Source of the DNA: Spirochaetales bacterium
GTDB lineage: Bacteria > Spirochaetota > Spirochaetia > Treponematales > UBA12059
NCBI GenBank assembly: GCA_016926955.1
Contig: JAFGNN010000012.1
Coordinates: forward strand, 1-33,095
DNA length: 33,095 nt
Reading direction: 5' to 3'
The notes beneath the pieces were generated by a model. That model had not been told where the DNA came from, made no database searches, and was given only the letters and a program-made list of their open reading frames with translations. The translations under genes were made by a program, and so were the position numbers. The stretch's first letter is position 1. Each line of letters begins with the position of its first letter. Shown here in pieces: positions 1 to 33,095 of this stretch.

Positions 1-165
1 GAAGTTCCCGTTGAACAGGTCGAACCAGCCTTCCACCGAGGCCGGCATGGGCACGAGCGCGAAAACGGCGATCTGCGCGGGTATGATGACGAGCATCGCG
101 ACGGACGCGAAAAAGGCTATCAGGTGGAGGGGGCGATCGTCGCCGCCAGGGGGGATCTCGTGCAT
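1..165 (-). CDS. Membrane protein, N-terminal fragment (runs off left edge)
   Basis: Only the first 55 codons are in the window; the gene continues past position 1. The start is ATG at 165-163, preceded by a clear Shine-Dalgarno (AAAAGGAG at 180-173) with 7 bases between, so the start is well supported even though the piece is short. After a polar stretch of about 13 residues (MHEIPPGGDDRPL) comes a hydrophobic segment at roughly residues 14-40 that reads as one long or two short membrane helices, then a loop containing VEGWFDLFNGN. I do not recognise the family with confidence. The gene lies 38 bases downstream of the transporter on the same strand, so co-transcription is likely. The product is probably an inner-membrane protein of unknown role. 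Confidence 0.6.
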   Translation of the reverse strand, partial: MHEIPPGGDDRPLHLIAFFASVAMLVIIPAQIAVFALVPMPASVEGWFDLFNGNF

Positions 166-172
166 GGTCTTG

Positions 173-180
173 CTCCTTTT
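173..180 (-). promoter_or_regulatory. RBS of the truncated membrane-protein gene
   Basis: AAAAGGAG on the minus strand, 7 bases before the ATG at 165. It supports a real gene in a fragment too short to judge by length. Confidence 0.65.
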
Positions 181-203
181 CCGGCCTTCCGTCTTCCGCG
201 GGC

Positions 204-1574
204 TCAAAGCCCGCGGCGCTCGAGCTCGGCGCGGTTGGCCGCCGCCTTGTCCGCGTCCAGGGTATTCAGGATCAGGAAAAGCGCCACCCCGACGGCGAGC
301 AGGGCGGCCGGGATCAGGGCCGTGTGGGCGCGTATGCCGGCCGTGGCCGCCGCGGAGCGGGGATCGGCGGCGAAGCCCGTAGCGCGGTGCACGGCCCAGA
401 AGACGAGCGCCTGCACCGCGTAGGCCAGCCGCCCGAAGAAGGCGCGGAAGCCGAGGTAGACCCCGTCGTCGCGAGCGCCCGTCCTCGCCACCACGCCGTC
501 GATGACATCCGCGAGGGCCGGCGTCATCATGAGCCAGAATCCTCCGAAGGCGAGCCCCCACGCGAACATCGCCGCGACGAACTGGTCGTAGCTCCGCGCG
601 AACCAGAGCGGCAGGCAGAGCAGGGCCAGCGCGGCGGCCGCCGCGGCGAGCAGGGTCTGGCGGCTCCGAACGAGCCGGCCGAGGGCGAGCCAGACCGGCA
701 CCGCCGCGAGGGCGCCCGCGAGCATGCCGGCGAAGATCATCGTGGTGTTCCGGCCCACCACGTAGTCGCCGATGTAGTGGATGCTCGCCGTCATCGAAAG
801 CGTGGCGGACTGGTAGAAGAAGTAGAGCAGCATGAAGGCCGCGAAGTCCCGGCAACGAAGGGCTCCCGCAAGCTGGCGGACGAAGGAGGGCGCCTTCGCG
901 CGGGCGGCTTCCTGCCCGAGGAAGCGGGCGACCATGGCCGGCGTCTCGCGGACCCCCGGAGCGAGCAGCAGGGCCAGGACGGTTGAGGCGGCGGCGAAGA
1001 CGAGGCCGTTCAGCGCGTAGCTCGCCGCGTCGCCGTAGCGGATCAGGAAAGTCGGCACGATGGCGCCCGCGGCGATGCCGAGGGTGCCGACCGCGGTGCC
1101 GATGCCGGCCGCCCTGGAGCGTTCGCCGGCCGTCCGGAAGCGGTCGGGGAAGACCGACTGGTAGTTGAGCTCCCAGGTGGAATAAAGGGCGTCGTAGAGG
1201 CAGATGGCGACGAGGAACCAGGCGAAGAGCGCCGCCCGCGACAGCCCGGCGGGCGGAGCGAAGACGAGCAGAAAGAGCGGCCCCGAGGCGAGCGAGCCCG
1301 CGACTATCCAGGGAAAGCGCCGGCCCCAGCGCCGCGAAAGCCGGGTCGGGCGCGCGGTAAGGAAACCGATCAGCGGATCGTTCACCGCGTTCCACGCGGA
1401 GTAGAGCACCACCGCGAACGCGACGAGGCCCGCCCCGAGCCCCAGCTCGGTCTCGTAGAATTTGAAGGCCAGGGCGGCGAAGCCCCCTGTCAGGAATTCC
1501 GCCAGGAATTTGCCGGCGCCGTAGCTGAGCATGACGCCCGTCGTCGCCCCGGTGCGCTCCCTCGTCGCTTCCAC
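204..1574 (-). CDS. GPH/MFS-type sugar:cation symporter-like transporter
   Basis: A polytopic membrane protein of 456 residues from GTG 1574. The open frame reaches back to 1910, but AAGGGGAGGA (1588-1579) lies just before GTG 1574 and the residues upstream are Arg/Ala-rich out-of-frame-looking sequence, so 1574 is chosen. The N-terminal half has the MFS/GPH loop pattern: NAVNDPLIGFLTARP followed by the basic RRWGRRFPWI signature between helices 2 and 3. About 12 hydrophobic segments follow. GPH transporters (MelB type) bring in sugars or glycosides with H+ or Na+. The substrate cannot be read from the sequence, and other MFS members share the motif. The gene is divergent from the nuclease gene at 1777 and is followed by the truncated membrane-protein gene. 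Confidence 0.8.
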   Translation of the reverse strand: MEATRERTGATTGVMLSYGAGKFLAEFLTGGFAALAFKFYETELGLGAGLVAFAVVLYSAWNAVNDPLIGFLTARPTRLSRRWGRRFPWIVAGSLASGPLFLLVFAPPAGLSRAALFAWFLVAICLYDALYSTWELNYQSVFPDRFRTAGERSRAAGIGTAVGTLGIAAGAIVPTFLIRYGDAASYALNGLVFAAASTVLALLLAPGVRETPAMVARFLGQEAARAKAPSFVRQLAGALRCRDFAAFMLLYFFYQSATLSMTASIHYIGDYVVGRNTTMIFAGMLAGALAAVPVWLALGRLVRSRQTLLAAAAAALALLCLPLWFARSYDQFVAAMFAWGLAFGGFWLMMTPALADVIDGVVARTGARDDGVYLGFRAFFGRLAYAVQALVFWAVHRATGFAADPRSAAATAGIRAHTALIPAALLAVGVALFLILNTLDADKAAANRAELERRGL

Positions 1575-1578
1575 CCGA

Positions 1579-1588
1579 TCCTCCCCTT
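1579..1588 (-). promoter_or_regulatory. RBS deciding the GTG start of the transporter
   Basis: AAGGGGAGGA on the minus strand, 4 bases before GTG 1574. The upstream in-frame ATG at 1622 has no comparable site, so this motif moves the start inward by 112 codons relative to the longest open frame. Confidence 0.7.
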
Positions 1589-1681
1589 CGCGCCGCCGCT
1601 TGTCGACGGCTATCGCGAGCATGGTATACGCCCGGGCCGCTTCGCGCCAGCTCCGATCCGACGCGCGCTGGCCGTTTCCGT

Positions 1682-1709
1682 TTGACAGAATCGCATAACG
1701 CCTCATCAT
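1682..1709 (+). promoter_or_regulatory. Candidate sigma70-type promoter for the nuclease gene
   Basis: A perfect TTGACA -35 box (1682-1687), a 16-bp spacer, then CATCAT (1704-1709) as a weaker -10 box. It lies about 70 bases before the GTG start at 1777. The -10 is imperfect. Confidence 0.4.
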
Positions 1710-1760
1710 GGTGAACAGGCCGCTCTGCGCTCCGTTCGGGAGCGCGGGGCGGCCCTTGCC

Positions 1761-1768
1761 AAAGGAGG
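1761..1768 (+). promoter_or_regulatory. RBS deciding the GTG start of the nuclease
   Basis: AAAGGAGG, 8 bases before GTG 1777. Choosing this start puts a lipoprotein signal peptide exactly at the N-terminus. The earlier ATG at 1708 lacks such a site. Confidence 0.75.
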
Positions 1769-1776
1769 CAGGAAAA

Positions 1777-3096
1777 GTGAAGAAAACCCTCGTCATCGCG
1801 CTCGCCCTCGCGTTCGCGTTCGCCTCGTGCGCCAACCCGACCCTCGCCGCGTTCGGCGAAGGCTCCGAAAGCGCCAAGCCCGCCCTCGCGCAGCCCGAGT
1901 CGCGCGCCATCAGCCTGACGGCACCGGACGCCTGGGAGCAGGACGACTACCAGAGCAACGCCAAGGCCATCGCCGTCACGGGCGCGCTCCAGGAGCACAA
2001 CTTCTACGACGATGCCTATGACTGGTACTCATTCGCAGGCACCGCGGGCAAGGTCTACGTCATCGAGAGCTTCGTGTCCGGCTACACCGACACCACGCTC
2101 ACGGTCTACGACGGCTCGACCCAGAAGGCTTACAACGACGACAAGACGAGCACCAACTACGGCTCGCGCATTTCCTTCACCGCCCCCCTCACCAAGACCT
2201 ACACGATCAAATGCTACTCCTACGGCGGGGCGAAAGGATCCAACCTCGGCTACACCATCTCCGTAACCGGGTCGGGCACGACGCCGCCCCCGCCCCCGCC
2301 GCCCTCCGGGACCTTCACCGAGAACACGGCCCTGCCCCTCGCGGTGCGCGACTACTACCGGAGCGCCTACGGCCTCTCGGGTACGGCCCTCAAGACGGCG
2401 CTCAAGAACATCGTCACCTCGACGCACAGCATCAAGACCTACACGGGTCTCTGGACCATGTTCCAGTCGACCGACAAGGCACCGAACGGCAAGGTCTGGG
2501 ACATGTACTCGAGCACCTCGAGCGACGGCACGAGCGCCGCGTACTGGTTCACCTTCGTGGTCGACCAGGACCCGGGCTCGGGCTCGACCGAGGGCGAGTA
2601 CTACAACCGCGAGCACACCTGGCCCAACAGCACCTTCGGCGGCACCTCGAACGCAGCCGCCTACGCCGACGGCCACTCGCTGACCCCCACCGACAAGATC
2701 GTCAACAGCCGCCGCTCGAACTACGCCTACGGCGAGGTCGGCACGGCCACCTGGACCAGCCGGAACGGCTCGAAGCTCGGCTCGGCCCGGACGGGGCTCG
2801 GCTATTCGGGCACCGTGTTCGAGCCGATCTCGTTCTACAAGGGCGACCACGCGCGCATGCACTTCTACCAGGCCTTGCGCTACTACGGCGACTCGAAGTT
2901 CCTCTCCTGCGCCTGGGCGGCTTCGGGCGCCAAGCTGCTGCCCTGGTACGACACCATGCTCCGCTCCTGGGCGGCTTCCGACCCGGTCAGCGCCAAGGAA
3001 ATCGCGCGCAACAACGCGGTCCAGGCCTGGCAGGGCAACCGCAATCCCTTCATCGACTATCCGGAGCTGATCGGCCTCCTCAGCCTCACGCAATAA
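1777..3096 (+). CDS. Secreted lipoprotein nuclease: PPC domain + endonuclease I domain
   Basis: 439 residues from GTG 1777, chosen for its strong RBS. Residues 1-18 form a lipoprotein signal peptide (basic KK, hydrophobic core, FASC with Cys18 as the likely lipidation site). Residues about 50-165 resemble a bacterial pre-peptidase C-terminal (PPC) beta-sandwich domain (DDYQSNA, YDWYSF, TLTVYDG, YTI). A proline linker (about 168-177) leads to an endonuclease I domain (about 185-439) with the family signature: EHTWP at 279-283, then DGHSLTPTDKIVNSRRSNYAYGEV. Enzymes of this family (Vibrio Dns, E. coli EndA) are periplasmic or secreted, metal-dependent, non-specific DNases. Likely role: degrading extracellular DNA at the cell surface, perhaps feeding the purine locus that follows, which is inference. 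Tandem hairpins lie just downstream. Confidence 0.88.
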   Translation: MKKTLVIALALAFAFASCANPTLAAFGEGSESAKPALAQPESRAISLTAPDAWEQDDYQSNAKAIAVTGALQEHNFYDDAYDWYSFAGTAGKVYVIESFVSGYTDTTLTVYDGSTQKAYNDDKTSTNYGSRISFTAPLTKTYTIKCYSYGGAKGSNLGYTISVTGSGTTPPPPPPPSGTFTENTALPLAVRDYYRSAYGLSGTALKTALKNIVTSTHSIKTYTGLWTMFQSTDKAPNGKVWDMYSSTSSDGTSAAYWFTFVVDQDPGSGSTEGEYYNREHTWPNSTFGGTSNAAAYADGHSLTPTDKIVNSRRSNYAYGEVGTATWTSRNGSKLGSARTGLGYSGTVFEPISFYKGDHARMHFYQALRYYGDSKFLSCAWAASGAKLLPWYDTMLRSWAASDPVSAKEIARNNAVQAWQGNRNPFIDYPELIGLLSLTQ

Positions 3097-3129
3097 ATCC
3101 GGGAACTGTCCGGGGGATAGAGGGGGGAT

Positions 3130-3179
3130 CGACGAAGGGCGAAAGCCCTTCGTCGCCGCCACGGCGCCCGCGCCGTGGC
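3130..3179. terminator. Two tandem perfect hairpins downstream of the nuclease gene
   Basis: First hairpin: CGACGAAGGGC (3130-3140), GAAA tetraloop, GCCCTTCGTCG (3145-3155), an 11-bp perfect stem. Second: GCCACGGCGC (3158-3167), CC, GCGCCGTGGC (3170-3179), nominally 10 bp. No T tract follows, so a classical intrinsic terminator is not shown. The structure may stop transcription, protect the mRNA 3' end, or be a genomic palindromic repeat. Confidence 0.55.
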
Positions 3180-3227
3180 GCCCTCTCATCCCCGCTCGAT
3201 CGACGCAACCCCTGACTTCAAGTCCGT

Positions 3228-3256
3228 TTGACCGGATCCGATCCGCGGCGTAAGCT
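3228..3256 (+). promoter_or_regulatory. Promoter placed for leaderless transcription of the zinc-peptidase gene
   Basis: TTGACC (3228-3233), a 17-bp spacer, TAAGCT (3251-3256). The -10 box ends only 6 bases before ATG 3263 and there is no Shine-Dalgarno, so the transcript would begin at or next to the start codon. Confidence 0.5.
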
Positions 3257-3262
3257 CGTGCC

Positions 3263-4111
3263 ATGAAGTGGGAATCGGGACGCAGGAGCGCAAACGTCGA
3301 GGACCGCCGCCGGACGGGCGGAGCGGGTCGGAAAATGGCCATCGGGGGCGGCGGCGCCGTCGTGGCCGCGGTCATCATGCTGCTCCTGGGCGGTGACCCC
3401 GCAACGGTGCTGTCGAACCTGCTCGCAGGCGGGACCGCCATCGAGGCGCCGGGCGGCGCGGCCGTCGAGACCTCCCCCGAGGAGGACCGGCTCGCGGACA
3501 TGTGCTCGGTGGTGCTCGCGGACACCGAGGACACCTGGAGCGCAATCTTCGCGAAGATGGGCCGGACCTACGAATACCCGAAGCTCGTCATCTTCTCGGG
3601 CTCGGTCACGTCCGCCTGCGGGGAGGCCGAGGCGGCCATGGGTCCCTTCTACTGCTCGGGCGACGACTCCGTCTACATCGACCTGTCCTGGTACGAACAG
3701 CTCGCGGCACAATTCGGCGCGCCCGGCGATTTCGCGCAGGCCTACGTCATCGCGCACGAGGTCGGCCACCACGTGCAGAACCAGCTGGGCATCCTGGGGG
3801 AGGTGCACGCGGCCATGCGCGCCACCAGCCAGGAGAAGGCCAACGAGCTCTCGGTGCGGCTCGAGCTGCAGGCCGACTTCTTCGCGGGCGTCTGGGCGCA
3901 CTACGCGGACCGCTCGCGCGACCTGCTCGAGAAGGGCGACCTCGAGGAGGCCCTCCGCGCGGCCAGCGCCGTCGGCGACGACACCATCCAGAAGCGCACC
4001 CGCGGCTACGTGGTGCCCGACTCGTTCACGCACGGTAGCGCGGCCCAGCGCCTCAAGTACTTCAAGCTCGGCTACGAGACCGGCGACATCGAAGCCTTCG
4101 ACCTGCTTTAG
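3263..4111 (+). CDS. YpfJ-family neutral zinc metallopeptidase
   Basis: 282 residues. The N-terminus MKWESGRRSANVEDRR is the typical opening of the YpfJ/zinc_peptidase family, which supports ATG 3263 despite the lack of an RBS. A single membrane anchor covers about residues 25-45 (Gly/Ala/Val/Leu-rich), so the catalytic part probably faces the periplasm or outside. The zinc site HEVGHH starts at His165 (His165, Glu166, His169), followed by a family-typical stretch ending in LELQADFFAGVWAHY, where a Glu probably supplies the third zinc ligand. The length fits the family (about 280-300). The physiological substrate of this family is poorly known. The stop codon overlaps the convergent stop of the 165-residue gene by four bases (4108-4111). 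Confidence 0.9.
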   Translation: MKWESGRRSANVEDRRRTGGAGRKMAIGGGGAVVAAVIMLLLGGDPATVLSNLLAGGTAIEAPGGAAVETSPEEDRLADMCSVVLADTEDTWSAIFAKMGRTYEYPKLVIFSGSVTSACGEAEAAMGPFYCSGDDSVYIDLSWYEQLAAQFGAPGDFAQAYVIAHEVGHHVQNQLGILGEVHAAMRATSQEKANELSVRLELQADFFAGVWAHYADRSRDLLEKGDLEEALRAASAVGDDTIQKRTRGYVVPDSFTHGSAAQRLKYFKLGYETGDIEAFDLL

Positions 4112-4605
4112 TCGGCCAATCCCGCCAGCACGAAGGCGAGCTCGCCGCGCCCCAAGTCGGCGATGACGGCCAGGTCGGGCGGCGTCAGGCGCCCTTCCAT
4201 GATTTCGCGCGTCGGCACGCCCTTGGCCAGCCAGAGCTCGCGGCGCTCCGCGTAGTATTCGGGCGCCTCGAACCAGGCCGCCGCCTCGACCGCGCGCGCG
4301 AAGCCGAACCAGTTGTCCTCGGCCACTCGGAAGAGGTGCAGGGCAAAGGCGCGAGACGCCACGACTCCGGACGCGTGCCGGTCCAGGAAAGCCGAGTCGA
4401 GCGCGGCGAGGGTTTCCTCCGGCCACCCGAGCGCGCGCGCCTCGCGCGCGAGCTCCGCGCGCAGGACCTCCGCGTCCTCTACGAGCTCAGGCACGGGCCG
4501 CGCCGGAACCCACGCATGCGCGCTGGCGGGGAAATTCTCCAGCAGCAGCGTTCCCGCGAGCGAAGCGACGAAGGCCTCGGGTCCCCCGCCCGCGCCCTCG
4601 CTCAT
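4108..4605 (-). CDS. Unrecognised 165-residue protein, coupled to the PrcB-like gene
   Basis: The ATG at 4605 overlaps the stop of the upstream PrcB-like gene (ATGA), so the two are probably translationally coupled. The product is Ala-, Glu- and Leu-rich, mostly helical in appearance, with no signal peptide and no membrane segment, so a cytoplasmic protein is expected. I see no catalytic motif I can name; short aromatic stretches (DNWFGFARAVEAAAWF, EYYAERRELW) are the most distinctive parts. Amino-acid use is balanced, with no Arg/Pro/Ser run typical of shadow frames in this DNA, which supports it being real. Function unknown. Confidence 0.65.
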   Translation of the reverse strand: MSEGAGGGPEAFVASLAGTLLLENFPASAHAWVPARPVPELVEDAEVLRAELAREARALGWPEETLAALDSAFLDRHASGVVASRAFALHLFRVAEDNWFGFARAVEAAAWFEAPEYYAERRELWLAKGVPTREIMEGRLTPPDLAVIADLGRGELAFVLAGLAD

Positions 4606-5153
4606 TCGACGAACTCGACGACGACGTCCGCGTCCGGCGCGGCCGGGACCGCGAGCGCGAGGAAGGGGCTCGTGAGCGCCTGGGTCACCATCATGCCGGG
4701 CTTCGGCGCGAGCTTGCGCAGGCGCACAAGGACGGAACCGTCCGCGAGCGATTCGGCGGCGACCAGCTCGATGGAGAAGCCGCCCGTGTTCTTCCGGCCC
4801 ATGAAGGCCGCGACGACGGCTTCGGCGGCGAAGTCGAGCTCGGGCTTGGCGGCGCCGGGCGCCGCTACGGAGGCCCAGAGACCGGCGAATGCGGCGGCGT
4901 TCCGGACGACGCTGACGGAGGGTTCCTCCGCGCGGGCGTTCTGCCCCCGGACCAGGATGCGGGCTTCGAGCGGCACGGCGACCTCCACGGCGGACGCGGA
5001 CGCGGCGGATCCTTCGCCCCCGGCGTATTCCGTGGCGCCCGTGACGGCGCTGACGGCCTCGGGTTCGGGCGTCGCGGCGACGGGCTCAGGCTTTCCGGCG
5101 CAGGAAAGGGCGAGGGCGAGCGCGGCGAGCGTGATGATGATGGATGCTTTCAT
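4602..5153 (-). CDS. PrcB C-terminal-domain-like lipoprotein
   Basis: 183 residues from ATG 5153. The open frame extends back to 5285, but the upstream part is not convincing and 5153 begins a lipoprotein signal (MKAS, hydrophobic core, LALALSC with Cys near residue 18). A low-complexity Ala/Glu/Pro linker (about 20-65) follows. The rest resembles the PrcB_C domain: VVRNAAAFAGLW, AAFMGRKNTGGFSIELV and a late segment MVTQALTSPFLALAVP. In Treponema denticola PrcB is a lipoprotein partner of the dentilisin protease; no protease gene adjoins here, so the partner is unknown. A TATAAT box ends 6 bases before the ATG (see promoter entry). The gene is coupled to the 165-residue gene by overlapping stop and start. 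Confidence 0.75.
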   Translation of the reverse strand: MKASIIITLAALALALSCAGKPEPVAATPEPEAVSAVTGATEYAGGEGSAASASAVEVAVPLEARILVRGQNARAEEPSVSVVRNAAAFAGLWASVAAPGAAKPELDFAAEAVVAAFMGRKNTGGFSIELVAAESLADGSVLVRLRKLAPKPGMMVTQALTSPFLALAVPAAPDADVVVEFVE

Positions 5154-5159
5154 GCGGCG

Positions 5160-5165
5160 ATTATA
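5160..5165 (-). promoter_or_regulatory. Consensus -10 box (TATAAT) 6 bases before the PrcB-like start
   Basis: On the minus strand TATAAT runs 5165-5160 and the ATG begins at 5153. No Shine-Dalgarno lies between, so a leaderless mRNA is suggested. The best -35 candidate at 17-bp spacing (TGGCGT, 5188-5183) is weak. Confidence 0.45.
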
Positions 5166-5232
5166 CGCGCCGTCCGCCGGGAACGCCAGAGCGGAGCGCC
5201 ATCCGGGGGCCGGAGTCGCCGTCCCGCCTGAC

Positions 5233-5292
5233 AAGGCGGGCCCGCCGGGAGAGTCGAAGCGAGCCGGCAGGCGTGCCCGCGCCATTCGTCCC
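5233..5292. repeat. Dispersed repeat B, copy 1
   Basis: About 60 bp. It begins AAGGCGGGCCCGCCGGGA (5233-5250, containing the 12-bp palindrome GGCGGGCCCGCC) and ends GCCCGCGCCATTCGTCCC (5275-5292), with CGAGCCGG in the middle. Both 18-base ends and the 8-base middle recur exactly at 32267-32325. It sits between the azgA terminator and the PrcB-like gene. Confidence 0.8.
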
Positions 5293-5298
5293 GAAATG

Positions 5299-5332
5299 AA
5301 AAAACCCGCGCCCGGGCAATGCCGGACGCGGG
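5299..5332 (-). terminator. Rho-independent terminator of the purine permease gene
   Basis: On the minus strand: CCCGCGTCCGG (5332-5322), a 6-base loop, CCGGGCGCGGG (5315-5305), then six T. The stem is 11 bp with one G-T pair. It starts 20 bases past the permease stop at 5352. Confidence 0.88.
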
Positions 5333-5351
5333 CCGATCGGGGTCGGAAGGA

Positions 5352-6647
5352 TCAGAACCCGAAGACGAACTTGAGGACGAAGAAGGCCGCGACGATCCAG
5401 GTGACGATCGGAATCTGCTTGACCTTACCGGTGACGAGCTTGAGCAGGACGTAGCCGAGGATGCCGAACACGATGCCGTTGGCGATGCTGTAGGTCAGCG
5501 GCATGGCGATCATGGCCAGGAAGGCCGGTATCGACTCGGTCCAGTCGTCGAAGTCGATCTCCTTGATGGGAGACATCATGAAGAGGCCGACGATGATCAG
5601 GGCCGGGGCGGTGGCGGCGCCGGGGATGACGAGGAAGACCGGCGAGAGGAAGAGCGCGAGCCCGAAGAGCACGGCGGTGGTCAGGGCGGTGAGGCCCGTG
5701 CGGCCGCCTTCCTCGACGCCGGAGGCGCTTTCGACATAGGTGGTCACCGTCGAGGTGCCGACGATGGCGCCGAAGGTGGTGCCGACGGCGTCCGCGATCA
5801 GGGCCTGCTTGGCGCGCGGCACCTGGCCGTCCTTGGTCAGCATGCCGGCCTTGGTCGACACGCCGACGAGGGTGCCGATGGTGTCGAACATGTCGACGGC
5901 CAGGAAGCTGAACATGACGATGAGCACCTCGCCGGAGAAGATCTTCGAGAAGTCGAACTTCCAGAAGATGGGCGCAAGGCTTGCGGGCATGGACACGAAG
6001 GTGAAGCCCTCGAGGTTGGTGACGCCGAAGGGAATGCCCACCACCGTGGTGGCGAGGATGCCGATGAGCAGGGCGCCCTTGACCTTGAACGCGAGCAGGG
6101 CGCCGGTGACGACGAGGCCGATGAGGGCGACGAGGGCCGGTCCCTTGGTGACGGCGCCGAGGCCGACGAGGGTGGCGTCGTTGTTGACGACGATGCCGGC
6201 GTTCTGCAGGCCGATGAAGGCGATGAACAGGCCGATGCCGACCGAGAGAGCGCGCTTCAGGTTGAGCGGGATGCTCTTGACGATGGCCTCGCGCACGTTG
6301 AAGAGCGAGAGGAGGAGGAAGATGATGCCTTCCACGAAGACCGCGGTCAGCGCCGTCTGCCAGCTGTAGCCCATGCCGAGGACCACGGAGAAGGCGAAGA
6401 AGGCGTTGAGGCCCATGCCCGGCGCGAGCGCGAAGGGCAGGTTGGCGAAGATGGCCATGACCAGGGTGGCCACGAGCGACGCGAGCGCGGTCGCCGTGAA
6501 GAGCGCGCCCTTGTCCATGCCGGTGGCGGACAGGATGCCGGGGTTGACGGCCAGGATGTAGGCCATCGTCATGAACGTCGTGATGCCCGCGAGGATCTCG
6601 GTCTTGACCGTGGTCCCGTTTTCCTTGAGCTTGAAGAACTTCTCCAC
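5352..6647 (-). CDS. AzgA-type purine (adenine/guanine/hypoxanthine) permease
   Basis: 431 residues from GTG 6647, chosen because AAGGAGGC (6660-6653) lies 5 bases upstream and the N-terminus then reads VEKFFKLKENGTTVKTEILAGITTFMTMAYI, the normal opening of the AzgA branch of the NCS2 family (GhxP, GhxQ, PurP, PurT in E. coli). The body is a hydrophobic multi-span protein with family-typical segments such as ALAPGMGLNAFF and, later, GTSTVTTYVESASGVEEGGRTGL. These are H+-coupled importers of hypoxanthine, guanine or adenine; which base cannot be told from sequence alone. The adjacent divergent adenine deaminase makes adenine or hypoxanthine likely. A strong intrinsic terminator follows. Confidence 0.92.
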   Translation of the reverse strand: MEKFFKLKENGTTVKTEILAGITTFMTMAYILAVNPGILSATGMDKGALFTATALASLVATLVMAIFANLPFALAPGMGLNAFFAFSVVLGMGYSWQTALTAVFVEGIIFLLLSLFNVREAIVKSIPLNLKRALSVGIGLFIAFIGLQNAGIVVNNDATLVGLGAVTKGPALVALIGLVVTGALLAFKVKGALLIGILATTVVGIPFGVTNLEGFTFVSMPASLAPIFWKFDFSKIFSGEVLIVMFSFLAVDMFDTIGTLVGVSTKAGMLTKDGQVPRAKQALIADAVGTTFGAIVGTSTVTTYVESASGVEEGGRTGLTALTTAVLFGLALFLSPVFLVIPGAATAPALIIVGLFMMSPIKEIDFDDWTESIPAFLAMIAMPLTYSIANGIVFGILGYVLLKLVTGKVKQIPIVTWIVAAFFVLKFVFGF

Positions 6648-6652
6648 TGACT

Positions 6653-6660
6653 GCCTCCTT
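6653..6660 (-). promoter_or_regulatory. RBS deciding the GTG start of the purine permease
   Basis: AAGGAGGC on the minus strand, 5 bases before GTG 6647. The longer open frame (to 6896) runs through the predicted promoter and is Arg/Pro-rich, so it is not the protein N-terminus. Confidence 0.8.
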
Positions 6661-6741
6661 GTCGGTGCCGGTAGGGAAACTGATGGATTCCACCCGCGCC
6701 TTCGGAGCCGCGGGGGCTTTCGAGGGGCGGGCGTTCCGGGC

Positions 6742-6770
6742 AGTCTAAACCGCGTCCGGCGAGCGCGCAA
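6742..6770 (-). promoter_or_regulatory. Promoter of the purine permease gene
   Basis: On the minus strand: TTGCGC (6770-6765), 17-bp spacer, TAGACT (6747-6742). It predicts a leader of about 88 bases, which includes a small hairpin CCCGCG/CGCGGG (arms 6714-6709 and 6698-6693). The same -35 box and spacing occur at the divergent adenine deaminase promoter, and the same -10 box at the xdhA promoter. Confidence 0.55.
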
Positions 6771-6798
6771 CGTTTTCCCGCGCGAAAAGCGGCGATTC

Positions 6799-6812
6799 CG
6801 CCACCGGTGGCG
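6799..6812. promoter_or_regulatory. 14-bp palindrome between divergent purine promoters (operator candidate)
   Basis: CGCCACCGGTGGCG is a perfect 14-bp palindrome, with a further loose dyad TTCCG/CGGAA just outside (6796-6800 and 6816-6820). It lies between the permease -35 box (6770) and the adenine deaminase -35 box (6881), the usual place for a shared regulator site. The 295-base gap 6648-6942 otherwise holds the two promoters and leaders. Confidence 0.35.
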
Positions 6813-6880
6813 ACGCGGAAGCTCCGGCCGCCGCCGGACGACCCGTGCGCGGCCATAGCGCGGCTCCCGCGAGTTTCGCG

Positions 6881-6909
6881 TTGCGCCATCGGTCAAGGTC
6901 GCCTATCAT
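6881..6909 (+). promoter_or_regulatory. Promoter of the adenine deaminase gene
   Basis: TTGCGC (6881-6886), 17-bp spacer, TATCAT (6904-6909). It predicts a leader of about 27 bases before ATG 6943. The 8-mer CGTTGCGC covering the -35 box is also present at the divergent permease promoter. Confidence 0.5.
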
Positions 6910-6942
6910 GGGACGAACATCCGTAGGGCGGAGGTTCGGCAG

Positions 6943-8664
6943 ATGAACGGAGCGCGGCACATCGAGGCGGCGGCGGGCTACGCCGATTGCGACCTGAACA
7001 TAGTCAACGCGCGCGTGGCCGACCTCTACCGCGGCGTGCTCGTCGAGGGCGCCACCGTTTCGATCTCGGGCGGCGCCGTGGTCGGCGTGAACGACGGCCT
7101 CCGCGCACGCGAGACTTTCGACGCGGGCGGCCGCGTGCTGGCGCCCGGCTTCACCGACGCGCATGTCCATATAGAAAGCAGCCTGCTCTCGCCCGCGGAG
7201 TACGCGCGCCTGGTATGCCCGCGCGGCACCACCAGCGTGGTGGCAGATCCCCACGAGATAGCCAACGTGCTCGGCTACGACGGCATGAGCTACATGCTGC
7301 GAGCGAGCGAGGGCCTGCCGGTGGACGTGTTCCTGGTGGCGCCTTCCTGCGTGCCGGCCACCGACTTCGACACCGCGGGCGCGGCCATCTACGCCGCCGA
7401 CATGCACCCCTGGCTCCGCGACCCGCGCGTGCTGGGCCTGGGCGAGGTGATGAACTTCCCCGGCGTGCTCGCGCGCGACCGCATCCTGCTCGACAAGGTG
7501 GCGCTCTTCCGCGAGGCCGGCAAGGCCATCGACGGCCACGCGCCGGGCCTCTCGGGCAAGGACCTCTCGGCCTACATCGCCGCGGGCATACTCTCCGACC
7601 ACGAGTCGACCACGGCGGAAGAGGCGCTCGAGAAGGTGTCGAAGGGCATGCGCGTCATGCTGCGCGAAGGCTCGGCCGCGCGCGACCTCGAGAACCTGGC
7701 ATCCGCCGTAACGGCGCGGAACGCGCGGCGCTTCATGCTCTGCTCCGACGACCGGCACCCCGACGACCTCCTCCGCGAGGGACACGTCGACCGCATGCTG
7801 CGCCTCCTCGTGGCGAAGGGGGTCGACCCGCTCGACGCCCTGGCCATGGCCAGCCTGGTACCGGCCGAACACTACGGGCTCCGCGACCGCGGCGCCATCG
7901 CGCCGGGCAAGCGCGCGGACCTCGTGCTGCTCGAGGACCTTTCCTCCTTCAAGGTGGCGGCGGTCTGGAAGGACGGCAGGCTCGTCTCGCGGGACGGCCG
8001 CATGGCCGCGACCATCGAGCCGAGACCCGTGGCGGTCCGCGACTCGGTCAACATCAAGTGGATCGAAGCGGAGGACTTCCGCATCCGGGTGGAAGGCCGC
8101 CGGGTGCGCGCCCTGGTCTGCGCGGAAGGCAGCCTGGTAACAGGCGAACTCGTCGTCGAGCCGCCCGTCGGCCCTGACGGCTATTGCGCGAGCGACGCGG
8201 GGCGCGACCTGGCGCGGGTCTACGTCATCGAGCGGCACCGCGGCTCGGGCAACATCGGCTCAGGCTACCTCCACGGCCTCGGCATGAAGCGCGGCGCCAT
8301 CGGCTCGACGGTCAGCCACGATTCGCACAACATGATCGTGGCGGGCATGGACGACGAGTCGATCTTCAAGGCTGCCAAGCACCTCAACAAGATAGGCGGC
8401 GGCTTCGTCGCCACGCTCGGCGACGAGGTGCTCGCGGAGCTGCCCCTGCCCATCGGCGGCCTCATGTCGGACCGTGCCGCGGAGGACGTGGTGGCCGCGC
8501 TCGACCGCTTCTCGGCGCTCTTCGCCGCGGAAGGATTCGCGAACTCCGAGCCCCTCATGACCCTCGCCTTCATGGCCCTGCCGGTCATCCCGAAGCTCAA
8601 GATCACCGACCGCGGCCTCGTGGACGTGGAGCGCTTCGAACGGGTAGGACTCTGGGTCGACTGA
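6943..8664 (+). CDS. ade: Adenine deaminase (Ade family)
   Basis: 573 residues, the usual size for bacterial Ade. It converts adenine to hypoxanthine and ammonia in the cytoplasm. The amidohydrolase metal motif is DAHVHIESS (His74, His76). Family-typical stretches follow: CPRGTTSVVADPHEIANVLG, VMNFPGV, DGHAPGLSG, SDHESTTAEEALEK, SDDRHPDDL, and a C-terminal domain with GNIGSGYLHGLGMKRGAIGSTVSHDSHN. The start ATG 6943 has GGCGGAGG at 6927-6934, a motif repeated before xdhA. The gene is divergent from the purine permease and upstream of the xanthine dehydrogenase genes, so it supplies hypoxanthine for oxidation. The xdhA promoter lies in the 207-base gap downstream, so the two need not share a transcript. 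Confidence 0.96.
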   Translation: MNGARHIEAAAGYADCDLNIVNARVADLYRGVLVEGATVSISGGAVVGVNDGLRARETFDAGGRVLAPGFTDAHVHIESSLLSPAEYARLVCPRGTTSVVADPHEIANVLGYDGMSYMLRASEGLPVDVFLVAPSCVPATDFDTAGAAIYAADMHPWLRDPRVLGLGEVMNFPGVLARDRILLDKVALFREAGKAIDGHAPGLSGKDLSAYIAAGILSDHESTTAEEALEKVSKGMRVMLREGSAARDLENLASAVTARNARRFMLCSDDRHPDDLLREGHVDRMLRLLVAKGVDPLDALAMASLVPAEHYGLRDRGAIAPGKRADLVLLEDLSSFKVAAVWKDGRLVSRDGRMAATIEPRPVAVRDSVNIKWIEAEDFRIRVEGRRVRALVCAEGSLVTGELVVEPPVGPDGYCASDAGRDLARVYVIERHRGSGNIGSGYLHGLGMKRGAIGSTVSHDSHNMIVAGMDDESIFKAAKHLNKIGGGFVATLGDEVLAELPLPIGGLMSDRAAEDVVAALDRFSALFAAEGFANSEPLMTLAFMALPVIPKLKITDRGLVDVERFERVGLWVD

Positions 8665-8683
8665 TTTAGTTATTTTTTTAACA
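8665..8683. promoter_or_regulatory. AT-rich tract upstream of the xdhA promoter (UP-element candidate)
   Basis: 17 of 19 bases are A or T in a window that is otherwise very GC-rich. The tract directly abuts the -35 box at 8684, where an UP element would contact the RNA polymerase alpha subunit. It could also help end transcription of ade, although there is no GC hairpin before it. Confidence 0.4.
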
Positions 8684-8712
8684 TTGCGTTATCCGCGAAA
8701 CGGGCGTAGACT
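8684..8712 (+). promoter_or_regulatory. Promoter of the xdhA-to-xdhD gene run
   Basis: TTGCGT (8684-8689), 17-bp spacer, TAGACT (8707-8712). The -10 box is identical to that of the permease promoter, and the -35 box differs by one base from both other purine promoters in the window. It predicts a leader of about 150 bases before GTG 8872. Confidence 0.55.
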
Positions 8713-8713
8713 G

Positions 8714-8751
8714 TTCGACCCTGACAGGATGTCGAAACCGGTCATCTGACC
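8714..8751. promoter_or_regulatory. Inverted repeats just past the xdhA -10 box (operator or leader structure)
   Basis: TTCGAC (8714-8719) and GTCGAA (8731-8736) form a perfect 6-bp inverted repeat with an 11-base spacer. A second one, GGTCA-TC-TGACC, spans 8740-8751. Both overlap the predicted transcription start region, fitting either a repressor site or RNA structure. Confidence 0.35.
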
Positions 8752-8785
8752 CATTCCAACATCGTCCAAAATTCCGCAATCACGC

Positions 8786-8805
8786 TGAAAAGCGTTAGCT
8801 TTTCA
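8786..8805 (+). promoter_or_regulatory. Hairpin in the xdhA leader
   Basis: TGAAAAGC (8786-8793), loop GTTA, GCTTTTCA (8798-8805): an 8-bp perfect stem. No T tract follows, so it is not a standard terminator. It lies 66 bases before the GTG start. Confidence 0.4.
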
Positions 8806-8856
8806 TTGAATTGCATGGCCGTCCGCGCGACGCATCGAGCGTACCCGCGAGAGGCC

Positions 8857-8864
8857 GGCGGAGG
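8857..8864 (+). promoter_or_regulatory. RBS deciding the GTG start of xdhA
   Basis: GGCGGAGG, 7 bases before GTG 8872. The identical octamer precedes ade. The alternative ATG at 8806 lies immediately after the leader hairpin and has no RBS. Confidence 0.75.
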
Positions 8865-8871
8865 TCGCAAC

Positions 8872-10320
8872 GTGCTCAAGTCCCTGAGGTTCCGCCTGAA
8901 CGGCAAGCTGGTCGAAATCGAAGGAAGGGAAGAACAGCCCGTCCTCGACTGGCTGCGCGATGACGCGGGCTTGACCGGGACTCGCGAAGGTTGCCGCGAG
9001 GGCGACTGCGGAGCCTGCCTCGCCTTGCTCGGGCGCCGGAACCTGGAAGGGACCGGCATCGAATGGGTGCCCGCGGCCACCTGCCTGCTGGCCCTCGGCG
9101 AGCTGGACGGCCGCACCCTGATCACCGTCGAGGGCCTGGCCGGCGAGGGTCCGACGCCCGTCATGAAGGCCCTCCACGTCGAGAACGCCAGCCAGTGCGG
9201 CTTCTGCTCGCCGGGCGTCACGGTCGCGCTCTCGCACTTTCTGCTGGCGGAGGGGCCGCGCGACGAGGCTGCCGCGGTGGCCTCGGTGGAGGGCAACCTC
9301 TGCCGCTGCACGGGCTACGCCAGCATAGGCCGCGCCGCGCGCGCCCTTTCATCCGACTTCTCCGGCCTGCCCCTCGACTTTCCGACCCGGCTCGCGGCCC
9401 TGGCCGCGCGCGGCGTCTTCCCGCCCGCCCTCGCGGCCACCATGCAGGAGCTGCCGGAACCCGCCTCGCCCGCCACTGCGGCCCCGGGCTCGCCACCATC
9501 AGGCGGCTCGCCATCTTTGGGTGGCGGCACCGACTGGTACGTCCGCAACACCGACCCCGCGCCTGGCCTTTCCCCCCGCTTCGTCGGCCGCGATCCGGAG
9601 TTGCGCTTCATCGAGACTCGCGGTTCGGGCGGCGGCGCCACCCTCGCGCTGGGCGCCGGCGTCACGGTGGCGGACTTCTTCGCGTCGAAAGCGGTGCGCG
9701 CCGTCGCGCCCGGCATCGAGCGCTTCGAGGCCTTGGTCGCGAGCCCGCACATCCGCGCGCGCGCGACGCTGGCCGGCAACATCGCGAACGCCTCGCCGGT
9801 GGCCGACCTGACGGCCATGCTGCTCGCGCTGGACGCCAGGCTCGTCCTTTCGGGCACCTCGGACGCGCGCGAGCTGCCGCTCGCGGAGTTCTTCCTCGGC
9901 TACAAGAAGACCGTCCTCGACGGGGACGCCATCATCGAGACCATACTGCTGCCCGCCGCGCCGCGCGCGTTCTCCTTCGAGAAAGCCGCCCGCCGCGAGC
10001 GGCTCGACATCGCCGCCGTGAACACCGCCCTCTCGCTCGCGGTCGACTCAGGCGGCGCCATGCGCGGCGTCATCGTTTCCGCGGGCGGCGTGGGGCCGGT
10101 GCCGCTGCTGCTCGGCACGGCCGCCGCCGCGCTCGAGGGCCGGAAGCCTTCAGCCCCCGCCTTCCGCGAGGCCATGGAAGCCGCCCGCGCCGAGGTCGCG
10201 CCCATCTCCGACGTCCGCGGCTCCGCCGAGTTCCGCAAGCGCGTCCTCGGCCGCCTCATGGCCGCCCACGCCCTCCGGCTCTTTCCCGGAGCCTTCTCCG
10301 CCGAGGAGCTCCTGGCATGA
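8872..10320 (+). CDS. xdhA: Xanthine dehydrogenase small subunit (2Fe-2S + FAD)
   Basis: 482 residues from GTG 8872. Residues 1-90 are a plant-ferredoxin-type 2Fe-2S domain (Cys41, Cys46, Cys49, Cys71). The next domain binds the second 2Fe-2S cluster (Cys109, Cys112 in CGFC; Cys144, Cys146 in CRC). After a Pro/Ala linker an FAD-binding domain starts near residue 215 (GGGTD 217-221, ATLAGNIANASPVAD about 298-312) and ends with the CO-dehydrogenase-flavoprotein C-terminal fold. The fused order is that of two-subunit bacterial XdhA/XdhB enzymes: electrons pass from the molybdenum site through both clusters to FAD and then NAD+. The stop overlaps the xdhB start (ATGA), indicating coupled production of the two subunits. 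Confidence 0.93.
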   Translation: MLKSLRFRLNGKLVEIEGREEQPVLDWLRDDAGLTGTREGCREGDCGACLALLGRRNLEGTGIEWVPAATCLLALGELDGRTLITVEGLAGEGPTPVMKALHVENASQCGFCSPGVTVALSHFLLAEGPRDEAAAVASVEGNLCRCTGYASIGRAARALSSDFSGLPLDFPTRLAALAARGVFPPALAATMQELPEPASPATAAPGSPPSGGSPSLGGGTDWYVRNTDPAPGLSPRFVGRDPELRFIETRGSGGGATLALGAGVTVADFFASKAVRAVAPGIERFEALVASPHIRARATLAGNIANASPVADLTAMLLALDARLVLSGTSDARELPLAEFFLGYKKTVLDGDAIIETILLPAAPRAFSFEKAARRERLDIAAVNTALSLAVDSGGAMRGVIVSAGGVGPVPLLLGTAAAALEGRKPSAPAFREAMEAARAEVAPISDVRGSAEFRKRVLGRLMAAHALRLFPGAFSAEELLA

Positions 10321-12638
10321 AAGAGCGAACCGACCCCTCCGCCCTGGCCGCCGTCCGCTTCGACTCAGGCGACCGCCCCGAGAGCCTCCGGAACCTCACC
10401 GGAGCCACGAAGTACCTCGACGACCTTCCGGAACCTGCGAACCTGCTGCACGCGGCCGTCGTCCCGAGCCCCTCCGGGCACGGGCGGCGCATGCGCGTCG
10501 ACGCGTCGAAGGCCCGCGAGCTCGACCCCTCGGTGCTCGTCCTGCTCGCCGACTCGATACCGGGCGAAAACCAGATGGGCACCGCGGTGGACGATGAACC
10601 GCTCCTGGCCGACGGCGAGTGGCACTACGCCGGGCAGCCGGTCGCCCTGGTCCTGGCCTCCTCCAAGCGCCTCGCGCGCGCGGCGGCCGCCCTGGTCCGC
10701 GTGACGGGCGAGGAGCTGCCCGTCGTCACGGACCCGCGCGAGGCCTTCGCCAAAGGCCAGCTCATCCTCAAGCCGCGCGTGCAGAGCTCCGGCGACCTGG
10801 CCGGAGCCTTCCGCGCCGAAGCCGAGGGCGGCAGGGCCCGCTGGATCGTCGAAGGCCGCGCCGAGTCGGACGGGCAGGAGCATGTCTACCTCGAGACGCA
10901 GGGCGCCGCCGCCGAGCCCGTCGACGGGGGACTCCGCGTCATATCCGGCACCCAGGCCCCCTCCGGCGTCCAGAAAGCCGTCGCCCGCGTGCTCGGGATT
11001 CCCATGCGGGAACTCGAGGTCGAGGCGATGCGCCTCGGGGGCGCCTTCGGCGGCAAGGAAGACCAGGCCGCCCCCTGGGCGGCGCTGGCGGCGCTCGGCG
11101 CCTGGGTCACGGGCAGGCCGGTCAAGCTGGTGCTCTCGCGCCGCGACGACATGCGCATGACGGGCAAGCGCCACCCTTACTCCACCGACTTCCGCCTTGC
11201 CATCGACGCCGAAGGCAAGTTCCTCGGCCTCGAGATGGACTTCTACCAGAACGCGGGCGCGGCCTGCGACCTTTCGCCGGCCATCATCGCGCGCAGCCTC
11301 TACCACGCGGCGGGCGCCTACCGGATTCCCGCGGTACGCGCCGCGGGCTACATGTGCCGCACCAACCTGCCGCCCTTCACCGCCTTCCGGGGCTTCGGCG
11401 CTCCCCAGGCCATCTGGGCCATGGAAGCCGCGGTCTCTAAGGCCGCCGAGGTGACGGGCATCCCGGCGCTCGAGCTCCAGCAGCGCAACCTGCTCCGCGA
11501 GGGCGACCTGACCCATTACGGAATGAAGATGGAAGATTGCCGCGCGGGACGCTCCTTCGAGCTCCTGCTCTCGCGGAACCCCGCCGCCCGGATGAAGGCG
11601 GAGATCGACGATTTCAACGCGGCGCACGGGGACAAAAAGCGCGGCTCCTGGGTCATACCGCTCGCCTTCGGCGTCTCGTTCACCAAGCTGATGATGAACC
11701 AGGGCGGCGCCCTCGTGCACGTGTTCAATGACGGCTCGGTCTCGGTGTCGACCGGCGCCGTGGAGATGGGACAGGGCGTCGGCCGCAAGATCCTCGTCGT
11801 CGCCGCGCGCACCCTGGGCATCCCCGAAAACCTCGTGCGCATCGAGCGCACGCGCACCGCCACCGTGGCCAACACCATGCCGACCGCGGCCTCGACCGGC
11901 AGCGACATCAACGGCGCCGCCGCCCTCGCCGCCTGCGAGGAGATCCGGAAGCGCCTCCTCGCCTTCGCCGCGACCGTCCTCGGCGCCCCGGAAAACGAGC
12001 TTTCCCTCGGAAACGGCCTCGTGCTCCGCGGGGGCCGCGACGCGGGCCTCGCCTGGAAGGACCTGGTCGCCAAGGCCCACGAGGCGCGCGTCGACCTTTC
12101 CGCCCACGGCTTCTACGCCACGCCGGGCCTTTTCTACGACATGGCCGCGGAGCGCGGCTCGCCCTTCGCCTACCACGTCTACGGCGCTGCCCTCGTGGTG
12201 GCCGAGCTCGACACGGTTCGGGGCAGCTCGCGCGTCGTGCGCGCCGACCTCGTGCACGACGGCGGCGTACCGATCGACGCGCTGGTGGACCGCGGGCAGA
12301 TCGAGGGCGCTTTCGCCCAGGGCCTCGGCTGGGCCATCCTCGAGGACCTGGTCTACGGGAAGGACGGCAGGCTCCTCTCCGATACGCTCTCGACCTACAA
12401 GCTGCCCGACATGAAATTCATGGACTTCCCCCTGGAGATCGAGCTGCTCGACGACGCGGCGAACCCGAAGGCCGTGCTCGGTTCCAAGGCGGTGGGCGAA
12501 CCGCCTTTCCAGTACGGGATCGCGGGCTACTTCGCGGTCCTCGAGGCGCTCAAGGCGGCGCGGCCCGGGAAGGGCGGATTCTTCGACCTTCCGCTGACGC
12601 AGGAAAAGGCGATCGGCTTCCTCGACGGAGGGAATTGA
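10317..12638 (+). CDS. xdhB: Xanthine dehydrogenase molybdopterin-binding subunit
   Basis: 773 residues, the normal size. It carries the molybdenum cofactor that hydroxylates hypoxanthine to xanthine and xanthine to urate. Residues equivalent to the substrate-binding and catalytic residues of xanthine oxidoreductase are visible: Glu248 in GGAFGGKE (bovine Glu802 region), Arg358 in TAFRGFGAPQ (bovine Arg880) and Glu728 in KAVGEPPF (catalytic base, bovine Glu1261). VEMGQGVG is a cofactor-contact motif. With all three retained, true xanthine dehydrogenase activity is well supported. The ATG overlaps the xdhA stop, and the stop shares a base with the next start (TGATG). The XdhC/MocA-type maturation factor is not in the window. 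Confidence 0.95.
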   Translation: MKERTDPSALAAVRFDSGDRPESLRNLTGATKYLDDLPEPANLLHAAVVPSPSGHGRRMRVDASKARELDPSVLVLLADSIPGENQMGTAVDDEPLLADGEWHYAGQPVALVLASSKRLARAAAALVRVTGEELPVVTDPREAFAKGQLILKPRVQSSGDLAGAFRAEAEGGRARWIVEGRAESDGQEHVYLETQGAAAEPVDGGLRVISGTQAPSGVQKAVARVLGIPMRELEVEAMRLGGAFGGKEDQAAPWAALAALGAWVTGRPVKLVLSRRDDMRMTGKRHPYSTDFRLAIDAEGKFLGLEMDFYQNAGAACDLSPAIIARSLYHAAGAYRIPAVRAAGYMCRTNLPPFTAFRGFGAPQAIWAMEAAVSKAAEVTGIPALELQQRNLLREGDLTHYGMKMEDCRAGRSFELLLSRNPAARMKAEIDDFNAAHGDKKRGSWVIPLAFGVSFTKLMMNQGGALVHVFNDGSVSVSTGAVEMGQGVGRKILVVAARTLGIPENLVRIERTRTATVANTMPTAASTGSDINGAAALAACEEIRKRLLAFAATVLGAPENELSLGNGLVLRGGRDAGLAWKDLVAKAHEARVDLSAHGFYATPGLFYDMAAERGSPFAYHVYGAALVVAELDTVRGSSRVVRADLVHDGGVPIDALVDRGQIEGAFAQGLGWAILEDLVYGKDGRLLSDTLSTYKLPDMKFMDFPLEIELLDDAANPKAVLGSKAVGEPPFQYGIAGYFAVLEALKAARPGKGGFFDLPLTQEKAIGFLDGGN

Positions 12639-14065
12639 TGCTGGTACGGAACGGGGAAGCGGCGCTCCCCGGGGCGTCGGCCCCGCTCCGCGTCGACATC
12701 CGCGTCCGCGAGGGACGCGTCTCGGAAATCGCCGAGCGCCTCGAACCCGAGGCCGGCGAGGAAACGGTCGAAGCGGCGGGACTCCTCGTCCTGCCCGGCG
12801 CCATCGACAGCCACGTCCACTTCGACACGCCCGGCTTCACGGAGCGCGAGAGCTTCCTCCGCGGCTCGGCCGAGGCCCTGCGCGGCGGCGTCACCACCAT
12901 CGTCGACATGCCCTGCACGAGCCTGCCGCCCGTCGTGAGCGCGGCGGCCCTCCGGAACAAGCTGGCGGCCGTCGCGCCCGAGGCGCTCTGCGACTACGCC
13001 TTCTACGGCGGCATCCGCGGCGCGGGTCCCGACGGCCCGGCCACCACGGAGCGGGACCTCGAGGAGCTCGCGGCCGCGGGCGTCGCGGGCTTCAAGGCCT
13101 ACCTCGTGTCCGGCATGGACACCTTCCCCGCCGTCGACCACGAGCACCTTTCGCGCATGATCGCAAAGGCCGCGGAGCTCGGGCTCCCGGTGCTGGTGCA
13201 CGCGGAGGATCCCGCGTACGTCCTGCCGGCGGCCGTTCGGATCAAGGCCGCGCGGGGCGCTGCCGCGCCGACCTGGGACGACTACGTGGACTCGCGTCCG
13301 GAGGCCGCCGAGCTCGTCGCCTGCGCGTCCCTCATGGCGCTCGCGCGCGGCCGCGAAGGCACCATGCACGTCGTCCACGTCGGCACGGCCGCCGCCGCGG
13401 AACACGTCTCGCGCGCGGGCGGCAGCTGCGAAACCTGCGCGCACTACCTCGCCTTCTCGCGCGAGGACTTCGCGGCCAAAGGCGCCTCGCTCAAGACGGC
13501 GCCGCCAGTCAAGTCGGCCGAGGAGCGCGAGCGGCTCTGGGAGCTGCTGGCCTCGGGGGCGGTCTCCTTCGTGACGAGCGACCACGCGCCCGCCCGCCCC
13601 GAGGAAAAGCGCGGCCGCGACGCGTGGACCGCCTACGGCGGCATACCCGGGGTCGGCACCACTCTTCCCTTCCTCCTCTCGGAAGGCTGGCTTAAGGGGA
13701 AATTGGGCCTGCCACGCCTGCTCGAGGCGACGGGCGGCGCGCAGGCCGCGCGCTTCGGCCTTTCCGCGCGCAAGGGCGCCATCGCCCTCGGCAAGGACGC
13801 CGACCTCGTCCTCTTCGACCCCAAGGGGAGGACGACGATCCGCGCCGAGCGGCTCTACTCGAAGGGCCGCGACACGCCCTTCGAAGGCCTCGCGCTCGAA
13901 GGTTCCATCCGTTCAGTCTACCTTCGCGGCCGCCTCGCCTACGACGCGGCGCGCGACGGAGAGAGGCCCGGGGCGTTGCCCCGCGAAGGCTCCATATCCG
14001 ACGCGGCGCCCGGCGTCGCGCTCGAACCCGGCTTCGGCCGATTCCTTTCCCGGGGGTGCCCATGA
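12638..14065 (+). CDS. Cyclic amidohydrolase (hydantoinase/allantoinase type, HyuA-like position)
   Basis: 475 residues from ATG 12638, which overlaps the xdhB stop and has GGAGGGA just upstream. It is a dinuclear-metal cyclic amidohydrolase that hydrolyses a cyclic amide such as allantoin, hydantoin or dihydropyrimidine. Visible metal-site elements: DSHVHFD (His59, His61), the carbamylated Lys153 in GFKAYLV, His188 in VHAED, a later HVG, and Asp in SDHAP. The N-terminal half (GFTERESFLRGSAEALRGGVTTIVDMP) is closest to allantoinase by eye. Its place between xdhB and ygfK corresponds to hyuA in the E. coli system, so a ring-opening step in anaerobic purine breakdown is the best contextual guess. 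The substrate is not settled by sequence. Confidence 0.85.
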   Translation: MLVRNGEAALPGASAPLRVDIRVREGRVSEIAERLEPEAGEETVEAAGLLVLPGAIDSHVHFDTPGFTERESFLRGSAEALRGGVTTIVDMPCTSLPPVVSAAALRNKLAAVAPEALCDYAFYGGIRGAGPDGPATTERDLEELAAAGVAGFKAYLVSGMDTFPAVDHEHLSRMIAKAAELGLPVLVHAEDPAYVLPAAVRIKAARGAAAPTWDDYVDSRPEAAELVACASLMALARGREGTMHVVHVGTAAAAEHVSRAGGSCETCAHYLAFSREDFAAKGASLKTAPPVKSAEERERLWELLASGAVSFVTSDHAPARPEEKRGRDAWTAYGGIPGVGTTLPFLLSEGWLKGKLGLPRLLEATGGAQAARFGLSARKGAIALGKDADLVLFDPKGRTTIRAERLYSKGRDTPFEGLALEGSIRSVYLRGRLAYDAARDGERPGALPREGSISDAAPGVALEPGFGRFLSRGCP

Positions 14066-17000
14066 GCGCCGTGATGCGCACGACTTCCATCAGCGAACTG
14101 CTCTCCCGCATGGCCGGCGAGTGGCGGTCCGTCCGCTCGATCTACGGCATCCCGGAAGAGACGATCCGCGACGCGGACGCGCTCGCGCGGACGAGCCCGG
14201 GCTTCGACTTCTTCGGGACCCGCGTCTCGCTGCCTGTGGGACCGGCCGCGGGACCGCACAGCCAGATCGCCCCGAACATAGTGGCGTCCTGGCTCACGGG
14301 CGCCCGCGTGGTCGAGCTCAAGACGGTGCAGGAGATGGACCGCCTCGAGATCGAGAAGCCCTGCATCGACGCCCTCGACGAGGGGCGCAACACCGAGTGG
14401 TCCACCGAGCTCTCGCTCGACGAGGCACGCGGCGAGTACCGCCGGGCCTGGCTGGCCATCCGCGTGCTCGAAGCCCTGCGCGCGCCCATGGACAAGCCGG
14501 ACCCGACCGCCTTCGTGCTGTCCGTGGGCTACACGCTCGCGGGCGTCAAGGGCGAGCGGGTGGACGGCTTCATCGAGAAACTCCGCCAACCCGAGCTGGA
14601 CCCGGAATGGGAGCGCGAACTCGAGGACGCGGAGCGCGAAGTTTCCGCGCCCGGCTTCGCCTTCGCCTTCGGCGCCGAGGCCGCCGCGCGCGCCGCCCTG
14701 GCCGTCAAGGCCCTGCGCGCGAACCCGGCCGAGAGGCCCGTGCACTCGGCCGCCCTCTCCACCATGCACGGCTGCCTGCCCGAGGAGATCGAGGCCATCG
14801 CCCGGCACCTGATCTCGGTCAAGAAGCTGCCGCTCGCGGTCAAGCTCAACCCCACCCTGCTCGGCTACGACCGCGTGCGCGAGATCCTCGATCGCACGCG
14901 CTGGGGCAAGATCGTCATAAGCCGCGAAGCCTTCGGGAAGGACCTGCAGTTCGGCCGCGCCCTCGAACTCGTCGGCGCGCTCGGGACAGCCGCCCGCGAT
15001 GCCGGCGTCGGTTTCGGGCTCAAGCTTTCCAACACCCTGGCCCACGAGAACGCGAACACCCCGCTCCCGGGGCATGAGGCCTACCTTTCGGGGCGACCCC
15101 TCTTCCCCATCACGACGCGCCTCGCCGCCGAGCTCGCAGGCGCCCTGGCCGTCCCGCCCCCCTTCAGCTTCAGCGCGGGCGTCTCGGCCCTCAACGCGGC
15201 CGCCTGCATACAGGCGGGTCTCGGCCCGCTCACCACGGCCACCGAGCTCCTGAAGCCGGGCGGCTACCAGCGCCTGACCGAGATCGCGCGAGCGGCTTCC
15301 GGAGCCCTCGCCGCCGCCCCGGCGCGTCCCGACGCCAAGCGCCTCGCCGCCCTCGCGGAGGCGGCGCTCGCCGACCCGGAATACTCGGGCGAGCGGAAGC
15401 GCGGACGCGCCAGCATCAGGAAGCCCCTGCCGCGCTTCGACTGCTTCGTCGCGCCCTGCGTCGAGGCCTGCCCCGCCAGGCAGGACGCCCCCGGCTACAT
15501 CCGCGCAGGCGGCGCCGGACGGATCGCGGAGGCCTTCGACATCGTCAAGGACCGCAACGCCCTGCCCGTCATCACGGGCGTGCTCTGCGACCACGTCTGC
15601 CAGAGCGCCTGCTCCCGCGTCGACTACGAGGGCCCCGTGGCCATCCGCGCCTCGAAGCTCGCCGTGGCGCGCGCGGCCGCCCGCGCCGGGCTCGACGAGA
15701 TCGCGCGCGAGAAGGTCCCGCTCCGCACGGCCACCCGCGTCGGCATCGTCGGCGCCGGCCCCGGCGGGCTCGCCTGCGCGGAGGCGCTCGCCTCAGCGGG
15801 CATCATGCCCATCGTCTACGACCGCGACGGGGCGCCCGGCGGCGCGGTTGCCAACTTGATACCCGGCTTCCGCATCGCGCGCGAGGACATCGAGCGCGAC
15901 GTGAAGCGCATCGCCGCCCTCGGCGTCGAATTCCGCTTCGGGGAGGAGCCCGCGGGCATCGCGGATCTCCGCGCCCGCGGCATCGGCCCCGTCGTGCTGG
16001 CCGTCGGCGCCGAGAAGGCGCGCGAGCTGCCGCTCCAGGGTTCAGGCGTGAGCGTCGTGGACGCGCTCTCCTTCCTCAAGCAGGCCGCGCTCGGCAAGGC
16101 GCCGGCCCTGGCCCCGGGCGCGGAGAAGCGCGTCGTGGTGGCCGGCGGCGGCAACACCGCCATGGACGCCGCGCGCGCCGCCCTCCGCCTGCCCGGCAAG
16201 CCCTCCGTGACCATCGTCTACCGCCGCACCGCGGCCGAGATGCCCGCCGACCGCGAGGAACTCGAGGCGGCCATCGCCGAGGGCGTCGAGTTCGTCGAGC
16301 TGGCCCTGCCCGAGGCGGCCCGCCCCGGAACCCTCGTCGTGCGCCGCATGAAGCTCGGCGAACCGGACGCCTCCGGGCGCCGGAGCCCCGCCGCTTCCGA
16401 CGAGACCTTCGAGCTTGGCTGCGGCCTCCTCGTGGCCGCCATCGGCGAAGCGCCCGACCGCGAGCTCCTCGAAGCCTGGGGCGTGAAGGTCGGGAAGGAC
16501 GGCCGCCCGGTACTCGAGGCCGACACCCTGGCCGCGGACAAGGATCTCTACGTGGTGGGCGACGCCCGGCGCGGACCGGCCTCGATCATCGCCGCGGTGG
16601 CGGACGGGCGTCGCGCCGCCAAAGCCGTCATCGCCGCGCTCGGGGCCCTCGACCCGGACTACGAGCACGCCCGTAAAACGCCCGAGCGCGCCAAGCTGGC
16701 CGCCCGCGGCAAGCTGCTCGAATCGTTGCCCGCAGACCACCCGGACTTCCTCGCGCGCGAGGCCGAGCGCTGCCTCTCCTGCGACGAAGCCTGCATGCGC
16801 TGCGTCGAGGTGTGCCCGAACCGGGCCAACATCGCGCTCGACCTGGGGCCCGGCCTCGGCTGGCAGATCGTCCACGTCCACGCGCTCTGCAACGAGTGTG
16901 GCAACTGCGAGACCTTCTGTCCCTGGGAAGGCGCGCCCTTCAGCGACAAGCTCAACCTCTTCGACTCCGAAGCCGCCCTCATGGCCACGGACCGCGCCGG

Positions 17001-17232
17001 CTTCGCGCCCCTGCCGGACCGCGGCGGCAAGCACGAATTCGTGGTGCGTTGCGACTCGGGCACGGTCCGCACCCTGGGCGTCCTCGAGTCCGCCGTCTCC
17101 GCCGGCCACGGGAGCGCCGCTTCCGCCGCGCCCTCCGCCTGCGGCCCCGACGACCGCCTGGCCCTCGCCGCGGCCCGCATCTTCCGCGACTACGCCTGGC
17201 TGGCTCCGCCGGCCGAAGGGAGCTCCTCATGA
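14062..17232 (+). CDS. ygfK: YgfK-type multidomain iron-sulfur flavoprotein reductase
   Basis: 1056 residues from ATG 14062 (E. coli YgfK is about 1030). The order is: N-terminal TIM-barrel part resembling dihydroorotate/dihydropyrimidine dehydrogenase (about 1-420); a GltD-like part with cluster-binding cysteines (Cys461, Cys466, Cys470, then CDHVCQSAC); FAD site GIVGAGPGG (561-569); a second Rossmann site VVVAGGGNTAMDAA (about 692-705); and C-terminal ferredoxin motifs CLSCDEACMRCVEVCP (from 904) and CNECGNCETFCP (about 943). The architecture is close to dihydropyrimidine dehydrogenase, which fits reduction of a purine-derived ring. It was named a putative selenate reductase subunit in E. 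coli. The ATGA overlap on both sides shows tight operon coupling. The partner is probably the XdhD-like protein downstream (inference). Confidence 0.93.
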   Translation: MSAVMRTTSISELLSRMAGEWRSVRSIYGIPEETIRDADALARTSPGFDFFGTRVSLPVGPAAGPHSQIAPNIVASWLTGARVVELKTVQEMDRLEIEKPCIDALDEGRNTEWSTELSLDEARGEYRRAWLAIRVLEALRAPMDKPDPTAFVLSVGYTLAGVKGERVDGFIEKLRQPELDPEWERELEDAEREVSAPGFAFAFGAEAAARAALAVKALRANPAERPVHSAALSTMHGCLPEEIEAIARHLISVKKLPLAVKLNPTLLGYDRVREILDRTRWGKIVISREAFGKDLQFGRALELVGALGTAARDAGVGFGLKLSNTLAHENANTPLPGHEAYLSGRPLFPITTRLAAELAGALAVPPPFSFSAGVSALNAAACIQAGLGPLTTATELLKPGGYQRLTEIARAASGALAAAPARPDAKRLAALAEAALADPEYSGERKRGRASIRKPLPRFDCFVAPCVEACPARQDAPGYIRAGGAGRIAEAFDIVKDRNALPVITGVLCDHVCQSACSRVDYEGPVAIRASKLAVARAAARAGLDEIAREKVPLRTATRVGIVGAGPGGLACAEALASAGIMPIVYDRDGAPGGAVANLIPGFRIAREDIERDVKRIAALGVEFRFGEEPAGIADLRARGIGPVVLAVGAEKARELPLQGSGVSVVDALSFLKQAALGKAPALAPGAEKRVVVAGGGNTAMDAARAALRLPGKPSVTIVYRRTAAEMPADREELEAAIAEGVEFVELALPEAARPGTLVVRRMKLGEPDASGRRSPAASDETFELGCGLLVAAIGEAPDRELLEAWGVKVGKDGRPVLEADTLAADKDLYVVGDARRGPASIIAAVADGRRAAKAVIAALGALDPDYEHARKTPERAKLAARGKLLESLPADHPDFLAREAERCLSCDEACMRCVEVCPNRANIALDLGPGLGWQIVHVHALCNECGNCETFCPWEGAPFSDKLNLFDSEAALMATDRAGFAPLPDRGGKHEFVVRCDSGTVRTLGVLESAVSAGHGSAASAAPSACGPDDRLALAAARIFRDYAWLAPPAEGSSS

Positions 17233-18572
17233 CCGTCTTCGAACGCGTCCGCCTGGTCCGCTGGGACCCCGCGGCCGTCTCCGAGCCCATCGACCTGCTC
17301 GTGGGCGACGACGGCCGCATCGCGGCCGCCGGCCCCGGCCTCGCGGCCGCGCATCCCGAAGCCCGGAAAGGCGGCTCGGGCGGCCTCGTCTCGCCGGGCC
17401 TCGTGCTCGGCCACACCCACTTCTACTCCGCCCTGGCCCGCGGCCTGCGCGTGGACATCGCGCCGTCGAAGGATTTCGCCCAGCAGCTCGAGCACCTCTG
17501 GTGGCGCCTCGACCGGGCCCTCGACGACGTGACGACGCGCTGGTCCGGCGTGGCGGGGGCCATGGACGCCGCCGCCTGCGGCGTCACCACGGTCATCGAC
17601 CATCACGCCAGCCCCGAGTGGATCGACGGCTCGCTCTCGGTCCTGGCCGAGGGCATCGGCGAGGTCGGCGTGCGCTCGGTGCTCTGCTACGAGACCACCG
17701 ACCGCAACGGCCAGGCCGGCGCGAAGGCGGGCGTCCGCGAGAACGAGCGCTTCGCCGAGGAGGCGGACACGGCCCGCATGCCGCGCCTGCTCTCGGGCGG
17801 CGCCCCCCTCTTCGCGGCCATGATCGGCGCGCACGCGCCCTTCACCCTCGAGGACGGCACCCTCGACGCGCTCGGCGCCCTCTGCAAATCCAGCGGACGC
17901 CCCCTGCACGTCCACGTCGCGGAGGACAAGTACGACGCGGTGGAGTCGCGCGCGCGACGCGGCCTCGACCCCCTCGTCCGCCTCGACCGCCACGGTTGCG
18001 TCCCGAAGGACACGATCATCGCGCACGGCCTCTGGCTTTCCCCCGAGGAATTCGCGCTGCTCGAGGAGCGCGGCGCCATGCTGGCCCACAACGCGCGCTC
18101 CAACATGAACAACGCCGTGGGCTACCAGGCCGCGCTCCCCTCGCTCCGGAATTGGATGCTCGGCACCGACGGCATGGGCGCCGACGTGCTCGAGGAATTC
18201 AAGTTCGCGTTCTTCAAGCACAAGGACTCCGGCGGCCCCCTCTGGCCCGACGCCTACTTGAAGGCCCTCGGCCGCGCGGGGAATTTCGCCGCCCGCATGC
18301 TCGGCGTGGAAGCGCTCGAGCTCGTCCCCGGCGCGCCTGCGGACCTGGTGCACTGGGACTACCCCGCCCCGACCGCTCTCGGCGCCGACAACCTGGCCGG
18401 CCACCTGGCCTTCGGGCTCTCGAGCCGCCACGTGAAGTCCGTCATGGTCGGCGGCCGCTTCGTCATCGAAAACAAGGTTCCCGCCTACGACGCCGAGGCC
18501 CTCGCGGCCCGCTGCGCCGAGGCGGGCGACCGGCTCTGGAAACGAATGACCGACATGGAAAGGAAGGCATGA
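17229..18572 (+). CDS. ssnA: SsnA-type aminohydrolase of the purine/selenium locus
   Basis: 447 residues (E. coli SsnA about 442). It is a metal-dependent hydrolase of the cytosine/guanine-deaminase-like amidohydrolase group. The metal-binding pattern is complete: GHTHFYSAL (His62, His64), HVHVAED, AHGLWLSPEE, AHNARSNMNNAVG and GTDGMGADVLEEFKFAFFKHKD, the latter two being characteristic of SsnA. It is always found with ygfK and related genes, and recent work on gut bacteria (recalled, not checked) places it after the redox step in anaerobic urate catabolism. Start and stop overlap ygfK and ygeY respectively by four bases. The exact substrate is not visible in the sequence. Confidence 0.93.
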   Translation: MTVFERVRLVRWDPAAVSEPIDLLVGDDGRIAAAGPGLAAAHPEARKGGSGGLVSPGLVLGHTHFYSALARGLRVDIAPSKDFAQQLEHLWWRLDRALDDVTTRWSGVAGAMDAAACGVTTVIDHHASPEWIDGSLSVLAEGIGEVGVRSVLCYETTDRNGQAGAKAGVRENERFAEEADTARMPRLLSGGAPLFAAMIGAHAPFTLEDGTLDALGALCKSSGRPLHVHVAEDKYDAVESRARRGLDPLVRLDRHGCVPKDTIIAHGLWLSPEEFALLEERGAMLAHNARSNMNNAVGYQAALPSLRNWMLGTDGMGADVLEEFKFAFFKHKDSGGPLWPDAYLKALGRAGNFAARMLGVEALELVPGAPADLVHWDYPAPTALGADNLAGHLAFGLSSRHVKSVMVGGRFVIENKVPAYDAEALAARCAEAGDRLWKRMTDMERKA

Positions 18573-19783
18573 ACATGGATTACTCGAGCATCAAGGCCGC
18601 CGCGGCCAAGCACCGCGACTGGACCGCCCGCGCCCTCTCCGAGATGATCAAGGTCCCCGGCTTCTCGGGCACCGAAGGCCCCCGCGTCCAGCTGATCAAG
18701 AAGCTGGCCGAGGAAGCGGGCATGGAGGACATCCGCATCGACGCGCTCGGCTCGCTGCTCGGCCGCGTGGGGACGGGCCCGAAGAAGCTCGTCTTCGACG
18801 CCCACATCGACACCGTCGGCGTCGGCGACCCGGCGGCCTGGAAGACCCCGCCGCATTCCGGCCTCATCGAAGACGGCCTCGTGAAGGGCCGCGGCGCCTC
18901 CGACCAGCTCGGCGGCGCGGCCTCGATGCTCGCCGCGGCGCGCATCCTTAAAGAGTCAGGCTACTCGGGCGAGTACACGGTCTGGTTCGCTTTTACCGTC
19001 ATGGAGGAGGACTGCGACGGCCTCTGCTGGAAGCACCTGATCGAGGAGGACAAGTTCGTCCCCGACTTCTTCGTCTCCACCGAGCCCACGAGCTGCCGCC
19101 TCTACCGCGGCCACCGCGGCCGGATGGAGATCCAGATCGAGATCCGCGGCGTCTCCTGCCACGGCTCCGCGCCCGAGCGCGGCGACTCCGCCGCGTACAA
19201 GGCCGCCCGCGCGGCGCTGGCCATCGAGAAGCTCAACGAGCGCCTCCTGCCCGACGACGACAAGTTCCTCGGCAAGGGCACCATCACGGTCAGCCAGATC
19301 AAGGTCCAGGGCCCGAGCCAGTGCGCGGTGCCCGACCAGGCCATGCTCTACTGCGACAGGCGCCTGACCTGGGGCGAGGACGACAAGCTCGCCATCGGCC
19401 AGGTGGAAGACGCCCTCCGCGAGGCCGGCGTCGACAATTTCAAGGTCTTCATGCCCGAGTACGCCGCGCCCGCCTACACCGGCAAGGTCTACAGGCAGGA
19501 GCTGTACTTCCCCACCTGGAAGTTCCCGATGGAGCATCCCCTTGTGAAGGGCGGCGTGGCCGCGCACTCAAGTCTGTTCGGAAAGGCGCCCACGGTGGAC
19601 AAGTGGACCTTCTCGACGAACGGCGTCGCGGTGGCGGGCAGGCACGGCATCCCTTCCATCGGCTTCGGCCCCGGCGACGAGAACCAGGCCCACGCCCCGA
19701 ACGAGATCAACCGGATCGACGACCTCGAGATCTGCGCCGCCTTCTACGCGGCCCTGCCCCTCGGGCTCGAAGCGACGAAGTGA
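18569..19783 (+). CDS. ygeY: YgeY-type M20 metallohydrolase
   Basis: 404 residues, matching E. coli YgeY (about 403). M20/ArgE/DapE superfamily: a co-catalytic metal hydrolase of amide bonds. Metal and catalytic residues seen: DAHIDTVG (His79, Asp81), GASDQLGG (Asp112), MEEDCDG (Glu146-Glu147 region), STEPT, and a late LVKGGVAAHSSLFGK segment. The family is described as linked to selenium metabolism because it travels with ygfK, ssnA and xdhD. The likely role here is cleaving an acyclic ureido or amide intermediate left by ring opening, upstream of YgeW. The ATG overlaps the ssnA stop; the next gene is 98 bases downstream, the longest gap inside the run. A 9-base tandem duplication straddles the stop codon. 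Confidence 0.92.
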   Translation: MNMDYSSIKAAAAKHRDWTARALSEMIKVPGFSGTEGPRVQLIKKLAEEAGMEDIRIDALGSLLGRVGTGPKKLVFDAHIDTVGVGDPAAWKTPPHSGLIEDGLVKGRGASDQLGGAASMLAAARILKESGYSGEYTVWFAFTVMEEDCDGLCWKHLIEEDKFVPDFFVSTEPTSCRLYRGHRGRMEIQIEIRGVSCHGSAPERGDSAAYKAARAALAIEKLNERLLPDDDKFLGKGTITVSQIKVQGPSQCAVPDQAMLYCDRRLTWGEDDKLAIGQVEDALREAGVDNFKVFMPEYAAPAYTGKVYRQELYFPTWKFPMEHPLVKGGVAAHSSLFGKAPTVDKWTFSTNGVAVAGRHGIPSIGFGPGDENQAHAPNEINRIDDLEICAAFYAALPLGLEATK

Positions 19784-19881
19784 CGAAGTGACGATACCGC
19801 GGCGGCGCCGGGCCGGTCCCGTCGTCCGCGGCGATCCCGGACGCCGCTCCGACTCGGGGCGGCATCCGGAAAGAAGGCGAG

Positions 19882-21081
19882 ATGAATCCGACGAAATGGG
19901 TCTACGCGTGCTCCTCCTGCGGCAAGCTCTTCCCGCTCGAAAAAGGCCGCTACCTCTGTCCCGAGTGCGGCCCGAAATCGATACCGGCTCGGCCTCTCGA
20001 GGGCATCCTCGAGGCCGTGTGGGAAGGCGAAGCGCCGACCGGGCGCGTGCCGCTCCCGGTCGAGGCCAAATGGTTCCCGCCGCTCGCGGTCGGGAACACG
20101 CCGCTCCGCGCCGCCCCGCGCCTCGCCGCCGAGCTCGGCGTTCCCGCGCTGTACCTGAAGGACGACGGCGCCGAGCCCTCGGGATCCTTCAAGGACCGCG
20201 CGAGCGCCCTCGTGGCGGCCTTCGCCAGGCGCGAAGGCATCGGCGAGATCGTCCTTGCCAGCACCGGCAACGCCGCGAGCTCCATGTCCTGCATGGGCGC
20301 CGCCGCCGGCCTCGCGGTGACGGTCTTCGTGCCCGCGAAAGCCCCGGTCGCCAAGCGCGTCCAGGTGCTGCAGTACGGCGCGACCATGATTCCCGTCGAC
20401 GGCAGCTACGACCTCGCGTATGAAAAGAGCCTCGAGTACTCGCTCGACCCCGTCCGGGCCCCGCGCGTCATGTCGCGCAACACCGCCTACAACCCGCTTA
20501 CCATCGAAGGGAAGAAGACCGTCGCCTTCGAGCTCCTCGAGGAGCTCGAGCTGGCCGAGTCCTTCGGCGCCGGGAAGAAGGCGGCTGGCGCCCGGCTCCA
20601 CGTCTTCGTGCCCACGGGCGACGGCGCCATACTCTGCGGCGTCTACAAGGGCTTCGAGGACCTCGTGCGCCTCGGGCGCCTCGACCGCGTGCCGACCATC
20701 TGGGCGTGCCAGGCGGACGGCTCGTCCGCCATCTTCCGCGCCCTCCGCGACGGCGGTTTCGGGGAAAGCGTGCCCTCCGACACGGTGGCCGACTCGATCG
20801 CGGTGGACGCGCCGCGGGCGGGCATCCTGGCCCTCAAGAAGCTGCAGCACCACGCGGGCCGCGCCCTCGCGCTTCCCGACTCCGAGATACTCGCGGCGCA
20901 GCGCCTCGCGTCCTCGCGCGCGGGCGTTTTCATGGAACCCTCCAGCGCGGCCGCCATGGCCGCCTTTATCCGCGTCGCCAAGGACCTTCCGCCCGACGCC
21001 CTGCCCGTGGTGCTCGCCACGGGTTCGGGGCTCAAGGACGTGAGGTCCGCGGCGCGCGCCGTCGGCCTTGGCGCCGATTGA
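19882..21081 (+). CDS. Threonine-synthase-like PLP enzyme with N-terminal zinc-ribbon cysteines
   Basis: 399 residues; AAAGAAGGCGAG precedes ATG 19882. It is a fold-type-II PLP enzyme of the threonine synthase/threonine dehydratase group. The N-terminus carries two CxxC pairs (Cys10/Cys13, Cys26/Cys29) that look like a small zinc ribbon. The Schiff-base lysine is Lys104 in SGSFKDR, the substrate-loop motif is ASTGNAASS (about 127-134), and a PLP phosphate-binding loop is likely near VPTGDGAILCG. True threonine synthase makes threonine from phosphohomoserine, but the gene sits inside a purine-degradation run with no thrA/thrB neighbours. A beta-elimination or ammonia-lyase role on a diaminopropionate-like intermediate, replacing YgeX, is a contextual inference. 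Confidence 0.8.
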   Translation: MNPTKWVYACSSCGKLFPLEKGRYLCPECGPKSIPARPLEGILEAVWEGEAPTGRVPLPVEAKWFPPLAVGNTPLRAAPRLAAELGVPALYLKDDGAEPSGSFKDRASALVAAFARREGIGEIVLASTGNAASSMSCMGAAAGLAVTVFVPAKAPVAKRVQVLQYGATMIPVDGSYDLAYEKSLEYSLDPVRAPRVMSRNTAYNPLTIEGKKTVAFELLEELELAESFGAGKKAAGARLHVFVPTGDGAILCGVYKGFEDLVRLGRLDRVPTIWACQADGSSAIFRALRDGGFGESVPSDTVADSIAVDAPRAGILALKKLQHHAGRALALPDSEILAAQRLASSRAGVFMEPSSAAAMAAFIRVAKDLPPDALPVVLATGSGLKDVRSAARAVGLGAD

Positions 21082-21116
21082 CCCTTCATCACCGACACCG
21101 CACAAGGAGCACCGAC

Positions 21117-22577
21117 ATGATCGACCTGAAAACCGGCGACAAGGCCACCCGCGCGAAGAACATCCAGCGCTGCAAGGACAAGGGCATCCTCCTTCCCACC
21201 TTCGCCCAGATGCGCGACCCCGAGACCATCCCGCAGAAAATCAAGGACGAGCTTTCGGGCATCGGCCTCTGGGACGTGCACAGCCGCAACCTCTTCCGCG
21301 TCACCTGGAAGAACGAGCCCGTCGAGAAGGGCGGCGCCTACGGCCCGGTCAACTACTTCGAGCTGCCCCGCGAGCTGACCGGCACCAAGGCGCGCATCGG
21401 CGCCATCGTCGGCAAGTGGTTCCCCACCGGCGCGCACAAGGTCGGGGCCGCCTATTCCTGCCTGGTGCCCGAGCTCGTCACCGGCCGCTTCGACCCGACC
21501 GCGAAGAAGGCCGTCTGGCCCTCCACCGGCAACTACTGCCGCGGCGGCGCCTACATCTCGCGCCTGCTCTCCTGCCCCTCGGTGGCCATCCTGCCGGCCG
21601 AGATGTCGAAGGAGCGCTTCGAGTGGCTCAAGACCATGGCCGAAGAGGTCATCGCCACGCCCGGCTGCGAGTCGAACGTCCGCGAGATCTTCGAGAAATG
21701 CATCGAGATCGAGGCCACCCGGCCCGACGCCGTCATCTTCAACCAGTTCGACCAGCTGCCGAACCACCTCTGGCACTACTCGGTCACCGGCCCCGCCATG
21801 GAGGACGCCTTCGAGGCCATGAAGCGCGGCGACGAGCGCCTGGCCCTGACCATGTTCAGCTCCGGCTCCGCGGGCACCCTCGGCGCGGGCACCTACCTCA
21901 AGGAGCGGCACTTCGGCACCCGCGTGGGCGTCGGCGAGGCCCTGCAGTGCCCGACCATCCTCGAGAACGGCTTCGGCGGCCACCGCATCGAGGGCATCGG
22001 CGACAAGCACATCCCCTGGATCCACAACCTCCGCGACACCGACGCGGCCGTCGGCGTGGACGACGAGATAGCCATCCGCCTGCTCCGCCTCTTCAACGAG
22101 CCCGCCGGCCGCGCCGTCCTGGTCGAGGCGGGCGTCCCGTCGGAAGCCGTCTCGAAGCTCGACCTGCTCGGCATCTCGGGCATCGGTAACCTGGTGGCCA
22201 CCATCAAGGCGGCCAAGTACTACGAGCTCGGCGAGGACGAGATCGCGCTGACGGTGTTCACCGACAGTCTCCAGCTCTACGGCTCGCGCCTGCACGAGCT
22301 GGCCGCCGAGCGCGGCGCCTATGACCGCCGCCAGGCCGACCGCGACCTCGACATGCTGCGCAACCTCTCGGTCGACTACGTGCTGGACATGAACCACGTC
22401 GACCGCCGCCGCGTCCACCAGCTCAAGTACTACACCTGGATCGAACAGCTCGGTAAGGGTCTCGACGAGCTCAACGCGCAGTGGACCGACCACCGCGCCT
22501 ACTGGGGCGGCCTCCACGCCCAGGTCGGGGAGATCGACCGCATGATCGAGGAGTTCAACGAGGAGGTGCGCGGGTGA
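21117..22577 (+). CDS. Fold-type-II PLP enzyme of unassigned reaction
   Basis: 486 residues; AAGGAG at 21104-21109 supports ATG 21117. It resembles cysteine-synthase/diaminopropionate-ammonia-lyase-like fold-type-II PLP proteins but is longer than either, with N- and C-terminal extensions. The probable PLP lysine is Lys108 in PTGAHKVGAAY. STGNYCRGG (136-144) matches the substrate-carboxylate loop, and FSSGSAGTLGAGTYLKE (about 247-263) matches the Gly-rich phosphate-binding loop. The last 100 residues are helical and charged (DRRQADRDLDMLRNL and onward). It is not a clear match to E. coli YgeX by eye, although it sits where YgeX would be expected. Its stop is read through by the next start (GTGA), so it is coupled to the 8-oxoguanine deaminase. 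Confidence 0.78.
   Translation: MIDLKTGDKATRAKNIQRCKDKGILLPTFAQMRDPETIPQKIKDELSGIGLWDVHSRNLFRVTWKNEPVEKGGAYGPVNYFELPRELTGTKARIGAIVGKWFPTGAHKVGAAYSCLVPELVTGRFDPTAKKAVWPSTGNYCRGGAYISRLLSCPSVAILPAEMSKERFEWLKTMAEEVIATPGCESNVREIFEKCIEIEATRPDAVIFNQFDQLPNHLWHYSVTGPAMEDAFEAMKRGDERLALTMFSSGSAGTLGAGTYLKERHFGTRVGVGEALQCPTILENGFGGHRIEGIGDKHIPWIHNLRDTDAAVGVDDEIAIRLLRLFNEPAGRAVLVEAGVPSEAVSKLDLLGISGIGNLVATIKAAKYYELGEDEIALTVFTDSLQLYGSRLHELAAERGAYDRRQADRDLDMLRNLSVDYVLDMNHVDRRRVHQLKYYTWIEQLGKGLDELNAQWTDHRAYWGGLHAQVGEIDRMIEEFNEEVRG
22561..22567 (+). promoter_or_regulatory. RBS deciding the GTG start of the 8-oxoguanine deaminase
   Basis: AGGAGGT inside the end of the preceding gene, 6 bases before GTG 22574. 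The open frame extends further upstream, but only into the preceding gene. Confidence 0.75.
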
Positions 22578-23974
22578 TCCTGCTCAAGGACTGCTTCCGG
22601 GTGATCCGCCCCCGCCACGGCGCGGGGGCGGCGGCGGGCTCCCTCGAGGACGACCTGGCCGGGGTGGACATCCTCATAGAAGGAAACCGCATCGCGAAGA
22701 TCGCCAGGGGCATCGTGCCGCCCGCGGGCTGCGAAGTCGTGGACGCCTCGCGCCACGTCGTGATGCCGGGCCTCGTCAACACCCACCACCACTTCTACCA
22801 GACCCTGACGCGGAACGTCCCCGCCGTGCAGGACGCCAAGCTCTTCAAGTGGCTCGTCTACCTCTACGAGGTCTGGAAGGGGGTCGACGAGGAGGCGGTG
22901 TACTGGTCGAGCATGCTCGCGCTCGCGGAGCTCGCGAAGACCGGCTGCACCCTCTCGACCGACCACCACTACCTCTACCCGCAAGGCTTCAGGGACGACC
23001 TGCCGGGGCTCCAGTTCAAGGCGGCCTCGGAGCTCGGGCTCCGCTTCGCGCCGACGCGCGGCTCCATGTCGCGCTCGAAGAAGGACGGCGGCCTGCCGCC
23101 CGACTCCGTGGTGCAGGACGAGGACACCATCCTCGCCGAGAGCGAGGAAGCCCTCCGGAAGTACCACGACGCCGCGCCCGACGCCATGCGGAAGCTCGCG
23201 CTCGCGCCCTGCTCGCCCTTCTCGGTCTCCGAGAAAAGCATGAAGGACGCCGCGGCCCTGGCGCGGAAATACGGCGCCCGGCTCCACACCCACCTGGCGG
23301 AGACCCTCGACGAGGACCGCTTCTGCGTCGAGATGTACGGCCGCCGCCCCCTGCGCGTCATGCAGGACTGCGACTTCGTCGGGCCTGACGTCTGGTACGC
23401 GCACGGGATACACTTCAATGACGAGGAAATGAAAATCCTCGCGGAGACGAAGACCGGCGTCGCCCACTGCCCCTCCTCGAACATGCGCCTCGGCTCCGGC
23501 ATCTGCCGGGTGCGCGAGATGCTCGACCTCGGGGTGCCCGTGGGACTCGCGGTCGACGGTTCGGCCTCGAACGACGCCTCGGACATGCTCGGCGAGGCGA
23601 GGCAGGCCCTGCTCCTCCAGCGCGTGCGCTACGGCTCTGCCGGCATCACCGCGCGCGAGGTGCTGGGACTGGCGACGGAAGGCGGCGCCCGCATCCTGGG
23701 CTACGACCAGGCCGGGCGCATGGAAGAAGGCGCGCTGGCGGACATCGCGCTCTTCGACGTGATGAAAATGGAGTACGCGGGCGCCCTCTCGGACCCCGCG
23801 GCGGCTTTGCTCTTCTCGGGCTACGACCACGGCGTCGACCATCTGGTCGTCGACGGGAAATTCGTGGTGCGGAACCGGAAGCTCGTCGGCGCCGACGAGG
23901 ACAGGATCCGCGACGAGGCGAACAAGGCCGCGAAGCGCCTTCTTTCGAAGGCGGGAGTGAGGGCCGAATGGTAA
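22574..23974 (+). CDS. 8-oxoguanine deaminase
   Basis: 466 residues from GTG 22574. It converts 8-oxoguanine to urate plus ammonia. By eye it follows characterised 8-oxoguanine deaminases (Pseudomonas Pa0142 type) closely: GLVNTHHHFYQTLTR (metal ligands in His71-His73), a WSSMLALAELAKTGCT segment, RGSMSRSKKDGGLPPDSVV, LAPCSPFSVS, LHTHLAET, VAHCPSSNMRLGSGI and VDGSASNDASDML. The RGSMS...GGLPPDSVV segment is what separates it from plain guanine or cytosine deaminases. Isocytosine or guanine may be side substrates. It feeds urate directly into the same pathway as XdhAB. It is coupled on both sides (GTGA overlap upstream; 7-base overlap with the FAD-subunit gene downstream). Confidence 0.87.
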   Translation: MILLKDCFRVIRPRHGAGAAAGSLEDDLAGVDILIEGNRIAKIARGIVPPAGCEVVDASRHVVMPGLVNTHHHFYQTLTRNVPAVQDAKLFKWLVYLYEVWKGVDEEAVYWSSMLALAELAKTGCTLSTDHHYLYPQGFRDDLPGLQFKAASELGLRFAPTRGSMSRSKKDGGLPPDSVVQDEDTILAESEEALRKYHDAAPDAMRKLALAPCSPFSVSEKSMKDAAALARKYGARLHTHLAETLDEDRFCVEMYGRRPLRVMQDCDFVGPDVWYAHGIHFNDEEMKILAETKTGVAHCPSSNMRLGSGICRVREMLDLGVPVGLAVDGSASNDASDMLGEARQALLLQRVRYGSAGITAREVLGLATEGGARILGYDQAGRMEEGALADIALFDVMKMEYAGALSDPAAALLFSGYDHGVDHLVVDGKFVVRNRKLVGADEDRIRDEANKAAKRLLSKAGVRAEW

Positions 23975-24792
23975 GCGAGTACCTGAAACCGAAAACCCTC
24001 GACGAAGCGCTCTCCGCGCTCGCCGACGCCGCTTCAGTCGCCCTGGCGGGGGGCACTTGGCTCCTCGTCGGCGAGGAACACGGCATCCGGCCCGATCTGG
24101 GCCGCGTCGTCGACGTCGGCGAGCTCGTAAGCGCGCTCGTCGAGCGGAAGGACGGAATCGCGCGCATCGGCGCCGGCGCCACCTTCCAGGCCATCGCCGA
24201 CTCGCCTTCCCTGCCCGACAGCGTCCGGCGCGCGGCGCTCTCCATGGCCAACCGCAACACGCGGAACCGCGCCACGCTCGGGGGCAACCTGGGGGCGGAC
24301 AAGTCCTGCGCCAGCCTCGTGCCCGTCCTGCTCGCACTCGACGCGAGCGTGGAGTACGCGGTACGCAGCGCGGACGGCAAAGCCGTAACCAAGACGGCGC
24401 CGCTCGCCGCCTGGCTCGACGCCAAGGAAGGCCTCGTCCTGGCCGTCGCCTTCGCGACGCCCCCGGGGCTCAAGTCCGCGTCGGGTCGCGCCAGCCGCAC
24501 CGCCTGCGACGTGGCCACCGCCACGGTGGGCGTGGCCTACCGCCTCGAGGGCGGCGCCGTCATGGCGCTGAAGATCGCCATGGGCGGCTTCGGCCCCCAC
24601 GCGCGGCGCATGCCGAAGCTGGAAGCCCTGTTCGAGGGCAAGGCCCTGCCGTCCAAGGCCGAGGTCGAGAAAGCCGTCGAGCCCCTGCTCGGCGCGATTT
24701 CCGACCAGCGCGGCTCGGCGGACTACAAGCGGCGGCGCGGGGCGGTCATCCTCGCGGACGCCCTCGCGGGCGCGACGGAGGTCACGGCATGA
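23968..24792 (+). CDS. ygfM: YgfM-type FAD-binding subunit of a molybdenum hydroxylase
   Basis: 274 residues (E. coli YgfM about 259). FAD-binding domain of the molybdopterin-dehydrogenase type: AGGTWLLVG at about 27-35 contacts the FAD pyrophosphate and ATLGGNLGADKSCASL (about 97-112) is the second FAD motif. A CO-dehydrogenase-flavoprotein C-terminal fold follows (AMGGFGPHARRM, ending in SDQRGSADYKRRRG). It probably pairs with the XdhD-like protein encoded next, which lacks its own FAD domain, passing electrons to a cytoplasmic acceptor. ATG 23968 lies within the end of the deaminase gene, and the stop overlaps the xdhD start (ATGA). Confidence 0.9.
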   Translation: MVSEYLKPKTLDEALSALADAASVALAGGTWLLVGEEHGIRPDLGRVVDVGELVSALVERKDGIARIGAGATFQAIADSPSLPDSVRRAALSMANRNTRNRATLGGNLGADKSCASLVPVLLALDASVEYAVRSADGKAVTKTAPLAAWLDAKEGLVLAVAFATPPGLKSASGRASRTACDVATATVGVAYRLEGGAVMALKIAMGGFGPHARRMPKLEALFEGKALPSKAEVEKAVEPLLGAISDQRGSADYKRRRGAVILADALAGATEVTA

Positions 24793-27653
24793 AGGTGAAT
24801 TTCGAACTCAACGGCCGATCCGTTTCCTGGAACGTCGAGCCCGGCACCACCCTGCTCGACGCGCTCCGCGCGAAGGGCATCGTGTCGGTGCGGAACGGCT
24901 GCGACGGCGAAGGCTCCTGCGGCCTCTGCGCCGTCCTGCTGGAAGGCCGCCAGGTCAACTCCTGCCAGATCCTGGCGCCCCAGGTCGAAGGCAAGAAGGT
25001 CTACACGGTCGACTTCTACTCGAAGGACCGGAAGCTCTCGGTGGTGCAGCAAGCCCTGATCGACGCGGCCTGCGTCCAGTGCGGCTACTGCACCCCCGCG
25101 GTGACCCTGGCCCTGCACGAGCTCCTCGAGCGCAGTCCCGACCCGGACGGGGACGAGGTGCGCGACGCCCTTTCCGGCACGCTTTGCCGCTGCACGGGCT
25201 ACGAGCAGTTCTTCAACGCGGCGCGCATCGCCTCGAAGCGCCTGAAAGAGCCCGCTTACGCGGAGGCCGCCGCGCCCGAGTTCGCGCCGGAGCTGCGCCA
25301 CGTCGGCAAGAACCGCGAGAAGGTCGACGCCGCCGCCCTGGCCCGCGGCGAACGCGCCTACGTCGAGGACCGCGTGCCCTCCGACGCCTGCCACCTCCTC
25401 CTCCTCCAGAGCCCCCACGCGCACGCCTGGGTGAAAAAGGTCGACGTCTCGAAGGCCGAGAAAATGCCGGGCGTCGTCGCGATCGTCACCAAGGACAACT
25501 GCCCCGACCTCGTGTACACCACCGCGGGCCAGGGCTTCCCCGAGCCGAGCCCGCACGACCAGCGCATGTTCCCGCGCAAGGTGCGCCACGTCGGCGACCG
25601 CGTGGCCGCCGTGCTGGCCGAGAGCCCCGAGGAGGCGCGCGCCGCCCTCGCGGCCATCGAGGTCGAGTACGAGGTGTTGCCGCCCGTCCTCTCCATCGCC
25701 GAGGCGAAGAAGAACGACGCGCCGGTGGTCCACCACGGCAAGGTTTCCTACGTGGTCGGCGATCCGCCGGAAGGCACGTCCACCGAGGGCGACGGCCGCG
25801 ACGACCCCATCCTCTACCAGTTCCCCCTGCACGCCGACCCGCACCGCAACCTCGCGGCCAGCGTGGCCGACGGCATCGGCGACCTCGACAAGGGCTTCGC
25901 GGAGGCGGACCTCGTCATCGAGCGGACCTACAAGGGAAACCGCGTCCAGTGCACGCCGATGGAGCCCCACGTGGTCCTGACCCGCATGGACGGCGGACGC
26001 CTGGTCATCCATGCCTCGACCCAGGTGCCCTGGCACGTCAGGCGCATCGTCTCGCGCGTCATCGGCATACCCGAGCACAAGGTCCGCGTGATCAAGGAAC
26101 GCGTCGGCGGCGGCTTCGGCGCCAAGCAGGACATCGTCGTCGAGGATCTGGCCGGCTGGCTCTCGTGGACCACCGGGCGGACGGTGTTCTTCCGCTACGA
26201 CCGCGCCCAGGAATTCGCCGCCAGCCGCACCCGCCACCTGATGGAGATCACCGTCAAGCTCGGCGCGAAGAAGGACGGGACGCTGACCGCCATCCTGATG
26301 AAGCTGGACGCGGACACGGGCCCCTACGGCCAGCACTGCCTGACCGTTCCCATGAACGCCATCTCGAAGAGCCTGCCCCTCCTCCTCTGCGACAACGCGC
26401 GCTTCGAAGTGAAGTCGTACTACACGAACCTCGCGCCCGCGGGCGCCTACCAGGGCTACGGCGCGCCCAAGGGCAGCTTCGCCCTGCAGACCGCGCTCGC
26501 GGAGCTGGCCGCCGAGCTCAAGATCGACCAGCTCGACCTTATCGAAAAGAACCGCGTGCGATCGGGATCCCGCATCGAGATCCTCCGCTCGCTCGGCGAG
26601 GGCCGCCCCGGCGCGGCCGTCACGCTCGGCGAGTGCGGCCTCGGCGAGATGATCGCGCGCGGCAGGAAGGCCTTCGCCTGGGACGCGCCGAAACCCGCCG
26701 CGGACGGCGACTGGAAGATCGGCCGCGGCGCGGTCATCATCCAGCAGGGCTCGGGGCTCCCCGGTCTCGACGCCGCCAACGCGGAAATCCGCCTCCTGCA
26801 GGGCGGCAGCCTGCTCATGCTCTCGGGCGGCGCCGACCTGGGCACTGGGCTCGACACGGTAACCGCCAAGGCGGCCGCCGAGATCATGGGCCTGGACATG
26901 GAAGACGTCTCGGTGGTCTCGGGCGACACCGACACCACCCCCTTCGACAAGGGCGCGTACGCGAGCTCGGGCACCTTCTTCTCGGGCAACGCCGCGGTCA
27001 AGGCCGCGGAGGACCTCAGGCGCAAGTGCCTCGAGGCCGCGAGCGTCATGCTCGGCGAGAGCGTGGCCGACCTCGCCCTCGTCCACCGCGGCGTCATCAA
27101 GGGCAAGAAGGGCCAGGTGACGCTCGCGGAAATCGCCCACCAGGGCGTCCAGGGCGAGGGGCACTCGGAGCTGACCGGCTTCGGCAGCTTCAAGACCGAG
27201 CACGCGGCCTTCCCCTACGGCGCGCATTTCGTCGAGGCCGCCGTAAACGTGCGAACGGGCGAAGTGAAGCTGCGCCGCTACCACGCCTACCAGGACTGCG
27301 GCACGCCCATCAACCCGGCGCTGGCCATGGGCCAGATCTACGGCGGCGTCATGAAGGCGGTCGGCCACTCGCTCTACGAGGAGCTCCTCTTCGATGAAAA
27401 GGGAAAGCCGCTCAATCTCGGCTTCCTCGATTACAAGATCCCCTCGATCTACGAGGTACCCGAGGATTTCCACGTGGAGCTCGTGCCCGTCGCGGACGAG
27501 GTCGGCCCCTTCGGGGGCAAGAGCGTTTCGGAGATCTCGCTCAACGGCACCGCCCCCGCGGTGGCCATCGCCATCCACGACGCCGTCGGCGCCTGGTGCC
27601 GCGAATGGCCCTTCACCCCCGAGCGCGTCCTGCGCGCCATGGGTAAGCTCTAG
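24789..27653 (+). CDS. xdhD: XdhD-type molybdenum hydroxylase (2Fe-2S fused to molybdopterin subunit)
   Basis: 954 residues, matching E. coli XdhD (956). The N-terminus has both 2Fe-2S clusters (Cys38, Cys44, Cys47, Cys59; Cys98, Cys101, Cys133, Cys135), then aldehyde-oxidase/xanthine-dehydrogenase type molybdopterin domains. The active site differs from XdhB: GGGFGAKQ has Gln447 where XdhB has Glu248; AYQGYGAPKG has Gln555 where XdhB has Arg358. The presumed catalytic base is kept (Glu915 in GGKSVSEIS). The family is annotated as selenium-dependent xanthine dehydrogenase-like. The lost Glu/Arg pair argues against plain xanthine as substrate. No selenocysteine is encoded; selenium, if present, would be a cofactor ligand. 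It is coupled to ygfM and followed by repeat A copy 1. Confidence 0.93.
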   Translation: MKVNFELNGRSVSWNVEPGTTLLDALRAKGIVSVRNGCDGEGSCGLCAVLLEGRQVNSCQILAPQVEGKKVYTVDFYSKDRKLSVVQQALIDAACVQCGYCTPAVTLALHELLERSPDPDGDEVRDALSGTLCRCTGYEQFFNAARIASKRLKEPAYAEAAAPEFAPELRHVGKNREKVDAAALARGERAYVEDRVPSDACHLLLLQSPHAHAWVKKVDVSKAEKMPGVVAIVTKDNCPDLVYTTAGQGFPEPSPHDQRMFPRKVRHVGDRVAAVLAESPEEARAALAAIEVEYEVLPPVLSIAEAKKNDAPVVHHGKVSYVVGDPPEGTSTEGDGRDDPILYQFPLHADPHRNLAASVADGIGDLDKGFAEADLVIERTYKGNRVQCTPMEPHVVLTRMDGGRLVIHASTQVPWHVRRIVSRVIGIPEHKVRVIKERVGGGFGAKQDIVVEDLAGWLSWTTGRTVFFRYDRAQEFAASRTRHLMEITVKLGAKKDGTLTAILMKLDADTGPYGQHCLTVPMNAISKSLPLLLCDNARFEVKSYYTNLAPAGAYQGYGAPKGSFALQTALAELAAELKIDQLDLIEKNRVRSGSRIEILRSLGEGRPGAAVTLGECGLGEMIARGRKAFAWDAPKPAADGDWKIGRGAVIIQQGSGLPGLDAANAEIRLLQGGSLLMLSGGADLGTGLDTVTAKAAAEIMGLDMEDVSVVSGDTDTTPFDKGAYASSGTFFSGNAAVKAAEDLRRKCLEAASVMLGESVADLALVHRGVIKGKKGQVTLAEIAHQGVQGEGHSELTGFGSFKTEHAAFPYGAHFVEAAVNVRTGEVKLRRYHAYQDCGTPINPALAMGQIYGGVMKAVGHSLYEELLFDEKGKPLNLGFLDYKIPSIYEVPEDFHVELVPVADEVGPFGGKSVSEISLNGTAPAVAIAIHDAVGAWCREWPFTPERVLRAMGKL

Positions 27654-27663
27654 GAACGGGAAG

Positions 27664-27793
27664 ACCACGTAGGCACGGAGTTTTTGAGGGAAGAGGGAGG
27701 AAGACGGGAGAGGGAATCGTGGTTCATTCCACTCGATCCATTCTTCTCCCTCTTATCTCCCTATCTCCGTGTCTCCGTGGTAGATATTCATGC
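27664..27793. repeat. Repeat A, copy 1 (inverted-repeat element before ygeW)
   Basis: The terminal inverted repeats are ACCACGTAGGCACGGAG at 27664-27680 and, reading the minus strand from 27781, ACCACGGAGACACGGAG (15 of 17 match). The left half is almost all purine, the right half almost all pyrimidine, so the whole can fold as one long imperfect hairpin. A conserved tail, GATATTC(A/C)TGC, follows the right end (to 27793) and is shared with copy 2. Confidence 0.85.
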
Positions 27794-27812
27794 GCAATCA
27801 ACCGGAGGGAAC

Positions 27813-29006
27813 ATGAAGACTGACGACGTGAAGGCGCTGATCGGCGCGCTCAAGCAGAAGAAGACCGGGATGTACCGCAAGGACTTCCTCCTGACCTGGG
27901 AAAAGTCGCGCGACGAGCTTGAGGCGACTTTCCTGGTGGCCGAGGCCCTGCGGCTCATGCGCGACGCGGGAATCAGCCCGAGGCTCTGGGACTCCGGCAT
28001 CGCGGTGTCGAACTTCCGCGACAACTCCACACGCACGCGCTTCAGCTACTCAAGCGCCTGCGACCTCCTCGGCCTCTACGTGCAGGACCTGGACGAGGGC
28101 AAGAGCCAGATCGCCCACGGCGAGACCGTGCGCGAGACCGCGAACATGATCAGCTTCCTGACCGAGGCCATCGGCATCCGCGACGACATGTACCTGGGCG
28201 AGGGCGACAAGTACCAGCGCGAGGTCGGCAGGAGCCTCGACGACGGCGTGGCCGCGGGCGTGCTCCCGGACCGCCCGACCATCGTCAACCTCCAGTCCGA
28301 CATCGACCACCCGACGCAGTCGATGGCCGACCTCCTCCACCTGGCCAAGCACTTCGGCGGCCTCGACAAGCTCAAGGGCAAGAAGCTCGCCATGACCTGG
28401 GCCTACTCGCCCTCGTACGGCAAGCCGCTCTCGGTGCCGCAGGGCATCATCGGCCTCGCGAGCCGCTTCGGCATGGACGTGACGCTCGCCCACCCCGAGG
28501 GCTACGACCTGATCCCCGAGGTGGTGGAGCTCTCGAAGAAGCAGGCGAAGGAATCCGGCGGCTCGTTCAGCCACGTGACCTCGATGGACGAAGCCTTCAA
28601 GGACGCGGACATCGTCTATCCGAAAAGCTGGGCGCCCTTCCACGTGATGCAGCAGCGCGTCCCCCTCCTCCACTCGGGCGACCAGGCGGGCCTCAAGGAG
28701 CTCGAGAAGTCCTGCCTCGCGAACAACGCGAGGTTCACCGACTGGGAGTGCACCGAGGAGAAGATGAAGCTGACCAAGGGCGGGAAAGCGCTCTACATGC
28801 ACTGCTTGCCCGCCGACATCACCGGCGTCTCGTGCAAGGCCGGCGAGGTGGCCGCGAGCGTCTTCGACCGCTACCGCGACGACACCTACCGCGAGGCGAG
28901 CTGGAAGCCGTACATCATCGCGGCCATGATCCTGCTCGGCAAGCGCAAGGACCCGGCGGCCACCCTGGAAGCCCTCCTCGAGCGCGGCACACCCCGTACC
29001 GTATAA
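27813..29006 (+). CDS. ygeW: YgeW-type knotted carbamoyltransferase
   Basis: 397 residues (E. coli YgeW 396). ATG 27813 is preceded by GGAGGGA. The aspartate/ornithine-carbamoyltransferase fold is shown by STRTR (72-76, carbamoyl-phosphate loop), DIDHPTQSMADLLHL, and HCLPAD near residue 330. The length and the segment MTWAYSPSYGKPLSVPQG fit the knotted YgeW subfamily rather than ArgF or PyrB. The likely job is phosphorolysis of a carbamoylated intermediate (such as a ureido acid from YgeY), giving carbamoyl phosphate that a carbamate kinase could use to make ATP; no kinase gene is in the window. The gene is enclosed by repeat A copies 1 and 2, so it may have its own transcription signals. Confidence 0.93.
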   Translation: MKTDDVKALIGALKQKKTGMYRKDFLLTWEKSRDELEATFLVAEALRLMRDAGISPRLWDSGIAVSNFRDNSTRTRFSYSSACDLLGLYVQDLDEGKSQIAHGETVRETANMISFLTEAIGIRDDMYLGEGDKYQREVGRSLDDGVAAGVLPDRPTIVNLQSDIDHPTQSMADLLHLAKHFGGLDKLKGKKLAMTWAYSPSYGKPLSVPQGIIGLASRFGMDVTLAHPEGYDLIPEVVELSKKQAKESGGSFSHVTSMDEAFKDADIVYPKSWAPFHVMQQRVPLLHSGDQAGLKELEKSCLANNARFTDWECTEEKMKLTKGGKALYMHCLPADITGVSCKAGEVAASVFDRYRDDTYREASWKPYIIAAMILLGKRKDPAATLEALLERGTPRTV

Positions 29007-29011
29007 GAAGA

Positions 29012-29158
29012 AACCACGGAGACACGGAGATAAGGAGGAAAGAAGGAGGGGGAAGAAGGATCAGGGAAATGGAAAGTTTCCATTTTTGCCTCAATCCTGT
29101 TCCCTCTCAGCTCCCTCCAGCCTCCGTGTCTCCGTGCCTCCGTGGTTGATATTCCTGC
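29012..29158. repeat. Repeat A, copy 2 (inverted-repeat element between ygeW and the permease)
   Basis: The left arm begins AACCACGGAGACACGGAG at 29012. The right arm, read from 29147 on the minus strand, begins AACCACGGAGGCACGGAG. The left half is purine-rich and the right half pyrimidine-rich. The centre is a perfect small hairpin, AAATGGAAA-G-TTTCCATTT (29067-29085). The tail GATATTCCTGC (29148-29158) runs directly into the permease ATG at 29159. Confidence 0.87.
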
Positions 29159-30193
29159 ATGAAACATTACGCATTGAAACGGGCGGGGATGGCCCTATTG
29201 GCCTGGGCCGTCTCCGTGCTGGCGATCTCAAGCATCCTCAATTCCACGCTGGAAGCGACCGCGCGCGCGGACATCCTCGAAAGCGTCCGCGCCATGGTCG
29301 GCGCGAGCACCGAGGCATCGCGCGACGGCAGGAGCGTCGAGGAATTCCGCGCCGACACCCTCCAGGCGCTCGAGCGCGCGTACGGTCTCCACCTGCCGCT
29401 CCCGGCGCGGGTATTGAAATCCTGGTGGCGCATCGTCACGCTCGACCTGGGCGAAGCCGAGATCGGCCCCGACCGGGGCTCCACGCGGCGGCGGAGCGTG
29501 CTCAAGGCGGCCGCGTCGACTGCGGCGCTGTTCACGCTTTCGACCGCGCTTTCGGTTGCCGCGGGGCTGTCCCTGGCCCTCGCCGCCTCGGAGCGCCCCG
29601 GCGGCCGCCTCGACCGCCTGCTCGCGCGCGTCGCCGCCATGATCCACGGCGCGCCGACCTGGTGGGCCGGCGCCTTCCTGGTCATGGCCTTTTCGATCGA
29701 GCTCCGGATTTTCCCCTTCGGCGCGCTGGCTACGGTGCCGCCTCCGGAAAATCCCTTCCTGGCCCTGCTCGATCGCCTCTCCTACCTGATCCTGCCCGTG
29801 CTCTCCATCGCTTCCTTACGCGTCTGGGCCTTCGCCCTGCTCGCGCGCGCGGCCCTCGACTCGAACCTCCACGAGGACTTCGTCATGTCGGCGCGGGGGC
29901 GCGGCATTCCCGAAGGGAAGATAATGCGGGGCCACGTGCTCCGGAGCTCGGGACCGGCCATCGCCTCGAACGCGGTCATCGCGCTCGTGCAGAGCTTCGG
30001 CGGCGACGCCCTCGTGGAGATCGTCTTCGCGCGGCCTGGCCTCGGCCTCCTGCTCTGGACCTCGATACGCGGCAACGACATCCGCCTTACCGCCGGGGCC
30101 TTCGCGGCGCTGGCCCTGGTCATCTGCGTGTCGATGGCCCTGCTCGACCTGGCCTACGGCCTCCTCGACCCCCGCGTACGCTCCTCAAAATAG
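29159..30193 (+). CDS. DppB-type ABC transporter permease, orphan
   Basis: 344 residues. Inner-membrane permease of the peptide/nickel (DppB/OppB) type. An N-terminal helix covers about 8-28, then a long extracytoplasmic segment, then about five helices from residue 115 on. The cytoplasmic EAA loop that contacts the ATPase is visible: FVMSARGRGIPEGKIMRGHVLRSSGPAI. The C-terminus LLDPRVRSSK is typical. A complete importer also needs a DppC permease, ATPases and a binding protein; none is adjacent, and the gene ends in repeat A copy 3 facing a convergent HAD gene. There is no Shine-Dalgarno, and the ATG follows directly on the repeat. The substrate is unknown; a purine-derived or peptide solute is only a guess. 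Confidence 0.85.
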   Translation: MKHYALKRAGMALLAWAVSVLAISSILNSTLEATARADILESVRAMVGASTEASRDGRSVEEFRADTLQALERAYGLHLPLPARVLKSWWRIVTLDLGEAEIGPDRGSTRRRSVLKAAASTAALFTLSTALSVAAGLSLALAASERPGGRLDRLLARVAAMIHGAPTWWAGAFLVMAFSIELRIFPFGALATVPPPENPFLALLDRLSYLILPVLSIASLRVWAFALLARAALDSNLHEDFVMSARGRGIPEGKIMRGHVLRSSGPAIASNAVIALVQSFGGDALVEIVFARPGLGLLLWTSIRGNDIRLTAGAFAALALVICVSMALLDLAYGLLDPRVRSSK

Positions 30194-30199
30194 GAATTG

Positions 30200-30354
30200 A
30201 ACCACAGAGGCACGGAGACACAGAGGGAAGAGGGAGAAGAACAGGGAGAGGAAGGAGACAGGATATCCGGAGAAATTGTCGCAAGACAGGACATCCCGAA
30301 ATTCTTGCCTTTCACTCCTCCCTCTTCTCTCCCCTTCTCCGTGTCTCCGTGGTT
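30200..30354. repeat. Repeat A, copy 3 (between convergent permease and HAD genes)
   Basis: The left arm AACCACAGAGGCACGGAG begins at 30200 (7 bases past the permease stop); the right arm, from 30354 on the minus strand, begins AACCACGGAGACACGGAG. Purine-rich left half, pyrimidine-rich right half. The centre carries a 13-base direct repeat with one mismatch (AGACAGGATATCC at 30256, AGACAGGACATCC at 30284). It could act as a bidirectional terminator. Confidence 0.85.
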
Positions 30355-30372
30355 AGTCTTCTGTAGGTAGAT

Positions 30373-31077
30373 TTATCGCAGGAGGGCTTCGAGGGCGGCG
30401 AGGCTGTGGACCTGGGGGAACTGGGATGAGCGGTTCGGGGCGGGCGATCCGCGGAGGAAGAGGACGGGGTTGAGGCCGTAGTAGGCCGCGAGCTCGCAGT
30501 TCTTCGGGCTGTCGTCGACGAAGAGGCACTCCTCGGGCGCCTCGGCGATGCCGGAGAGCGCGATTTCGAAGAGCGTGCCCTCCGCCTTGACCGAGCCGTG
30601 CATCGACGAGACGACGAAGGGGTCGAACCAGCGCCTGAGGCCAGCCGCCTCGTAGACCGAGAGCACCGAGGGCCAGGCATCCGAGATGATGCCGAGGGAA
30701 TAGCGCGCGGCGAGGCGCGGCACGGCTTCGGCGACGTCCGGATAGAACGCGTACTTGGCGTAGTCCTTGACCTTCGCGCGCGCGCAAGCCGCCACGACCG
30801 GCTCGAGGTCCCCGGGAGCGCAGGGCGCCAGCAGGATGCGGTAATAGTCCGAGAAGAGCGCGAGCTCCTCGTCCTCGGTCCGGATCAGGTGGTTCTCGTC
30901 GAGATAGACCTGGGCCACCTCGGCGGTCGGCCCGGCGAGGACCTCCTCCCAGGGCGCGCCGAGCGCGGCGCACGCGGACTTGAAGGCTTCCGTGGCGAAC
31001 CAGTGTCCGGAGCGCGGATGCACCAGCACCATGCCCGAATCGAAGAAGACGCGCTTGACGGGGAATTCGAAATCCAT
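30373..31077 (-). CDS. HAD-family hydrolase (HAD-IA type phosphatase-like)
   Basis: 234 residues. The haloacid-dehalogenase motifs are in order: motif I RVFFDSGMVL (nucleophile Asp13, with Gly15 rather than Asp two residues on, as in other DxG-type members), motif II LGIISDAWPS, a Lys in SMHGSVKAEGTLF (motif III), and motif IV CLFVDDSPKNCELA with the paired metal-binding Asp residues. A helical cap lies between motifs I and II (about 20-105). Such enzymes dephosphorylate small metabolites; the substrate is not evident. It is convergent with the permease, separated by repeat A copy 3. The upstream gap of 134 bases to the true end of the GNAT gene shows no clear RBS. Confidence 0.87.
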   Translation of the reverse strand: MDFEFPVKRVFFDSGMVLVHPRSGHWFATEAFKSACAALGAPWEEVLAGPTAEVAQVYLDENHLIRTEDEELALFSDYYRILLAPCAPGDLEPVVAACARAKVKDYAKYAFYPDVAEAVPRLAARYSLGIISDAWPSVLSVYEAAGLRRWFDPFVVSSMHGSVKAEGTLFEIALSGIAEAPEECLFVDDSPKNCELAAYYGLNPVLFLRGSPAPNRSSQFPQVHSLAALEALLR

Positions 31078-31117
31078 GGATGAAGACCGCTCCGGACGCG
31101 AGGAGGATTCGCCCTCA

Positions 31118-32215
31118 TCATGCCATGGAAGGCTCCCGAAAATCCAGCGTCTCCGTCCGGGCCCGCCTCGGACCCCGGCCCAGGGAGGACAGGCTCAGTC
31201 GCGCGTTCCCGTCAATCCGGATCGAGCCCGGCGTACGCGCGGACGCGCTCGTCGACGCGGCGCGCGAGCGAGCGCGTGTAGGCCTCGAAACGCCCTTCCC
31301 AGAGGGGGCGGCGGGACGGTTGAGCGTCTCGTAGTCGACGCCGAGGAGCGGAACGTCCGCGCGGGCGCAGAAGGCGAAGGCCGCGTCCACCAGGGCGCGG
31401 GCGACGCCCCGCCCGCGCGCGGACGGGGTGACGTAGAGGCCCTGGATGTTGCGCACGCAATCGAGGCTCGAGGCGAAGTTCTCGGCGGGGCTACCGAGCC
31501 GGATGAAGCCGAGCGGCAGCTCGCCGGCAAGCGCGACCAACTCGGAGCGACGCGGGTCGCCGATCCATTCCAGGAATTCCGCCGCCGGGTCCTCGTCGGG
31601 GTGGAACATGAAGAGCGGAGAGCGGCGGTAGAACTCGTTGTGGGCCCGGTGGAGCGGCGCGAGCGCCGCGGCGTGCCCCGCGTCCGCCTCGACGATACGC
31701 ACGCCTTCAGGCGGCCCGGCCTCGGGCGCGGAATCGGGCACGGCGCGCATGGCGTCGGCGCAGCGCATGCCGAAGCCGTTGCGGAACCAGGCCTCGATGA
31801 TCGCTTCGTCGTGGGCGTAGGCGGTGACCGTGTGCGAAAGCAGGCCGTCGCGGACCCAGGACGCCGCCGCGCGCTCGTAGAGCGAAAGCACGAGGCCGGC
31901 GCCGAAGCGGCCGGCGCGCGCGTGGCCGTGGAGCGGCACGTGGACGCCCCCGCATTCGCCGAAGTGGGACGCGACGGGATAGCCCGCGAGGTACCCGACC
32001 AGGGCGTCGCCCGAAAAGGCCGCGATGCCGCGACCGCGCGAGAAGAGCCCCTCGAGGCGGGCGCGCAGGGCCGCGGCAGCCCCTTCGGTCGGCAGGCAGG
32101 GCACGGCCGCTCGCTCGGCATCGTAGGCGGCCAGGGCGAGCGGCAGGGCCGCCTCGATGAAGGAGGGGGCGTCGGTCGGGAGGCCAACGAATCGGAGCGG
32201 GGCGGGCGGGCTCAT
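31118..32215 (-). CDS. Double-GNAT acetyltransferase with an apparent frameshift near its C-terminus
   Basis: The open frame from ATG 32215 encodes two GNAT-like halves: an N-terminal one (about 1-160: GDALVGYLAGYP, HGHARAGRFGAGLVLSLYERAA) and a C-terminal one with the acetyl-CoA loop GLYVTPSARGRGVARALVDAAFAFC. Near 31304-31308 the frame is lost: after VDYETLNRPAA the read frame becomes an Arg/Ser/Ala-rich tail to 31118, while the neighbouring frame gives a sensible ending, LWEGRFEAYTRSLARRVDERVR, stopping at 31212. One extra G in the plus-strand G5 run would restore it. The intended product is therefore about 334 residues. The substrate is unknown. A TATCAT box lies 7 bases before the ATG and there is no RBS. 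An alternative ATG at 32224 would add three residues. Confidence 0.8.
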   Translation of the reverse strand: MSPPAPLRFVGLPTDAPSFIEAALPLALAAYDAERAAVPCLPTEGAAAALRARLEGLFSRGRGIAAFSGDALVGYLAGYPVASHFGECGGVHVPLHGHARAGRFGAGLVLSLYERAAASWVRDGLLSHTVTAYAHDEAIIEAWFRNGFGMRCADAMRAVPDSAPEAGPPEGVRIVEADAGHAAALAPLHRAHNEFYRRSPLFMFHPDEDPAAEFLEWIGDPRRSELVALAGELPLGFIRLGSPAENFASSLDCVRNIQGLYVTPSARGRGVARALVDAAFAFCARADVPLLGVDYETLNRPAAPSGKGVSRPTRARSRAASTSASARTPGSIRIDGNARLSLSSLGRGPRRARTETLDFREPSMA

Positions 32216-32222
32216 GGGGAGC

Positions 32223-32228
32223 ATGATA
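32223..32228 (-). promoter_or_regulatory. TATCAT -10-like box 7 bases before the GNAT start
   Basis: On the minus strand TATCAT occupies 32228-32223 and the ATG follows at 32215 with no Shine-Dalgarno. No good -35 box is seen. This is a third case of a -10-like box close to a start codon in this window. Confidence 0.3.
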
Positions 32229-32266
32229 GCACGGCCCCCGCGGGGACCGGAGGCGGCGCGAAGGGG

Positions 32267-32325
32267 AAGGCGGGCCCGCCGGGAAGGTTCCGCGAGCCGG
32301 GGACGAAGCCCGCGCCATTCGTCCC
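32267..32325. repeat. Dispersed repeat B, copy 2
   Basis: The same 18-base ends as the copy at 5233 (32267-32284 and 32308-32325) and the same CGAGCCGG core, with a 23-base instead of 24-base middle. It lies 5 bases past the 3' end of the cyclase-like gene, before the GNAT gene, in the same orientation relative to minus-strand genes as copy 1. Confidence 0.8.
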
Positions 32326-32330
32326 CGACG

Positions 32331-33095
32331 TCAGCCCTTCATGGCGGGGACGATCAGGCGCACCTCGTCGTAGTCCTCATCGCGGAGGCCTTCGAGGCTG
32401 GCCCGCGCCGGTTTCCTCGCGGGGTCGAGGAGGGGCCAGCCGGCTCCGACGGCCGCGGCGAGCTGCCGGCCGGACACGAGTTCGCCGGGGCCGGCCATCT
32501 TCTGGAGGCGGAAGATGGAGTTGACCGCGTAGCTGACGTAGTCGCGGTACTTGAGGCCGGAGCACTCGGCGTTGATCTCGTACTTGTAGACCTCGCCGAC
32601 GTTGAGGGCACCCGCGACGTTGAGCTTGTAGCCGTAGCCCGGGCCGATCTCGGCGACCACCTGGCGCAGGATGCGGAAGAGCTCGATGGCGGCTTCGTGC
32701 TGGCCCTCGGCCGGATCGTCCCAGACGAGCATGGCGCCGTCGCCGAGCAGCTTGTAGTAGCTCACGCCCATGCCGGTGGCGGCGGCGAGGAGCTCCTGCG
32801 AGTACTTCTCGAGGAAGCCCGTGACCGCCTCGGTGCCGGCCTCGAGGGCGAAGCTGGAGAAGCGGCGGAGGTCGAGGCAGAGGATCAGGGCCTTGAGGCT
32901 GCGCTTGTCGTAGCTGCCGTCCTTGAGGCTGATTGGCGTGCGCTCCATCTCGCGCACCACCGCCGGGTCGAGCTCGATGGTGTCGACGTCGACCGAGGCG
33001 AGCTCGTAGCCGTCGAGGACCGCGCCGGCCAGCTCGCGGATGGTCTCGTCGACGGAGCGCTCGGCGGAGAAAGGCACGCGGCGGCCCTTCGAGTC
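32331..33095 (-). CDS. Class III adenylate/guanylate-cyclase-like protein (probably runs off right edge)
   Basis: A possible GTG start at 33077 gives 248 residues, but the frame stays open to the window end (33095) and no RBS is visible, so the true start is probably outside. Residues below count from 33077. The class III cyclase homology region is visible: LILCLDLRRFSSF with Asp69, then YYKLLGDGAMLVWDDP with Asp113, the two usual metal-binding aspartates. Later GALNVGEVYKYEI and RDYVSYAVNSIFRLQKMA match the end of the fold (where canonical enzymes have a G.(A)VN.AARL pattern). About 60 residues precede the catalytic region. It may make cAMP or cGMP, or be a degenerate sensor; purine- and substrate-specifying residues cannot be judged reliably by eye. 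Confidence 0.75.
   Translation of the reverse strand, partial: DSKGRRVPFSAERSVDETIRELAGAVLDGYELASVDVDTIELDPAVVREMERTPISLKDGSYDKRSLKALILCLDLRRFSSFALEAGTEAVTGFLEKYSQELLAAATGMGVSYYKLLGDGAMLVWDDPAEGQHEAAIELFRILRQVVAEIGPGYGYKLNVAGALNVGEVYKYEINAECSGLKYRDYVSYAVNSIFRLQKMAGPGELVSGRQLAAAVGAGWPLLDPARKPARASLEGLRDEDYDEVRLIVPAMKG

Follow-up and report, generated by a model that had tools for sequence, protein, structure and literature searches.

Two segments of a 33,095-nucleotide stretch of DNA from a Spirochaetales bacterium (contig JAFGNN010000012.1; the whole stretch is called the window) are the 3' two-thirds, i.e., the conserved cores, of a noncoding element of ~90-110 bp. This element, repeat B, is restricted to one spirochaete genus among the genomes searched. 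On balance, we lean towards the view that repeat B is a short, noncoding, non-autonomous dispersed family, which would have multiplied in the ancestor of this genus and would afterwards have been inherited mostly in place, with occasional later gains. The family could have spread by copying into intergenic DNA with the help of an enzyme supplied in trans. The REP-type Y1 transposases of the same genome are unproven candidates for this enzyme, and the conserved core with its CGGGC and GCCCG arms may be the part that is recognised, either as a single-stranded fold or as a DNA site. Repeat B is probably an old non-autonomous mobile element, copies of which were possibly co-opted by the host. To our knowledge, small dispersed repeats are poorly catalogued outside the well-studied phyla. 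The finding is otherwise of an ordinary kind; however, as shared and empty sites can be compared among three related genomes, and as the family has a conserved core and an apparent nested insertion, it can be tested how such elements spread and why some persist.

Anatomy of the element

In the initial annotation, repeat B was described as two segments of the window, positions 5233-5292 (60 bases) and 32267-32325 (59 bases), which share 18-base ends and a core of 8 bases. The ends are indeed identical, and a common core exists, which comprises 9 bases (GCGAGCCGG) rather than 8. The palindrome GGCGGGCCCGCC is present in both segments (5235-5246 and 32269-32280), but does not qualify as a hallmark of the family, as only 11 of 42 copies have it. 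Both copies have the same orientation and are each located between two minus-strand genes (Table 1). The likeness of the two segments goes beyond chance, as had been proposed: further matches in the genome are copies of one longer element. In the 3.38 Mb of the own-genome assembly, exact matches of the 18-mer AAGGCGGGCCCGCCGGGA are found only at the two window sites, and CCCGCGCCATTCGTCCC has two additional exact matches and another match with a single mismatch, all of which are copies of the longer element.

An alignment of six copies, namely the window pair, the two exact matches, the single-mismatch match and one locus with two mismatches per end, revealed that the similarity spans approximately GCGGGGACTGGAGG to ATTCGTCCCC with a mean column identity of 81%. 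The segments had been drawn too short, with the similarity starting ~25-44 bases further 5'; the sequence-only model R1, which was built from the six copies (alignment A2), starts at 5205 and 32242, and the model R2, which was built from 28 copies (alignment A5), starts at 5189 and 32226. Conservation over 28 copies is highest in the blocks CGGGC, GCGAGC and GAAGCCCG, and GCCCG, the pairing partner of CGGGC, is likewise near-invariant. The subfamilies diverge in their outer parts: copies of the B type start with ~GCGGGGACTGGAG and end with CCATTCGTCCCC, and the ends of the other subfamilies are TTCGCCTTC..CCCC or GGCATGATTC..CCCC. GGGGAC opens most copies of the B subfamily and is not kept in the other subfamilies, and GGGGAC...GTCCCC, a possible terminal inverted repeat, was seen in B-subfamily copies only.

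Table 1. Repeat B copies in the window and their neighbours.
Feature	Position	Strand	Evidence and remarks
Repeat B copy 1, R2 extent	5189..5300	+	R2 67.9 bits; R3 48.1 bits
Copy 1, best conserved part	5205-5292	+	R1 61.9 bits, E 2.0e-16
Copy 1, core	5236..5280	+	arms GCGGGC 5236-5241 and GCCCGC 5275-5280, enclosing GAAGCGAGC motif
Repeat B copy 2, R2 extent	32226..32333	+	R2 85.8 bits; R3 66.3 bits
Copy 2, best conserved part	32242-32325	+	R1 71 bits, E 3.0e-19
Copy 2, core	32270..32313	+	arms GCGGGC 32270-32275 and GCCCGC 32308-32313
Terminator-like hairpin and T-run, downstream of permease gene	5303..5334	-	neighbour, outside element
Xanthine/uracil permease family gene	5352..6647	-	Pfam PF00860, E 2e-47; flanks copy 1
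PrcB-like lipoprotein gene	4602..5153	-	Pfam PF14343, E 1.6e-12; flanks copy 1
GNAT acetyltransferase gene	31118..32224	-	Pfam PF00583, E 5.7e-10; flanks copy 2
Gene	32331..33077	-	no Pfam match, no NCBIfam match over cut-off; flanks copy 2

Distribution across genomes

The three genomes of the genus are assembled in 94, 20 and 530 contigs, and two of them are metagenome assemblies. With R1 and E-values up to 0.001, 11 copies were found in the genome of the window and 12 and 10 in the two other genomes of the genus; beyond the genus, the remaining 36 of the 39 genomes searched yielded a single marginal match (G012, E 7.2e-4), which was not recovered by R2 or by R3, a model from 46 matches (alignment A6). 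R2, whose training set omitted six of 34 copies (L065, L070, L068, L080, L052 and L045), detected 15, 16 and 9 copies in the three genomes and none in the other 20 of 23 genomes of the family. R3 detected 18 copies in the own genome and 20 and 11 in the two sister species (G001 and G002), and one marginal match in the other 20 of the 23 family genomes (G018, E 1.2e-4, 47 bases), which was given by R3 alone. The searches support repeat B as a genuine dispersed family, separate from other repeats, and the two copies reported initially become ~18 in the genome of the window.

Only two copies, which arose by a recent local duplication, had been named as the finding that would speak against such a family. 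The exact 18-mer, present at two places of the window only, agrees with this explanation; however, it is refuted by the 18 copies on many contigs, and both window copies moreover have a relative at the corresponding place in a sister species.

The genome_contigs collection (84,980 species) was also scanned with a pattern of the core in which 21 bases are specified; this pattern is strict enough that diverged relatives elsewhere could escape it. The scan gave four stretches in two 'Spirochaetes bacterium' metagenome-assembled genomes, RA.bin126 and QR_Bin.15, which are the sister genomes G002 and G001. No phage or plasmid match to copy 2 was found. Viral carriage was rejected: 17 of 18 IMG/VR pattern loci have no CGGGC arm within 30 bases upstream, and the remaining locus (L098) has this arm and no further likeness by eye. 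No paper was recognised as describing repeat B in the literature search, and its undescribed status refers to absence from this search only.

Placement relative to genes

In 33 of 34 mapped copies, the core lies outside the genes predicted by a codon-usage script, which works without start-site evidence. The exception is L072, where the core is located within an ORF call of 2175 bases; this call is probably extended too far, because the next gene starts 263 bases past the core at the related loci L067 and L050. The copy at L068 overlaps a predicted gene end by 25 bases. The genes flanking the own-genome loci L144-L158 are encoded on the same strand (seven loci), divergently (four) or convergently (three), and L157 is ambiguous; the neighbours of L157 and of the L149/L163 pair vary between calls or orthologs. 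With flanking genes in all relative orientations, the role in 3'-end processing or regulation at which the initial annotation hinted is not supported by position. The terminator-like hairpin of the minus-strand permease gene (5334-5303) adjoins copy 1, as noted before; it is a hairpin separate from the repeat, and no terminator-like hairpin adjoining copy 2 was found. A sigma-70-like promoter was found neither in window 5100-5400 nor in 32150-32400. The PrcB-like gene beside copy 1 reached 75.6 bits against NF033596, under the cut-off of 125, and its lipoprotein signal was judged by eye. Repeat B copies form an inverted pair at G000:C47, in the own genome, and at G002:C522. A replication-strand bias was rejected: when read in the orientation of the element, the local GC skew is positive at 9 of the 15 own-genome loci, which is no signal.

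Inheritance in place

For the comparison between species, 15 stretches from the own genome, 17 from G001 and 10 from G002 were fetched, which correspond to 17 of 18, 18 of 20 and, by contig, all 11 R3 matches. Each of the 15 own-genome stretches aligns over at least 1 kb with a sister-species stretch that also has a copy. Within the 15 own-genome groups, the best partner element is 75-95% identical, and the mean element identity is 78% for 29 ortholog pairs and 56% for 637 paralog pairs. Over 14 ortholog pairs, the identity amounts to 84% within the element (1543 positions) and to 64% in the adjacent noncoding flanks (1538 positions); some of these flanks comprise fewer than 40 bases, and the edges of the element are those given by the model. 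The value of 84% is slightly low, as the wrong members of an inverted doublet were used for L152/L180 (65%; the right pairing gives 95%), and the flanks of this pair do not count, which leaves 13 validly paired loci. At L145/L161, both flanks are at or under the shuffled identity level, and in three of the 13 valid pairs (L149, L155 and L156), one flank is at least as conserved as the element. The excess conservation may reflect that some copies were co-opted by the host or were homogenised by gene conversion. For 8 of the 29 ortholog pairs, the best paralog is at least as close as the partner, in agreement with some exchange among copies or with mismatched copies; at least two of these eight pairs are mismatched or truncated copies. 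Conservation in place is equally compatible with a host function and with a mobile origin.

In G002, the GNAT gene and copy 2 (window 31080-32332) are absent as a unit, with 12 bases in place of ~1.25 kb, and the region upstream of the PrcB-like gene differs from the window.

Occupied and empty sites

Four of the 17 G001 stretches (L166, L167, L173 and L175) have no partner in the own genome or in G002. Presence or absence was examined at two of them, L166 and L167, and the matching sites of both sister genomes are element-free in both cases, which argues that copies were also gained. R3 gave no match below E 0.1 at the empty-site loci L186, L187, L196 and L197. At L167, G001 has ~140 bases including the element, in whose place the own genome and G002 have 8-9 bases between the same genes. 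The pooled identity is 88.5% for G001 and G002 and 86.4% and 86.5% for the other pairs. As these two are thus the nearest relatives by pooled identity, although they are closest to each other at only 5 of 8 loci, an insertion in G001 is the shorter story for L167; alternatively, deletions in the other two species or a larger rearrangement may have taken place. The left edge of the extra DNA (GGGAACGCCCGCGGGGAC) is common to the copy at L166, which suggests that it is a true boundary of the element. On the right, the extra DNA continues for ~45 bases 3' of the element, and these bases are not shared by the family. No obvious target-site duplication was found at L167, the sole clean site that was aligned.

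At L166, a further repeat appears to interrupt the G001 copy, and the site is occupied by a different palindromic repeat in the other two species. The interrupting sequence seems to be the dispersed repeat GATGGGCGCCC...CACGGGTACGTCA (G001:C11, ~404.4 kb), which also adjoins another repeat B copy at L146 (G000:C65, ~20.97-21.05 kb). The element in the other two species is similar to an inverted-repeat element, ACCACGGAGACACGGAG...CTCCGTGTCTCCGTGGT, that has three gene-gap copies in the window (27664-27781, 29013-29146 and 30201-30353) and is perhaps the repeat A of the initial annotation. L167 contains another repeat (~6045-6197), which has numerous matches in the own genome and in G002, on both strands. 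At L168 in G001, a palindromic repeat, CACAAAGGCAC...GTGCCTTTGTG, adjoins the 3' side of the copy-1 relative, which is not the case for copy 1 in the window.

The conservation of copies in place, together with the near-invariant short blocks CGGGC, GCGAGC and GCCCG, would also agree with a double-stranded DNA site that binds a chromosome-organising or regulatory protein at fixed places. However, at ~90-110 bp the element is long for a protein-binding site, one copy appears to be a gain of a single species and the local GC skew has no strand pattern, so that we regard this explanation as highly improbable.

Pairing of the core and the RNA reading

The CGGGC/GCCCG stem (stem 1) is paired in 97-99% of the cells, with 97% in the unfitted alignment A4, and one of its column pairs shows a G-C to C-G exchange in 4 of 28 rows of A4 and in 7 of 45 rows of A6. 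For the two inner hairpins, pairing in A4 amounts to 71% and 65% of the cells. Compared to 500 shuffles of A4, the number of paired cells was reached by 12 and the covariation score by 28; nine cells are changed on both sides versus 6.6 in the shuffles, 115 of which are as high. RNAalifold applied to A4 kept stem 1 only. In the model-fitted A6, an alignment that leans to the structure, 42 cells are changed on both sides compared to 19.7 after shuffling, and none of 500 shuffles is as high. G-U cells hardly exceed A-C cells (39 versus 29 in A4, 60 versus 38 in A6), and hence no strand is clearly singled out. The folding energies of 42 copies, each compared to 60 dinucleotide shuffles, equal those of the shuffles (mean z of +0.16 for one strand and +0.05 for the other), and a thermodynamically stable hairpin was rejected. 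Rfam 15 gave no matches at gathering for the window, and four weak matches, none over the element, for six loci at E-values up to 5.

A conserved pairing of the core arms is plausible, and a stable RNA fold of the element is unproven. Repeat B might be a multi-copy structured RNA or motif of the genus, in which the CGGGC/GCCCG stem closes a junction with two short hairpins and a conserved loop, GAAGCGAGCUGG. Stem 1 with its exchange on both sides, the changes in A6 that exceed all shuffles and the element being on average conserved better than its flanks are in line with this idea. However, the excess is slight in the unfitted alignment, where RNAalifold retains one stem, the energies are at shuffle level on both strands, G-U is barely above A-C, and neither an Rfam match over the element, a consistent position relative to genes nor a sigma-70-like promoter near either window copy was found; we therefore consider a structured RNA rather unlikely. 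It is somewhat less likely still that repeat B is a multi-copy motif of RNA or single-stranded DNA specific to the genus, in which CGGGC/GCCCG closes a three-way junction with the conserved GAAGCGAGCUGG loop, and which is dispersed in the manner of a mobile element while selection holds it in place at more than 12 unrelated loci. If true, such a motif would be a mobile repeat turned into a regulatory part of the host.

Comparison with known repeat systems

Integron attC sites are characterised by GTTRRRY and RYYYAAC boxes. Neither box is present on the plus strand of the two window copies, and, as the boxes are reverse-complementary to each other, both strands are covered; an attC site was rejected as an explanation for repeat B.

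Three Y1 transposase genes are encoded in the own genome, with NF047646 (REP-associated tyrosine transposase) as the best NCBIfam match, which is over the cut-off for one of the three. No repeat B copy was found beside these genes in the loci L041-L043 (3.2-3.3 kb), where the best match (E 0.011, L043 2160-2241) is inside another ORF. In REP/RAYT and TIR/TIRYT pairs, the copies flank the transposase gene in inverted orientation. As no copy was found beside the genes of the own genome, a linkage of repeat B to the REP-type transposases was rejected, and we do not assign the element to either system; it may work like them. GGGGACAG tracts are present upstream of two of the three Y1 genes, and in L041 and L042, the REP-type tyrosine transposase genes are preceded by several (G)GGGACAGA/C tracts. 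One table of PMC12306157 contains three Spirochaetota species.

REPs (repetitive extragenic palindromes, with the GTAG and CGTC super-families) are described as palindromic sequences of 20-40 bp tagged with GTAG or CGTC, and a GGGGWSAS motif is reported in the terminal repeats of REP-associated tyrosine transposase genes (PMC3733652). Like REPs, repeat B is short, extragenic, multi-copy and confined to a narrow group, and it has one inverted pair. However, it is ~90-110 bp long and, in contrast to the stable REP hairpin, folds no better than shuffled sequence, and the CGTC within its TTCGTCCCC end does not mark the base of a conserved stem of 8-9 bp. The likeness to the TIRs of TIRYT/RAYT genes consists of the three genes in the genome and the GGGGAC start of most B-subfamily copies; GGGGWSAS is only partly matched, mostly by GGGGACT or GGGGACC and by GGGGACAG in the L166 copy, and no copy was found beside the three own-genome genes. 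A REP- or TIR-type element moved by the REP-associated tyrosine transposases of the genome would be in agreement with the presence of these genes, the GGGGAC start and the tracts upstream of two of them. We nevertheless judge it improbable: no copy was found beside any of the three Y1 genes, no fold exceeds the shuffles, GGGGAC is not kept in the other subfamilies and there are 11-20 copies per genome, whereas REPs usually exceed 100 copies (PMC2817692).

The RU-type intergenic repeats of enterobacteria are described as small mobile sequences of 103-168 bp (PMC2759123). Repeat B differs from MITEs and RU elements in that neither long terminal inverted repeats nor a target-site duplication was found. 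It resembles them in its similar size, in being intergenic, noncoding and dispersed and in its presence or absence between relatives. Repeat B looks like one more of the small dispersed repeats that are carried by many bacteria.
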